Source: Candidatus Yonathbacteria bacterium (GTDB lineage: Bacteria; Patescibacteriota; Minisyncoccia; Phycocordibacterales; JACNGX01). From it: a stretch of 45,328 nucleotides of DNA. Each line of letters begins with the position of its first letter. Positions within the stretch are counted from its first letter, which is position 1. The DNA is taken from positions 404,731-450,058 of the forward strand of contig JAAXWR010000001.1 in assembly GCA_013334825.1 (NCBI GenBank). Reading direction: 5' to 3'. Shown piece by piece: positions 1-45,328 of the stretch. The position numbers and the translations under genes are program-made. The notes below the pieces were generated by a model, which saw only the letters and a program-made list of their open reading frames with translations, ran no database searches and was not told where the DNA came from.

Positions 1-725
1 TTGGTAAGCGTCTCATCCATAAGATATCCCATCGTCGCAACTTCTGCAGTACCCGAAAGAAAGTCTCCGTCTTGTGTTTTGTATAAATCTTCTTCACTTT
101 GCGGTAAGTAGCCTGTGCCAATAAACGCTTCACGGCGCACAAGCGACGGAACAATCATCGGAGAAAATCCTTTTGCTCCAAAATGTTCAAGGGCAAGTTG
201 CCAAATCGCCATCGAAAGACGTGCGCCATCATTCTTCAAGAAATACCCACGAAAGCCGGCAACCTTTGCACCACGCTCCAAGTCAGCCATGTCATGAGCA
301 AGCATAAGGTCGATATGACTTTTGGGTGTAAAAGAAAATTGTGTTTTTTCTCCCCATGTTCGAACTTCTACATTATCTGCGTCACTTTCACCTTCGGGAA
401 CAGAGATGTCAGGGATGTTCGGTACTTGCACCATAAGACCTTGCCACTCTTTCATCACTTCTTTAAGTTCATTTTCTTTTGTCTGCATACGCTCTTTGAG
501 CGCCGACATATCCGCAATCTTTTTTTCACGTTCTTCACTAGATAGAGAAGCAATTTCTTTTGAGACAGCATTCTGCTCCGCTTTCATCGTCTCCACCTCC
601 TGAAGGAGTGCGCGCCGTGTATCGTCAATGGACAGGAGTGCCTCCACATCAAAATCGATGTGCTTTTTTTTGGCACCAAGAGCGATGAGATCCTTGAATT
701 CGCGGATGAATTTGATGTCGAGCAT
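1..725 (-). CDS. serS: Seryl-tRNA synthetase, 5' part (C-terminus outside window)
   Basis: Charges tRNA-Ser with serine in the cytoplasm. The minus-strand frame opens at 725 with MLDIKFIREFKDLI, the usual start of bacterial SerRS. A long charged helical arm follows (residues about 25-115, many Glu/Lys, the tRNA-binding coiled coil). The start of the class II core follows, with GFRGYFLKNDGARL and the motif-2 region (SLVRREAFIGTGYLPQ, then DLYKTQDGDFLSGTAE). About 241 codons are visible; the family is normally about 420-430, so the rest lies left of the window. There is no Shine-Dalgarno before the ATG; the sense strand there reads CCTCCTT, the reverse of one. A GC-rich hairpin (777-801) lies in the presumed leader. 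Confidence 0.96.
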   Translation of the reverse strand, partial: MLDIKFIREFKDLIALGAKKKHIDFDVEALLSIDDTRRALLQEVETMKAEQNAVSKEIASLSSEEREKKIADMSALKERMQTKENELKEVMKEWQGLMVQVPNIPDISVPEGESDADNVEVRTWGEKTQFSFTPKSHIDLMLAHDMADLERGAKVAGFRGYFLKNDGARLSMAIWQLALEHFGAKGFSPMIVPSLVRREAFIGTGYLPQSEEDLYKTQDGDFLSGTAEVATMGYLMDETLT

Positions 726-776
726 AAGTAAGGAGGTTAGTATATAAAGAGAAAAAAGACGAAACAAGGCTTTGAG

Positions 777-801
777 GCGGCGGGTCTGCGGACCCGCCGC
801 C
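777..801 (-). promoter_or_regulatory. GC-rich hairpin in the presumed serS leader
   Basis: Arms GGCGGCGGGTC and GACCCGCCGCC around a TGCG loop, about 50 bp upstream of the serS start. A TATACT-like -10 (sense strand minus, about 822-827) lies further upstream, so the hairpin would be in the 5' untranslated RNA. It could be an attenuator, a protein-binding site, or a terminator left by a lost upstream gene. No T-box features are visible. Confidence 0.5.
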
Positions 802-845
802 CATCCCATACACCATGCCAGTATAGCGCAAAATATGAAATTAGA

Positions 846-1104
846 AAATAGAAACAAAAAATCATGTTCATCATTTATAAATATGCTATGTTTTTAATTA
901 CTCAATTCCATCTATCATTCCGGACTTTACACTCTGCAAAACTTTAGTGAAGTAGATGACCCGGAAACCAAGTAGTAGTGTCTATCCACTACATTCCCGT
1001 TCGTTCCATCACATCTATCCTATAACCTCTTTCCTACATTCGTCTGTCCCTATAACCTATCTCCTCTAACCTCTTTCCTATATTCATATGCTATACTTAT
1101 CTCA
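846..1104. other. Intergenic region with repeat remnants upstream of dprA
   Basis: No gene is visible. Bases 917-990 hold a degenerate relative of the inverted repeat at 3414-3488 (shared CCGGAA-CCA-GTAGTA-TGTC words). Bases 1019-1088 hold the pyrimidine-rich dispersed repeat (CCTATAACCT / CTCCTCTAACCTCTTTCCTA), which also occurs at 5860-5920 (reversed) and 9344-9384. The dprA -10 (TATACT, 1092-1097) ends the region. Confidence 0.6.
1092..1097 (+). promoter_or_regulatory. -10 box of a probable leaderless dprA transcript
   Basis: TATACT ends 7 nt before the dprA ATG at 1105, so transcription would begin at or next to the start codon. No Shine-Dalgarno is present. Confidence 0.55.
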
Positions 1105-1989
1105 ATGACTTCCTCAGACATTCATGAGGTTGACCCCTCATCGGCGTTTCCCCTCATCGGCGAAATGTCCGACCCGCCAAAAACACTTTTTGTTCGTGGG
1201 ACGCTCCCCTCGCCTGATACTCGACTTCTCACGGTCGTTGGCTCTCGTTCATATACCAATTATGGACGCGATGCGTGCGAACATTTGATTGGAGGACTTG
1301 CCGGATATGATATTGCTATTATTTCTGGACTCGCACTTGGCATTGATGGCATCGCGCACCGTGCGGCAATAAAAGCAGGTTTGCCGACTATCGCTGTACC
1401 CGGCTCAGGACTATCGCCCGAGGTAATATATCCCGCGTCGCACCGCGGTCTTGCAGATGACATTGTTGCTCACGGTGGCGCTCTTGTTTCTGAATTTTCT
1501 CCCGATACGCGCGCGGCACAATGGACATTTCCCCAGCGTAACCGCGTCATGGCGGGCATGGCGCACGCCACACTCATTATAGAAGCAGGAGAAAAGTCGG
1601 GAACCCTTATCACTGCGCGTCTCGCGCTTGATTATAATCGTGAAGTATTGGTCGTCCCCCACGGTATCTTTTCTGATAATGCATCTGGCTCCAATCGACT
1701 CCTTCGCCAAGGTGCCAATCCCGCAATCGACAGTACAGATATTCTTCGTATACTTGATTTTGATGTTGATTCTGAAAATAGAGTGGTGTCCGAAGACATC
1801 ACTTTACAATACAAAGACTTACCTGACGCGCAACGAATGATCATGGAAGCACTTACCGAACCACTCAGCCGAGACGAAGTCATTCGCCGCTCAGGACTTT
1901 CCACCACGGACGCCAACATTGCCCTTACCGCATTAGAAATTCGCGGACGTATTAAAGAATCTGTTGGTTTAATACGCCGGATACGATAA
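1105..1989 (+). CDS. dprA: DNA-processing protein DprA
   Basis: DprA binds incoming single-stranded DNA and loads RecA during natural transformation. The Rossmann-like core is clear: VVGSRSYTNYG (about 45-55), SGLALGIDGIAHRAA (about 73-87), AVPGSG then VIYP (about 97-110), and SEFSPDTRAAQWTFPQRNR through HATLIIEAGEKSGTLITA (about 127-170). Residues 235-294 resemble the C-terminal winged helix (LSRDEVIRRSGL, ALEIRGRIKE). The protein is 294 residues, short at the N-terminus compared with forms that carry a SAM-like domain. ATG 1105 is chosen because the -10 box sits 7 nt upstream. Natural uptake fits the pilin-like genes elsewhere in the window, but this link is only an inference. Confidence 0.95.
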   Translation: MTSSDIHEVDPSSAFPLIGEMSDPPKTLFVRGTLPSPDTRLLTVVGSRSYTNYGRDACEHLIGGLAGYDIAIISGLALGIDGIAHRAAIKAGLPTIAVPGSGLSPEVIYPASHRGLADDIVAHGGALVSEFSPDTRAAQWTFPQRNRVMAGMAHATLIIEAGEKSGTLITARLALDYNREVLVVPHGIFSDNASGSNRLLRQGANPAIDSTDILRILDFDVDSENRVVSEDITLQYKDLPDAQRMIMEALTEPLSRDEVIRRSGLSTTDANIALTALEIRGRIKESVGLIRRIR

Positions 1990-2058
1990 CTATTGACAGT
2001 ACATCTCAAGTGCAGTATTGTAAAAAAAGAATCTTTTACATTATCCAAAAGAATACCG

Positions 2059-2604
2059 ATGAAAAAACTTCTTTTCCTTTTTGGCTTTCTGTGCTTTTTG
2101 TACACAGGATGTGCGCAAGAAAAAGACACCGCATCCCCACTCACCAAAGAGGGCGACATGTATACGCTTGTCATTACCTCAAAAAGTGCGTGGGACGCTC
2201 ATATGAGTGTGAACACATTTGCAAATGAGGTTGGGAAGACACTCAAGTCTTCTTTCCCCGCAAAGGTCATGGACCCAGACGTTCATGTGCGTGTGTTTCG
2301 AGACGACACCGGAAAGACGCACTATCGCGTCTCATGCAGTTGTCGTATCGTCCCTGCGCGAAAAGGCGAAACTCCTGATTGTTATTTTGACAGACGAGGG
2401 GCACTCATCTCTGGCAAAACACCTGAGAAAGCTTTGACAAACGCTGATGCGGAAATCAGGGACTCAAGGAAGATTGAAGACATGCGGAGACGTTTCCCCC
2501 ATGGGGTCATCCCCGATACGTTTGTCAGAACGTCCTTCTCTGGTTCGTCACATGAAGGATATTGGGCGATAAAAGAATACTTCATCGTCGGTCCTAAACC
2601 GTAA
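2059..2604 (+). CDS. Putative lipoprotein of unknown function
   Basis: I do not recognise this family. The start at 2059 gives MKKLLFLFGFLCFLYTGC, a lipoprotein signal peptide: positive n-region, hydrophobic core and lipobox LYTGC with the lipidated Cys at residue 18. An upstream in-frame start at 1993 would place 22 extra residues before the signal, so it is rejected. The mature part of about 163 residues is polar, with a Cys-x-Cys (SCSC, about 93-96), a further Cys, and repeated Lys/Asp. It lies 69 bp after dprA and has its own terminator at 2611-2640. It probably sits on the outer face of the cytoplasmic membrane. Confidence 0.75.
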   Translation: MKKLLFLFGFLCFLYTGCAQEKDTASPLTKEGDMYTLVITSKSAWDAHMSVNTFANEVGKTLKSSFPAKVMDPDVHVRVFRDDTGKTHYRVSCSCRIVPARKGETPDCYFDRRGALISGKTPEKALTNADAEIRDSRKIEDMRRRFPHGVIPDTFVRTSFSGSSHEGYWAIKEYFIVGPKP

Positions 2605-2610
2605 AACTCA

Positions 2611-2640
2611 CATCCCGACATTGCCGGGATGTTTTTATTT
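2611..2640 (+). terminator. Rho-independent terminator after the lipoprotein gene
   Basis: Stem CATCCCG / CGGGATG followed by TTTTTATTTTT, 7 bp after the stop. Confidence 0.85.
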
Positions 2641-2704
2641 TTAACCCTTATTTTTATCAAACAAAAACCCCGCACATATTGATAGCATCAGTCTATCAAA
2701 GAAC

Positions 2705-2732
2705 TTGACAATATGTATACAATATGTATTAT
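2705..2732 (+). promoter_or_regulatory. Sigma-70-type promoter for the 2778 gene
   Basis: TTGACA at 2705-2710 and TATTAT at 2727-2732 with a 16-bp spacer, 45 bp before the ATG. Confidence 0.65.
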
Positions 2733-2777
2733 TCTAAACAGATAACTGTACTTCCAACAACATAACTAATACAAAAA

Positions 2778-3284
2778 ATGAGCGAATCTTTTAATTCATT
2801 GAAAGAGTCTTCGAACTGGCGTAGTAATGTTTTGATTGTATCACTTCTTCTCCTTGCCTTTTGCGGAGTCATCTGGGGAATCGTAGAAATAAACAAGCCC
2901 AAAAAAGCTCCGCTAACACCTCCGTTGCAGACCGTACAAAAGCTTGTTCTTGAAAAGGAACGCCTCGCTCTCACGGTAGAAATAACTCCTGAAGGGATGA
3001 TGCGGGTGACTGCTGTGCACCCGGGACCATATGTCCTTATCCTTGATTCAAGATGGAACGGTGTTGGTGTGGGCGACGACCCAATTGAGGGTATCTTCAG
3101 AAGTGAATGCAGTACGAGAAATACTACTGTCGTCGGTCTCGTTCGTTATCTCCCACCTGATTATACGATATCTCTGGCTCACTTTGACCGAAATGGAAAA
3201 CTCGTAAAAACAGTTTCCATTGGATATTCTGAGACCAGTTTGAAATTCAGGAACCGTCCCTTTGGTGTATATGAAACTCCTTAG
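2778..3284 (+). CDS. Membrane-anchored protein of unknown function
   Basis: I do not recognise the family. The 168-residue product has one N-terminal membrane segment (about 18-36, VLIVSLLLLAFCGVIWGIV) after a short polar start, then an external domain of mostly beta-type sequence (ERLALTVEITPEGMMRVTAV, YVLILDSRW, YTISLAHFD). The arrangement fits a single-pass protein with the C-terminus outside. It has its own promoter (2705-2732), and its terminator (3283-3310) starts inside the stop codon. It forms a free-standing unit between the lipoprotein gene and topA. One Cys (about residue 111) lies in the outer domain. Confidence 0.7.
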   Translation: MSESFNSLKESSNWRSNVLIVSLLLLAFCGVIWGIVEINKPKKAPLTPPLQTVQKLVLEKERLALTVEITPEGMMRVTAVHPGPYVLILDSRWNGVGVGDDPIEGIFRSECSTRNTTVVGLVRYLPPDYTISLAHFDRNGKLVKTVSIGYSETSLKFRNRPFGVYETP

Positions 3285-3310
3285 CGGCCATGTGGCCGCT
3301 TTTTGTTTTG
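3283..3310 (+). terminator. Rho-independent terminator overlapping a stop codon
   Basis: AGCGGCCA / TGGCCGCT stem followed by TTTTTGTTTTG. The first two bases are part of the TAG stop of the preceding gene. Confidence 0.85.
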
Positions 3311-3413
3311 TCTTTTTGCTTACGAATGACAAATACGTACGCATGTCTCGCGCCCACATGTGTATGGTTCGAAGAAATTATTAGAGTGACATTTCTTTTA
3401 TCACTATTTTGTC

Positions 3414-3488
3414 TGTCATTCTGGGCTTGACCCGGAATCCAGGTAGTAATGTCCAAGATCTAGATTCCGGGTCAAGCCCGGAATGACA
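3414..3488. repeat. 75-bp near-perfect inverted repeat, MITE-like
   Basis: Left arm 3414-3441 (TGTCATTCTGGGCTTGACCC, then GGAATCCA) and right arm 3462-3488 (GATTCCGGGTCAAGCCCGGA, then ATGACA) are inverted copies with few mismatches around a 20-base centre. A degraded relative occurs at 917-990. No gene is inside. It resembles short non-autonomous inverted-repeat elements that spread between genes; no transposase partner is visible here. Confidence 0.75.
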
Positions 3489-3686
3489 AGCTGTTTTTAA
3501 TCTCCTCATTTTTAACTTCTCACCTTTCTCTTCCTTCTTGCTTCGTGATTCTTGCTTCCCGTCTCGTTTCGTACATTCGTACGTATTCGCTATTCGTATC
3601 CCACATTCTAAAACTTCATCCGCGCTTCGCGCGACACGACTATCCCCATTTGCAAAATAATCCCACGTAGTGTACTAATATATGGA
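3489..3686. other. Low-complexity spacer before topA
   Basis: No gene is seen. The stretch is made of repeated words (CTTCGTGATTCTTGCTTCCC, TTCGTACATTCGTACG, TATTCGTATCCC) shared with 9170-9300 and 31570-31640. Confidence 0.6.
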
Positions 3687-5846
3687 ATGAAGCTCGTCAT
3701 TGTTGAATCCCCCGCAAAAGCAAAAACGATAGAAAAATATCTTGGCAAAGAATATACCGTGCGCGCAAGCGTCGGTCATGTGCGCGATTTACCCAAGAGT
3801 AATAAAAAAGCGATTGATATTCCTGCTGGATTCGTTCCTCACTATGAGACAATTCCGGGCAAAGACAAAGTCATCAAAGAAATCAAAACACTTGCCACAA
3901 AAGCTGACGAGGTAATTCTCGCGACCGACCCCGACCGTGAAGGAGAAGCAATCGCTTGGCATGTTGCCGAAGCGTTGGGACTCAAAAAACCAAAACGCAG
4001 TACATTCAATGAAATCACCAAAGATGCTGTACAACATGCGATAGCACATCCGCGTGCCATTGATGCCCAACTTGTTTCTGCTCAAGAAGCACGTCGTGTG
4101 CTCGACCGTCTCTTTGGGTATGACCTGTCCGGTCTTATCTGGAAAAAAGTACGCTATGGACTTTCGGCTGGACGTGTTCAATCTCCCGCGCTTCGTATCA
4201 TCATGGAACGCGAACGCGAAATCCGTGCATTCATTCCCGAACCGTATTTCGTTATCACTGCCAATCTTACACACGGTAAAAACACCGTGCCGTTTGTCTG
4301 TACAGAAGAACCAAGTGACACAACAACAGCTGATGCTATTGTTACAAAAGGATATGCAGGCTCATGGATAGTAACAGACGTAAAAGAGAGCGCCCAGAAA
4401 CGCACTCCCTATCCGCCGTTCATTACTTCTACGCTCCAGCAAACTGCAAGCACTCGTCTTGGATACGCGCCTGCGAAAACGATGCAAATCGCGCAGAAAT
4501 TGTATGAAGCAGGACACATCACCTATATGCGTACTGACAGTCCTGCTCTTGCCAAAGAAGCACAGAAAGCAATCATCGCGCACATTACTTCTACATACGG
4601 CAAAGGCATGGTCGCCCCACGTACATTTTCCAGTAAATCAAAAAGTGCCCAAGAAGCACACGAGGCCGTTCGACCAACGCACATGCACGTAGTTTCTGCT
4701 GGGTCAACACCAGAACAAAAACGCCTGTATGAGCTCATTCATGCACGTGCCATCGCCTCCCAAATGGTTGACGCGGAACTCAAAAAAACAAAAATCACCG
4801 CCACCATTACCGAAGGAGGTATTCCCGATTTTGCGGCAAATGGCTCACGGGTGATTTATCCCGGATGGCTATCCGTTGACGGAGATGCGCGAGGCGAAGA
4901 CGTAACACTTCCCCAGATGACCGCGGGTGACGCTCTTGTGTTGAAACATATACATGCCGAAGAAAAGACAACACAACCTCCAGGACGCTATACAGAAGCG
5001 GGTCTCGTTAAAGAACTTGAAAAACGTGGGATTGGTCGTCCTTCCACCTATGCCGCCATCATCAAAACACTTGGAGACCGCGGATATGTCACGCGCGAAA
5101 AACGCACGCTCTTCCCCACCGATACAGGAGACGTCGTCAGTACATTTTTGGAAGAACATTTCGCCGACTATATCAGCGATAACTTTACCGCGCACATGGA
5201 AGACGAACTCGACGAAATCGCCGAAGGCGCGCGCACGTATCTGGCAACCATGCAAGAGTTTTACGGACCATTCACCACCGCTGTCGCAGCGAAAAAAGAC
5301 ATCGATAAACTGACAACGCTTGGTGATGCTGACCCGTCCATGAAATGTCCCAAGTGCAAAGGGACGATGATTATCAAACTCGGAAGAACGGGAACCTTTC
5401 TCTCATGCGCAACATTCCCTGACTGTACTGGCGCGCGCACCATGGAGGGTGAAGAAATGACAGGACCAAAAGAAACAGGCGAGCTCTGTCCAACATGCGG
5501 TTCGCCACTGGTAGAACGCATGGGGAAATATGGTAAATTCATTTCATGTAGCAACTACCCCAAATGCAAATTTATCAAATCTGATCCAGTAGAAGAAGCA
5601 AAAAAGAAAACGGGTGTCCCCTGTCCCAAGTGTGGCAAAGGAGAAATGATGGAACGTCGTGGACGTTTTGGTATCTTTTATTCATGCACCAATTATCCCG
5701 ATTGTAAATATGCCATCAAAGCAAAACCAACGGGAGCGAAGTGTCCCCAGTGCGGAGAACTTATGATGGAAGGAACAAAGACCATTCCTGAACGCTGCTC
5801 GGATAAAGGGTGTCCGAATCATAATCCACATAAGTTAGGAAGATAG
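3687..5846 (+). CDS. topA: DNA topoisomerase I (type IA)
   Basis: Relaxes negative supercoils through a covalent 5'-phosphotyrosine step. The TOPRIM domain starts at residue 1 (MKLVIVESPAKAKTIEKYLG) and has DPDREGEAIAWH near residues 81-92. The catalytic tyrosine is Tyr280 in ITYMRTDS, and the strand-passage region GIGRPSTYAAII lies near 448. The C-terminus carries three four-Cys zinc ribbons (starting CPKCKGTMI, CPTCGSPLV and CPKCGKGEM), then a last Cys cluster (CPQCGELMM, then CSDKGCPNHN). Length 719 is close to short bacterial TopA. The ATG lies just after an AT-rich TACTAATAT, so the transcript may have almost no leader. No other gene shares its transcript with certainty. Confidence 0.98.
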   Translation: MKLVIVESPAKAKTIEKYLGKEYTVRASVGHVRDLPKSNKKAIDIPAGFVPHYETIPGKDKVIKEIKTLATKADEVILATDPDREGEAIAWHVAEALGLKKPKRSTFNEITKDAVQHAIAHPRAIDAQLVSAQEARRVLDRLFGYDLSGLIWKKVRYGLSAGRVQSPALRIIMEREREIRAFIPEPYFVITANLTHGKNTVPFVCTEEPSDTTTADAIVTKGYAGSWIVTDVKESAQKRTPYPPFITSTLQQTASTRLGYAPAKTMQIAQKLYEAGHITYMRTDSPALAKEAQKAIIAHITSTYGKGMVAPRTFSSKSKSAQEAHEAVRPTHMHVVSAGSTPEQKRLYELIHARAIASQMVDAELKKTKITATITEGGIPDFAANGSRVIYPGWLSVDGDARGEDVTLPQMTAGDALVLKHIHAEEKTTQPPGRYTEAGLVKELEKRGIGRPSTYAAIIKTLGDRGYVTREKRTLFPTDTGDVVSTFLEEHFADYISDNFTAHMEDELDEIAEGARTYLATMQEFYGPFTTAVAAKKDIDKLTTLGDADPSMKCPKCKGTMIIKLGRTGTFLSCATFPDCTGARTMEGEEMTGPKETGELCPTCGSPLVERMGKYGKFISCSNYPKCKFIKSDPVEEAKKKTGVPCPKCGKGEMMERRGRFGIFYSCTNYPDCKYAIKAKPTGAKCPQCGELMMEGTKTIPERCSDKGCPNHNPHKLGR

Positions 5847-5859
5847 GAGATGAGGAGGA

Positions 5860-5920
5860 TAGGAAGATAGATGTAGGAAAGAGGTTAGAGGTAATAGGTT
5901 ATAGAGACGGACGGAACGGA
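5860..5920 (-). repeat. Reversed copy of the pyrimidine-rich dispersed repeat
   Basis: Read on the minus strand this is CCTATAACCTATTACCTCTA then ACCTCTTTCCTACATC, nearly the same as 1019-1088 and 9344-9384. It starts right after the topA stop. Confidence 0.7.
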
Positions 5921-5936
5921 CGTGGAAAAATAGTAG

Positions 5937-5970
5937 CAAACGTGGCGGGGTGCACCCCGCCACGTTTGTA
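5937..5970 (+). terminator. Rho-independent terminator downstream of topA
   Basis: Long stem CAAACGTGGCGGGG / CCCCGCCACGTTTG around TGCA, ending in TTTGTA. It lies about 90 bp after the stop, beyond the dispersed repeat. Confidence 0.75.
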
Positions 5971-5978
5971 TCAAGCAC

Positions 5979-6007
5979 TTGACAACTAAGTATATTTATA
6001 TATTATA
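5979..6007 (+). promoter_or_regulatory. Promoter for the 6052 gene
   Basis: TTGACA at 5979-5984 and TATTAT at 6001-6006, 16-bp spacer. Confidence 0.65.
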
Positions 6008-6051
6008 CGGGACGGAAGTCATATTGTAAAAACTCATAAAATAGAAAAACC

Positions 6052-6558
6052 ATGAAAAAAAATACTGAGCTCACATTCGAAAAAGTTCTCAGAAACTTTT
6101 TAGGAGATGCCATCATGAACGTCCCTGTCATCCTTCCTGAAAATACGGAGGACGCAGAGGCAGTTATGGCTCTGGAAGAATTGATAACGAAGATCGTATC
6201 CGGTAAAGATATCTTTCGAGATATCATATCGGGTCTTAAAAAAACAGGCGGAAACGTCAGTATCGACATGTCTATCCCCAAAAGACCTGACGGAATGCCT
6301 TCTACGTTTTATCCGTCACAGATAGATATTTTTTGCGAATGTGGAGATTGTGGATTTGCGTCTGTGCGCATGGATGATCTGTCAGTCAGGATACCGAATG
6401 AGGATGGAACAGGACAAGTAGTCATCGAAGTTGTTCCTACCGGCAACCTGTTTCCAAGACGGAAAGTATCTTTAGATATTTGTTGTCCATTTTTAGAAAG
6501 AGATACTTGTATGTGGGTCCAAGCATGTCTTGGTATGACCATCCATACATTGTTATAA
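6052..6558 (+). CDS. Hypothetical soluble protein with Cys pairs
   Basis: I do not recognise this 168-residue protein. The first half is helical and charged (MKKNTELTFEKVLRNFLGDA, later EDAEAVMALEELITKIVSG). The second half is beta-like and holds CECGDCGF (about residues 95-102), plus a CC pair and two single Cys near the end. The cluster could bind a metal, but the spacing does not match a zinc ribbon I know. No signal peptide or membrane segment is visible. Promoter at 5979-6007 and terminator at 6581-6605 make it a self-contained unit between topA and relA/spoT. Confidence 0.7.
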   Translation: MKKNTELTFEKVLRNFLGDAIMNVPVILPENTEDAEAVMALEELITKIVSGKDIFRDIISGLKKTGGNVSIDMSIPKRPDGMPSTFYPSQIDIFCECGDCGFASVRMDDLSVRIPNEDGTGQVVIEVVPTGNLFPRRKVSLDICCPFLERDTCMWVQACLGMTIHTLL

Positions 6559-6580
6559 AAACGACAAGGATATAAAAAAT

Positions 6581-6605
6581 ATAGCCGGCACCGCCGGCTA
6601 TTTTT
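6581..6605 (+). terminator. Rho-independent terminator
   Basis: TAGCCGGC / GCCGGCTA stem followed by TTTTTG. Confidence 0.85.
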
Positions 6606-6714
6606 GTATAAAAATAGATTGTGTCAGAGAAAAATCCAACCACCTTCTGTTTTTTATTATTTTTTTATATTTCATGGTTTATCTTTTTAATGTTTTAATC
6701 TCTTTATTTCATGC

Positions 6715-6720
6715 TATAAT
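6715..6720 (+). promoter_or_regulatory. -10 box of a probable leaderless relA/spoT transcript
   Basis: A perfect TATAAT ends 6 nt before the ATG at 6727, and no Shine-Dalgarno precedes the gene. Transcription should begin at the start codon. Confidence 0.65.
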
Positions 6721-6726
6721 CTCATC

Positions 6727-8262
6727 ATGTCTGAAGCAAAACAAAATGACACAACAGAAAACCATGACCTAGATATCTCTTCCCCCGCCACTCTTCCCGA
6801 CGTGCAAGATATCCTTTCTCTCATGACCAATCCGTCCGAAACGGATATCGCTCTTATTAAAAAAGCATATGAAGCAGCACTACAAGCACACGAAGGGGTA
6901 ACACGTTTTACTGGTGAACCGTATTTCAACCACGTGTTTGAAACCGCAAAAACATTGGCGCGCATGCACATGGACGCAACGACGATTGCCGCAGGATTTC
7001 TCCATGACACCATTGAGGACGGTCATATGACAGAAAAAGAAATGGAAGAACAATTTGGCACGGATATACTGTTTCTCGTAGACGGTGTTACAAAACTGGG
7101 CAAACTCAAATACCGTGGCATGGAACGCCATACAGAAAGTCTCCGCAAACTTTTTATTGCAACCGCCAAAGACATTCGCGTCATCATGATTCGTCTCGCG
7201 GATCGTCTTCATAATGTAACCACACTCTACGGACATCCCAAAGAAGATAAACGCAAACGAATTGCCCTTGAAACACTCGAGATATACGCACCTCTTGCCG
7301 ACCGCCTCGGTATTGGTTTTATGAAGGGCGAACTGGAAGATGCGGCGTTTGAATACGCATACCCCGAAGATTACAAAAAAGTAAAAGAGCTTCTCAAACA
7401 AAAGAGCAAGACAGATCAAGATTATCTGGAAAAAGTCCGTCGCACGCTTCAGAAATCACTTGCTGAAGAAAAGATTGATGTCGTCCACATGGATTATCGC
7501 ATCAAAAAAATCTACAGTCTCTTTCGCAAATTAAAACGCAAAAATATGGAAATCGACAAAGTATATGATATCGTCGCGCTTCGTGTCATTGTGCCGACTG
7601 TGTCTGACTGTTATCGAGTTCTTGGTGTTATTCATGGACTTTGGCGACCACTCCCCGGACGTATCAAAGATTATATCGCTCTTCCAAAATTAAACGGGTA
7701 TCAGAGTATTCATACCACTATCTTTACGGGTGATGGCGGTATTGCAGAAATCCAAGTACGCACACCAGAAATGCACGCCGAAGCAGAACTCGGTATCGCC
7801 TCACATGTGATGTACAAAGAATTGGGCGCAAATGGTGGAAATGGAAATGGAAAAAAACTAGATTGGATAGAGCAACTTCTTGAAGCACAAAAAACAGCAC
7901 AGGGTGGTGAATTTCTCAAAGATCTTCGTATGGACTTTTTTAGCGACCGCGTCTTTGTCTTTACACCCGCTGGTGATGTTGTCGACCTCCCTACGGGCTC
8001 GTCTCCAGTAGACTTTGCATTTACCATTCATACCGATATCGGTATGCATATGTCCGGTGCAAAAGTAAACGGCAAGATGGTTTCCCTTGATACACCACTT
8101 GTGGGAGGTGATATTGTCGAAATCATCACGGCAAAACATGTAAAGCCAACCAGCAAGTGGCTCAAATATGCCAAGTCCTCAATGGCACAACGACGCATTC
8201 GCGCATATCTTCAAAAAGAAGGCGCAGGAAGTGGTATTGGGAAGTTTTGGATGAAAGGTTAG
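6727..8262 (+). CDS. RelA/SpoT family (p)ppGpp synthetase/hydrolase
   Basis: Makes and probably degrades the stringent-response alarmone (p)ppGpp. Domains in order: an HD hydrolase with HDTIEDG (His93-Asp94) and the downstream ADRLHNVTTL; a synthetase with DIVALRVIVPT (about 280) and the substrate loop LPKLNGYQSIHTTIF (about 318-332); a TGS domain (about 400-465, VFVFTPAGDVVDLPTGSSPV). It stops at residue 511, so the helical, zinc-finger and ACT domains of long Rel proteins (over 700 residues) are missing. Both catalytic halves keep their key residues, so a bifunctional enzyme is likely, while ribosome sensing through the C-terminus is reduced. A long terminator hairpin follows. Confidence 0.95.
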   Translation: MSEAKQNDTTENHDLDISSPATLPDVQDILSLMTNPSETDIALIKKAYEAALQAHEGVTRFTGEPYFNHVFETAKTLARMHMDATTIAAGFLHDTIEDGHMTEKEMEEQFGTDILFLVDGVTKLGKLKYRGMERHTESLRKLFIATAKDIRVIMIRLADRLHNVTTLYGHPKEDKRKRIALETLEIYAPLADRLGIGFMKGELEDAAFEYAYPEDYKKVKELLKQKSKTDQDYLEKVRRTLQKSLAEEKIDVVHMDYRIKKIYSLFRKLKRKNMEIDKVYDIVALRVIVPTVSDCYRVLGVIHGLWRPLPGRIKDYIALPKLNGYQSIHTTIFTGDGGIAEIQVRTPEMHAEAELGIASHVMYKELGANGGNGNGKKLDWIEQLLEAQKTAQGGEFLKDLRMDFFSDRVFVFTPAGDVVDLPTGSSPVDFAFTIHTDIGMHMSGAKVNGKMVSLDTPLVGGDIVEIITAKHVKPTSKWLKYAKSSMAQRRIRAYLQKEGAGSGIGKFWMKG

Positions 8263-8269
8263 AGATGAA

Positions 8270-8315
8270 ACATTAGGTTAAACCTAGCGGTACTCCGCTA
8301 GGTTTAACCTAATGT
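8270..8315 (+). terminator. Long hairpin after relA/spoT
   Basis: A 21-22-bp stem (CATTAGGTTAAACCTAGCGG and its complement) around TACT, with a weak TTT tail. Starts 8 bp after the stop. Confidence 0.7.
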
Positions 8316-8440
8316 TTCCCTAGAACAATTGATGGAACATGTAATGGGAAATTAAAAATATAGAGACAACAAAAATATAGACATCCCAATCTTACTTCAA
8401 ATTTTTAATCAGAATATCTACACTTTTTCATACATACAAA

Positions 8441-8462
8441 ATACCGGCACGAATGCCGGTAT
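8441..8462 (-). terminator. Terminator of the 8496-8963 gene
   Basis: ATACCGGCA / TGCCGGTAT stem. Read on the minus strand it is followed by TTTTGT. On the plus strand an AT-rich tract follows, so it may work both ways. Confidence 0.7.
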
Positions 8463-8495
8463 GCTATTATTTTTTCTCTTAAAATCACGAAAAAA

Positions 8496-8963
8496 TTATG
8501 AATGAAGAGCGCACCACACATGATGTGCAATCATCCCCTCTCCTATGTCATCTTTTCTTTCTTCGGGCTTCACATACATATAATTGAAGTAACTTCCTTT
8601 CGGAGTTCCTCCAAAAGAAAAGACTCTTCCAGACTCATCTTCAGGAAAGATATGCACGCGGACACCCCTTTCACAGAGAATGGTGATGGCCACCCTGTTA
8701 TGTGTCTCATAAAGGGTGAAACGCATACTCTGAGCACCAAAGATTTTCATTCCCTCTTCTATGGCAAAAAGATATTCATCACCATGAAGAATAATCTTTT
8801 GAAAAAAACACGCCAAAAGGAGATTCTTTCTTTTCTCATCCTCCAAAATACATTCAGATGAAGTGTAGAAAGCAAAATCGTATTTCTCCATCATTTTCTT
8901 CATGAAGGTATTGGCTTCTACAAAGATCCCTTTTGCATTTTCAAACATTAATGTTTTTGTCAT
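8496..8963 (-). CDS. Hypothetical protein
   Basis: I do not recognise this 155-residue protein. It starts MTKTLMFENAKGIFVEANTF, has an alternating alpha/beta look and no signal or membrane segment. Two stretches suggest a folded core: AQSMRFTLYETHNRVAITIL and GRVFSFGGTPKGSYFNYMYV. A conserved-looking DDIGEGMIAHHVWCAL ends it. The minus-strand promoter is visible (TTGACA, read at 9053-9058, and TATTAT at 9031-9036). Its terminator is at 8441-8462. Like several genes here it is a single transcription unit placed between conserved genes. Confidence 0.7.
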   Translation of the reverse strand: MTKTLMFENAKGIFVEANTFMKKMMEKYDFAFYTSSECILEDEKRKNLLLACFFQKIILHGDEYLFAIEEGMKIFGAQSMRFTLYETHNRVAITILCERGVRVHIFPEDESGRVFSFGGTPKGSYFNYMYVKPEERKDDIGEGMIAHHVWCALHS

Positions 8964-9030
8964 TGTTATTTATTTAGAATGAATGTTCGGGGATTTACTT
9001 TACACCCCAAACGAAAATACTTCTCGTAGT

Positions 9031-9058
9031 ATAATACATAAAAATGAAATATTGTCAA
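9031..9058 (-). promoter_or_regulatory. Promoter of the 8496-8963 gene
   Basis: On the minus strand TTGACA (9053-9058) and TATTAT (9031-9036) with a 16-bp spacer. The -35 overlaps the edge of the hairpin at 9056-9089. Confidence 0.65.
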
Positions 9059-9089
9059 CACAGCGCGGGCGTGAGCCCGCGCTGTGTTG
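9056..9089. terminator. GC-rich palindromic hairpin
   Basis: CAACACAGCGCGGGC / GCCCGCGCTGTGTTG around GTGA. It touches the -35 of the minus-strand promoter, so it may be an operator or a terminator facing that promoter. Confidence 0.5.
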
Positions 9090-9099
9090 TATTCATATC

Positions 9100-9390
9100 G
9101 TTTCGAATGTTCCCTAGCACTGTGCACCACGTGGTGCACAGTGCAAACACACAAGTTCGTACTTCGTAACCCCTCATCCCCGTCCCGTTTCGTATGTTCC
9201 CTAGCACCACGTGGGGTGCGGGGCAAGCATACAAGTTCGTACTTCGTAACCCTTAATTTGTCTTTCGTATTCTTGATTCGTGCTTCGTGCTTCGTGCTTC
9301 CCTGCACCACGTAGGGTGCAGGGCACGCTTGATTCAAGCGTCCGTCCTATAACCTATTTCCTCTAACCTATCTCCTACATTCGTATCCCC
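9100..9390. repeat. Cluster of dispersed intergenic repeats including CACGTG palindromes
   Basis: No gene. Contents: a perfect 28-bp palindrome (9117-9144, arm GCACTGTGCACCAC); GCACCACGTGGGGTGC (9204-9219); CTGCACCACGTAGGGTGCAG (9302-9321); two copies of ACAAGTTCGTACTTCGTAAC (about 9150 and 9231); and the pyrimidine-rich repeat (9344-9384). Related palindromes occur at 15528-15547 and 31514-31535. Confidence 0.75.
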
Positions 9391-9395
9391 TGCGT

Positions 9396-10598
9396 CTATA
9401 CAACAAAATTTCGTACGGAATACAAGTCTTCCTCCTCTGCCGGTGGTACCACTCTGGGAGTTTCTTCTGTTATTTCTTCTGTTTCCGCACGGTCAATTTC
9501 TTCACGACTCCTGTCGTCAATCGGTGTTAAATCTTCTGCTTCCATACTATACGGAAGGTTTTCGGGAACGTTTGCTTGCATTTCCTCAACTGGCACTCTA
9601 TAGGGTGTTTCGACAGCATCATCCGGCAAAGAGACGATGCTCTCCTCCATCTTTGTTACTGCTTCGGCGTTTTGGGCAATGATTCCTTCTGTTCTGTCAT
9701 TTCGTTCGTCTTTTGGAAGTGCGGCAATGGGTACCATATCGGGATGAATACGTGACACCCCATTCCCTTTCAAGTGTAGCGCATCGAGAATAAAGCGAAT
9801 ATCGTCATTGGAAAAGAAATCAATGGTAATCTTGCCACCCACATCCTTGCGGTCAATACGCACACGCGTACCGAGGGCTTCAGTCAGCTTTTCTTCCATC
9901 TCTACCATCTCTGGGTCAAGTGTATGTTTACGCACGCGGTCATACGCAATGCGTCGCGCGATACCTTCTGCCTCACGCACCGACATCTTCTTGAATGTTA
10001 TTTCTTTAAAGAGCGTCAACTGCTCTTCAGGTCGGTCGCCCAACATAAGAAGCGGTCGCGTATGCCCTTCGGAAATCTTACCCGTTGATATAGCATCGAG
10101 CACTTCTTGCGGAAGCGAGAGCAAACGTACGGTATTAGAAACGTATTCACGACTCTTCCCTACTTTTTTGGCAATTTCTACATGCTTGAAACCAAATTCA
10201 TCCATCAACTTGCGAAACGCGACCGCACGATCAACAGGGTTCAAGTCCTCACGTTGCAAGTTTTCAATAATGGCAAGTTCCAATTTCATTCGGCTGTCGT
10301 CTTCCATCACGCGAATAACCGCCGGCACCTGAATGAGTCCCGCGAGCTTGGACGCGCGAAGACGTCGTTCGCCCGCGATAAGCTCGTACTCAACTCCCAT
10401 GCCACCATCGTCTTTTGCAAATTCCCTCCGCGTCACCACGAGTGGCTGGAGCACGCCATACATACGAATGGAGTCCGCAAGTTCGCGAAGCGCGCCCTCA
10501 TCAAATTCACGCCGTGGCTGATACGGATTTGGTTTAATCTTTTCAACTTCAATATGAAAAATGGCATTCTCAAAATATGGTTGTTGTGGTGTGGACAT
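9396..10598 (-). CDS. parB: ParB-family partition / DNA-binding protein
   Basis: Binds parS-type centromere sites and spreads on DNA as a CTP-dependent clamp in chromosome segregation. Start 10598 gives MSTPQQPYFENAIFHIEVEK; the frame stays open 25 codons further up, but that stretch looks non-coding. The N-terminal ParB domain has KIKPNPYQPRREFDEGALRE (about 20-38), LVVTRRE and the CTP-binding GERRLRASKLAG. The HTH follows (GFKHVEIAKKVGKSREYVSNTVRLLSLP). The tail of about 130 residues is acidic and low-complexity (DDRSREEIDRAETEEITEE), longer than usual at 400 residues in total. No parA lies next to it in this window, and no parS-like TGTTTCACGTGAAACA is seen. Confidence 0.9.
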   Translation of the reverse strand: MSTPQQPYFENAIFHIEVEKIKPNPYQPRREFDEGALRELADSIRMYGVLQPLVVTRREFAKDDGGMGVEYELIAGERRLRASKLAGLIQVPAVIRVMEDDSRMKLELAIIENLQREDLNPVDRAVAFRKLMDEFGFKHVEIAKKVGKSREYVSNTVRLLSLPQEVLDAISTGKISEGHTRPLLMLGDRPEEQLTLFKEITFKKMSVREAEGIARRIAYDRVRKHTLDPEMVEMEEKLTEALGTRVRIDRKDVGGKITIDFFSNDDIRFILDALHLKGNGVSRIHPDMVPIAALPKDERNDRTEGIIAQNAEAVTKMEESIVSLPDDAVETPYRVPVEEMQANVPENLPYSMEAEDLTPIDDRSREEIDRAETEEITEETPRVVPPAEEEDLYSVRNFVV

Positions 10599-10739
10599 GA
10601 TGTGACAAAAATAAGAAAGGGTAACGGAAGCATTATACCATATCAGGAGACAAGTATAAAAATCGTAGTCCATTTTTATGTATCGATATGCAAGGGCCTA
10701 TTCATATATCCCTATGATACGTAAACCTGTCACAACAGA

Positions 10740-10768
10740 TTGACAAATATACATATTTATGCATAATG
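10740..10768 (+). promoter_or_regulatory. Promoter for the 10815 gene
   Basis: TTGACA at 10740-10745 and CATAAT at 10762-10767, 16-bp spacer. Confidence 0.6.
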
Positions 10769-10814
10769 CAATCAGCGTTTTTCTCCATTCCACAATACAA
10801 ACCGAACAAACATC

Positions 10815-11570
10815 ATGAAAAAGAACAACGATTTGGTCATCGGGCGCGTCGCAATTGCCAGGGAACATTCATCCTGGACGGGTCACAATTTTATTATGGG
10901 TTCAATATCCTTGATGATAAGTATTGGAGTCTTTGGAAGCTTTACGGCTTATTCAAGCCCGGAAGGTCTCTCTGCACCTATCGACTCTTCATTCTTCTTG
11001 GTCATCCCTCTGTCCGTAATCGTCTGGTACATCCTGAAGTGCTCACATTTCTTGATTAACCTGTTGCGGTACAAGTCCCTTCTCCAAAAGAAAAAAGAGT
11101 TTGTGGAAGAGCATATCATGCTCGCAAACAAGATGGTGAGGGATATTGATACAATATATCTCGCTATCGAAAGTATTGACAGCAATTCCCCGGAGCTCTT
11201 CAACCTCATCAAAGGCATTGAGAGGAAGTTGTCATCTCTTGATATCCATGCACTGTTTGCTCTGGCAGATGAAAACTATACGGGTAGCGGCGAACAGATG
11301 CAAAGATGTTATCGCAGTGTACGGGAATCTTTTACAATCATCAACATGCCCGATATTCTTTTTGATATCGCGACAAATACAGAAGAGACATTGACTGTAA
11401 AAGATGAACTGAAAAGACGATGCCAGGATGCCGCCAACTCGTTTATACTCTTTTCCGCGGTGGCACACAGAAATCTGAGAAAGATGATTACGATGAAAAA
11501 GATTCTTCTCAACGCCATCAAAAACAAGCTTGGAAAACTCGTGACCTCCGAATACGTAGAAGCCGAGTAA
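10815..11570 (+). CDS. Two-helix membrane protein with long cytoplasmic domain, unknown function
   Basis: I do not recognise the family. The 251 residues begin MKKNNDLVIGRVAIAREHSS. Two hydrophobic segments follow (about 27-46, FIMGSISLMISIGVFGSFTA; about 60-83, FFLVIPLSVIVWYILKCSHFLINLL). The rest is a helical domain of about 165 residues, rich in Lys/Glu and Leu, which probably forms a helical bundle or coiled coil. Positive charges at both ends of the pair suggest N and C termini inside. The gene has its own promoter (10740-10768), and its terminator holds the stop codon in its loop, a compact single-gene unit. Confidence 0.7.
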   Translation: MKKNNDLVIGRVAIAREHSSWTGHNFIMGSISLMISIGVFGSFTAYSSPEGLSAPIDSSFFLVIPLSVIVWYILKCSHFLINLLRYKSLLQKKKEFVEEHIMLANKMVRDIDTIYLAIESIDSNSPELFNLIKGIERKLSSLDIHALFALADENYTGSGEQMQRCYRSVRESFTIINMPDILFDIATNTEETLTVKDELKRRCQDAANSFILFSAVAHRNLRKMITMKKILLNAIKNKLGKLVTSEYVEAE

Positions 11571-11586
11571 CACTCGGCTTTTTTGT
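11560..11586 (+). terminator. Terminator containing the stop codon
   Basis: AAGCCGAGT / ACTCGGCTT stem with the TAA stop in the loop, then TTTTTGTTTG. Confidence 0.85.
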
Positions 11587-11654
11587 TTGTCATGTTTTCA
11601 TGCATATATATCTTTCTTGATTCTTTGTGTTTTTTCCAGTATCATGCATGTCAT

Positions 11655-11741
11655 GCCGAGGTGGCGAAATTGGTAGACGCAGTAGACTCAAAATCTGCCG
11701 GTGGCAACACCATGAGGGTTCAAGTCCCTCCCTCGGCACCA
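11655..11741 (+). tRNA. tRNA-Leu (anticodon CAA), CCA encoded
   Basis: Acceptor GCCGAGG / CCTCGGC, discriminator A and an encoded CCA. The D-arm region has TTGGTAGACGC. The anticodon stem GTAGA / TCTGC encloses CTCAAAA (anticodon CAA). A class II long variable arm (CGGTGGCAACACCATG) and the T-arm GAGGG-TTCAAGT-CCCTC complete it. It reads the UUG codon. It is followed at once by an inverted copy of its own 3' end that forms a terminator, and then by tRNA-associated repeat modules. Of the five tRNAs here it is the only one with CCA in the DNA. Confidence 0.97.
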
Positions 11742-11785
11742 CAAAAAAGTCCCGATTCGTTCGGGACTTTTTTGTGGTGCCGAGG
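11731..11785 (+). terminator. Terminator stem built from an inverted copy of the tRNA-Leu(CAA) 3' end
   Basis: A 24-bp arm beginning in the tRNA acceptor strand (CCTCGGCACCAC then A6 GTCCCG, 11731-11754) is repeated inverted at 11762-11785 around a 7-nt loop. The inner part AAAAAAGTCCCG / CGGGACTTTTTT is a normal bidirectional terminator; the outer 12 bp pair with the tRNA itself. Confidence 0.85.
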
Positions 11786-12150
11786 AGCGAGCCAACTGCT
11801 TGGCTCGCGTGAGGGACTTGAAGGCCACAGCCATATCGGAGCACTTGTGCTTCGATGGCGAGGCGGGGTCGCGAACACTTTGCATAATACGAGCTTTAGC
11901 GAAGTATTATGCTTAGTGATTCGTGACCAAGTCCAGATTGTGAGGGACTTGAACCGAGCACCACTTTTGTAATGACAAAAGTTGTGCTCGGCGTCCAGCG
12001 ATACTTAGTGAGCGACCAGCTCTGCTGGAAGCGAGCTTAGTAATCGCGGGACAAGTCCCGACCGAGGAGCGAGCCAACTGCTTGCCTTCCGCTCGCCTCA
12101 CCGAGACACTTTCACAGAAAAGTGAAGGTGGGTGAAGGGCTTGAAATAAT
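11786..12150 (+). repeat. tRNA-associated hairpin modules downstream of tRNA-Leu(CAA)
   Basis: No gene. In order: hairpin GCGAGCCAA-CTGC-TTGGCTCGC (11787-11808); an inverted T-arm copy GAGGGACTTGAA (11811-11822); a hairpin with stem GCCAT / ATGGC and ATCGGAGC (11830-11859); a long AT-rich hairpin (about 11868-11928); a second inverted T-arm copy GAGGGACTTGAACC (11942-11955); a GAGCACCAC hairpin (11956-11989); a further hairpin; GGGACAAGTCCCG (about 12048-12062); and a degenerate GCGAGCC hairpin (about 12069-12095). The same modules recur after the other tRNAs of the window. Confidence 0.8.
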
Positions 12151-12305
12151 GAGAAATCAAAGTACTTTACCAACGTATACACTACTGTTCTATATCCACC
12201 TTATACATATACTTATCACAAAACAAATACGACCTTGAATCATATTGCCTTATCTGCTATATTCCTTTCAACTTGTCCTTTCTATAAAACATAACAATAT
12301 ATGCT

Positions 12306-12788
12306 ATGCAAAAAATAAAAGAAAATAGGGAGCCGTTTCAAGTCATGCCTCCTGTCTACGACATGCCAGCACTTGTCCATCTCTGGAGACGATCGTGCAG
12401 ACTTGGTGAAGTATGCAAGATTGCTCAAGATATTATTCGGAGACAAGAACGTCTATCTGAAAACAATTTTGAGGTAAACCCGAAAAATCTTGTTGAGAGA
12501 TTTTGTGCTCTTGCAAAAAGAAACACGGACGAAAAAAGACCTATCAAACTCTTTCGTTATTCTCCTGATGGAGAATCCATGAAGTCTTTTGAAGTTACAG
12601 GTGTAGAAGTATCTATTCCTCCAGGTCATATATTCTCCATAGAGACATTTGTCCCTGAAGAGTGGGCGCGAGACACGCTGAACGCATTATTTGAAAAAGG
12701 TGTGTTTGCGCTCAACCTGAATCTACCCGAACATGAGCGAGGGTATGCAATTGCCCTCACACCTCCACACAAAAAACCCGACGCCTGA
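12306..12788 (+). CDS. Hypothetical protein
   Basis: I do not recognise this 160-residue protein. It starts MQKIKENREPFQVMPPVYDM. The first half is helical and basic (WRRSCRLGEVCKIAQDIIRR). The second half is beta-rich (KSFEVTGVEVSIPPGHIFSI, then GVFALNLNLPEHERGYAIAL), which might be an alpha+beta ligand-binding fold. No signal peptide or membrane segment is seen. It is a lone plus-strand gene between the tRNA-Leu repeat modules and a convergent ABC exporter gene. It shares the bidirectional terminator at 12777-12806 with that gene. Confidence 0.7.
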   Translation: MQKIKENREPFQVMPPVYDMPALVHLWRRSCRLGEVCKIAQDIIRRQERLSENNFEVNPKNLVERFCALAKRNTDEKRPIKLFRYSPDGESMKSFEVTGVEVSIPPGHIFSIETFVPEEWARDTLNALFEKGVFALNLNLPEHERGYAIALTPPHKKPDA

Positions 12789-12806
12789 GCGTCGGGATTA
12801 TTTTTA
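12777..12806. terminator. Bidirectional terminator between convergent genes
   Basis: CCCGACGC / GCGTCGGG stem, T-rich on the plus side (ATTATTTTT) and with a T6 tract on the minus side. Confidence 0.85.
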
Positions 12807-14660
12807 ATTGAGATTATTCATCACCTTCTCAATATCAACATTGGGCGAAGAAACAACATTACGCACACCCATCTGCAATTCATGAAGGTGCTTATACAAT
12901 CCCCCGTCTTTCTTGAGCAGTTCCTCATGTGTCCCCTGTTCGTGAATCGCACCGTCCTTGAGGACCAAAATCTTATCTGCTTTACGTACTGTACTCAAGC
13001 GATGCGCGATGATGAGCGTCGTACGACCCTCCATGAGACGATCGAGTGCATGTTGGATGTTCCGTTCCGACTCGGCATCAAGCGCGGATGTCGGTTCATC
13101 AAGAATGAGGATTCTTGGGTCGCGCAACACCGCGCGTGCGATAGCAATACGCTGTTTCTGTCCCGCAGACAACTTCATGCCGCGCTCACCCACGACTTGC
13201 TTGTACCCTTTCGGAAACTTCATGATAAAGTCATGAGCGTCAGCTGACTTCGCCGCCTGTTGCACTTGCGCCTTGGTTGCTCGTGGCGAGCCGTATTTGA
13301 TGTTCTCATACACAGTGCCGTTGAAAAGAACAAGTTCCTGTGGTACGACGGCGATACTCCGCCGAAGTGTACGCAAGTACCACTTCTTCACATCAACCCC
13401 GTCCACACAGACCCGCCCTTTCTTTGGGAAAAAGTATGCCGAAACAAGATCCATGAGTGTACTTTTCCCCGCACCTGAACCACCTACAAACGCAACGGTT
13501 TCTCCCGCTGAAACAGAAAAGCTGACATTCTTAATAATATCGCGCTTTTTCCCTCCTTTGTCATATGCAAATGTAACACCCGCAAACGAGACATCTCCAC
13601 GTACATCCTGCGGATTGTATCCATCCTCCGGCTCATACTGTTCCGACGGTAATACAAGTGTCTCCTCCGAATGTGCAAGTGCAATAAGTCCGTTCTGCAC
13701 CCTGCTCCACATATTACCCATGCGGACAAATGGTCCGAAAGCCATTGCCGTATAGCCGTTGAACATAACCAGTTCACCAAGCGTCATAGACCCGCTTCTC
13801 ACAAATGCAACGGAGAGAATAAAGATTGAACCCTGAACCGTAAGTAACAAAAAAGACCGAAAGGCTCCAACTGCTTCCCATCGCGCATGATTTTCGACAA
13901 GAATCTTCGAGGGACCTTTTTCAAATCCATTTTTAATCTTTTGCGTCTCCTCTCGTTCGCTACTCGCCTGCTTCACATTTCCGATATTTGTCATTGCATC
14001 GGATACGAATCCGAACACCTTGCGATACCCTTTATGCATCGTGGAAGAATGCTCCGCCATCACAGGAATCCTGAAATACAATATGACAAGGTATGATAAA
14101 ATACCTGCAACCACAATTGATGCAAAAAGTGGTTGTATAACAAACATCACCCACAAACCGATAACCACCGACAACAACTCTGGAAAAAGCCCGATGACGA
14201 GATTCTGTAATACGGTGAATATCGAATCGGCCGCCTTATTCAAACGCTCGCGCACTTCTCCCGACTTCTCTTGTTTATGAAACGACAGAGGAAGTGAAAA
14301 CAAATGTTCCATGCCACTCACAAGATACCCTGAGTACATTTTCTCACTCAAGATAATGCTCTTGATACCAGATGCCCATTCGGACACTATTGTCACAAAG
14401 CGCAACAATGCCCACACCGCAACAGCGACAACCCAAACGGGAGCCGTATACCCAAACAGAGAAATATCTGTCGGATTGATAAGCCCATCAAAAAAACGTC
14501 CGAGGATATACGGAGTCACGCCATTTGCAAACGCTTGAAATAGTGCGGTGACTGAAAGAAATACGACGAACGGACGATACGGTCTCATTTGTCGAAACGT
14601 AACCGCCAAACCTTTTCTGATGTCCGCCATCTTTTTTTTATTTTTTCCCACTTTTTTCAT
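12804..14660 (-). CDS. ABC exporter, fused permease and ATPase
   Basis: Half-transporter that works as a homodimer or heterodimer in the cytoplasmic membrane; the substrate cannot be read from sequence. The membrane domain (about 30-330) holds roughly six hydrophobic segments (FVVFLSVTALFQAFANGVTPYI, VVIGLWVMFVIQPLFASIVVAG and others). The ATPase has Walker A GGSGAGKST (about 401-409), Q-loop VVPQELVLFN, signature LSAGQKQR, Walker B RILILDEPTSALD and H-loop IIAHRLST. Length 618 is slightly above the usual 570-600 for MsbA/LmrA-type exporters because of N- and C-terminal tails. The start is MKKVGKNKKK, with MADIRK 10 codons later as an alternative. No partner gene is adjacent. Confidence 0.93.
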   Translation of the reverse strand: MKKVGKNKKKMADIRKGLAVTFRQMRPYRPFVVFLSVTALFQAFANGVTPYILGRFFDGLINPTDISLFGYTAPVWVVAVAVWALLRFVTIVSEWASGIKSIILSEKMYSGYLVSGMEHLFSLPLSFHKQEKSGEVRERLNKAADSIFTVLQNLVIGLFPELLSVVIGLWVMFVIQPLFASIVVAGILSYLVILYFRIPVMAEHSSTMHKGYRKVFGFVSDAMTNIGNVKQASSEREETQKIKNGFEKGPSKILVENHARWEAVGAFRSFLLLTVQGSIFILSVAFVRSGSMTLGELVMFNGYTAMAFGPFVRMGNMWSRVQNGLIALAHSEETLVLPSEQYEPEDGYNPQDVRGDVSFAGVTFAYDKGGKKRDIIKNVSFSVSAGETVAFVGGSGAGKSTLMDLVSAYFFPKKGRVCVDGVDVKKWYLRTLRRSIAVVPQELVLFNGTVYENIKYGSPRATKAQVQQAAKSADAHDFIMKFPKGYKQVVGERGMKLSAGQKQRIAIARAVLRDPRILILDEPTSALDAESERNIQHALDRLMEGRTTLIIAHRLSTVRKADKILVLKDGAIHEQGTHEELLKKDGGLYKHLHELQMGVRNVVSSPNVDIEKVMNNLN

Positions 14661-14904
14661 GATGTATGTTATTTGATTAGTTGTGAAAGAAAATCTGATG
14701 AGACAATACTACATGATATAACTATTGTCAAATATCCGTGCATGCTATTTCCTATCAAACATCTCTAGTATACCCCACCAAAAAAAATTCTAGAAATATT
14801 CTGAGGATATGTAACTCATATTATGCCCACACCCATTGACAAAACAGACATCATCATGTTACATTCGGGACAAATTTCGTACCTAAAAAATAAAAAATAT
14901 ATCC

Positions 14905-15450
14905 ATGCATAAATCAAATGGAACGTGCCGTATGGTGTTTGTCTTTCCCACGCTTGGTATTGCTATAAAAATACCTATTATACAAATACGACTTTTTTTC
15001 AAAAGACTCTACAAAATTTTAAAGTCAGATACCCCATCAAGACACATATATCAAGAAATAATACTAAAATGGTATAACAGGGCTAGTATCAAGAAACTTC
15101 TTTTTCAAGGTATATGCGAAAATCTGCATGAATACTTCTTTTATTTGTTTTTTAAAAAGAGATTTCCTATACAACCGACATACTTTTCATTTTTTGGCTT
15201 ATGCAATGTCGTAAAAGCAGGAAAGCCTATTTCTTTATCAGAGATTGAATTTACATCCTGGCGGAAAAAAATTTTCGATATTGTCGGAAGAGATATTGAA
15301 GAAGATAATCACAATTTTGAATGCCCTGAGAATTTTACACGGCATGGTAACGACTTGTTTTTTCTCGATTATGGCAGTGAAAAAACAAGGAACTTCCTCC
15401 TCTCTCATGGGAAAAAGTTTTTTGGATTTTTTAATGATGTCGGCGCGTGA
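14905..15450 (+). CDS. Hypothetical protein, possible distant kinase-like fold
   Basis: I do not recognise the family with certainty. Features of a divergent protein-kinase-like fold are present in order: a short strand-turn-strand with a lysine (CRMVFVFPTLGIAIKIPIIQ, residues 8-27), a helical middle, then NFTRHGNDLFFLDYGSEKTR (about 142-161), which looks like an HxxN...DFG/DYG catalytic and metal-binding segment of small-molecule kinases. The usual HxD is reduced to HGND, so activity is doubtful. The 181 residues are very AT-rich in codon use (many Lys, Phe, Ile), unlike neighbouring genes, which may mean recent transfer. A TTGACA (14836-14841) lies upstream and a strong terminator at the end. 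Confidence 0.6.
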   Translation: MHKSNGTCRMVFVFPTLGIAIKIPIIQIRLFFKRLYKILKSDTPSRHIYQEIILKWYNRASIKKLLFQGICENLHEYFFYLFFKKRFPIQPTYFSFFGLCNVVKAGKPISLSEIEFTSWRKKIFDIVGRDIEEDNHNFECPENFTRHGNDLFFLDYGSEKTRNFLLSHGKKFFGFFNDVGA

Positions 15451-15466
15451 GCGCCGATTTTTTTTA
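15440..15466 (+). terminator. Rho-independent terminator overlapping the stop codon
   Basis: TCGGCGC / GCGCCGA around GTGA, then eight T. The TGA stop of the 14905 gene lies in the loop. Confidence 0.88.
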
Positions 15467-15480
15467 TTTCACCTCAAAAA

Positions 15481-15510
15481 CAAAAGGCGCGTGAGCGCCT
15501 TTTGTTTTTG
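15481..15510. terminator. Terminator hairpin between convergent genes
   Basis: CAAAAGGCGC / GCGCCTTTTG around GTGA, T-rich on both strands; serves the minus-strand peroxiredoxin gene. Confidence 0.75.
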
Positions 15511-15527
15511 GTTTGTTTCTCACAACC

Positions 15528-15547
15528 ATGCACCACGTGGGGTGCAT
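15528..15547. repeat. CACGTG-centred palindrome
   Basis: ATGCACCACGTGGGGTGCAT, a member of the same family as 9117-9144, 9204-9219, 9302-9321 and 31514-31535. Confidence 0.75.
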
Positions 15548-15571
15548 AGCAGACTAACAACTAACAACTCA

Positions 15572-16189
15572 TTATATCTTTCCCACCAAATCAAGCCCTG
15601 GGGTCAGGGTATCATCTCCCGGCTCCCAACTCGCGGGACACACTTGTCCATTGTGTTCAGCAACAAATTTCGCGGCACGAAGTTTGCGCAGGAGTTCCTT
15701 GGCACTTCGTCCGATAGAATTGTCATTGATTTCGGCAGATACAATCACCCCTTCTGGATTGATAATGAACGATCCACGAAGTGCAAGTCCTTCGTGAGAC
15801 AAATAGACACCGAGATACTTCGCGAGCTTCCCCGCAGGGTCAGCAACCATGGGGAAGGCAATCTTTTTAATCGTATCGGACGTGTCATGCCACGCTTTGT
15901 GCGCGTACACCGTATCAGTACTTACCGACAATACTTCCGCACCTTCTTTTTGAAACTCAGGATACAAATCAGCAAGTTCAGAAAGTTCGGTCGGACACAC
16001 AAAGGTAAAGTCCGCCGGATAAAAGACAATCGCAAGCCATTTTCCCGTAAGCGCTCCTAAATCGACGCGGATAATTTCACCCTTCTGATATGCTTCAAGT
16101 GTAAAAGGTGCCAATATATCACCGACAATCGGCCTGTCATCATCAAAATCATCGAACAATATATCGTCAAAAAATTCTTCGTTTTCCAT
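15572..16189 (-). CDS. 2-Cys peroxiredoxin (AhpC/Prx1 type)
   Basis: Reduces hydrogen peroxide and organic peroxides in the cytoplasm. The peroxidatic cysteine is Cys65 in FYPADFTFVCPTELSE, with the conserved upstream Pro and Thr. The resolving cysteine is in NGQVCPASWEPG (about Cys184). The helical SRSAKELLR-type segment of typical 2-Cys enzymes appears as IGRSAKELLRKLRAAKFV. Length 205 is about 15-20 more than AhpC because of an acidic N-terminal extension (MENEEFFDDILFDDFDDDRP). The promoter lies in the divergent region shared with miaA (16190-16235). No AhpF partner is adjacent; the window also encodes a superoxide dismutase. Confidence 0.95.
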   Translation of the reverse strand: MENEEFFDDILFDDFDDDRPIVGDILAPFTLEAYQKGEIIRVDLGALTGKWLAIVFYPADFTFVCPTELSELADLYPEFQKEGAEVLSVSTDTVYAHKAWHDTSDTIKKIAFPMVADPAGKLAKYLGVYLSHEGLALRGSFIINPEGVIVSAEINDNSIGRSAKELLRKLRAAKFVAEHNGQVCPASWEPGDDTLTPGLDLVGKI

Positions 16190-16235
16190 ATGTGGTATAT
16201 ACTATATGAATAATACTGCTAGTATAGCACACGAT
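16190..16235. promoter_or_regulatory. Divergent promoter region of the peroxiredoxin and miaA genes
   Basis: The 46-bp gap holds two -10-like hexamers on each strand. On the minus strand TATAGT (16201-16206) lies 11 nt before the peroxiredoxin ATG and TATACT (16221-16226) further up. On the plus strand TATACT lies at 16198-16203. Both transcripts would have very short leaders. Confidence 0.45.
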
Positions 16236-17156
16236 ATGCATTCCACCCATCGGCAAAAACTCATCATCGTCGTCGGACAAACCGCCTCGGGCAAAAGCGA
16301 CGTGGCAGTTACCATCGCACTTCACGCAAATGGAGAAGTCATTTCTGCCGATTCCCGTCAAGTATACAAGGACATCCCCATCGGTTCTGGCGTCATTTCT
16401 GATACGGACATGCGCGGTATCCCCCATCATCTCCTTGGTTTTGTCTCGCCACGTGTGGCATATACCGCGGGACAATATCGCGAAGATGGACGACGCGCGA
16501 TTGTTGATGTTGCCTCACGCGACAAAGTACCCGTGATTGTCGGGGGGACGGGATTTTATATTGATACACTGATACATGATGACCCTCTTCCCGAAGTACC
16601 GCCCAACAAGATACTCCGTGCGTCTTGTGCGAAATGCTCAACAGAAGAACTGATTGCTCGCCTCGCCTCACTTGATGCGAAACGCGCTTCTTCAATCGAC
16701 ACCAACAATCGTCGGCGTATCGTGCGAGCGATTGAAATTGCAACACTCCTTGGTCATGTCCCCACTATTCCTGTGCGTCGTAACTCTCCATACGATATAC
16801 TTTGGCTTGGCATCAGAGTTCCCGACAATGAACTTCACACACGCATCAATACACGCAATGCTTCAATGATAAGCCAAGGACTTGTTGCTGAAGTACGCAC
16901 TCTTCATGACAAACGGCTGTCATGGAAACGTATCGAGGAACTCGGTTTTGAATTTGCGTATGCTGCCATGCACATACGAGGTACACTAAGCGAAAACACC
17001 ATGCTCACGCGCATGGATATTGCCACACGTCAATATGCCAAGCGTCAAAAGACATGGTTCAAACGAAATGGCGATATCAAATGGTTTTCACCGAACGATA
17101 CCGCGCATATCTTGAAAACAGTAGATGCATTTCTCGCAGACCGACCTGCGGTATAA
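16236..17156 (+). CDS. miaA: tRNA dimethylallyltransferase MiaA
   Basis: Adds a dimethylallyl group to A37 of tRNAs that read UNN codons. The P-loop IIVVGQTASGKSD is followed by EVISADSRQVYKDIPIGSG, GIPHHLLGFV, the IVGGTGFYIDTLI segment and the tRNA-binding RRIVRAIEIA. Near the end is IATRQYAKRQKTWFKRN, the usual C-terminal signature. From ATG 16236 the protein has 306 residues, close to the family length. ATG 16206 is in frame 10 codons earlier, but a plausible -10 (16198-16203) lies only 2 nt before it, so I prefer 16236. It is divergent from the peroxiredoxin gene and has its own terminator downstream. Confidence 0.95.
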   Translation: MHSTHRQKLIIVVGQTASGKSDVAVTIALHANGEVISADSRQVYKDIPIGSGVISDTDMRGIPHHLLGFVSPRVAYTAGQYREDGRRAIVDVASRDKVPVIVGGTGFYIDTLIHDDPLPEVPPNKILRASCAKCSTEELIARLASLDAKRASSIDTNNRRRIVRAIEIATLLGHVPTIPVRRNSPYDILWLGIRVPDNELHTRINTRNASMISQGLVAEVRTLHDKRLSWKRIEELGFEFAYAAMHIRGTLSENTMLTRMDIATRQYAKRQKTWFKRNGDIKWFSPNDTAHILKTVDAFLADRPAV

Positions 17157-17270
17157 GATACTAGTTCGTAGTTCGTAGTTCGTAGTTCTTGGAACAAATT
17201 TTTATCAAAGAAAAAACATGCAAAGCATGTTTTTTCTTTTTTGTATTCTCTACGAACTAAGAACTACAAA
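17157..17270. repeat. TTCGTAG tandem words flanking a terminator
   Basis: GTTCGTA repeated three to four times (17164-17188) lies opposite inverted words at 17251-17279 (ACGAACT, AAGAACTACAAACTACGAAC), so an imperfect long inverted repeat surrounds the terminator between convergent miaA and sod. Confidence 0.65.
17211..17243. terminator. Bidirectional terminator
   Basis: AAAAAACATGC / GCATGTTTTTT stem then CTTTTTTG; A-rich on the 5' side, so it can serve both miaA and the minus-strand sod. Confidence 0.85.
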
Positions 17271-17849
17271 CTACGAACTTTTTACAAATCTTTCCTCCAC
17301 CACTCGCCAATCAATCGCATGCATGACCACATCCACATAATCAGCACGCTTGATACCATAGTCCGTCATATATGCGTGTTCAAACACATCAAGCACCAAA
17401 AGCGGTTCAGTTCCCACGAGATGCCCGCCATCATGTTCATTGATCCACAGTGTAAAAAGTCCTCCTGTTTCTCTATCTTTAGCAAAGACAACCCATCCGA
17501 TACCGCGCATCATCATCGCTTTTTCTATATCCATCTTCCATGCATCAAATGACCCGTATGCTTGTTCAATTGCTTTCATAAGCTCGGGAGCGGATGATGG
17601 CTCTACATCTTCTTTCGTCAAATTACCAAAGTAAAGTTCGTGAAGACGCATACCATCCCATTCCCATCCAAAACGTCTGCGCAATTCCGCGCTTTGGGGT
17701 GTCCCCGGTTCAATCGTCTTTGCGAGTTCCGCAATGGTATTCGTGTTTTTCACATATCCTTCATAGAGCGCGAAATGATTACGGAGCATATTCTCGGAAA
17801 GACCCGGAATACCGATGCACTGTTCAAAGTTTTGAGGGATATACGTCAT
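17271..17849 (-). CDS. sod: Superoxide dismutase, Fe/Mn family
   Basis: Converts superoxide to oxygen and hydrogen peroxide, upstream in chemistry of the peroxiredoxin encoded nearby. The start at 17849 gives MTYIPQNFEQCIGIPGLSEN. Family landmarks are the N-terminal helix RNHFALYEGYVKNTN (first metal His, with the second His of the usual pair replaced by Tyr), RLHELYFGNL (second metal His), GIGWVVFAKDRETG, and the C-terminal LDVFEHAYMTDYG carrying the Asp and His ligands, then DWRVVEERF. All four metal ligands are present. The 192 residues fit the family. Fe or Mn preference cannot be assigned. Confidence 0.9.
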   Translation of the reverse strand: MTYIPQNFEQCIGIPGLSENMLRNHFALYEGYVKNTNTIAELAKTIEPGTPQSAELRRRFGWEWDGMRLHELYFGNLTKEDVEPSSAPELMKAIEQAYGSFDAWKMDIEKAMMMRGIGWVVFAKDRETGGLFTLWINEHDGGHLVGTEPLLVLDVFEHAYMTDYGIKRADYVDVVMHAIDWRVVEERFVKSS

Positions 17850-17956
17850 GTGTATATAAAAAATGAAGTAAATAATACTCTGTGTAGTATAACAGAAAAA
17901 ATATACTATTCCCATTTTTCAAAATCACATAAGTTTCCCCTTTTCATGAAAAAGTG

Positions 17957-17962
17957 TATACT
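17957..17962 (+). promoter_or_regulatory. -10 box before the DUF4446 gene
   Basis: TATACT ends 10 nt before ATG 17973; the leader would be very short. Confidence 0.45.
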
Positions 17963-17972
17963 ATGTTGCATT

Positions 17973-18467
17973 ATGGTTACTCTGTTTGATACGACAATAC
18001 TCACTTATATACTCTTTGGTACGGCCTTTGTCGCACTTGTCTCATGTATATGGGCGATTATCCTCCACCGAAAAATCAATCGTCTTCTTGGCGGCTCCAC
18101 GGCCAAAGACCTTACGCATGCAGTTACTACACTTCATGAAAAAGCTGCTGACCTTGCAAAGACGCAAGAAAAAATACATGCATATCTGTCACGTGCCGAA
18201 TCACGCATGTCGCGAAGTATCCAAGGTATTGCGACAGTTCGTTTTAATCCATTTAAAAATCAGGGTGGAGGAAGCAATCAAAGTTTCGCCACCGCCCTCC
18301 TTGATGAAGAAGGAAACGGAGTTGTTATCTCAAGCTTGTACTCTCGTGACCGCGTCGGTGTATATGCCAAGCCTATTGAGAAAGGTACATCTTCCTATGA
18401 ACTCACCGATGAAGAAAAGTCTTCAATAGAGCTCGCATATTCAAAATTCAGACAATCGAAAGAATAA
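17973..18467 (+). CDS. DUF4446 family membrane protein
   Basis: Function unknown. The 164-residue product has one N-terminal membrane segment (about 8-28, ILTYILFGTAFVALVSCIWAI), a coiled-coil region (KDLTHAVTTLHEKAADLAKTQ), and the family core: TVRFNPFKNQGGGSNQSFAT then LLDEEGNGVVISSLYSRDRV and VYAKPIEKG. This core is typical of DUF4446 proteins of Firmicutes and CPR bacteria. ATG 17973 is chosen because upstream codons in this frame cross the sod promoter and look non-coding. A GC-rich hairpin follows, then infB. Confidence 0.85.
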   Translation: MVTLFDTTILTYILFGTAFVALVSCIWAIILHRKINRLLGGSTAKDLTHAVTTLHEKAADLAKTQEKIHAYLSRAESRMSRSIQGIATVRFNPFKNQGGGSNQSFATALLDEEGNGVVISSLYSRDRVGVYAKPIEKGTSSYELTDEEKSSIELAYSKFRQSKE

Positions 18468-18478
18468 GCTCGGAAAGA

Positions 18479-18511
18479 TACGGGGGGCGGCGCGAAGCGC
18501 CGCCCCCCGTA
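18479..18511 (+). terminator. GC-rich hairpin between the DUF4446 gene and infB
   Basis: TACGGGGGGCGGCG / CGCCGCCCCCCGTA around CGAAG. The tail (TCCCCG) is not T-rich, so termination is less certain. Confidence 0.55.
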
Positions 18512-18573
18512 TCCCCGTATTTCCTCCCCCTCCATAGACAAACATGTCATATTGATGTAGGGTAACACAACAT

Positions 18574-20076
18574 ATGTCTCCAACACCTGACACGCCAAAG
18601 ACTCCTCGCTCCCCCATTATTGTTATCATGGGGCATATTGATCATGGAAAATCAACGCTTCTTGATTATATTCGAAAAAGCAATGTCGTCGCAACTGAAT
18701 CAGGTGGCATCACCCAGCATATTTCCGCCTACGAAGCCATGCACAAGGGCGAAGACGGAACAGACAAACGTATTGTATTCCTCGATACACCTGGACATGC
18801 AGCATTTTCATCCATGCGTGGTAATGGTGCAAAGGTCGCCGATATCGCTGTTCTCGTCGTCTCTGCAGAAGATGGTGTCAAGGAACAAACAATGGAAGCA
18901 CACAAAGCAATTATAGACGCGCATATTCCGTATATCGTCGCCATCAATAAAATAGACCGCCCTGGTGCCGACATTGACCGCACAAAACTTAGTTTAGCGG
19001 AACACAACATTTTTGTTGAAGGATATGGTGGCGATATTCCTTTTGTCCCCATCTCTGCAAAACAAGGGACAGGCGTTTCCGACCTTCTCGACATGATGCT
19101 CCTTGTCGCAGATATGGCAGAACTATCCTCTGATCCCTCTCGTCCTGCCGAAGGTGTTGTCATCGAATCAAATGTGGACCCACGTCGAGGCATTTCAGCA
19201 AGTGTCATGATTTTGGATGGTACACTTGAAAAGGGAATGTTTGTTGTTGCAGGATCATCATACTCCCCTGTTCGTGCCATTGAAAACTTTGCGGGTAAAA
19301 ATATTTCTCTTGCAGGCCCCGCGACTCCTGTTCGCATCACAGGATGGAGTACCGTGCCTCCTACAGGAGAAATCTGCTCAACATTCACTTCAATCAAAGA
19401 AGCACGTGCCGCGGCAGAACTTCATACAAACACAAAACACACCTGCACATTTACTCCATCAGAAGGAACAGAAATCGTTATTCCTCTCATTGTCAAAGCA
19501 GACACATTGGGGACTCTTGAAGCGGTCGAGAAAGAACTTGGAAAACTTGTACATGAGACAGTCTGTCTTCGTATTGTACATGCTGACGTTGGCGATATTG
19601 GTGAAAATGATATTACCATCGCCTCTGGTTCTCATGACGCACTTGTTATCGGTTTTCGTGTCAAAGCAGATAAACAAGCCCTTGCCCTAGCAGATCAAAA
19701 CACCGTCTCCGTAGAAACGTTTGCTGTTATTTATAATCTCATTGATCATATTGATGAAATCATGCGTGCCCGCACTCCCAAGAAAGAAATTGAAGAACAT
19801 CTTGGTTCTGTGAAAATCTTAAAAACTTTTAGCAAGATAAAAGATAAACAAGTTATCGGTGGCAAAGTCATTGATGGTATGATTATGAACAAACTGGATG
19901 TCATTATCGAACGACGAGGTACAGAAATTGGACGTGGAAAACTCACCGAACTTCAAGAATCACGCGTCAAAGTTGAAAAATCAGAGAAAGGTGCCGAGTG
20001 TGGCATGCTTGTTGAAGCAAAAACAGACATTGCTCCTGGTGACATTATTATCCCTTTTAAAAAGACAATCGTCTAA
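18574..20076 (+). CDS. infB: Translation initiation factor IF-2 (short form)
   Basis: GTPase that brings initiator tRNA to the 30S subunit. GTPase motifs: G1 GHIDHGKST (20-28), G2 region SGGITQHISAYE, G3 DTPGHAAF, G4 NKIDRPGAD and a G5-like SAKQGTG. Domains II, III and IV follow, with the last beta-barrel holding the fMet-tRNA site (KILKTFSKIKDKQVIGGKVI). At 500 residues it lacks the N-terminal domains that bring many bacterial IF-2 proteins to 700-1000; short forms are common in CPR bacteria. The start MSPTPDTPKT is placed just ahead of the G domain. rbfA follows 7 bp after the stop, a conserved pairing. Confidence 0.97.
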   Translation: MSPTPDTPKTPRSPIIVIMGHIDHGKSTLLDYIRKSNVVATESGGITQHISAYEAMHKGEDGTDKRIVFLDTPGHAAFSSMRGNGAKVADIAVLVVSAEDGVKEQTMEAHKAIIDAHIPYIVAINKIDRPGADIDRTKLSLAEHNIFVEGYGGDIPFVPISAKQGTGVSDLLDMMLLVADMAELSSDPSRPAEGVVIESNVDPRRGISASVMILDGTLEKGMFVVAGSSYSPVRAIENFAGKNISLAGPATPVRITGWSTVPPTGEICSTFTSIKEARAAAELHTNTKHTCTFTPSEGTEIVIPLIVKADTLGTLEAVEKELGKLVHETVCLRIVHADVGDIGENDITIASGSHDALVIGFRVKADKQALALADQNTVSVETFAVIYNLIDHIDEIMRARTPKKEIEEHLGSVKILKTFSKIKDKQVIGGKVIDGMIMNKLDVIIERRGTEIGRGKLTELQESRVKVEKSEKGAECGMLVEAKTDIAPGDIIIPFKKTIV

Positions 20077-20083
20077 CACATAC

Positions 20084-20422
20084 ATGGAACACACAAAAGA
20101 AAAATTAACTGGCGTTATCATTGCTCTTGCCGCAGAATTTCTCAATCGTGAAGCAGACAAGTCTTCTCTGGTCACAGTCACAGGATGCAGTCTCTCTGAT
20201 AATCTCCGTACCGCTACGGTTCTTCTCTCTGTCCTTCCTGAAGGACGATCTGCTCCCGCACTTGAATTTGCACGCCGTAAACTGCCCGAGTTTCGCGCGT
20301 ATGTTGGTTCCCATGCCCGTCTCAAATATCTTCCGTTTTTCCATTTTGACCTTGATGCAGGAGAAAAAAATAGGCAAGCATTGGACGAGGTGTCTCGTGC
20401 ACAGGCATCATCACTCAAGTAA
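20084..20422 (+). CDS. rbfA: Ribosome-binding factor A
   Basis: Small KH-fold protein for late 30S maturation. The 112-residue product starts MEHTKEKLTGVIIALAAEFL. Typical features are VTVTGCSLSDNLRTATVLLS (strand-turn-strand with the D-L--A-V pattern), the helix EGRSAPALEFARRKLPEFRA, then YVGSHARLKYLPFFHFDLDA, the usual R-x-x-P-x-L-x-F-x-x-D end. It begins 7 bp after infB and is almost certainly co-transcribed with it. Confidence 0.93.
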   Translation: MEHTKEKLTGVIIALAAEFLNREADKSSLVTVTGCSLSDNLRTATVLLSVLPEGRSAPALEFARRKLPEFRAYVGSHARLKYLPFFHFDLDAGEKNRQALDEVSRAQASSLK

Positions 20423-20553
20423 CATAACGACATGAGATAGCGATTATTAATAATTGCTTGTGGTTTGATACTTGTTTATTTGATATTTTTTTATCTTTGA
20501 AAATATTTATTGGGACTAGAATAAATGTCCCATACCGTGTATCATATACGCAC

Positions 20554-20625
20554 GGCCACGTAGCCAAGTGGTAAGGCAAGGGTCTGCAAAACTCTTATAC
20601 GCGGGTTCGATTCCCGCCGTGGCCT
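20554..20625 (+). tRNA. tRNA-Cys (anticodon GCA)
   Basis: Acceptor GGCCACG / CGTGGCC with U discriminator; D-arm TAGCCAAGTGGTAAGGCA; anticodon stem AGGGT / ACTCT around CTGCAAA (anticodon GCA); T-arm GCGGG-TTCGATT-CCCGC. CCA is not encoded (TCAC follows). The 3' end is repeated inverted in the terminator, and tRNA-associated modules follow. Confidence 0.96.
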
Positions 20626-20668
20626 CACGAAAAAGCCCCCTCAAGGGGCTTTTCTCGTGAGGCCACGG
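20617..20668 (+). terminator. Terminator stem built from an inverted copy of the tRNA-Cys 3' end
   Basis: CCGTGGCCTCACGA (20617-20630) is repeated inverted at 20654-20668. The inner stem AAAAGCCCC / GGGGCTTTT is the terminator proper. Confidence 0.85.
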
Positions 20669-20890
20669 AGCGAGCCAACTGCTTGGCTCGCGCTTGCCTT
20701 GCCGAAACTTGTCTAAAGACAAGTGAAGGCGGGTCGAGAATCGAACCGAGCACCACTTTTATAATGATAAAAGTGGTGCTCGGCGTCCAGGAGTACTTGG
20801 CAGAATGCAAGTTTACGCAGCATTATGCCTAGTAACTCCGGGACGATTCCCGAGGTACTATGCACTTCTTCCGAGAATCGATTCTTATAA
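20669..20890 (+). repeat. tRNA-associated hairpin modules downstream of tRNA-Cys
   Basis: No gene. In order: GCGAGCCAA-CTGC-TTGGCTCGC hairpin (20670-20691, same as after tRNA-Leu and tRNA-Lys); a short ACTTGTCT / AGACAAGT hairpin (about 20707-20723); an inverted T-arm copy CGAGAATCGAACC (20735-20747), here matching tRNA-Cys; GAGCACCAC hairpin (20748-20781); GGCGTCC and a long AT-rich hairpin (about 20790-20838); a direct T-arm-like copy GGGACGATTCCCG (about 20839-20852); and CGAGAATCGATTC (about 20872-20884). Confidence 0.8.
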
Positions 20891-20907
20891 TAATATTTAA
20901 GATAAGA

Positions 20908-22635
20908 CTATACTAAACCGAGAATATTTTTGAGTGTAATGACATGATTCCTACTAATCTCATAATCATTCTCTGATACATTTCTCCAAAATAGTGCCTT
21001 AACATCATTCTCATTCTTTATAAGATTAATTGCGTCTTCTCTATTAATGATAGGTATCCTTCGTGCTTTACTGACCACACTGGAGAGATCGGCGGGAGGA
21101 TTAGAGAGAACGGAGAAATCTTCATTCCATATTTTAGAAACACATTCAGACAAATGATTTTCATACTCCTCAAAAAGATTCTCGATTGACATTTCTTCAG
21201 GGAGTAAAATAACATGAACATCTTTGATATCTGAGAATAACATGTCTTTAAATCCATCAACTTCTTGAGAAATACTCATCTTTTGAAGATGCCGTGATAT
21301 CGCCTTCTCCATTTTTCCTTTATCAGAATCTATAATAAAGTATACAGGGGCACGAATAATATCAGGAGTTGTTGTTATTACATCAAGATATTTTCCTATC
21401 TCAGTGATACCACTTAAACCACTGACAATTGGAATCCCGACTTTTTTATATGAATCAACCGTCTCTTTCTTCTCATCCTCACAAAAAATTAATTTTTCAC
21501 TGCTTGAAGAGAAGAAATATGCAAAAAAATTTGAATCTCCCATTATCTTACCCAGATCCTTTATTCTCTCATCATCAATATTTTGTGGACTAATGGTTTC
21601 TATATCCCCAACCCCTTTCAAGATGTTCCATTTTACTCTATCCCCACTTATTCGACTACCAGCAAGGAGTACGGGCGAATGAGTAGTTACAACCATCTGG
21701 ATATTATTCAACCAAGTTTCCGAATTTAATAAGTTTGATATTTTGAACAATAAATCGGCATGCAAAAATGATTCTGGTTCTTCCATTAACCAAATCGGAT
21801 GATATTCTCCTTTATTCAAGGACCTATCACTATCTAATAAATACTGCGCCAAATAAAGTACCGTTGCTTGAGCACCTGTACCTTGTGCTGTGAGTTGTAT
21901 CTCAGGAAGATCTGTATCTCCTTGAAAATTTACATCTGATACAGCAATAACGTCTGATATGTTTTTTGGCAAAGAGACAGATACTCGACAACCTGGCCAA
22001 AAAGACTGTAGGGATTCCGATAACGAATTAGAAAGATAATCATTCGCATAATTCTTCATTCCTCCCCAACTATCTTCTAGCGCTTGAATCTGATGGGTAA
22101 GACGAGCATTCCTACCCCAGTTCTGGAGAAGACGATCTCTTAAACGTCTTTGGACGTTATCGAAAAGAATTTGACCATCTTGCGGATGGATGTACGTTAC
22201 TTTAGTTGACGCAAGTAAACTTTTTATATCGGAAGATAGTTCTTCTCGCAAAAATCCAGTCTCTCCAATAAACCATTTTATTGATACAATTTTTGATGTT
22301 GGTGTAAAAGTAACTATCTTCTTTATTAGAAGGATATCACCATACTCCCTTATCATTCGGGTTTTCCTACTTTTTGTACTTAATTCTCGTAAGTTAAATG
22401 AGACCGATATCTCACTTTGGTTATATTTCTCCTGTTTTCTCGAATATTCTGTTCTATTTAAAAAAGTCTCATCAGAAAAATACTGATCATCAAAAAAAGC
22501 TCTGATGGCATATAAAACATTTGTCTTCCCTGAATTATTTATACCAACCAGATAAGATGCTTGGGAAAAATCTAAAAGGATCTCTTCTCGAAATCCTCTA
22601 AAATTTTTTATTTTTATTTGTGTAATAAATGACAT
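20908..22635 (-). CDS. OLD-like endonuclease: AAA ATPase with C-terminal TOPRIM domain
   Basis: ABC/SMC-type ATPase joined to a TOPRIM nuclease, the architecture of phage P2 OLD and of Gabija GajA. Walker A lies in LVGINNSGKTNVLY (about 29-42); the middle is coiled and helical; LTAQGTGAQATVLYLAQYL may serve as the signature region; Walker B is PIWLMEEPESFLH, with VVTTHSPVLLAG after it. TOPRIM follows with LIFCEDEKKETVDSY (acidic residue after the first strand) and VYFIIDSDKGKM. Length 575 fits. No helicase (GajB-like) or reverse transcriptase partner is adjacent, so a single-gene class is likely. AT-rich and enclosed by tRNA repeat modules, it looks acquired. Phage defence is an inference. 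Confidence 0.85.
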   Translation of the reverse strand: MSFITQIKIKNFRGFREEILLDFSQASYLVGINNSGKTNVLYAIRAFFDDQYFSDETFLNRTEYSRKQEKYNQSEISVSFNLRELSTKSRKTRMIREYGDILLIKKIVTFTPTSKIVSIKWFIGETGFLREELSSDIKSLLASTKVTYIHPQDGQILFDNVQRRLRDRLLQNWGRNARLTHQIQALEDSWGGMKNYANDYLSNSLSESLQSFWPGCRVSVSLPKNISDVIAVSDVNFQGDTDLPEIQLTAQGTGAQATVLYLAQYLLDSDRSLNKGEYHPIWLMEEPESFLHADLLFKISNLLNSETWLNNIQMVVTTHSPVLLAGSRISGDRVKWNILKGVGDIETISPQNIDDERIKDLGKIMGDSNFFAYFFSSSSEKLIFCEDEKKETVDSYKKVGIPIVSGLSGITEIGKYLDVITTTPDIIRAPVYFIIDSDKGKMEKAISRHLQKMSISQEVDGFKDMLFSDIKDVHVILLPEEMSIENLFEEYENHLSECVSKIWNEDFSVLSNPPADLSSVVSKARRIPIINREDAINLIKNENDVKALFWRNVSENDYEISRNHVITLKNILGLV

Positions 22636-22819
22636 AAATTTAATATCTATAATACTGTTGATAGACCAAGCATAACGACACTGAAAAATAAATACAACTA
22701 TACACTGTTCTCAGTTTGTATTATGGTATAACACAAAATATATAAAATCCAAGGCATCAGTTTACTAAAAACAGCATCAAAGATACTACGTCTACAGAAT
22801 TCTCAAGAAAATAAGTGAT

Positions 22820-23106
22820 TAGGCTCAAAGCCTTTGTCCGAGACATTGGAAATTTGCACCATACCCTCATGTTTTTTCATAAACAAAATGCTGCTGGACC
22901 TGCCGACAGGCAGGCGCGGCTCCCCAGCCCTACGTTCATGTAGTACGCATACATACGCACGAATTTTAATTCATGTAATACAGTTGTTACACATACTATC
23001 GTACATCATGAACGTAGGGCTGGGTCCGCCGTTCGAACCCCGGCGCAATGCAAGCAGTTGCATTGCTCTCTGGGCACACAAAAAAGCGCAAAAGCGCTTT
23101 TTTGTG
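22820..23106 (-). repeat. tRNA-associated hairpin modules downstream of tRNA-Leu(UAA)
   Basis: Read in tRNA direction (right to left): the GCAATGCAA-CTGC-TTGCATTGC hairpin (23045-23066), a compensated variant of the GCGAGCCAA hairpin with the same CTGC loop; GGGGTTCGAAC (T-arm-like); and a long stem CCCAGCCCTACGTTCATG / CATGAACGTAGGGCTGGG (about 22933-23026) enclosing AT-rich sequence. Nothing coding is visible. Confidence 0.75.
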
Positions 23107-23115
23107 TGCCCAGAG
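23068..23115 (-). terminator. Terminator stem built from an inverted copy of the tRNA-Leu(UAA) 3' end
   Basis: 22-bp perfect arms, CTCTGGGCACACAAAAAAGC then GC (23068-23089), and the inverse at 23094-23115 around a 4-nt loop. The last bases of the tRNA acceptor and T-stem form the outer part. Confidence 0.88.
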
Positions 23116-23190
23116 CGGGATTCGAACCCGCGCGATCTTGCGATCAAGGGATTTTAAGTCCCTCGTGTCTACCAACTCCACCACCTGGGC
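23107..23190 (-). tRNA. tRNA-Leu (anticodon UAA)
   Basis: Acceptor GCCCAGG / TCTGGGC (one G-U) and discriminator A. The D-arm has TTGGTAGACAC. The anticodon stem AGGGA / TCCCT encloses CTTAAAA (anticodon TAA). A long variable arm (TGATCGCAAGATCGC) and T-arm GCGGG-TTCGAAT-CCCGC follow. CCA is not encoded. Confidence 0.96.
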
Positions 23191-23191
23191 A

Positions 23192-23696
23192 ATGTGAAGA
23201 TTATACTGTATTTCCCTGAAATTGTCTGCCCCACATCGCTAAAGCGAAGTGATGCGGACGGAGAGACTTGTTCCGCGGTTACTAATCATAATGCTCCAAG
23301 CACTCGCATTTTTATAAGTACCGCTATGACGTCGAGCACCACTTTTGCCATTGCAAAAGTGGTGCTCGGTTCAAGTCTCTCGGGCCCAGCTCTACTTTCA
23401 TATATTCACAGGGTGTAAAAAAAATATAAAAAACACAAAAAACGTATATAATAAATATACGTTTTTTGAAAGTAGAGCTGGGTGCGGACGGAGAGACTTG
23501 TCCCGGAGTTACTAAGTAACATGCTCCAAGTATTCGCATGTTACTAAGTACTCCTGGACGCGGCGTGCCATCGTCGCCTAAAGGCTCCGATATGGCTCCG
23601 CCGTTCAAGTCTCTCGGCCGGGACACATTGTCCCGTCCAGGGAAACCAGAGATTACCTCACTATAGAAAATCAACAAATGGAGATGTTGTGCAAGT
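23192..23696 (-). repeat. tRNA-associated modules in tandem downstream of tRNA-Leu(UAG)
   Basis: No gene. The 17-bp 3' end of tRNA-Leu(UAG), GCGGACGGAGAGACTTG on the plus strand, occurs at 23698-23714 (the tRNA), 23484-23500 and 23254-23270, giving two units of 214 and 230 bp. In tRNA direction unit 1 has an inverted T-arm (GAGAGACTTGAAC), a GCCAT-ATCGG hairpin (23567-23596) and a long GGAG-TTACTAAGTAACATGC hairpin (about 23512-23556). Between the units lies a CCCAGCTCTACTTTCA / TGAAAGTAGAGCTGGG stem (about 23394-23483). Unit 2 has an inverted T-arm (GAGAGACTTGAACC), a GAGCACCAC hairpin (23334-23367) and a second long hairpin (about 23272-23330). Confidence 0.85.
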
Positions 23697-23777
23697 GCGG
23701 ACGGAGAGACTTGAACTCTCATGGGTTGCCCCACTGGTTCCTAAGACCAGCGCGTATACCAATTCCGCCACGTCCGC
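23697..23777 (-). tRNA. tRNA-Leu (anticodon UAG)
   Basis: Acceptor GCGGACG / CGTCCGC with A discriminator. The anticodon stem CTGGT / ACCAG encloses CTTAGGA (anticodon TAG). A long variable arm (GTGGGGCAACCCAT) and T-arm GAGAG-TTCAAGT-CTCTC complete it. CCA is not encoded. It is the third leucine tRNA of the window. Confidence 0.96.
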
Positions 23778-24116
23778 AATATAGATATTAAGCACAACTT
23801 TTGCCATTGCAAAAGTTGTGCTCGGTTCGATTCCTGGCTTGCCACGCCAAAGCTTTAGCGAAGGCAGGCTTGCCACGCCGAAGCCTTGGCGAAGGCGGGG
23901 CGCGAGCCAAGCAATTGGCTCGCTGTGTCTGGACACCACTGTGTCCATCCTACCTGAGAATCGTCCCGCGGTTACTAATAAAAATGCTCCGAGCACTCGC
24001 ATTTTTATAAGTACCGCTGGACGTCGAGCACCACTTTTGTATAGACAAAAGTGGTGCTCGGTTCGATTCCTGGCGCGAGCCAAGCAGTTGGCTCGCTGTG
24101 TCTGGACACCACTGTG
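23778..24116 (-). repeat. tRNA-associated modules in tandem downstream of tRNA-Lys
   Basis: In tRNA direction: a GGACAC / GTGTCC hairpin continuing the tRNA end; GCGAGCCAA hairpin (24075-24096); an inverted T-arm (GCCAGGAATCGAACC, about 24061-24075); GAGCACCAC hairpin (24026-24059); a long GCGGTACTTA...TAGTAACCGC hairpin (about 23967-24017); a direct T-arm-like GGGACGATTCTC. A second copy follows: the block 23902-23960 repeats 24075-24133 almost exactly (period 173), with its own GCGAGCCAA hairpin (23902-23923) and an AGCACAAC hairpin (23791-23823). A 31-bp direct repeat (GGCTTGCCACGCC...) lies at 23837 and 23868. Confidence 0.85.
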
Positions 24117-24189
24117 TCCATCCACCAGGAATCGAACCTGGAACCTGCCGGTTAAGAGCCGGATGCTCTACCAATTGAGCTATGGATGG
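24117..24189 (-). tRNA. tRNA-Lys (anticodon CUU)
   Basis: Acceptor CCATCCA / TGGATGG with A discriminator; TA-GCTC D-arm (AGCTCAATTGGTAGAGC); anticodon loop CTCTTAA (anticodon CTT); T-arm CCAGG-TTCGATT-CCTGG; 73 nt. CCA is not encoded. Confidence 0.96.
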
Positions 24190-24262
24190 ATATCGTATTA
24201 TTCCGAAGAATACTATCGATGAGAAAAGTATATCAAAAACCTGCGGGAATGCAACGACCTCA

Positions 24263-24299
24263 TATACAAAACAAACGCCTGAGGCGCTTGTTTTGTATA
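24263..24299 (-). terminator. Terminator of the pilin-like gene cluster
   Basis: Long stem TATACAAAACAAACGCC / GGCGCTTGTTTTGTATA around TGA, just after the last pilin-like gene (minus strand). The inner stem ends in TTGTTTTGT. Confidence 0.8.
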
Positions 24300-24308
24300 C
24301 TTTTTTTC

Positions 24309-24554
24309 CTAAAGTCCCAATGTCGCTTGAATAAATTTTATAATACCACCCACGGTAACCATAATAAACATTCCTGCGAGACCCCATAGCATATGATTCC
24401 TTCCATTTTCCCTAGCATTCTCATCACCCGATTGAAAGATATATGCGGCTACACCCCAAAGAAAGAGTGCAAAACCAAGCGCAAACACAACACCGATAAT
24501 CGGATTTACAATATGTTCGACGATATTATCTATAACGGTGTCAACTGCTGCCAT
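24309..24554 (-). CDS. Small two-helix membrane protein, T4SS pilin-like (fifth of five)
   Basis: An 81-residue protein with two hydrophobic helices (about 16-38, NPIIGVVFALGFALFLWGVAAY; about 53-74, MLWGLAGMFIMVTVGGIIKFI) joined by a charged turn FQSGDENARENGR. This is the VirB2/TrbC-like pattern of type IV secretion pilin proteins common in CPR genomes. Unlike its four upstream relatives it has no clear signal peptide. It is last in the minus-strand cluster, before the terminator at 24263-24299. Assignment rests on helix layout and the paralogous neighbours, since pilin sequences are poorly conserved. Confidence 0.7.
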   Translation of the reverse strand: MAAVDTVIDNIVEHIVNPIIGVVFALGFALFLWGVAAYIFQSGDENARENGRNHMLWGLAGMFIMVTVGGIIKFIQATLGL

Positions 24555-24629
24555 AAAGTATATAAGAAGAAAACATCAAAAAGAGGAAATGCGCGCCATA
24601 CTTAGCAAAGACACGCACTCCTCGCACTA

Positions 24630-24995
24630 TTAGTTGTTCGAACCATTCATAGGAACAGTCGGGAGATTGACACTGCCCCCGGTATTGATACGGAAGGTAT
24701 TAGCGAGTACTTCAACAAGTCCCCATACAGCAATCATGACAAACAAGGTAACGATACCATAAATCATGATTGTACGTCCTTTATCTTTTTCCGCATCAGC
24801 CTTTAAAAGATACATTGCAAGACCAAAGAAGAATATGACAACTGCAAGCGTAATAACAATAGGAATAAGGAGATCGAGAACGCTCTTGAAAACACCCAAG
24901 ATACTTACGAGTGTTGTTTGAGCAAATACAAGTGCGGGAAGGATTGTTGAAAGTCCCAAACCAGCATACGCGATCTTTTGCATAGAATTCTTCAT
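24630..24995 (-). CDS. T4SS pilin-like protein (fourth of five)
   Basis: 121 residues. The N-terminal stretch MKNSMQKIAYAGLGLSTILPALVFAQ looks like a signal peptide with cleavage after VFA. Two membrane helices follow (LDLLIPIVITLAVVIFFFGLAMYLL; IMIYGIVTLFVMIAVWGLVEVL) with the linker KADAEKDKGRT between them, and a short polar tail (GSVNLPTVPMNGSNN). It is closely similar in layout and words (MIYGIVTLFVMIAVWGLVEV / MVYGIVSLFVIVALWGLIEV) to the third member at 25187, so the two are paralogues. Confidence 0.78.
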   Translation of the reverse strand: MKNSMQKIAYAGLGLSTILPALVFAQTTLVSILGVFKSVLDLLIPIVITLAVVIFFFGLAMYLLKADAEKDKGRTIMIYGIVTLFVMIAVWGLVEVLANTFRINTGGSVNLPTVPMNGSNN

Positions 24996-25186
24996 AAAAA
25001 GAATGAAAATATGATTAAAATAAATAAAAAGACCTGCGACTCATCCGTTTCGTCCAATAGACAGATACGGAGAAAGCGTATCTATAGTATATTGCGAAAA
25101 CCTCTTTTCTGCAACGAACATGTGGATTTCGTAATAAATTAACACCCGTATATATATTCTCTACAAAAAAGAGGAACACGCCTCTA

Positions 25187-25636
25187 TTATCTTGAATTTC
25201 CTACTTCGGCATTTGTAAAATCAGACCAATTAAAAGAAGTATCTTCATTTTTTATATCTGTGGAGCTTGTTCCTAATATATCAGGTGTCTGAGGGACTTC
25301 AGTACTGGTCGTTTCAAAAATAGTTTGTTGTGCAACTTCTATCAACCCCCACAACGCAACAATAACAAAAAGAGAGACAATACCATAAACCATAATCTTA
25401 CTTCCCTCACTATACGAAGCGCTATCTCCCGCTGAAAAGAGCATTTTTGCAAGACCAAACAAAAATGCCACAAGTGCAAGTGTTACAATTACAGGAACCG
25501 CAACATCAATAATCTCGACTAGCATCGTTGCAAGTTCAGAAAAAGTCCCAGGAGCAGCGAACACAAATAAAGGAAATGCGCCGACAACATATGTTACCAA
25601 AAAAATAACGTGTTTCTGAAAAAATATCTTTGTCAT
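25187..25636 (-). CDS. T4SS pilin-like protein (third of five)
   Basis: 149 residues from MTKIFFQKHV. Signal-like N-terminus (VIFLVTYVVGAFPLFVFAAP), two membrane helices (VAVPVIVTLALVAFLFGLAKML; IMVYGIVSLFVIVALWGLIEVA) with the linker FSAGDSASYSEGSK, and a long acidic and Ser/Thr-rich tail (TSSTDIKNEDTSFNWSDFTN). A start 8 codons upstream (25660) is possible but less likely, since the signal peptide begins at 25636. Paralogue of the fourth member. Confidence 0.78.
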   Translation of the reverse strand: MTKIFFQKHVIFLVTYVVGAFPLFVFAAPGTFSELATMLVEIIDVAVPVIVTLALVAFLFGLAKMLFSAGDSASYSEGSKIMVYGIVSLFVIVALWGLIEVAQQTIFETTSTEVPQTPDILGTSSTDIKNEDTSFNWSDFTNAEVGNSR

Positions 25637-25646
25637 AGGTATGATG

Positions 25647-26027
25647 TTAAAGTCCTGCACCGATATCTGTTACTGTCGCATTCAAAAGTTGTGCGATTGC
25701 AAGTGCACCAAGAAGAATCGCACCACCAACAAGTGTCCATGTAAATGCGGTCTTTGCCGTTGTAAGCTCTGTTTGGTTTCCTTGAGCTTTAATAAAAAGA
25801 AAACCGGTATATACAATTGCAAGAACAAGAATGGGAAAACCAATGCGTATTGCAACACGAAGAATTTGTTCAACGAGAAGTGGCAATGTATCAACACCAC
25901 CCAAAGGATTTTCAAGTTTTACAGAAATACTAGGTGCCGCATAGACAAAACGTGCAACAAAAAAAGAACTTGCAGATATCACTGTCGCAATATACCGGAT
26001 ATGATGACGAATAGAAACTGATATCAT
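25647..26027 (-). CDS. T4SS pilin-like protein (second of five)
   Basis: 126 residues. The N-terminal MISVSIRHHIRYIATVISAS runs into a hydrophobic signal ending near VYAAP. Helix 1 is IRIGFPILVLAIVYTGFLFI and helix 2 FTWTLVGGAILLGALAIAQLL, with the linker KAQGNQTELTTAKTA, a pattern frequent in CPR pilin-like proteins. It lies 10 bp from the next member and is probably co-transcribed with all five. Confidence 0.78.
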   Translation of the reverse strand: MISVSIRHHIRYIATVISASSFFVARFVYAAPSISVKLENPLGGVDTLPLLVEQILRVAIRIGFPILVLAIVYTGFLFIKAQGNQTELTTAKTAFTWTLVGGAILLGALAIAQLLNATVTDIGAGL

Positions 26028-26055
26028 GATAAAAAATTAATATGAATAAAATATC

Positions 26056-26454
26056 TTATTTTGCCAAAAACCAATATCCATCATCAGCTACACCAAGTCC
26101 ACTCATCACAGTGTAAATGACAAGCCACGCCGCAAGGACAAGGACAAGTCCAAAAACCGCTGAACCAAAGACTTTGTGAGCTTGTTTAATTTTACCCTGA
26201 TCTCCCGCAGCAGTGAAATAGAGAAATCCACCATACGCAAAAAGCGCCGCGGCGACAATAGGTGCCGTCACCAAAAAGAAATTGAGAATATTTTGTACGA
26301 GTGAGACCAATTGAGTAAAATCACATTTATCACTATCCCCACCATCACAAGGAATAACTCCTCCTGCCGCCAAAACAAAAGATGGTACAAATACATATAT
26401 TACAAACATCATCAATGAAACATGTTTAGAAAATTTCGAAGAAAAGAAAATCAT
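26056..26454 (-). CDS. T4SS pilin-like protein (first of five)
   Basis: 132 residues. Signal peptide MIFFSSKFSKHVSLMMFVIY...VLA with cleavage before AGG, then GVIPCDGGDSDKCDFTQL with two Cys that could form a disulphide outside the cell. Helix 1 is NFFLVTAPIVAAALFAYGGFLYF and helix 2 VFGSAVFGLVLVLAAWLVIYTV; the linker TAAGDQGKIKQAHK has the GD...K pattern often seen in the family. It begins 32 bp after the solute-binding-like gene. Confidence 0.82.
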   Translation of the reverse strand: MIFFSSKFSKHVSLMMFVIYVFVPSFVLAAGGVIPCDGGDSDKCDFTQLVSLVQNILNFFLVTAPIVAAALFAYGGFLYFTAAGDQGKIKQAHKVFGSAVFGLVLVLAAWLVIYTVMSGLGVADDGYWFLAK

Positions 26455-26486
26455 GATTACGCGTATAGTGTTAAGAGTATTGATAA

Positions 26487-27779
26487 TCAGTAGATACCCG
26501 AACCAAATCCTTCTGTCTTAATGAGTTGTTTCATCTCTTCTTTCATCGTATATACCGCTTCAGAAAGACGAGCTTTTCCTCCTGTAATTGACTCTGTTGT
26601 TTCCTTAAAGATAGTATACGACAATTCACTCTCTGGGTCGAGCCATCCTTTTGCCATAAGTGCTGACGCTTCAAACACAGAGACATAAGGGTCTTCGGAA
26701 GTTCCAGAAAGAAGAGATTTTCTTGTGGGAACAACGCCCAATTCTGATGCAAACATTTCCATTGATTCAGGAGATGAAAGTCCCGCGAGAACATACAGCG
26801 CACCTGAGGGATTTTTTGCACTCTTTGCAACTGCAACACCTGTCATCGCCCCATATGTTGCCGCACGACCACCGTCAGAAAGGCGTGGCATTGCGACGAC
26901 GTCAATATTTAAATGCGGATTACGTTCACGCACAAGAGCAAGTTCACTAGCATATCCAAAATACATGGGTAAATCACCTGCAACAAACTCTTCACGCGAC
27001 GAAGCAAATGAACGATTCCATGTATATATATCCTTACCTGGTTTTGCAAATTCAGTATAAAAGCGAAGAACAGATTCTGCTGCATCATCACGAAAATCAA
27101 GCGCCAACCCTGCATCTGTTTTTTGTGTTACTCCGCTTCCTGTCTGTAAAAAGAGAAGGGCGAGAATATCCTTCGCATGATCAATATTGGCAAATTCACC
27201 GAGCGCAACTGCAGGTTTAATGATTTCTCCTTTATCACTATATGTCGCAAATTTGGGAACCATAGCAAGAAGTTCGCTCCATGATGCTGGAGGATTCACA
27301 ACACCTACCGACGAAAAAGAATCTCTATTCCAATAGAGTACCATCGGGTCTACAAATACAGGCAATGCAATCAAACCAGCATCAGAGAGATATAATTCAC
27401 CTTCCTCAATAAAGGTGTCACGGAACGAACGCTCAGATATCGTTTCGGAAGGAATATTCATCACTTTATTTCCAAAACGCATAATCATATCTTCTGACAT
27501 AAGAAATACATCTGGTCCGTTACCTGCTGCAAAAGCTTCAACAAGTTCATCTTGATATGTTGATTCATATTTTTCAACATATGTCACGGTAAGCGTATTT
27601 GTTTTCAGCGGATCAAGTACGAGCTTCATCGTGCGTTCTTCAACCGTCCCCCATAACACGACATTACCACGCACAGAACTAGAGCTTCCAGGTGCAATCA
27701 CAAGAGTAAGAACACCGAGCAATAAAAATACTCCGAAAACAACGCCGATGATAAGTTTGAAATTTGTTGTATGTGCCAT
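26487..27779 (-). CDS. Extracellular solute-binding-like protein, membrane-anchored
   Basis: Looks like a family 1 (MalE-type) substrate-binding protein of an ABC importer. Residues about 8-29 (KLIIGVVFGVFLLLGVLTLVI) form an N-terminal anchor without a lipobox. The binding fold follows: GNVVLWGTVEERTMKLVLDP, TYQDELVEAFAAGNGPDVFL, LIALPVFVDPMVLYWNRDSF, VNPPASWSELLAMVPKFATY, AMTGVAVAKSAKNPSGALYV. The length of 430 is typical. No permease or ATPase gene is next to it; instead it heads the pilin-like cluster. It may serve a surface role there or use a transporter encoded elsewhere. Confidence 0.82.
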   Translation of the reverse strand: MAHTTNFKLIIGVVFGVFLLLGVLTLVIAPGSSSSVRGNVVLWGTVEERTMKLVLDPLKTNTLTVTYVEKYESTYQDELVEAFAAGNGPDVFLMSEDMIMRFGNKVMNIPSETISERSFRDTFIEEGELYLSDAGLIALPVFVDPMVLYWNRDSFSSVGVVNPPASWSELLAMVPKFATYSDKGEIIKPAVALGEFANIDHAKDILALLFLQTGSGVTQKTDAGLALDFRDDAAESVLRFYTEFAKPGKDIYTWNRSFASSREEFVAGDLPMYFGYASELALVRERNPHLNIDVVAMPRLSDGGRAATYGAMTGVAVAKSAKNPSGALYVLAGLSSPESMEMFASELGVVPTRKSLLSGTSEDPYVSVFEASALMAKGWLDPESELSYTIFKETTESITGGKARLSEAVYTMKEEMKQLIKTEGFGSGIY

Positions 27780-27797
27780 ATCAGAATGTCTCGTTAT

Positions 27798-28334
27798 TTA
27801 TATTTTTTCACAAATAATCCCGTAATGATATGCTCCCGCATCAAATACCTCTTTCATTACAAACCCTCCATCGGTAAAGAGCTGTATCGCTTCTGTCTTT
27901 GTTACAACCATATCAGATTGTGGACCGATACCACCAAACGATTCAATCCAATCAATAATCATAACGCGACCACCTTTTTTAAGAATACGTCGTACTTCTG
28001 CAACGGTATCTTTTTTTTGTTCAATAAGAAACAATATATTTGATAACATAACAACATCAACCGAAATATCCGGTAACCGTGTTCCTCCTATACGCTCAAC
28101 ATCTCCGGCCAAAATGCCAATATTCGAGAGGTGTGTTTGTCTTGCGACACTTGCAATACGTCCTAAAAGTTCGCGACGAACATCAATCGCATACACATGT
28201 CCGGAAGGACCTACCTTTTCTGCAGCGATAAATGTATACGCGCCCGTTCCTGCACCAATATCAGCAACAGACATACCTTCATGAAGATATAATCGAGCAA
28301 TAGTTGATTCTGGATTTGCGAAAGCAAGAGTCAT
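27798..28334 (-). CDS. SAM-dependent methyltransferase (class I)
   Basis: Rossmann-fold methyltransferase of unknown substrate. Motif I is VADIGAGTGAYTFIA (about 24-38); the acidic residue after strand 2 is in VYAIDVRREL; then LAGDVERIGG, VDVVMLSNILFLIEQK and LKKGGRVMIIDWIES, as in UbiE/Met-11-type enzymes. The start at 28334 (MTLAFANPES) gives 178 residues. The frame is open for 25 more codons, but these overlap the gyrA terminator region. It lies 18 bp before the solute-binding-like gene and may be transcribed with it. Confidence 0.85.
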   Translation of the reverse strand: MTLAFANPESTIARLYLHEGMSVADIGAGTGAYTFIAAEKVGPSGHVYAIDVRRELLGRIASVARQTHLSNIGILAGDVERIGGTRLPDISVDVVMLSNILFLIEQKKDTVAEVRRILKKGGRVMIIDWIESFGGIGPQSDMVVTKTEAIQLFTDGGFVMKEVFDAGAYHYGIICEKI

Positions 28335-28404
28335 ATTGTATATACAGTATACATCATCCTGCCCACGACAAGAAATCTCATGTTTGAAGATATGTGGATA
28401 TAGT

Positions 28405-28440
28405 ATCAAACACGCACCTTGGAAAGGCGCGTGTTTGATA
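28405..28440 (-). terminator. Terminator of gyrA
   Basis: TATCAAACACGC / GCGTGTTTGATA with an inner CCTT / AAGG pairing, 4 bp beyond the gyrA stop on the minus strand. Confidence 0.75.
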
Positions 28441-28444
28441 CATG

Positions 28445-30988
28445 TTATTCTTGACTATCCTTTTCCACTTCACCATTCAGACACACCACAGATGCTATAG
28501 CATCCCCTTCACGCATTTTCATGATACGTACCCCTTGCGTCTGTCGTCCTAATGTAGGAATATCGGTTGTCGCAGTTCGGATGACTTGCCCCTTCTTGGA
28601 CATAGCAATAATTTCTTCAATCTCTTCATCAATAACACTTGCGCCAATCAATTTTCCTGTCTTTGCGGTAATCTGTGCGGTCAAAATACCCGAACCACCG
28701 CGCTTTTGTATCTTATATTCAGAAAGTTCGGTCTTTTTTCCATATCCACCCGCACCAACGACAAGAAGTTTTTCATGTTTCTCATCACGGACAATACCAG
28801 CACCAACAATCACATCACCCTTGGCAAGTGTCATTGCGCGCACACCCGCTGCGGTACGACCCATTTCACGAATATCAGACACTTCAAATCGAATAGACTT
28901 TCCTGCTGCCGACACAACAATAACAGTATCTTTTTCATGTACAGGCAAAACGGAAAGAAGCTCGTCTCCATCTGCAAGATTAATGGCAATAAGTCCATTT
29001 CTGCGTACATCCTTGAAACTATCTGCTTTTACGCGCTTGCTCGTCCCTTGTTTGGTAAGCATCATAAGAGACAATCCTTCCATATCTCTCATTTCTTTGG
29101 GCATCGGCAAAACTGATGACACGTTTTCACCATCAGCAAGTTGCAAGAAATTGACGATTGCTTTCCCTTTAGTAGCGCGACGTCCCTCGGGCAATTCATA
29201 CATTTTGAGTTGATACACCTTTCCTTTGTCAGTAAAGAACAAAATATCGCTATGTGTACTCGCGGAGACAAATGCCGTTACAAAATCTTCTTCTTTCGTA
29301 TTCATATCCACAACTCCCACACCACCACGCTTTTGTGCCTTGTATTCCGATGGATCAGTACGCTTCACGTACCCACCTTTCGTAAGAACGAGCATTGCAT
29401 TCTTTTCTTCCACCAAATCTTCAGGAGACATAATCTTTGCTCCCGATTTTACAATGGTCGTCTTGCGCTCATCGCCAAATGCCTCACGTGTTTCGAGAAG
29501 TTCTGTCTTTACCACGCCCATGAGTTTTTTCACATCCTTAAGCAATCCTTCATAGTACGCGATAAGTTTGCGCTTTTCTTCAAGCTCATCTTCAATCTGT
29601 TTACGCTCAAGACCAGCAAGTTTTTGCAAGCGCATCTCAAGGATTGCCGTTGCTTGAATCTCTGAAAACTTGAACTTCGCCATCAAGTTGGCATGCGCGG
29701 TTGGCGTATCCTTGGATGCTTTAATAATTTTGATGACTTCATCAATATGATCAAGTGCTTTTTTCAGACCTTCCAAAATATGCGCACGTTCTTGTGCTTT
29801 ACGAAGTTCGTGCTCGGTACGACGGGTAATCACTTCTTTACGGTGTTTAACAAATTCAGCAAGCATTGTCTTAAGCGCCAATGTTTGAGGAACACCATCA
29901 ACAAGTGCCACCATATTGTAATTGAATGTAGATTCGAGCTCTGTGTGTTTGTATATTGCATTCAATACTTTTTGTGGCTGCGCACCCGCTTTGATATCCA
30001 CGGCGACGCGAATATCTTTTGCCGATTCATCACGAAGACCCTTAATGCCATCTATTTTCTTTTCATGCACCAAATCGGCAATTTTCATAATAAGTTCCGC
30101 TTTGTTCACGCGATACGGGACAGATGAGATAATAATCTGATACTGTCCTGCTTTTCCTTCAACAATCTCGGCATGCCCACGACATACCACACCACCACGA
30201 CCAGTCGCGTACGCATGTTTAATATCAGAGGTACCAAAAGCATATCCTCCTGTTGGAAAATCTGGACCTTTTACAAATTGAAGTAAGTCTTCTGTCGTTG
30301 CCTCAGGATTATCAATAAGATGTGTCGTCGCGTCGATAAGTTCACGGAGGTTGTGGGGCGGAATATTGGTCGCCATACCAACAGCGATACCGAGTGTTCC
30401 GTTGGCAAGTAAGTTGGGAAACGCGGCAGGCAATACTGTCGGTTCTTTGCGTGTTCCATCATAGTTCGGTACATAATTCACCGTCTCCTTCTTTAAATCT
30501 TTCAGAAGTGCCTCGGCGAGTTTGGACATTTTTGCTTCGGTATATCGATACGCGGCAGGAGGGTCACCGTCGATGGATCCAAAGTTTCCCTGACCAATCA
30601 CCAGCGGATAGCGAAATGAAAAGTCTTGCGCCATTTTTACCATCGTATCATACACAGAAGAATCACCGTGCGGGTGATATTTACCGAGCACATCTCCGAC
30701 GATAAGCGCTGATTTGCGAAATTTCGCAGACGAAGAAAGCCCTAGTTCTTCCAAGGAGTACAAAATGCGACGATGCACTGGCTTCAATCCATCACGCACA
30801 TCAGGTAATGCACGCGACACAATCACGCTCATTGCGTAATCAAGATACGACGTACGCATGGCATGAGAAATATCCACAGGAACAACGGCTCCCGGGCGTA
30901 CTAACGATTCTGTACCACCGGTAACAGGTGGGGTTTCGTCTTTGTCTTTTTGTGAGTCATCTTCGTGACGTACAGGAATTTTGGGCAT
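28445..30988 (-). CDS. gyrA: DNA gyrase subunit A
   Basis: Breakage-reunion subunit that, with GyrB, introduces negative supercoils. The winged-helix/tower domain begins after an acidic N-terminal extension of about 30 residues. Landmarks: [20 protein letters not shown] (49-68), the drug-binding region [13 protein letters not shown], and the catalytic Tyr149 in [10 protein letters not shown]. The GyrA box is QKRGGVG in [14 protein letters not shown], and it begins the C-terminal six-bladed pinwheel; a second QKRGGSG lies near the end. The presence of this box supports gyrase rather than ParC. Length 847 is normal. gyrB is not in the window. Confidence 0.97.
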
Positions 30989-31065
30989 ACGATATCAAAA
31001 AAATAAGAAAAATCTGAAATGAAATCCAAATACTACCAATCATTCATCGTATAGAGTATACCATA

Positions 31066-31359
31066 TCAACGATGAAGACTCCATGTCTCCGTTTGATGAG
31101 CAATATCAATCCATCCTGCCTGCGCATCCTCTCCCACCGCAGAAACTGTTGCGACACCCTGTTTTGCAATATCCACAAGAACAAGAAAAGGAGTATGGTC
31201 CTCAAAACTTGAGTCTTTTTTCTCATCAACAACAAAACGACCCTTAATAGTCGCGATACCAAACGTCCCAACGGCAAAGGCAACAAAAAACATCACAACG
31301 AATAATATCGTGTGCCGAACATCTTCTGGTTGTTTTCTGATATGAGTAAGGAGGGACAT
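31066..31359 (-). CDS. Small single-pass membrane protein, unknown function
   Basis: I do not recognise it. The 97-residue product starts MSLLTHIRKQPEDVRHTILF. One membrane segment (about 18-40, ILFVVMFFVAFAVGTFGIATI) is followed by a polar domain of about 55 residues. It lies 77 bp upstream of gyrA on the same strand, with no clear terminator between, so the two may share a transcript. An RKxPExxRxxxL-like start before a single helix is common in small CPR membrane proteins. Confidence 0.65.
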   Translation of the reverse strand: MSLLTHIRKQPEDVRHTILFVVMFFVAFAVGTFGIATIKGRFVVDEKKDSSFEDHTPFLVLVDIAKQGVATVSAVGEDAQAGWIDIAHQTETWSLHR

Positions 31360-31374
31360 AGTTGCTGGTTGCTG

Positions 31375-31662
31375 GTTGCTGGAAAAATTCTGCTGTGTAA
31401 TTCTTGTTTGTCTTTAATCGTTAGAAGTTTACCGTTTATAGTCTTTGTCTTCATATTTCATATTTCTATTTTCTTATACCGTTTTTCTTCGTCATTCGTA
31501 CATTCCCCAGCACTATGCACCACGTGGGATGCACAGCACGCCATGTAGGGTGCGGGGCAGGCGTACACATTCGTTATTCGTATGTTCATATTTCTTGATT
31601 CCCGTCTCGTTTCGTATGTTCGTACTCGTTCGTACTTCGTAACCCTTCATCTCGTCTCACCA
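31375..31662. repeat. Intergenic repeat cluster
   Basis: No gene. Contains GTTGCTGGTTGCTGG words, the palindrome TATGCACCACGTGGGATGCA (about 31514-31533), a second ATGTAGGGTGCGGGGCAGGC, and TTCGTATGTTCGTACTCGTT / TCGTACTTCGTAACCC shared with 9170-9250. Confidence 0.65.
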
Positions 31663-32286
31663 CTACGCTTTTTTCAACACAATGACCTCTCCTTCTTTTC
31701 CATCAATGTCTTTCTTTTTAAGCGTTGCTTTATCTACCGACTTTACACCTTCCGCTCCTGCTTCTTTCAGGAATTGCTTCATATTTTTCTCATCACCATC
31801 CATAGGAATCACGATGCGCGCGCCCAGTTTATTGGCAAGTTTTTGCGCTTCATCTGGAGGCAAAACTTCACCACCACCGACAGGGACAAAAAGGACATCG
31901 ACTTCATCAAGCGCCTCTTTGAGTTCCTGCGAAAGTTCTCCCGAGTGAAGCGCACCAAGATACACGAGGGTCATCTGTTCGAGAGCAACAATATAGACTA
32001 TGTTTAATCGTTCACGCCCATCACATGTCGTTGGTACAGCATATCCTTTGATGTAGACACCATCCACTTCATATTCTCCTGGTCCTGTAATTGTGAACGG
32101 TTCTTTGCCGTTGTAGGTAACTGACTCGACACCCGCATAATCTGGATGATCAAGGGATACCAAAGCAATATCGGCACCAAAACGAGATACTGATTCTTTT
32201 GAGTCTTTGCTGATGGGATTGAAAGCGAGAACCGTATCGCCAAACTGCACACGCATAAATTGTTTTCCGTAGTACGTAATGATCAT
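31663..32286 (-). CDS. MBL-fold (UlaG-like) metal-dependent hydrolase, degenerate metal motif
   Basis: The 207-residue product follows the metallo-beta-lactamase pattern of UlaG-like proteins: MIITYYGKQFMRVQFGDTVL, IALVSLDHPDYAG (where HxHxDH is expected), the family loop ITGPGEYEVDGVYIKGY, IVYIVALEQMTLVYLGALHS, VDVLFVPVGGGEVLPPDEAQ and IVIPMDGD. The first metal motif is reduced to LDHPDYAG, so catalysis may be lost or altered. The start at 32286 is supported by a -10 box (TATACT on the minus strand, 32293-32298) 6 nt upstream, giving a probable leaderless mRNA. It is divergent from the structured array at 32383-37510. Confidence 0.82.
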   Translation of the reverse strand: MIITYYGKQFMRVQFGDTVLAFNPISKDSKESVSRFGADIALVSLDHPDYAGVESVTYNGKEPFTITGPGEYEVDGVYIKGYAVPTTCDGRERLNIVYIVALEQMTLVYLGALHSGELSQELKEALDEVDVLFVPVGGGEVLPPDEAQKLANKLGARIVIPMDGDEKNMKQFLKEAGAEGVKSVDKATLKKKDIDGKEGEVIVLKKA

Positions 32287-32292
32287 GCGTGT

Positions 32293-32298
32293 AGTATA
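32293..32298 (-). promoter_or_regulatory. -10 box of a probable leaderless MBL-fold transcript
   Basis: TATACT on the minus strand ends 6 nt before the ATG at 32286. Confidence 0.55.
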
Positions 32299-32382
32299 CC
32301 AACTCATAAGTTTTTTCGCTAGAGCTTCATACAAAAACGATAAAAAAATACATACCCCACACAAGTGTTCCAAACAGTTATC

Positions 32383-32428
32383 TTCCGCACGGCGAACATA
32401 TTGCGCGCAATATGTTCGCCGTGCGGAA
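32383..32428. repeat. 46-bp perfect palindrome at the head of the structured array
   Basis: Arms of 23 bp, TTCCGCACGGCGAACATATT then GCG, and the exact inverse. Words from its right arm (GTGCGGAAA, GCAATATG) recur before the second promoter (about 32514-32538), as expected of a repeated operator or an element end. Confidence 0.85.
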
Positions 32429-32468
32429 ATGTCTGAGATATATGCCTATTTCTGTCGTACGAAAATGC

Positions 32469-32497
32469 TTGACAAAGTATACACAATATGCTATACT
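32469..32497 (+). promoter_or_regulatory. Array promoter P1
   Basis: TTGACA (32469-32474), 17 bp, TATACT (32492-32497), with an extended -10 TG (ATGC before the hexamer). Confidence 0.8.
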
Positions 32498-32544
32498 TTT
32501 CCTATCAGTGAGGTGCGGAAACATTCTGAGCAATATGCAAATGC

Positions 32545-32573
32545 TTGACAAATAATTCAACATCTGCTATAAT
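32545..32573 (+). promoter_or_regulatory. Array promoter P2
   Basis: Consensus TTGACA (32545-32550), exact 17-bp spacer, TATAAT (32568-32573), with an extended -10 TGC. Upstream words match those of P1 (GTGCGGAAA, TCTGAG, AAATGCTTGACAAA), so the two promoters are duplicates of one module. Confidence 0.9.
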
Positions 32574-32579
32574 ACTCTC

Positions 32580-33000
32580 ATACCATACAGGGACGGAAGC
32601 ACCACCTTACAACATCATATATTCTACGTCTCTGGGGAGGGACATGACACGAGTCATTGTAGTGTACGTGTGCGAGAAAGCGATTGCTGTCTCTCTTCCC
32701 TATTTATACACTTTTCAGGAAGAGAGACGCCAATCGCTTTTTTGTCAGGAGAGCGACGGAGATGAGGGTTTGTTGGATACGGGGCATACATATATTTGGC
32801 CTTTCGTATCTCACTCACCTTCGCCGCCCTCTTGGCACATACAAGCCAAGATTGTACCTTACGTCCGAACCAATGGGGGCATGACTCCCTGTATCGGACA
32901 ACACCTGAGGGGAAACGTGACGGACATACTGTCCGACGCGATTCCCCTTCTCCAATCAGCTGGCGATTGCGTGTGAAGCGCAATCACCAGCTGATAGAGA
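32580..33000 (+). ncRNA. Long highly structured leader of the array
   Basis: No convincing gene. Successive stems: a strong hairpin AAAGCGATTG...GTCTCTCTTCC / GGAAGAGAGAC...CAATCGCTTT followed by TTTT (about 32676-32745), which looks like an early terminator; TTGGC / GCCAA (about 32832-32849); GTCCGA / TCGGAC (about 32862-32898); GGGGAA...CGGAC / GTCCG...TTCCCC (about 32911-32946); and ATCAGCTGG-GATTGCG / CGCAATC-CCAGCTGAT (32955-32995). The transcript must pass the first T-tailed hairpin to reach the genes. Confidence 0.6.
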
Positions 33001-33120
33001 ATTGTTCTTTGTTAAATATGAAATATAAAATATGAATAAAAAAACCTATTGAACATCATGTACAGCGTATGGGTGACGAGTAATTTTATACTTACGACTC
33101 GTCCCCCGCACGCTGTACAT
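32948..33120 (+). promoter_or_regulatory. Array leader 1: hairpin A, boxA-like, hairpin B
   Basis: Pairing TTCTC (32948-32952) / GAGAA (32997-33001) encloses hairpin A (32955-32995). The boxA-like TTGTTCTTTGTTAAA lies at 33002-33016. Hairpin B (33058-33120) has outer arms ATGTACAGCGT / ACGCTGTACAT and inner GACGAGT / ACTCGTC. Confidence 0.8.
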
Positions 33121-33164
33121 AGATTTCAATAATTTAACGGGCCGTCAGAAATGGCGGTAAAAAA

Positions 33165-33392
33165 ATGAAAGCGACTTCAAAAAAATCAACAAAATTCCAG
33201 CCCCGCAATATCGTGGAGTTGGCGCACGCAGTTGCAACTGGGGAACACATACCCCAGGCAACACAAGCGCAGTCAGTCGCCGAGAGGCGTGCGACTGCAA
33301 AAAAAACGGCGATGATTACCCCGCAGGGTAACGTCGTCGTCGCCGCGTCATACGCGGTGGACGTTATTAAAGAGGAGTGGGCTAAAAAGTAG
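33165..33392 (+). CDS. Array gene 1, small basic protein
   Basis: I do not recognise it. The 75 residues start MKATSKKSTKFQPRNIVELA and are rich in Ala, Lys and Thr, with no membrane segment. The centre (ATGEHIPQATQAQSVAERRATAK) looks helical and basic, which may suit nucleic-acid binding. A weak GGCGG lies 8 nt before the ATG. The stop lies in a hairpin (AGGAGTG / CACTCCT followed by TTTT), and a second terminator-like stem follows at 33404-33438. It is the first gene after two strong promoters and structured leader 1. Confidence 0.65.
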   Translation: MKATSKKSTKFQPRNIVELAHAVATGEHIPQATQAQSVAERRATAKKTAMITPQGNVVVAASYAVDVIKEEWAKK

Positions 33393-33403
33393 CACTCCTT
33401 TTC

Positions 33404-33568
33404 AGGGAAGGGTATCGGATCACACCGACCCCTTCCCTCTCTTATTCAGACCATGAGTCAATCATTCGTGTTCTGAAAGAGAGTCTGTTCTTTAATAACG
33501 CCTGTCTATTTCAAAATGACGAAACGGAATGATATATTTCAATTATTTATTTCGTTTCGTCGTTTTGA
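33404..33568 (+). promoter_or_regulatory. Array leader 2: terminator-like stem, hairpin A, boxA-like, hairpin B
   Basis: Terminator-like stem AGGGAAGGG / CCCTTCCCT (33404-33438). Pairing CTCTC / GAGAG encloses hairpin A TTCAGA...TCTGAA (33445-33477). The boxA-like CTGTTCTTTAATAA (33485-33498) is the copy closest to the enterobacterial boxA TGCTCTTTAACA. Hairpin B, TCAAAATGACGAAACG and its imperfect inverse, spans 33511-33568. Confidence 0.8.
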
Positions 33569-33716
33569 GAGAAACGGCGATAACAAGGGAATTGACCCCC
33601 TTTGTAAACGCGACATATAAAAAGAGGTTATTGAAAGGTTCTCTGTCGCAAGGATTGATGAAAATCCAAAGGTCATGGAACTTCATCAATTACAAACTTC
33701 CTTTCTACACTTTGCA
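33569..33716 (+). other. Array unit 2, no clear gene
   Basis: The position where a gene is expected holds only reading frames without a good start. One 50-codon frame (containing ERFSVARIDENPKVMELHQL) has no ATG at its start and runs through the next hairpin. It could be a remnant of a degraded gene, or the unit may act as RNA. Confidence 0.45.
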
Positions 33717-33952
33717 GGGAGATGTGTTACGTTACAGCGTAAACATCTTCCTCCCATTTCAGGACACGAATAAACCTTCGCGTTTTGAAACAGGGATTTG
33801 TTCTTTAGAAACTAAAATAAAAAATATTAAACAAAAAATAAAAAACTCCCCATTGGAACAATGACGGAGCAGATGAGTGAATTATTGCTATACACACCCA
33901 TCCGCCGTATCGCTGTTTTGTATGGCGAAATCTTATTGCGCGCGTAGCGGAT
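33717..33952 (+). promoter_or_regulatory. Array leader 3
   Basis: Terminator-like stem GGGAGATGTGTTACG / CGTAAACATCTTCCTCCC (33717-33755). Hairpin A TTTCAGGAC...GTTTTGAAA (33757-33790) lies between CCC and GGG tracts (TCCC / GGGA). The boxA-like TTTGTTCTTTAGAAAC is at 33797-33812. A weaker hairpin B region ATCCGC...GCGGAT spans 33900-33952. The 3' part is longer and more AT-rich than in the other leaders. Confidence 0.65.
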
Positions 33953-33999
33953 TAAAACATCTTTTTTAACGCCGCGACGCGGCAAAACGGAGAATTATT

Positions 34000-34476
34000 G
34001 TGAGTAAGAAATATCTTCCTATGATTTTAGATGACGAAACCTATATTCCATCTCTGATGGATGGATGGTCAAAAGATTCTGAGCTTCGGGTCCGTCTTTT
34101 TGACCAGACGGGAAGACTCGACGGTTTGACATTCCGCCAGGCGGCGGGAATCATTGAAAAGGCTACTGGAAACAGTGTCCTGGTCAATCCGTATGACAAG
34201 GAAACCATCTCTTCTCTCGGAGGAGAAGATGGGGGTTATTCCCGGGGAAGTGAAGGTCGTTACCCCGAGACCTACTCCCACAAGGGAGGAGGTCTCACGT
34301 ACATGACTGGGAGCTGGAGGGGGCTTTCCATAAAGCCATCCGACGAAGCCAATCGCTGGTTGCTTGACTGCACACAGTGGTGGAAGGAGTCGGAGAGTTT
34401 TCGAGCTCAGGTCATTGAGGCGGCAGAAGCTGTCTTAAATGATCCTCAGTTCGAGGACATTTCTCTCCCTGAATGA
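34000..34476 (+). CDS. Array gene 3, hypothetical protein
   Basis: I do not recognise it. The 158 residues start (GTG) MSKKYLPMILDDETYIPSLM. The GTG is preceded by CGGAG 8 nt upstream, and the alternative ATG at 34021 has no such site. The protein is polar, with a Gly/Tyr-rich middle (GGEDGGYSRGSEGRYPETYS, then HKGGGLTYMTGSWRGL) and a helical C-terminus (ESFRAQVIEAAEAVLND). No membrane segment. The Gly/Tyr/Trp-rich stretch loosely resembles part of array gene 6 (YPHYTYSRMWSTGGGLSEAW); whether they are related is open. Base composition is richer in G+C than in the flanking chromosomal genes. Confidence 0.72.
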   Translation: MSKKYLPMILDDETYIPSLMDGWSKDSELRVRLFDQTGRLDGLTFRQAAGIIEKATGNSVLVNPYDKETISSLGGEDGGYSRGSEGRYPETYSHKGGGLTYMTGSWRGLSIKPSDEANRWLLDCTQWWKESESFRAQVIEAAEAVLNDPQFEDISLPE

Positions 34477-34486
34477 GACGTTGCGA

Positions 34487-34651
34487 AGGGAAGTCAGATC
34501 GGTACATCCGACGACTTCCCTCCTTTTTTCAGACCATAAGTATTTCTTGTTGTCTGATAGAGGTTTTGTTCTTTGAAAAAGTTTCTCCTGTTGTTGTTCA
34601 ACTTCGCGTACGGCATCGGGTCGGTGATGGTCATCGGTCGGATGCTGTACG
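34487..34651 (+). promoter_or_regulatory. Array leader 4
   Basis: Terminator-like stem GGGAAGTC / GACTTCCC with TCCTTTTTTC tail (34487-34529). Pairing CCTC / GAGG encloses hairpin A TCAGAC...GTCTGA (34529-34557). boxA-like TTGTTCTTTGAAAAA at 34566-34580. Hairpin B CGTACGGCATC / GATGCTGTACG (34607-34651) is identical in leaders 6 and 8. Confidence 0.85.
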
Positions 34652-34695
34652 GGAAGACAAAAAATCGCCGCGCGTTCGGCAAAAAAGGAGGAATT

Positions 34696-34857
34696 ATGAA
34701 TATATTTCTTGCGGGGCTTTGTGCCCTCGCAGCGGTGGCATTGTTGGTCGCTGCCGCCACCGTCGGCACGGGGATGCTCGTGCTGACACAGATGCAGACG
34801 GCCGCGGCATTCGTTGCTGCCGCCGTGTTGCTCGCCAAGGTGGCAAACAGATTATGA
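34696..34857 (+). CDS. Array gene 4, small two-helix membrane protein
   Basis: I do not recognise the family. Only 53 residues, nearly all hydrophobic: MNIFLAGLCALAAVALLVAA (first helix), then TVGTGMLVLTQMQTAAAFVAAAVLLAKVANRL (second helix, basic end). The start is fixed by a strong AAGGAGGAATT 6-11 nt upstream. A hairpin-like or pore-like small membrane protein is possible (holin-, toxin- or pilin-type), but nothing in the sequence decides. Frames that begin further upstream run through the repeated hairpin B and are not coding. Confidence 0.7.
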   Translation: MNIFLAGLCALAAVALLVAAATVGTGMLVLTQMQTAAAFVAAAVLLAKVANRL

Positions 34858-34864
34858 CGGGTTC

Positions 34865-35012
34865 GAGGAGCTACCCATAATACAAAGCTCCTCACTCTAT
34901 CCGGATGTGTGTCCGGACTGATGAGCCGAAAACGGCGAAAGAGCTTGTTCTTTTTATTATCGCGTCCTTCTGCGGGGAGATACTCTCTCCCCTTTCTCCC
35001 CACAGAAGGACG
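34865..35012 (+). promoter_or_regulatory. Array leader 5, with a hammerhead ribozyme in place of hairpin A
   Basis: Terminator-like stem GAGGAGCT / AGCTCCTC (34865-34893), hammerhead core (34895-34943), boxA-like TTGTTCTTTTTATTA (34945-34959), and hairpin B CGTCCTTCTG-GGGGAGA / TCTCCCC-CAGAAGGACG (34963-35012). Confidence 0.82.
34895..34943 (+). ncRNA. Type III hammerhead ribozyme
   Basis: All invariant positions are present. Stem III is CTCT / AGAG; the cleavage triplet is CTA, with the scissile bond after A34899. Stem I is TCCGGA / TCCGGA around TGTGTG. Then CTGATGA (34918-34924), stem II GCCG / CGGC with an AAAA loop, and GAAA (34937-34940). The short open stem III makes it type III. Stem III is the same pyrimidine/purine pairing that encloses hairpin A in the other leaders. 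Cleavage would release the RNA just upstream of the boxA-like element of gene 5. Self-cleavage is inferred from the consensus, not shown. Confidence 0.82.
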
Positions 35013-35052
35013 TGAATCAATAATAAAAATAGGTGCTAGAAAGAGCAAAAAA

Positions 35053-35286
35053 ATGAAAATAACAATAAGCACGAGCCATAAACTCGACGCTTGGCAGATG
35101 AAAATGATCTGCCGAATTCTGAGTGTCCGGCTCAACGAGGCGCAAAGGCAGTGTCTCGTATCAATCGCCGAAGCTTTAGAAGATGCGACGGCATATCTCC
35201 CGGTGAGACGAAAAGTCCACCGGCGGTGGTTTTCTCGAAAGGAGGATCAGGTTATCGATGTTCTTTTCGACATGAAGAACTCCTGA
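35053..35286 (+). CDS. Array gene 5, small hypothetical protein
   Basis: I do not recognise it. 77 residues: MKITISTSHKLDAWQMKMIC, RILSVRLNEAQRQCLVSIAE, ALEDATAYLPVRRKVHRRWF, SRKEDQVIDVLFDMKNS. It is mixed alpha/beta with a basic patch (PVRRKVHRRWFSRK) that could bind nucleic acid. No membrane segment. The Shine-Dalgarno is weak (AGG/GAAAGAG 8-12 nt upstream). It follows the only leader with a hammerhead ribozyme, so its mRNA may begin at a self-cleaved 5'-hydroxyl end. Confidence 0.68.
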   Translation: MKITISTSHKLDAWQMKMICRILSVRLNEAQRQCLVSIAEALEDATAYLPVRRKVHRRWFSRKEDQVIDVLFDMKNS

Positions 35287-35293
35287 ATTTTTC

Positions 35294-35460
35294 GGAGAAA
35301 CATGCGCCCCCAAGGCCCATGTTTCTCCCTTTTGTTCGGATGACAAACATATCGTTTGTCGTTCGATTGAGGATTTTGTTCTTTGAAAAAGTTTCTCCTT
35401 TGTTTTTTCTGTTCGCGTACGGCATCGGGTCGGTGATGGTCATCGGTCGGATGCTGTACG
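35294..35460 (+). promoter_or_regulatory. Array leader 6
   Basis: Terminator-like stem GGAGAAACATG / CATGTTTCTCC with CTTTTGTT (35294-35336). CTC / GAG pairing around hairpin A CGGATGACAAAC-ATAT-CGTTTGTCGTTCG (35337-35365). boxA-like TTGTTCTTTGAAAAA (35376-35390). Hairpin B, identical to leaders 4 and 8 (35416-35460). Confidence 0.85.
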
Positions 35461-35506
35461 GGAAATATATCAACAACAAAAAACGCCCTTTCGGGCAGGA
35501 GGAACA

Positions 35507-35854
35507 ATGACAGAAATAAATAAGAAGCAGATAATAATCCGCCTGGGGAGTGGAAAAAGATTCACAGCGTGGATTGATTTTTCCCCATCAAATTATGCAG
35601 GGATAGCTGAAATTGTAGGAGATGCGTTCCCGCAATTCAGACGAGGTCGTTGGGGGAATTACCCCCACTATACGTACTCCAGGATGTGGAGTACGGGTGG
35701 TGGTTTATCGGAGGCATGGGAAATCTTTGGTGACACGGTGTACGTCACCGATGATTTTTCAACGCTGAGGGGCGACGAGATCCCCCTAAACACAGAGGGG
35801 GAAGTAACCCCCGTTAGCAGACAACCTCTTATGAGGGAGTATGCCAACTGGTGA
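35507..35854 (+). CDS. Array gene 6, hypothetical protein
   Basis: I do not recognise it. The 115 residues start MTEINKKQIIIRLGSGKRFT with a strong AGGAGG 4-9 nt before the ATG. An N-terminal strand pair is followed by helical PSNYAGIAEIVGDAFPQF, an Arg/Gly/aromatic stretch (RRGRWGNYPHYTYSRMWSTG) and a beta-like end. No membrane segment. The following 70 bp (terminator-like stem and hairpin A) is almost the same as that after array gene 8. Confidence 0.72.
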   Translation: MTEINKKQIIIRLGSGKRFTAWIDFSPSNYAGIAEIVGDAFPQFRRGRWGNYPHYTYSRMWSTGGGLSEAWEIFGDTVYVTDDFSTLRGDEIPLNTEGEVTPVSRQPLMREYANW

Positions 35855-35864
35855 CTTTTAACTT

Positions 35865-36017
35865 GGGAGACTTGCGACGAAACACAAGGCAAGTCTCCCC
35901 TTATTATTGAGCATTTCTTTGCGAAGGAATGTTCATAGTGGGATTGTTCTTTGAAATATGCTCTATTATCACATACGGCATTTAGGTGAAAAATCTTTTT
36001 CGCTTAAATGCTGTATG
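35865..36017 (+). promoter_or_regulatory. Array leader 7
   Basis: Terminator-like stem GGGAGACTTGC / GCAAGTCTCCC (35865-35899). CCC / GGG pairing around hairpin A TGAGCATT...AATGTTCA (35908-35935). boxA-like TTGTTCTTTGAAAT (35944-35957). Hairpin B CATACGGCATTTA / TAAATGCTGTATG (35972-36017), a compensated relative of the GTACGGCATC stem. Confidence 0.83.
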
Positions 36018-36045
36018 GGATAGAAAAAATTAAAAAAGAAAAAGT

Positions 36046-36420
36046 ATGATTAACAAATATGCTGGTGCCGTTGAAAGCGCTTTTGCGCTTTCAAATGATG
36101 AAATGGAAGAACTTGAGAGGTTTCCCGAGGTGACTCGAGGAAGTTCCATTTCTTTCTTGAAAGGAGTATGCGGATGCGCCCGCCTGTTTCTCCAAGAGAC
36201 AGGCGTGGAGGAACATCTGTCTCCTCTATGTTTTTCTGAGGAAGACTTTTACGGCTCCACGGTCGACGGTCGTGTTGTCGTACTGAGAGTTCTCGACTAC
36301 GACATGGGGGATGTCGTAGTGGGAATCTTTTTCTCCTCCGCAATCGCCAACCCCGAAGAGATTCAGAAGGCGATTGCCGAAGGAGAAAAACCGCTCTTCT
36401 ACAGAGCAGAAATCGCATAA
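36046..36420 (+). CDS. Array gene 7, hypothetical acidic protein
   Basis: I do not recognise it. The 124 residues start MINKYAGAVESAFALSNDEM. It is acidic and looks alpha/beta: EELERFPEVTRGSSISFLKG, CGCARLFLQETGVEEHLSPL, VDGRVVVLRVLDYDMGDVVV, GIFFSSAIANPEEIQKAIAE. It carries Cys at CGC and CFS. No signal or membrane segment. The ribosome site is weak (AAAGAAAAAG). It has its own leader and terminator-like stem like the other array genes. Confidence 0.7.
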   Translation: MINKYAGAVESAFALSNDEMEELERFPEVTRGSSISFLKGVCGCARLFLQETGVEEHLSPLCFSEEDFYGSTVDGRVVVLRVLDYDMGDVVVGIFFSSAIANPEEIQKAIAEGEKPLFYRAEIA

Positions 36421-36427
36421 TGTTTCT

Positions 36428-36590
36428 GGAGGCAACGTGCTATGGTTCACGCACGTTCCTCCCCTTTGTTCGAATGACAAACATATCGTTTGCCATTCGA
36501 TAGAGGTTTTGTTCTTTGAAAAAGATTCTCCTGTTGTTGAGTTCGCGTACGGCATCGGGTCGGTGATGGTCATCGGTCGGATGCTGTACG
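36428..36590 (+). promoter_or_regulatory. Array leader 8
   Basis: Terminator-like stem GGAGG-AACGTGC / GCACGTT-CCTCC (36428-36462). CCTC / GAGG pairing around hairpin A CGAATGACAAAC-ATAT-CGTTTGCCATTCG (36471-36499). boxA-like TTGTTCTTTGAAAAA (36509-36523). Hairpin B identical to leaders 4 and 6 (36546-36590). Compared with leader 6, two wobble pairs of hairpin A become Watson-Crick pairs. Confidence 0.85.
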
Positions 36591-36656
36591 GGAAGAAAAA
36601 TATCAACAACCGCTGCGAAAATGCAGCACATCTACCGCTTTAGCGGAGGAGGAATT

Positions 36657-37289
36657 ATGGGAAAGTCATTCAAGGTTTTTACAATCGAGAGCGGCTCCGT
36701 TAAGGAAGGAGCCGTCGTCGAAAAACTCACCCTCAAGGGGGCTGGGATTGATATCCCTGCCATCTTTGTGGGCGAGCAGGGGCGTGGTCGCGAACGAGGA
36801 GTCCTGCCTGTCCAACTTCCTTCCGCGCTTCAGGCGGAGTGGAAAGAAAAAGGACGGGTCCGGATTTCTTCCGCCGAGGTCGGCACGACCAAAGCGGGAA
36901 AGCCAAAGCTCTACGCTCGGTCCGGCGAAGGCGTGGACGCGGATGACGCCGTCATCTGCGTTTTCAGAACCCACATCGGTTTCCGTGGTGGAAACTCCCA
37001 CACCGGCGACCGCACAGGGGAAGTAGAAAAGGATGCGTACGGTGACGAGCGTATCAGATTTCACCCATTCCCCGGTGAGATTTTTGTAAGTGGTCATATC
37101 GCCCAGGGTGATGCCGGCCGCATGGGTGGCGGTCAGCAAATGGTCGCCACAATGCCCAAGGGCACTGTGTTCCGCACTGGATACAGTGGCCGCCTCTACG
37201 GCGGTCCCGCCGCCCACTATTACCTGTGGAACGGCGAGCAACTGCTCGCCATGACATGGGATGAGAGGGTCGCCTCGGACATTTTTTAA
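36657..37289 (+). CDS. Array gene 8, hypothetical protein
   Basis: I do not recognise it. The 210 residues start MGKSFKVFTIESGSVKEGAV; a start 12 codons upstream is in frame, but GGAGGAGGAATT sits directly before 36657. It is the largest array protein, Gly-rich and beta-like, with DIPAIFVGEQGRGRERGVLP, TKAGKPKLYARSGEGVDADD, AVICVFRTHIGFRGGNSHTG, RIRFHPFPGEIFVSGHIAQG and YYLWNGEQLLAMTWDERVAS. It looks like a soluble beta-barrel or jelly-roll domain. It is markedly GC-rich. An additional hairpin ACCGGATA / TATCCGGT follows (about 37313-37346), then leader 9. Confidence 0.74.
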   Translation: MGKSFKVFTIESGSVKEGAVVEKLTLKGAGIDIPAIFVGEQGRGRERGVLPVQLPSALQAEWKEKGRVRISSAEVGTTKAGKPKLYARSGEGVDADDAVICVFRTHIGFRGGNSHTGDRTGEVEKDAYGDERIRFHPFPGEIFVSGHIAQGDAGRMGGGQQMVATMPKGTVFRTGYSGRLYGGPAAHYYLWNGEQLLAMTWDERVASDIF

Positions 37290-37359
37290 CCTGAGAGATC
37301 CCAAATACTAACCGGATACGAAATCCAACGTGATTCCATATCCGGTAACTTTTCGGAGT

Positions 37360-37507
37360 GGAGACTTGCGACGAAACACGAAGCAAGTCTCCCCTTATTA
37401 TTGAGCATTTCTTTGCGAAGGAATGTTCATAGTGAGGTATGCGCAAAATCTGAATCCATGTACTTTTCTGGGAAGACATTTCCTTCCCCGTCTTCCCAGA
37501 AAAGTAC
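37360..37507 (+). terminator. Array end: leader 9 without boxA, closed by a large hairpin
   Basis: Terminator-like stem GGAGACTTGC / GCAAGTCTCC (37360-37392) and hairpin A TGAGCATT...AATGTTCA (37402-37429) repeat leader 7 almost base for base. Where TTGTTCTTTG should follow there is AGTGAGGTATGCGCAAAATC. A perfect 18-bp stem GTACTTTTCTGGGAAGAC / GTCTTCCCAGAAAAGTAC (37460-37507) ends the array. The unit looks like a leader whose boxA and gene are missing. Confidence 0.7.
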
Positions 37508-37527
37508 GTGGGGATATATGGTGCGTG

Positions 37528-37556
37528 AATATGGGCGGCGCGAAGCGCCGCCCATA
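37528..37556 (+). terminator. GC-rich hairpin before rpsA
   Basis: ATATGGGCGGCG / CGCCGCCCATAT around CGAAG, followed by TGTTCTATTG; similar in type to 18479-18511. Confidence 0.6.
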
Positions 37557-37686
37557 TTGTTCTATTGTGTATTCCAACTATCCATGCTATTGTACATCCA
37601 TTACCAGCGGAATGCGCGAAGTAACCCTCCTGTCCGACTCCCTATACGACACCATCGGCACGAGACCCTCGCACACATACCGATTC

Positions 37687-37708
37687 CGCCATCGTGCGGT
37701 TTTTTATT
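37687..37708 (+). terminator. Small hairpin with T tract upstream of rpsA
   Basis: CCGC / GCGG around CATCGT, then TTTTTTATTTT, ending 9 bp before the rpsA ATG. Possible attenuator or promoter-proximal terminator. Confidence 0.45.
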
Positions 37709-37716
37709 TTATATAT

Positions 37717-38865
37717 ATGAGTACAGACGAAATAACCAATACAGATGCTGTTGCTACAGAAGAAATTCTCGAGACAACAGAACAGGCAGATAATAGTAAT
37801 CATCCGATGACGGCACTTGTTGCTGATTCCCCTGCTCCTCCGGCTATCGGCGATCTTGTGGAAGGACCAGTCATTGCTATCGAACGCAATGCAGTATTCG
37901 TTGACTTGGCACCTTTTGGTACAGGTACCATCTATGGTCGTGAACTCTTGAACGCACGTGATGTTATCCGCCACACAAGCATTGGTGACACCATCACTGC
38001 CAAGGTTGTGGACGCAGAAAATGAGAATGGATACATTGAACTCTCTCTCAAGGAGGCACGTCAAGCTCTCATTTGGACAGACGCTGAAGACGCCATCCGC
38101 AAGAAAACACTCCTTGAACTTACCGTCAAAGAAGCAAATAAGGGTGGGCTTATCATGGAATGGCAGGGTATCGCAGGCTTTCTCCCCGCTTCCCAACTTT
38201 CTACCGACCACTATCCACGCGTTGAAGGTGGCGACAAAGATAAAATCACCAATGAATTGCGCAAATTGGTAGGTGAAAAAATCTCTGTCATGATTCTTTC
38301 CGCAAATCCCAAAGAAGGTAAGCTTATCTTCTCTGAAAAAGATATTGCAGATAAAGACCGTACGGAACTTGCTGGAAGACATGCTGTTGGCGATGTCATC
38401 GAAGGACCAGTAACAGGTATTGTAGACTTTGGTGTCTTTGTAAAAGTTGAAGAAGGTCTCGAAGGACTCGTTCACATTTCTGAAATTGACTGGGGACTCG
38501 TCGATGATCCGAAACATTTTTGTAAAGTCGGCGAAACCGCCAAAGCAAAAATTATTGAGATCAAAGATGGTAAAGTATCCCTTTCTATCAAAGCACTCAA
38601 GGACAATCCTTGGAAAACTGCGGGTGAACACTTTAAAAAGGGCGACAAAGTAAATGGTATTGTTATCAAATTCAATCGTCACGGTGCGCTTGTGTCCATT
38701 GAAGAAGGTGTTGCGGGACTCGTTCATGTCTCTGACTTCCCTTCCGAAGAGATGCTTCGTAAGACATTAGAATTGGCAAAAACCTATCCATTTGAAATCT
38801 CTCTTTTCGAACCAAAAGATCAACGTATGACTCTCGTCTATACAGGAGAAAAGAAAGACAAGTAA
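37717..38865 (+). CDS. rpsA: 30S ribosomal protein S1
   Basis: RNA-binding protein that brings mRNA to the 30S subunit. The start at 37717 gives MSTDEITNTDAVATEEILET; the frame is open 98 codons further up, but that part runs through the array end and hairpins. An acidic N-terminal tail of about 45 residues is followed by four S1 (OB-fold) repeats: GDLVEGPVIAIERNAVFVDL (about 46), a divergent second one (LELTVKEANKGGLIMEWQGI), GDVIEGPVTGIVDFGVFVKV with EGLEGLVHISEIDWG, and GDKVNGIVIKFNRHGALVSI with EGVAGLVHVSDFPSE. The 382 residues and four repeats match short S1 forms rather than the six-repeat proteobacterial one. A bidirectional terminator follows. Confidence 0.95.
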   Translation: MSTDEITNTDAVATEEILETTEQADNSNHPMTALVADSPAPPAIGDLVEGPVIAIERNAVFVDLAPFGTGTIYGRELLNARDVIRHTSIGDTITAKVVDAENENGYIELSLKEARQALIWTDAEDAIRKKTLLELTVKEANKGGLIMEWQGIAGFLPASQLSTDHYPRVEGGDKDKITNELRKLVGEKISVMILSANPKEGKLIFSEKDIADKDRTELAGRHAVGDVIEGPVTGIVDFGVFVKVEEGLEGLVHISEIDWGLVDDPKHFCKVGETAKAKIIEIKDGKVSLSIKALKDNPWKTAGEHFKKGDKVNGIVIKFNRHGALVSIEEGVAGLVHVSDFPSEEMLRKTLELAKTYPFEISLFEPKDQRMTLVYTGEKKDK

Positions 38866-38923
38866 CACAAGTTATCAGTTGTTAGTTTCGAGTTAAAAGA
38901 AAAGCTCAGCGTACATACGCGAA

Positions 38924-38958
38924 AGAAAAGCCGTTCCCAAGGAACGGCTTTTCTTTTT
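38924..38958. terminator. Bidirectional terminator between rpsA and the ftsL-like gene
   Basis: AGAAAAGCCGTTCC / GGAACGGCTTTTCT around CAA, T-rich on both strands. Confidence 0.88.
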
Positions 38959-38977
38959 GAAACATACACTTTGTTTT

Positions 38978-39322
38978 TTAGCGCATTGTAATGCGTATTT
39001 CTTCTCCCGATGTCCGTGACGCAAATAAGGTTCTCTCAGCTGGCGGTACAACAAAACCTTTCGCAAGCGCCTCATCAAGTGTTACTGATTCAGAAAGTGA
39101 AAAATATTCTGCTTCAAGCATTGCCACACGGGCAGCAATACGTGCCACATGGTCTTCAGATTGCTTACGTTCAACAGCTGACATGACACTTGCATTGACG
39201 AGATACACATACGCCACAACCAGTATGGCAATCATGGCGAAAAGTCCATATGTTCCCGCGACGCGCTGATCAAAAACACCAGCACTATGTCGTGTGTGTG
39301 GATGTCGTGGTGTATGTGTCAT
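38978..39322 (-). CDS. FtsL-like division protein (by position and layout)
   Basis: 114 residues: a basic N-terminus (MTHTPRHPHTRHSAGVFDQR), one membrane helix (about 25-46, YGLFAMIAILVVAYVYLVNAS) and an outer coiled coil (SAVERKQSEDHVARIAARVA, MLEAEYFSLSESVTLDEALA). This is the layout of FtsL/DivIC septum proteins. It follows mraZ and rsmH on the same strand, the usual place for ftsL, 61 bp after rsmH. Sequence conservation in this family is weak, so the name rests on order and topology. No penicillin-binding protein gene follows, so the division cluster is cut short here. Confidence 0.72.
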   Translation of the reverse strand: MTHTPRHPHTRHSAGVFDQRVAGTYGLFAMIAILVVAYVYLVNASVMSAVERKQSEDHVARIAARVAMLEAEYFSLSESVTLDEALAKGFVVPPAERTLFASRTSGEEIRITMR

Positions 39323-39383
39323 AAAAAATGTCGATAAAAAATTATATACTCTGGATAATACTCTAGGGCTTTACTTTATGTCC

Positions 39384-40310
39384 TCATGCTGAGGAAGGAT
39401 TGATTCTTTGTATACCCCTCACTTTCGCGCTCCGCGCGCGGGGATTGTTGCGACGCTCATCGTCTGTGGGCGCAATCGGCTTTTTAGTCAAAAGTTCAAA
39501 CTCTCCTGTATCTGCAGCTTCTCGAAACATACGTTTGACAATACGGTCTTCCAAACTATGAAAAGATATGACTACCATCCGACCGTGTGGAGCGAGGAGC
39601 GCTAGCCCTTTTCGTATACCCTCTTCTATCGCACCGAGTTCATCATTAACCGTAATACGAAGCGCTTGAAATGTCCGTGTTGCGGGGTGTATCGCTCCTT
39701 TTGCGTATACACGAGGGACACTTGCTTTGATAATAGCGACAAGATCGGCGGTCGTTTCAATCGGTGCTTTTTCTCGAGCATCGACGATACCTTTTGCAAT
39801 ACGTCGGGCATACCGCTCTTCTCCGTATGCATAGATGATGTCCGCAATGCTCTCCTCTCCCCATTCATTCACAATAGTGTGTGCCGTCAGTGTATCTTCA
39901 AGAACAGTGTCAGAAAGCGTCATAAGAAGTGCCTCATCTCGAAGGAATGAAAAACCTCGTCCAGAATCCTCTATCTGCATACTACTGAAACCAAGATCAA
40001 GGAGTATACCATCAACCGCGTCAACACCTTCTCGAGCACAGTACGTATCAATGTCTCGAAAACTTCCATTAACAAACGTCTTTGCGCATGGATATGAAGA
40101 CAGGCGTTTCTCCGCGACTGAAATCGCATGTGCATCTTTGTCGCAGGCAAGAAGTCTTCCTGTTCTCCCAATACGTTCACAAATATGAGAAGCATGTCCC
40201 CCACCACCAAGCGTGCCGTCAACATGTGTCTCTCCCTCGCGCGGGTCAAGCAACGTCATTGTTTCGTGTAAAAGAACTGGTACGTGTTCTGTCATATCGT
40301 TCGTCACCAT
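39384..40310 (-). CDS. rsmH: 16S rRNA (cytosine(1402)-N4)-methyltransferase RsmH
   Basis: Methylates N4 of C1402 in 16S rRNA near the P site. MTEHVPVLLHETMTLLDPRE is the classic N-terminus, then motif I THVDGTLGGGGHAS, VDGILLDLGFSSMQIEDSGR with GFSF, and toward the end RMVVISFHSLEDRIVKRMFR, with KPIAPTDDERRNNPRARSAK near the C-terminus. The 308 residues fit. The ATG at 40308-40310 overlaps the TAA stop of mraZ by one base (TAATG), so the genes are translationally coupled; an internal ATG 5 codons later is possible. Confidence 0.97.
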   Translation of the reverse strand: MVTNDMTEHVPVLLHETMTLLDPREGETHVDGTLGGGGHASHICERIGRTGRLLACDKDAHAISVAEKRLSSYPCAKTFVNGSFRDIDTYCAREGVDAVDGILLDLGFSSMQIEDSGRGFSFLRDEALLMTLSDTVLEDTLTAHTIVNEWGEESIADIIYAYGEERYARRIAKGIVDAREKAPIETTADLVAIIKASVPRVYAKGAIHPATRTFQALRITVNDELGAIEEGIRKGLALLAPHGRMVVISFHSLEDRIVKRMFREAADTGEFELLTKKPIAPTDDERRNNPRARSAKVRGIQRINPSSA

Positions 40311-40744
40311 TACAAGGCACCTATGCCTGCCAACTTTTCTGCAATTTTTTCTGCTTCCGCTTCAGCTTTCGTCTGATACGTCTTCCATGACGCCTCATCC
40401 CAAAGCTCAAGATGATTTTCAAGTCCAGCAACAACCACTTTTTCTTTCAGTCCCGCAAAATCTTTCAACGTATCAGGAATCAAAATGCGACCCGCTGAAT
40501 CAACGTCTGTTTCTGATGCAGTTCCCAAGATATAGCGATTGAGTGTCCTACTCTCTGCTTGCCCTTCGGACAATGCGGTGAACTTTACCACTGATTCTTT
40601 CCACTGCTTTACCGAATACACTGACACGCATTTGTCCCACCCACGTGCCACGATGACCGTCTTTCCCATTTCCTTGCGAAACTTCGCAGGAAGAGAAATC
40701 CGTTTTTTCGTATCGAGCGTGTGGAGGTGTTGTCCGATCAACAT
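40310..40744 (-). CDS. mraZ: Transcriptional regulator MraZ
   Basis: AbrB-fold repressor that controls its own division cluster. From ATG 40744: MLIGQHLHTLDTKKRISLPA with the first MraZ repeat (KFRKEMGKTVIVARGWDKCV) and the second (RYILGTASETDVDSAGRILI, then PDTLKDFAGLKEKVVVAGLE, NHLELWDEASW). The DxxGR motif is intact in the second repeat (DSAGR) and changed to DTKKR in the first. Length 144 is normal. An upstream TTG start (40753) is possible but less typical. Three CCCAC (GTGGG on the minus strand) sites lie upstream around the -10 box. Confidence 0.96.
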   Translation of the reverse strand: MLIGQHLHTLDTKKRISLPAKFRKEMGKTVIVARGWDKCVSVYSVKQWKESVVKFTALSEGQAESRTLNRYILGTASETDVDSAGRILIPDTLKDFAGLKEKVVVAGLENHLELWDEASWKTYQTKAEAEAEKIAEKLAGIGAL

Positions 40745-40770
40745 AGTCGTCAAAGCAGGTCGGTCATGTT

Positions 40771-40810
40771 TCCGTCCGATTCGCTTCGTATCAACAAAAA
40801 CGAATCGGAC
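40771..40810 (-). promoter_or_regulatory. Hairpin in the mraZ leader
   Basis: GTCCGATTCG / CGAATCGGAC, a 10-bp perfect stem with a 20-nt loop, between the promoter and the mraZ start. Confidence 0.6.
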
Positions 40811-40819
40811 ATAAACATT

Positions 40820-40855
40820 CCCACTTCATCCCACTTGATTAGTATTATATCCCAC
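40820..40855 (-). promoter_or_regulatory. Probable MraZ operator and mraZ promoter
   Basis: On the minus strand GTGGG occurs at 40820-40824, 40830-40834 and 40851-40855, that is 10 and 21 bp apart, as expected for the roughly 10-bp spaced TGGG/GTGGG boxes known for MraZ. A TATAAT -10 (40844-40849, minus) lies between the second and third boxes, so MraZ bound here would block its own promoter. Confidence 0.75.
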
Positions 40856-40856
40856 T

Positions 40857-40918
40857 TTCGTGAAACAATGCAAACGACGAGTTATCCACATCCCACAAGG
40901 CAAATATTCGTTTCACGA
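40857..40918. repeat. Inverted repeat with a DnaA-box-like site upstream of mraZ
   Basis: TTCGTGAAAC (40857-40866) and GTTTCACGAA (about 40908-40918) are inverted. Between them lies TTATCCACA (about 40877-40885), a perfect match to the DnaA box, and a CCCAC. A single box does not make an origin, but could link division gene expression to DnaA. Confidence 0.5.
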
Positions 40919-41105
40919 ACATCCGCTGCGTGGGACTGTGGAATCAAGAATTGAGAAGTAAGAATGAAAAATATGAAAAGGCGCGCTCCGCGCGCCCAGT
41001 AGAGACGCAGCATCATAAGCGTTAAACTCACTCTTGTGTCTATACAATAAATATGTTATTACTGTTTTAGTTACTGATATGTTTCACTCAAAAAATAAAA
41101 CGCTC

Positions 41106-41492
41106 ATGAATACAAGCATTGGATTCAAAAAGAATCATTCAATGTTGGAAGAATTAAGGTGGAATGACATCACCAGGATACAACATACAAATCGTGTAGA
41201 TTTTTTGGGAAATATTTCCATTCCTCTCGGGCACATCTACACGAAGATAGTGGAGATACTCCATATTTCAGAGGGGGAAATCGACATTGCAAGATTTATA
41301 AAAGGATTCAGCACATATCTCGAAAACTACGGATATGGATATCTCGGCATCACAACAGCTTTGAGCAGTTGCCCCCTTTGGATTGCTGAGGATCAACTCT
41401 CCTGGTTCTTAAGAATATATGCACCAAACATATCCGACGAGCAGTATCAAGCGATTATGAAAGAGGCTTGCGGTGGATATATCAATATGTGA
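41106..41492 (+). CDS. Hypothetical protein, paralogue of the gene at 42530
   Basis: I do not recognise the family. The 128 residues start MNTSIGFKKNHSMLEELRWN; an ATG at 41079 (9 codons earlier) is an alternative. It shares with the 42530 gene the N-terminal KKNHSMLEELR, then PLGHIYTKIVEI/PIGHIYTKIVEV, with similar length and helical pattern to the end (LSWFLRIYAPNISDEQYQAI / LPYFLRKKFPSARNIQLDII). No membrane segment. It has its own terminator (AAACCGGC / GCCGGTTTTTT, about 41494-41515). The pair flanks the 41638 gene. Confidence 0.72.
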   Translation: MNTSIGFKKNHSMLEELRWNDITRIQHTNRVDFLGNISIPLGHIYTKIVEILHISEGEIDIARFIKGFSTYLENYGYGYLGITTALSSCPLWIAEDQLSWFLRIYAPNISDEQYQAIMKEACGGYINM

Positions 41493-41493
41493 A

Positions 41494-41516
41494 AACCGGC
41501 ATAGCCGGTTTTTTAT
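41494..41516 (+). terminator. Rho-independent terminator
   Basis: AAACCGGC / GCCGGTTT around ATA, then TTTATT. Confidence 0.85.
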
Positions 41517-41637
41517 TATCTACACATAAAAATATTGAACATATATAAAAAACTTTTTAAGACATGTCCTTGCATTCATGTACAAAACACGCTATAACAT
41601 CATCAGTCTGTAATCTCAAAAACTAAATATTCCCATT

Positions 41638-42435
41638 ATGTCAACCGAAAGAACTCTCATCCTTGTCGCTGCAACAGTAGGCGCAAAACCTCTTCTCCGC
41701 TACATTAAAGAGCGGGTGAATCCGAAACAATTTGACGAAGTAGAAATCCTCCCTATGGATACATCTGCTATCAAATATGCAGTACCTCCTCCTACGGAGA
41801 TAACTTCTCTGCAATATGCAGAAAGGTATGCACTCATACTTGCAGAAGAAGCTCATCGGCGAGCAATTCCGTTTTGCTCTGAAGATGCGACGATTATCTC
41901 AGTTGCGACGAAAGCACAACGCTTCAGCATGCTTAATCCGCGAGCGCAAAGAGAAGGATGTGAAATGTTTTCACCACAATCCTTTGAGGAAGTACTGAAG
42001 TTTTGGGAGAAATATCTCTATGATGGATTTTCTCTCCATGTCGGCATACATACATCGAAAAAAGTTCTACAGAGAATAGGAGAATCAAAAAGTATGGAGT
42101 ATGACTCTCTTTGTCTCCGTGATGATATGCGGGATGATATCTTCTTTCGTATGTTTCTTATGTCACAAATGTTTTTTTGTGGATTTAATGATTCAGGACC
42201 GGATGCTCCTTTTAACGAAGGGTACTTCAAACACTTACTCTATTCGCATCCAATCCCTGATGTTGATGCCAACATCCTTTCCATGCGTCTTGTGACATGG
42301 ATACTTTCGGATTTACTTTCTCCTGATGCATTTATCCAATATACTGAGAAAGAAGTCGGTGAAAAGTTATGGGAACTTGCCTCACTCGAACGCCACTGGA
42401 CATGGAAAAAGCTACACGGAAAAACCGCTGAATAA
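41638..42435 (+). CDS. Hypothetical protein, possible distant relative of Ham1/ITPase NTP pyrophosphatases
   Basis: Family not recognised with certainty. 265 residues. The N-terminal third follows the order of Ham1-type nucleotide pyrophosphatases: a first strand (RTLILVAATVGAKPLLRYIK), a second strand with acidic end (FDEVEILPMDTS), PPPTEITSLQYAERYALILA (compare E-TG-F-NA in that family), then RRAIPFCSEDATIIS in the place of the family's ADDSGL. The SGN-x-GK start is not kept, so this is tentative. The rest (about 100-265) is helical and unfamiliar, with FWEKYLYDGFSLHVGIHTSK and ASLERHWTWKKLHGKTAE. It has its own terminator (AAACCGCTG / CAGCGGTTT). Confidence 0.65.
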   Translation: MSTERTLILVAATVGAKPLLRYIKERVNPKQFDEVEILPMDTSAIKYAVPPPTEITSLQYAERYALILAEEAHRRAIPFCSEDATIISVATKAQRFSMLNPRAQREGCEMFSPQSFEEVLKFWEKYLYDGFSLHVGIHTSKKVLQRIGESKSMEYDSLCLRDDMRDDIFFRMFLMSQMFFCGFNDSGPDAPFNEGYFKHLLYSHPIPDVDANILSMRLVTWILSDLLSPDAFIQYTEKEVGEKLWELASLERHWTWKKLHGKTAE

Positions 42436-42450
42436 CCAGCGGTTTTTGTT
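42422..42450 (+). terminator. Rho-independent terminator overlapping the stop codon
   Basis: AAACCGCTG / CAGCGGTTT with the TAA stop in the loop, then TTGTTTT. Confidence 0.85.
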
Positions 42451-42529
42451 TTATCTAATCACTTGCACAATGCCTCAATTTCAGGTACTGTCATGCCAGT
42501 CTTGCAAAACAACCGAACAAAAGATTACC

Positions 42530-42916
42530 ATGCCCTATACAAAGAAAAATCATTCTATGCTTGAGGAACTACGAATCTTTGAGAAAGAGATACGGGAAAG
42601 AAATTTCAAAGAAACACCGGTGCCCATCGGACACATCTACACAAAGATCGTTGAGGTCTTTAATGTTCAAGATCCAAATATTCAGACCTTCATTATGGAG
42701 ATAAATGCAGTTCTGATTCGATTTGGATTCAATGAACAATACATGAAAGATGCGCACGCAACCATTCATCCACAGATTACCCACGCATTACTTCCTTATT
42801 TCTTGCGTAAAAAATTCCCCAGTGCAAGAAATATTCAGCTCGACATTATTATAAATGAAGCTGTAGGGGTTCCCATGAACACACTTTCAATATTAACGCT
42901 ATTGAAAAAAGCGTAA
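42530..42916 (+). CDS. Hypothetical protein, paralogue of the gene at 41106
   Basis: 128 residues from MPYTKKNHSMLEELRIFEKE; an in-frame ATG at 42470 would add 20 residues (MPQFQVLSCQSCKTTEQKIT), which may be a real extension. It shares KKNHSMLEELR and PIGHIYTKIVEV with the 41106 product, followed by a divergent helical part (TFIMEINAVLIRFGFNEQYM). A tandem duplication around the 41638 gene, or repeated insertion of the same gene type, would explain the pattern. The terminator palindrome AATCCGGCAC / GTGCCGGATT starts within its stop codon. Confidence 0.72.
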   Translation: MPYTKKNHSMLEELRIFEKEIRERNFKETPVPIGHIYTKIVEVFNVQDPNIQTFIMEINAVLIRFGFNEQYMKDAHATIHPQITHALLPYFLRKKFPSARNIQLDIIINEAVGVPMNTLSILTLLKKA

Positions 42917-42943
42917 TCCGGCACGTGCCGGATTTTTATTTTT
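42915..42943. terminator. Terminator palindrome between convergent genes
   Basis: AATCCGGCAC / GTGCCGGATT (perfect 20-bp palindrome, 42915-42934), then TTTATTTTTT. It may also serve lysS on the minus strand. Confidence 0.8.
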
Positions 42944-42948
42944 TCTTC

Positions 42949-44418
42949 TCACTCCCGTGGGCGAAGTGTTGGGAAAAGAATCGCTTCGCGAATGTTACGC
43001 GTCCCCGTGGCAAGCATAACGAGACGGTCAATCCCCACTCCCACACCCCCCGCAGGAGGCATACCATGTTCCATCGCTTCTAAGAATTCTTCATCTTTGG
43101 GTGAAATATCTTCATCACCGCCAGTGCGTTTTATTTCTTGTTCTTCAAAACGAGCACGTTGTTCAAGAGGGTCATTTAATTCAGAAAATGCATTTACAAT
43201 TTCAAGCCCCCCAATAACCAGCTGAAAACGGTCAATCATTGACGGATCATTTTCTTTTTCTTTCGCAAACGGGGAAAACGCCTTTGGATACTCTACAAGG
43301 AATGTTGGCGCAGATAGATGTGGACGACAACATTTCTTATAAATACCATCCAGTATTTTTTCACGTCCCTCACCCTTTTTTACCACCACACCAGATTCAT
43401 GTGCTTTGGCAAGGAGCGCGTCTTCGGGCATACCAAATGGATCATCCATGTCAGCGTATTCGGCAAACAGTTCTTTAAATGATATAACGGCAAACGGCTC
43501 TGCCAAAGAAATAGTTTCCTCTTCATGGACAATGTCTGATGTACCCATCACCGACATCATCACTGTACGTATGAGTTGTTCAACATATGCCATTTGACTT
43601 GTTGCGTCCGCATACGCTTCATAAAACTCAAGCATGGTAAACTCAGGATTGTGTGTTACATCAATCCCTTCATTACGAAAATTACGACCAATTTCATATA
43701 CTTTTGGATATCCACCAATCAATAATTGTTTGAGATAAAGTTCTGGCGCGATACGCAAATACATATCCGTATCGAGGGCGTTGTGGTGAGTGATAAATGG
43801 TTGCGCAAGTGCTCCTCCTGCAAGTGATTGAAGCATCGGTGTCTCTACTTCCATATATCCTGTATCATCAAGAAAACGTCGAAGCGCGGAAACAAGACGC
43901 GCGCGCGTTTCAAAACGCTTTTTCACTTCAGGAGAGGATAGGGTATCGAGATATCGTTTACGAAAACGCTCTTCGGTATCCTTGAGTCCATGCCATTTGT
44001 CAGGAAGTGGTCGAAGTGACTTCGCAAGCATCTTCCAAGAAGCCGCCTCGATACTTTTTTCACCACGTTGAGAAAGCGCAAGGATTCCCGTGCAGGCAAT
44101 CATATCACCAATATCAACAGTCTCTGCAAAAAGAGCAAAATCATCCGTTTGCATGTTGTCGTGTTTAACAAGGACTTGTATATGTCCACTTCCATCATCA
44201 ATATCCGCAAACATAAGCTTTCCTTGCCCACGAAGTGCCATGACACGTCCCGCAAGTGTGATTGTGCGTCCATCACCTGTGAGAACATCAAAATCATTAA
44301 CTGCTGTTGCGCAATCACATGTTCGTCCAGTATGAACAGGAAACGGATTGTGTCCCTTCGTTTTAATGATTTCGAGTTTTTTGAGGCGCTCTGCGCGGAG
44401 TTCTTCAAGGGAAGACAT
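42949..44418 (-). CDS. lysS: Lysyl-tRNA synthetase, class II
   Basis: Charges tRNA-Lys, including the tRNA-Lys(CUU) of this window. It starts MSSLEELRAERLKKLEIIKT; the N-terminal OB fold (TLAGRVMALRGQGKLMFADI) binds the anticodon. The class II core has DTGYMEVETPMLQSLAGGAL (motif 1 region), RNFRNEGIDVTHNPEFTMLE (motif 2) and GVGIDRLVMLATG (motif 3). Length 489 is normal. The leader on the minus strand is pyrimidine-rich (ATCTCCTAACTTCCTAACCT) and resembles the dispersed repeat at 1019-1088; no Shine-Dalgarno is seen. Confidence 0.97.
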   Translation of the reverse strand: MSSLEELRAERLKKLEIIKTKGHNPFPVHTGRTCDCATAVNDFDVLTGDGRTITLAGRVMALRGQGKLMFADIDDGSGHIQVLVKHDNMQTDDFALFAETVDIGDMIACTGILALSQRGEKSIEAASWKMLAKSLRPLPDKWHGLKDTEERFRKRYLDTLSSPEVKKRFETRARLVSALRRFLDDTGYMEVETPMLQSLAGGALAQPFITHHNALDTDMYLRIAPELYLKQLLIGGYPKVYEIGRNFRNEGIDVTHNPEFTMLEFYEAYADATSQMAYVEQLIRTVMMSVMGTSDIVHEEETISLAEPFAVISFKELFAEYADMDDPFGMPEDALLAKAHESGVVVKKGEGREKILDGIYKKCCRPHLSAPTFLVEYPKAFSPFAKEKENDPSMIDRFQLVIGGLEIVNAFSELNDPLEQRARFEEQEIKRTGGDEDISPKDEEFLEAMEHGMPPAGGVGVGIDRLVMLATGTRNIREAILFPTLRPRE

Positions 44419-44546
44419 GGTAGTATGTAAGGAGATTAGTAGGTTAGGAAGTTAGGAGATAGAATATGGGGAGGTAAAAAATGGAAAACATATATCAACA
44501 TATCGGTTAACGATTGTTCCAGTATACCAGAAAATCTGGGAAGAAA

Positions 44547-44586
44547 AAGTGGCGGTGTCTTGAAAAATCAAGACACCGCCACTTTT
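44547..44586 (-). terminator. Terminator of greA
   Basis: AAAGTGGCGGTGTCTTG / CAAGACACCGCCACTTT around AAAAAT. On the minus strand a TTTTTC tract follows. Confidence 0.85.
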
Positions 44587-44603
44587 ATCGTTCTTGAAGA
44601 ACA

Positions 44604-45056
44604 TTAAGCTACTTGCTCAATAACATATGTCATTGTTCCTGCAGGACTTTCATACGAGACTTCGTCCCCTTTCTTATGTCCAAGAAGTGCGTTGCCAAGT
44701 GGTGACGCCACAGAAAATTTACCTGCGGCACTGTCTGCTTCTTCCGATTCAACAAGTGTCATTTCACGTATCGTGCCTTCTTTTTTCTTTTTTACAACAA
44801 TATGTGAACCAACGCGAATGACATCACTCTTCACATGCGTCATGACCTTTGCATCTTTTACAATTGCTTCAAGTTCAACGATGCGTTTTTCAATCTTTGC
44901 TTGATTGTCTCGTGCTTCATGGTATTCGGCATTCTCTGAAAGATCACCGAGTGATTTTGCATATTCAAGTTCGTCCGCAATTTCTTTACGACGTGTAGTC
45001 TTTAAATGAGCAAGTTCATTCTTCAATTCTTCAAGTTTTTCTTTGCTGAGTAACAT
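44604..45056 (-). CDS. greA: Transcription elongation factor GreA
   Basis: Rescues backtracked RNA polymerase by stimulating transcript cleavage. From ATG 45056: MLLSKEKLEELKNELAHLKT, the coiled-coil hairpin with the acidic tip residues in GDLSENAEYHEARDNQAKIE (Asp and Glu of the family), then the FKBP-like C-terminal domain (VRVGSH...; GKFSVASPLGNALLGHKKGD; TMTYVIEQV). Length 150 is near the typical 155-160. The longer upstream frame runs through a hairpin and is not coding. A stable hairpin lies 10 bp before the start. Confidence 0.96.
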   Translation of the reverse strand: MLLSKEKLEELKNELAHLKTTRRKEIADELEYAKSLGDLSENAEYHEARDNQAKIEKRIVELEAIVKDAKVMTHVKSDVIRVGSHIVVKKKKEGTIREMTLVESEEADSAAGKFSVASPLGNALLGHKKGDEVSYESPAGTMTYVIEQVA

Positions 45057-45066
45057 AACGGATGAG

Positions 45067-45091
45067 GGCGTGGGCAAAAAACGCCCACGCC
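45067..45091 (-). promoter_or_regulatory. GC-rich hairpin in the greA leader
   Basis: GGCGTGGGC / GCCCACGCC, 9-bp perfect stem with a 7-nt A/T loop, 10 bp upstream of the greA ATG. On the minus strand the loop is GTTTTTT, so this could be an attenuator or an anti-RBS structure. Confidence 0.55.
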
Positions 45092-45267
45092 ACTGAAAAT
45101 AAAGGATAATATAAGAAAACTGTATTCCCGAGGCACTTAGTATATGCCCGTCAGTACTGATGGAATAGTATACTACATATATATTAAAAAGCAATGCGCT
45201 CGGGTAATGTGCACACACATATGGCGGTTTTCCAAACTGTAGCTAATATTCAAGGATGTGTGTCACT

Positions 45268-45328
45268 ATGGCAACAACAATTAAAGAAGAGCGACTACGG
45301 TGGGTACTCCCTATCGTACGAAAAGAAG
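45268..45328 (+). CDS. Start of a gene, possibly an IS-type transposase or HTH protein (partial)
   Basis: Only 20 codons are visible: MATTIKEERLRWVLPIVRKE, cut by the window end. AAGGATG lies about 11 nt upstream. The start is helical and basic, and would suit the helix-turn-helix front of an IS481-type transposase, but the visible part is too short for a firm call. Confidence 0.4.
   Translation, partial: MATTIKEERLRWVLPIVRKE

What the first reader, a model, noticed from the sequence alone, without database searches (positions are those of the whole stretch)
23254..23777. Three direct copies of the tRNA-Leu(UAG) 3' end, 214 and 230 bp apart
Seen: GCGGACGGAGAGACTTG at 23254, 23484 and 23698 (the last in the tRNA). 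Direct duplication of a tRNA 3' end is the mark left by site-specific integration at tRNA genes, but here the units between copies are only 214 and 230 bp and carry no gene. This would fit tandem non-autonomous integrative elements, mobilised in trans.
Basis: partly seen in the sequence, partly recalled or inferred. Interest (0 to 1): 0.75.

Follow-up and report, generated by a model that had tools for sequence, protein, structure and literature searches.

The report
Cassette-like units docked in tRNA genes
Small folded DNA units, each tailored to the tRNA gene it sits on, follow many tRNA genes in a group of tiny bacteria and sometimes carry whole genes, which suggests that tRNA genes can serve as docking sites for gene cassettes.

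Summary
The three direct copies of the tRNA-Leu(UAG) 3' end are real (23254, 23484, 23697; the third is one base off in the finding). They are one case of an order-wide family. Each unit holds more than a direct repeat: an inverted copy of the same T-arm/acceptor sequence, a variable hairpin B and a conserved hairpin A that together fold as a three-way junction, and often a 9-bp hairpin C. A shows strong compensatory change. 22 copies lie in this genome; 23 of 60 genomes of the relatives set have it; 0 of 362 sampled outside the order do. Copies follow 18 tRNA types plus tmRNA, and their arms match the adjacent tRNA far beyond chance. The same core A sits at six different tRNAs in one genome, each with that tRNA's own sequence. 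Four loci carry 0.8-2.2 kb of gene-bearing DNA between tRNA and unit, bounded by perfect T-loop repeats, one of them a two-unit array. I read them as integron-like cassettes docked in tRNA T-loops. The enzyme and movement itself are unproven.

The parts
23695..23777 (-). tRNA-Leu(UAG); its 3' end from C56 (P_u) is 23696-23713
   Evidence: ARAGORN; Rfam RF00005
23617..23694 (-). unit 1: trailer between the tRNA and the inverted arm (position of the terminator-like hairpin t in other units)
   Evidence: read
23603..23617 (-). unit 1: inverted copy of the T-arm (P1')
   Evidence: repeats D8 and I4
23560..23602 (-). unit 1: hairpin B
   Evidence: fold
23500..23559 (-). unit 1: conserved hairpin A (84.6 bits)
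   Evidence: R1 match; covariation
23482..23500 (-). direct copy of the tRNA 3' end: end of unit 1, start of unit 2
   Evidence: repeat D5
23385..23482 (-). unit 2: D hairpin (CCCAGCTCTACTTTCA ends) in the place of t
   Evidence: inverted repeat I14
23369..23383 (-). unit 2: inverted copy of the T-arm (P1')
   Evidence: repeat D8
23331..23368 (-). unit 2: hairpin B (GAGCACCACTTTTG type)
   Evidence: repeat D2 and I10
23270..23330 (-). unit 2: conserved hairpin A (66.1 bits)
   Evidence: R1 match
23253..23270 (-). outer direct copy of the tRNA 3' end (P_d)
   Evidence: repeat D5
24116..24189 (-). tRNA-Lys(CUU) carrying a unit
24075..24096 (-). hairpin C of the tRNA-Lys unit
   Evidence: inverted repeat I6
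23963..24022 (-). hairpin A of the tRNA-Lys unit (85.2 bits), after P1' and B at 24025-24073, followed by a diverged P_d at 23943-23963
22923..23115 (-). partial unit after tRNA-Leu(UAA): t, P2', C, P1' and a D hairpin, no A
   Evidence: I2, I3
20785..20844 (+). hairpin A of the unit after tRNA-Cys(GCA) 20554-20626
11867..12052 (+). two hairpins A (11867-11928, 11993-12052) of two tandem units after tRNA-Leu(CAA) 11655-11741

Best explanation
These are mobile, cassette-like units docked in the T-loop of tRNA and tmRNA genes. SHOWN: a unit, read on the tRNA strand, is [tRNA 3' end P from about C56] + [optional gene] + [terminator-like hairpin t] + [inverted copy P2'-(hairpin C)-P1'] + [hairpins B and A], followed by another copy of P that belongs to the next unit or is the displaced old tRNA 3' end. 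The junction P'-B-A-P is predicted to fold as a three-way junction whose outer stem is the T-arm/acceptor sequence itself; hairpin A keeps its pairing by compensatory change across an order. INFERRED: this junction acts as a folded single-strand recombination site, as attC does in integrons, and exchanges strands with the T-loop of a tRNA gene; the entering unit brings a replacement 3' end, so the tRNA stays whole. Arms are then kept matched to the local tRNA by template switching between the inverted copies, and unit number can also change by slippage between the P repeats. The enzyme is unknown; the only tyrosine recombinase in the genome is Xer-like, which makes use of the host Xer (as CTX-phi does) one candidate.
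For: Inverted arm matches its own tRNA at 9/10 or better in 65 of 101 units against a mean of 5.0 (max 11 of 101) with tRNAs permuted. The acceptor part of the downstream copy matches at 7/8 or better in 31 of 101 against 1.25 (max 7); 18 of 101 are identical over 18 nt. Gene-bearing units bounded by P matching 12/12: 4 loci; tRNA-Asp locus L181 is a two-unit array, the second with a 361-aa ORF; tRNA-Gly locus L164. Near-identical A at six different tRNAs of G028, each followed by that tRNA's own sequence. Presence/absence and unit number differ between two species of the genus. Hairpin A covariation: 66 double-change cells against 21.4 shuffled in G000, 268 against 70.5 in 82 distinct sequences from other genomes; a pair that swaps U-A for C-G (57 and 21 of 82), a conserved bulge and a conserved U-U mismatch. 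DNA fold of the unit: three-way junction, z -8.6. In tRNA-Arg(CCT), Lys(CUU) and Glu(CTC) the downstream copy differs from the tRNA while the inverted arm follows the tRNA.
Against: No excision or insertion event has been seen and no closely related empty site was available; G000 and G001 are too diverged between genes to align a junction. No enzyme class tracks the element. Hairpin A does not show the attC consensus boxes (read by eye). Not every copy is at a tRNA: 17 of 84 pattern-selected copies have no t(m)RNA within 700 nt, 9 of these still ending in a T-arm-like sequence, and 5 of 12 copies in G041 lack one within 450 nt, at least three of these without T-arm arms. Compensatory change can arise by template switching (PMC8794818, abstract) as well as by selection, though that would not explain a conserved bulge and mismatch. 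A recombinase model does not by itself explain how a unit becomes matched to a different tRNA.
Confidence: 0.48

Rival explanations
1. A structured non-coding RNA of tRNA operons, comparable in role to the rtT RNAs of E. coli: the unit is transcribed from tRNA read-through, folds as a tRNA-like minihelix (acceptor 7 bp, T-stem 5 bp, hairpin C where the D and anticodon arms would sit) capped by B and A, and is kept for a host function. Copies spread by gene conversion.
For: Order-wide covariation; hairpin C is a 9-bp stem with loop CTGC set between positions 65' and 64' of the inverted arm; in C stems of 9 bp G-U wobbles outnumber A-C (7 to 0, counted from the rows), as expected if the tRNA-sense strand is the folded one; rtT RNAs are released from tyrT and other tRNA operons (passages of PMC4986893).
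Against: A terminator-like hairpin t lies between most tRNAs and the unit; absent from most tRNAs and most relatives; gene-bearing versions; no Rfam match other than tRNA and tmRNA at gathering level and no rtT match at E 5 in the window stretch.
Confidence: 0.22
2. Mutational by-product: fold-back template switching and slippage at tRNA trailers made the inverted and direct copies in place, and the common hairpins spread by gene conversion; nothing is mobile.
For: Template switching makes and repairs inverted repeats (abstracts of PMC8794818 and PMC7202029); some tRNAs have only P2-t-P2' (Thr(TGT)); tandem units could arise by slippage between P repeats.
Against: The same B-A core in fixed order at 18 tRNA types and tmRNA over an order; gene-bearing units with perfect P repeats; conserved bulge and mismatch inside A.
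Confidence: 0.15
3. Plain non-autonomous integrative elements of a tyrosine recombinase in trans; the inverted arm is incidental.
For: Direct T-loop repeats; unit number varies; gene-bearing units.
Against: One Xer-like recombinase only in G000, most relatives have one; the inverted arm matches the local tRNA better than the direct copy does (45 against 22 units).
Confidence: 0.1
4. REP-like repeats moved by the Y1 (RAYT) transposase of the genome.
For: One Y1_Tnp gene in G000; small folded repeats.
Against: That gene is flanked by its own palindromes, not by A, B or C; 18 of 23 element-bearing and 22 of 37 other genomes have Y1, p 0.17; G013 and G038, with 5 and 7 copies, have none.
Confidence: 0.03

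Closest known systems
Integron gene-cassette arrays (attC sites)
   Same: Tandem units with optional genes; a folded palindromic site with unpaired bases at each junction; the outer arms of the site are split between the end of one unit and the start of the next; order of parts fixed.
   Different: Docked in tRNA T-loops instead of attI; no integron integrase in the genome (one Xer-like recombinase); many units have no gene; arms copy the local tRNA; core is a three-way junction; no attC box consensus seen.
rtT RNA / repeats of E. coli tRNA operons
   Same: Elements in tRNA trailers; the tyrT repeats carry a copy of the tRNA 3' end (recalled, not from a call).
   Different: No inverted T-arm, no A/B/C core, no gene-bearing units that I know of (recalled); no rtT match in the window stretch at E 5.
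tRNA-targeting integrative elements and islands
   Same: Direct repeat of the tRNA 3' end, boundary in the T-loop, tRNA restored by the element.
   Different: Mostly units of about 0.1-0.3 kb without integrase, at 18 tRNA types with one common core.
CTX-phi and Xer-using elements
   Same: A folded single-strand site used with the host Xer (passage of PMC4792948); Xer is the only tyrosine recombinase here.
   Different: Target is a tRNA T-loop, not dif; use of Xer is untested here.
REP/REPIN with RAYT
   Same: Small dispersed palindromic units.
   Different: Other palindromes flank the RAYT of this genome; placement is at tRNAs.

Membership tests
Integron | integron integrase (IntI) gene | tested here: not met
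   One PF00589 protein in G000, Xer-like, 128.7 bits against a cut-off of 265 for integrase_gron
Integron | attC boxes with conserved AAC/GTT crossover triplet and R/L boxes | tested here: inconclusive
   Conserved GTTACTAA/AAGTAC stem with a bulge and mismatch, but not GTTRRRY (consensus recalled); judged by eye
Integron | folded palindromic site with structure kept rather than sequence | tested here: met
Integron | arrays of units each with a gene and a site | tested here: inconclusive
   Gene-bearing units at 4 loci, one a two-unit array; most units have no gene
tRNA-targeting integrative element | direct repeat of the tRNA 3' end flanking the unit | tested here: met
tRNA-targeting integrative element | own or cognate integrase | tested here: not met
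   None in the gene-bearing units examined; no class tracks the element
rtT RNA (Rfam) | match to the covariance model | tested here: not met
   cmscan of window 22800-24300 to E 5 and of ten loci at gathering level
rtT RNA | released from a tRNA operon transcript | not testable with these tools
   No RNA data
REP/RAYT | repeats flank the cognate RAYT gene | tested here: not met
Xer-using element (CTX-phi-like) | recombination by host Xer | not testable with these tools
   Xer is present; needs an assay

The most novel reading that the evidence does not exclude
An independently evolved integron-like system: tRNA and tmRNA genes are the docking sites, and a three-way-junction single-strand site with arms copied from the host tRNA lets cassettes, with or without genes, enter T-loops without breaking the tRNA, using the host Xer or an enzyme not yet found.
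Probability: 0.3. Interest if true: 0.92.

Novelty: new variant of a known kind. Interest (0 to 1): 0.8.

Why it matters
Patescibacteria have very small genomes and little known gene-capture machinery. A family of folded units that is matched to the tRNA it sits on, spreads one core over many tRNA genes and can carry genes would add a way of gene capture beside integrons and tRNA islands, and would make a testable case for how folded single-strand recombination sites arise from plain tRNA attachment sites.

Tried and rejected
RAYT as mobiliser: rejected, its gene carries other palindromes. Serine recombinase, IS110, reverse transcriptase as mobiliser: no association. Rfam: only tRNA and tmRNA above gathering scores; the microRNA-like matches lie far below their gathering scores. 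Plasmid and phage records: in the rows shown the only part of the query matched is the tRNA-Leu stretch itself. Viral contigs: two exact matches to a 17-nt pattern, neither with an R1 hit, and none to the longer pattern. Five genome contigs pattern matches (L113, L132, L179 and L190, from Flavobacteriales, Polynucleobacter, Prevotella and Oscillospiraceae, and L187, Shapirobacteria) had no R1 hit and are taken as chance. 'U-turn' replication as sole origin of the arms was considered and kept only inside the template-switch rival. Empty-site alignment between G000 and G001 failed because intergenic DNA is too diverged. First pairing of column 12 with 95 in A2 was wrong by one column and was corrected.

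Papers: abstracts of PMC8794818 and PMC7202029, passages of PMC4986893 and PMC4792948; others only as search listings. Searches that showed no description of such elements: (open-access PMC only), so this is weak evidence of novelty.

Rows dropped: one search was given 129 entries and used 101; the rest had no t(m)RNA within 500 nt, no recognisable T-loop, or were duplicates. One search covered 80 loci (78 from genome contigs, 2 viral) of the 118 stretches found and the 2. A2 was selected by an exact 3'-arm pattern, so its lower stem is partly fixed by selection.

Full report
1. Observation. The 17-mer GCGGACGGAGAGACTTG is at 23254, 23484 and 23697 (the finding gives 23698 for the last). The third copy is the 3' end, from T-loop base C56, of tRNA-Leu(UAG), 23695-23777 minus. 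Between the copies there is no clear gene, but the units are full of structure. Each has an inverted copy of the T-arm (23369-23383, 23603-23617) and a 60-nt hairpin (A) that is also found next to tRNA-Lys(CUU), where the inverted arm is that of tRNA-Lys.

2. Anatomy. The window lies in an 839-kb genome of three contigs with 41 tRNA genes. I fetched the tRNA flanks and read them on the tRNA strand. The full unit is: P (tRNA 3' end), t (a terminator-like hairpin with A and T runs), P2' (inverted acceptor strand), hairpin C, P1' (inverted T-arm), hairpin B, hairpin A, and then another copy of P. Hairpin C is in its standard form a 9-bp stem with loop CTGC and sits at the acceptor/T-stem border of the inverted copy. 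A and B occur in different combinations. A different hairpin, D, sits in the place of t or of the tip of A in several units.

3. Hairpin A is real structure. On 19 copies of G000 the 22-pair stem has 66 cells changed on both sides against 21.4 in shuffles. A model from these 19 (R1) finds 22 strong copies in G000 and copies in 23 of 60 genomes of the relatives set, G000 included. A drawn sample of the phylum gives 7 of 379 genomes, all among the 17 of the same order, so 0 of 362 outside it, with stricter filters. A scan of named genomes by a 17-nt pattern returned mostly Paceibacteria/Parcubacteria (Yonath-, Nomura-, Kaiser-, Campbell-, Taylor-, Lloyd-, Vogelbacteria). On 82 distinct sequences of these the corrected stem has 268 double-change cells against 70.5 in shuffles; one pair is U-A in 57 and C-G in 21. 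A bulged A and a U-U mismatch inside the stem are conserved. The DNA of the window unit folds as a three-way junction of P1'/P, B and A with z -8.6.

4. Placement. All 20 G000 copies given to one search have a t(m)RNA within 450 nt upstream on the same strand. This set left out three of the 22 copies, which lie further from a tRNA, and included a weak copy at Val(TAC); two of the three left out are at 786 and 2248 nt from tRNA-Asn and tRNA-Ser(CGA) and the third (C1:154931) has no tRNA nearby. In G001 6 of 8, in G028 12 of 14 and in G041 7 of 12 copies have one. Of 84 copies from named genomes 67 have a t(m)RNA within 700 nt; of the 17 without, 9 still end in a T-arm-like sequence. The 101 units analysed follow 18 tRNA types and tmRNA (tmRNA also by Rfam in L058).

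5. The arms match the local tRNA. The inverted arm matches its own tRNA at 9/10 or better in 65 of 101 units; with tRNAs permuted the mean is 5.0 and the largest 11. The acceptor part of the downstream copy, not used to place it, matches at 7/8 or better in 31 of 101 against 1.25, largest 7. Cores nonetheless travel: in G028 nearly the same A stands at Gly(TCC), Trp, Arg(TCT), Arg(GCG), Lys(UUU) and Arg(TCG), each followed by a different T-arm-like sequence close to that tRNA's own; in G000 Arg(TCT) and Ser(TGA) share B and A but not the arms. Mean distance of A within genomes between different tRNAs is 0.37, between genomes at the same amino acid 0.435 and otherwise 0.444.

6. Which copy belongs to the unit. 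Where copies differ, the inverted arm is closer to the tRNA than the downstream copy in 45 units and farther in 22. In tRNA-Arg(CCT) of G000 the downstream copy resembles the 3' end of the same tRNA in G001, whereas the tRNA and its inverted arm have changed together. In Glu(CTC) the second unit's inverted arm follows the middle copy of P, not the tRNA. A second terminator follows the last copy in some loci (for example Leu(CAG), Tyr). All this fits units bounded at C56 that carry a 3' end and a terminator of their own, with the old 3' end pushed downstream. It also fits correction of the inverted arm by template switching.

7. Gene-bearing units. In four loci the tRNA and the last copy of P match 12/12 with DNA of 786 to 2248 nt between them. 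At tRNA-Asp of L181 a unit without a gene is followed by a second unit made of P, a 361-aa ORF, a terminator, t, P1', B and A, then P again. At tRNA-Gly of L164 the unit carries a 163-aa ORF on the other strand, then t, P2', C, P1', B and A. In G000, tRNA-Ser(CGA) has 321- and 276-aa ORFs and tRNA-Asn a 180-aa ORF. The 276-aa protein is weakly like nucleotidyltransferases; none looks like an integrase. This is the layout of a cassette array with the tRNA as its first member.

8. Variation. Within the genus, tRNA-Pro(CGG) has two identical 176-nt units in G001 and none in G000; Tyr, Val(GAC) and Lys(UUU) have a unit only in G000; Gly(CCC) and Arg(CCT) have one in both. In the three G000-only cases the tRNA is also inverted with respect to its neighbours compared with G001, which I cannot explain.

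9. Enzymes. G000 has one tyrosine recombinase, Xer-like, one Y1 transposase with palindromes of its own, one serine recombinase, no IS110 and no reverse transcriptase. None of the four classes other than Xer is associated with the element over 60 genomes (p 0.11 to 1.0), and G004, G022 and G038 have the element with none of the four. In the rows shown, phage and plasmid records match nothing beyond tRNA-Leu.

10. Mechanism. Shown: anatomy, covariation, tRNA-matched arms, order-wide spread, number variation, gene-bearing versions. Inferred: the junction P'-B-A-P is a folded single-strand recombination site. Integron attC sites are recognised as folded single strands, conserve structure rather than sequence and use unpaired bases to choose the strand; CTX-phi uses the host XerCD in a reaction that resembles cassette insertion (passages of PMC4792948). 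Hairpin A has conserved unpaired bases, and in 9-bp C stems G-U wobbles outnumber A-C by 7 to 0 (counted), pointing to the tRNA-sense strand; for A the same bias appears only after leaving out columns explained by the bulge and mismatch. How a unit becomes matched to a new tRNA is the weakest step; template switching between inverted repeats is a known way to make arms alike (PMC8794818 and PMC7202029, abstracts).

11. Comparison and verdict. It works like an integron cassette array but is not one by the tests made (no integron integrase, attC boxes not seen). It recalls rtT repeats of tRNA operons but does not match that family in the window stretch. I rate it a new variant of a known kind, with the possibility that it is a separate system.

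Noticed in passing
window 22923-23024 and 23385-23482; also L019, L030, L025, L031, L045, L039: D element: about 100 nt with inverted ends CCCAGC(C/T)C(T/C)ACTTTCAT, set at the tips of other hairpins or right after the GCA of a tRNA; the stem it interrupts stays paired. Looks like a separate miniature element that prefers hairpin tips.
   Followed up: partly
L029 (tRNA-Ile(GAT)), L026 (tRNA-Ala(TGC)), L027 (tRNA-Ile(TAT)), L033 (tRNA-Trp): Other tandem copies of tRNA 3' ends or trailers in the same genome without hairpin A: about 113-nt units after Ile(GAT), about 85 nt after Ala(TGC), a long repeated trailer after Trp.
   Followed up: no
L245/L250 (Tyr), L244/L249 (Val GAC), L246/L251 (Lys UUU): Where only G000 has the unit, the tRNA gene is inverted relative to its neighbours compared with G001 in these three loci; Glu(TTC), also with a unit in G000 only, keeps its orientation to Ser(CGA).
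   Followed up: partly
L232:1236-1439: A RAYT-type Y1 transposase gene with several TACCAAGGTTTAACCTTGGTA palindromes just upstream, a likely REP family of its own.
   Followed up: partly
L037, L039, L034 (tRNA-Tyr, Arg(TCG), Pro(TGG) of G000): A second core type (GAGGGGGTCGGGGAA...GTCCGCGAAACCGTGGGTTTCGCGAGCGCA...GAGCAGTGAG) with the same P'/P frame, not found by model R1.
   Followed up: no
L096 (G001 contig C49) and G000 C1:104756-106790: Serine recombinase genes lie just downstream of tRNA-Ser(TGA) in G001 and about 1.5 kb downstream of tRNA-Gln(CTG) in G000, probably larger integrated elements.
   Followed up: no
L181:5200-7000: The two neighbouring units at tRNA-Asp are nearly identical in t, P1' and B, but the upper stem of A differs on both arms together: the tip of A seems to change as a block.
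   Followed up: no

Follow-up and report, generated by a model that had tools for sequence, protein, structure and literature searches.

The window (the whole stretch of DNA that was analysed, 45,328 nucleotides from a Candidatus Yonathbacteria genome) contains an array of small open reading frames (ORFs), and all features of it described below lie on the plus strand. Two tandem sigma-70 promoters are located upstream of the array (32469-32497, matching 11/12 consensus positions, and 32545-32573, matching 12/12), and a 14-bp terminator-like hairpin (37528-37558) is located at its end; a consensus scan of this strand found no terminator-like site in the intercistronic leaders and one after the last gene. 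The ORFs have codon-like periodicity (lag 3, not lag 5). No significant PHROG or Pfam match was obtained for the seven ORFs, nulls that neither support nor exclude a prophage origin of the array. Seven of the eight leaders share one layout: a hairpin just past the stop codon (hairpin B), a second hairpin on a short basal helix (hairpin A), and a boxA-like TTGTTCTTT (33002-33011, 33485-33494, 33798-33807, 34566-34575, 35376-35385, 35944-35953, and 36509-36518). Three leaders (34568-34700, 35378-35480, and 36511-36620) also share a nearly identical ∼20-bp hairpin after boxA (CGTACGGCATC...GATGCTGTACGGG), which looks as if leaders may have been copied between units.

The remaining leader, in which an earlier reading of the sequence (hereafter the sequence-only reading) had placed a hammerhead ribozyme between genes 4 and 5, lies by ORF count between a hydrophobic 53-residue ORF (34696-34857; codon-like 3-base periodicity, no Pfam family above cut-off) and a 77-residue ORF (35053-35286; codon-like periodicity, with a match to DUF2664 at E = 0.0018, below cut-off). 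Its hairpin B (GAGGAGCT...AGCTCCTC; 34865-34893, from folding) is separated by 1 nt from stem III of a type III hammerhead (34895-34943), which is followed by a boxA-like TTGTTCTTTT (34945-34954), identified by motif match, and by a long hairpin that folds between boxA and the next gene (approximately 34955-35035). Comparison of folds shows that, within this unit (34858-34954), the hammerhead occupies exactly the place of hairpin A in the other leaders, and the claim that its stem III is position-equivalent to the pairing that encloses hairpin A held for all seven. The further claim that the ribozyme has replaced hairpin A cannot be read as a direction from one genome, and other genomes have a ribozyme at nearly every leader. 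The possibility that the other leaders are degenerate hammerheads was rejected (≤7.3 bits on the plus strand).

All elements of the hammerhead core named in the sequence-only reading are present, as identified from the core, the helices, and a covariance model. The 5′ strand of stem III (CTCT, 34895-34898) pairs with AGAG (34940-34943), with support from covariation in relatives. Stem I, claimed as TCCGGA/TCCGGA, is one pair longer, that is, a 7-bp hairpin (TCCGGAT, 34900-34906, with GTCCGGA, 34911-34917) closed by a T-G pair under a GTGT loop (34907-34910). The catalytic core CTGATGA (34918-34924) is followed by stem II (GCCG, 34925-34928, with CGGC, 34933-34936; loop AAAA, 34929-34932) and by GAAA (34937-34940), the last A of which pairs within stem III. 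Both core segments satisfy the type III consensus CUGANGA...GAA(A), the cleavage triplet CUA (34897-34899, with A34899 as position 17, H17) satisfies the NUH rule, and the three helices are arranged as required, I and II being closed by loops and III open. The pairs A15.1-U16.1 (A34940-T34898) and G10.1-C11.1 (G34925-C34936) are invariant in 46 relatives. The type III topology and a new 5′ end at 34900 are thus borne out, with the cut predicted at 34899^34900, between A34899 and T34900; cleavage itself remains an inference.

A generic scan for hammerheads on both strands of the 45 kb (core, three helices of ≥3 bp, and H17) found this place only, its second output line being that core read in another register. 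Against the Rfam model RF00008 (Hammerhead_3), the check that the sequence-only reading had proposed, 34895-34943 scores 28.2 bits (E = 2.3e-4 per genome), the top match in its own genome; an Rfam scan at the gathering score reported no hammerhead because 28.2 bits falls below the cut-off of 48.5 bits. A covariance model built from 30 relatives, none of them from this genome (model R2), scores the copy at 34895-34943 with 67.8 bits (E = 1.5e-21), and the runner-up elsewhere in the window reaches 10.9 bits. A chance match was rejected on the basis of the single scan place, the covariation, the pairing of helices left free in the search described below, and the held-out score. Matches of the leader hairpin to miRNA families were below cut-off and were set aside as hairpin artefacts.

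GTDB genomes were searched with a pattern in which the core and the two loops, I and II, were fixed and the helices were left free. At least 115 stretches were returned: 85 from named Patescibacteria/CPR, 28 unnamed, and 2 others, a Polynucleobacter and a Henriciella MAG. Among unique matches, stem II is formed in 125/125, a 7-bp stem I in 115/125, and a stem III with 4 bp or more in 113/125, compared with none in a slid control. The helices covary very strongly: across a chosen set of 46 sequences, paired cells make up 98.4%, and 283 double changes are seen versus 79 in shuffles; it should be noted that the stems were part of the selection of this set. With a first model, 73 of 297 genomes of the same order (25%), from 60 of its 165 genera, have a copy at E ≤ 1e-4, as do 44 of 380 genomes in a sample of the phylum (53 of 380 at E ≤ 0.01), that is, about 12%-14%. 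In a control phylum, 0 of 378 genomes have a copy, apart from the centre genome that was picked for its match. The training set of this first model included two copies from the source genome and some others, and most of the order-level matches lie outside it.

The recurring design has a 7-bp stem I with a GUGU loop and a 4-bp stem II with an NAAA loop. Both loops are conserved across copies whose stems differ, which is consistent with a possible tertiary contact between loops I and II; the collection pattern itself, however, required both loops in most of the sequences. We conclude that, on the structural criteria examined, 34895-34943 is a genuine type III hammerhead of a Patescibacteria-rich subfamily, with self-cleavage inferred from sequence alone. 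Scores against RF00008 are 33-48 bits for the relatives and 28-48 bits for the subfamily overall, and since these lie under the 48.5-bit gathering score, automatic annotation misses the subfamily; at this cut-off, bacterial hammerheads in large numbers go unseen. Loss of the core from all related arrays, which had been named as a refuting outcome, did not occur: relatives carry the core, and in three loci (L073, L075, and L055) a hairpin, a hammerhead, and a boxA are found in nearly every intergenic region, making the window array, with a hammerhead in one of eight leaders, a mixed case.

Analysis of the surroundings of these hammerheads reveals a module with a fixed order: the stop codon of a gene, a hairpin flush with stem III, the hammerhead, about 5-15 nt, boxA (TGTTCTTTGA), and the next gene, which begins shortly after boxA. 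An unprompted k-mer analysis of the region downstream of Patescibacteria hammerheads returned TTCTTT, GTTCTT, TCTTTG, and CTTTGA as enriched. Allowing up to 2 mismatches, TGTTCTTTGA is found within 45 nt downstream of 32 of 136 Patescibacteria hammerheads, compared with 1-5 in control windows, and of 2 of 128 hammerheads from viral contigs; of the 31 order-level hammerheads that had not been used in training, 17 are followed by a boxA, compared with 0-1 in controls. In many relatives, the hammerhead is accompanied by no site that can be recognised as a boxA. A flush upstream hairpin (−9 kcal/mol or better, ending ≤2 nt from stem III) is found at 59 of 136 Patescibacteria hammerheads versus 18-35 in shifted windows, and at 94 of 128 in viral contigs versus 10-17. 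The nearest upstream and downstream genes mostly share the strand of the hammerhead. Only tiny clusters were obtained in a search for protein families recurring beside hammerheads, and so the ribozyme goes with a position, not with a gene.

The leader motif, TTGTTCTTT followed by G, A, or T, matches the boxA consensus and also the boxA of the source genome's rRNA: in the 16S rRNA leader, GGCTCTTTGACA stands after the promoter. NusB is encoded in this genome. On these grounds we regard the motif as a boxA-like antitermination site; binding of NusB/S10 and antitermination are inferred. The boxA-like motif, the abutting hairpin, and the phylum-wide arrangement were all absent from the sequence-only reading, and its proposal that the ribozyme cleaves the polycistronic RNA is supported as an inference, not shown.

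In the explanation that we consider most likely, with a probability of ∼0.7 for the explanation as a whole, the hammerhead would cut an antiterminated polycistronic RNA into hairpin-ended messages. The two strong tandem promoters would transcribe the array as one long RNA, and boxA would load NusB/S10 onto RNA polymerase, which would explain how the polymerase passes a series of hairpins. The ribozyme would then cut co-transcriptionally at 34899^34900. The upstream message would be freed with hairpin B (34865-34893) as its predicted 3′-end hairpin and a tail of ∼6 nt, an end resembling that left by an intrinsic terminator, made without termination; the downstream RNA would start with a 5′-OH, the end chemistry described for the downstream hammerhead product (PMC10250234), and would keep boxA at a distance of ∼45 nt from this 5′ end. 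Where a leader has hairpin A instead, that hairpin would probably play an equivalent role by way of a protein nuclease, or may act as a boxB-like element. Cleavage, antitermination, and protection of the message are all inferred in this scheme. A bolder extension, that Patescibacteria express accessory gene arrays in the manner of rRNA (strong tandem promoters, a boxA that suppresses termination before every gene, and self-cutting hammerheads that leave every message with a 3′ hairpin like that of a terminator), with 3′-end formation uncoupled from termination and independent of nucleases and a boxA complex near each new 5′ end, is one that we lean slightly against.

Parts of this scheme have precedents. 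The window copy shares its core, three helices, open helix III, NUH triplet, and closed loops I and II with the RF00008 hammerheads of satellite RNAs and viroids, but it is chromosomal, bacterial, and intercistronic, and its stems I and II and their loops have one fixed design. Clustered prophage hammerheads, which likewise lie several at a time between genes of a polycistronic RNA, were proposed to cut that RNA into single-gene messages, so the principle is already known; they cleave in vitro, and those of A. tumefaciens also cleave in E. coli (Perreault et al., 2011; PMC3088659). The hammerheads described here differ from them in occurring phylum-wide in Patescibacteria chromosomes and in their association with an abutting 3′ hairpin and with a boxA downstream, features that the 2011 paper is not known to report. 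The strong tandem promoters, the boxA upstream of units, and a single long RNA that is processed recall rrn antitermination (boxB-boxA-boxC, NusB/S10), whereas in the window the units are protein-coding, boxA is repeated before each gene, and cutting would occur by ribozyme or at hairpin A and not by RNase III around rRNA. A search of the open-access literature returned no paper in which "hammerhead ribozyme" occurs together with "Patescibacteria" (neither most preprints nor subscription papers were covered). The spread of the subfamily across the phylum, and its association with boxA and an abutting 3′ hairpin, appear to be new. The role of hammerheads in bacteria is an open question, and the recurrence of one design between genes across a phylum, with the 3′ hairpin and often a boxA placed around it in constant order, yields a concrete role that can be tested: formation of messenger 3′ ends inside an antiterminated transcript. 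The module points to a means by which a long RNA could be divided into messages for single genes with no protein enzyme involved.

Several features weigh against this explanation. Stem III has just 4 bp, and in nearest-neighbour folding of the isolated 51 nt the active fold is not favoured (−17.6 versus −17.7 kcal/mol); in a 97-nt context, the probability of stem III is near 0 owing to competing pairings, although tertiary contacts are outside the folding model. The A at H17 is the rarest choice in relatives (TC 97, TT 30, TA 15). A hammerhead stands in only one of the eight leaders of the window, none was found in the one genome of the same genus that was searched, and the case against our explanation also includes the absence of any cleavage, transcript, or RNA-seq data.

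Two alternatives are unlikely but keep some support. In the first, the ribozyme serves the 5′ side, either giving a leader with a defined 5′-OH that resists 5′-monophosphate-dependent decay or clearing upstream RNA from boxA, and the 3′ hairpin is incidental. The usual start of boxA 5-15 nt past the ribozyme, with the next gene soon after, speaks for this; against it, the hairpin that abuts the ribozyme on its 5′ side accompanies it more generally and occurs also in viral contigs that lack boxA. In the second, the element is an inactive or nearly inactive relic, derived for instance from a phage, and kept as a structured spacer equivalent to hairpin A. Its occurrence in a single leader, the commonness of the subfamily in viral contigs, the competing folds, and a U4-to-C core change in the second copy in the genome are all in favour, whereas the window core is intact while the stems of relatives vary freely with compensation, and decay would strike the core too. 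That the ribozyme serves to process an array of non-coding or guide RNAs, as VIPR arrays are processed, is very unlikely. Such hammerhead-interspersed arrays have been reported in a 2026 preprint (PMC13142463), with small-RNA sequencing reported as confirming them, and resemble the window in that natural hammerheads separate the array units; the same subfamily also separates 5-nt-periodic non-coding units in two loci (L014 and L043, below). The units of the window, however, are coding ORFs with 3-base and not 5-base periodicity and without tandem 5-nt repeats, and a VIPR array in the window was rejected. Finally, an attC-like folded single-strand recombination site of gene cassettes with a chance likeness to a hammerhead is all but excluded, since, despite the stem-loops found in cassette-array fashion in each intergenic region of the array, the invariant bases are exactly the catalytic bases of hammerheads, the helix lengths fit hammerhead geometry, and the elements lie mostly between same-strand genes, in the sense of the genes.

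In the IMG/VR viral contigs (L118-L237), hammerheads of the same design have a flush upstream hairpin in about three-quarters of cases and no boxA, and they often lie 20-40 nt past the upstream gene; one such locus was compared with annotated phages and gave no match. Proteins like STIV B116 (PF08960, a family that takes its name from a protein of an archaeal virus) are encoded before Patescibacteria hammerheads in two loci, above cut-off in L008 and below it in L092.

The second hammerhead in the source genome (G000:C2:126384-126434, minus strand; L269 14385-14435 (−)) is a weaker Rfam match with identical dimensions, the same GTGT and NAAA loops, and the U4-to-C change in the core. A flush hairpin precedes it, a degenerate boxA follows it, and it lies in a different array with boxA-like sites; the ∼500 nt after it contain no convincing ORF and may be a non-coding RNA. 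In Ca. Parcubacteria S40-23 (JANLIU010000041.1; L014 2470-6760 and L311 1685-6750), non-coding units are set apart from one another by ten hammerheads, and these units are clearly periodic at 5 nt (lag 5, z = 6.8; lag 10, z = 5.8). The array is flanked by a small protein on one side, with a glycine-rich motif that we take to be RAMP-like (no Pfam match), and by a type IV DinG-like helicase on the other (PADLOC, E = 1.3e-40). This is probably a VIPR locus with a hammerhead-interspersed array, which would link the same ribozyme subfamily to the newly reported guide-RNA arrays of this kind. A second, similar locus in Ca. Kaiserbacteria (MFLS01000002.1; L043 2600-6340) has four hammerheads, 5-nt periodicity (z = 5.2 at lag 5), and a helicase to which the one in L014 is related.
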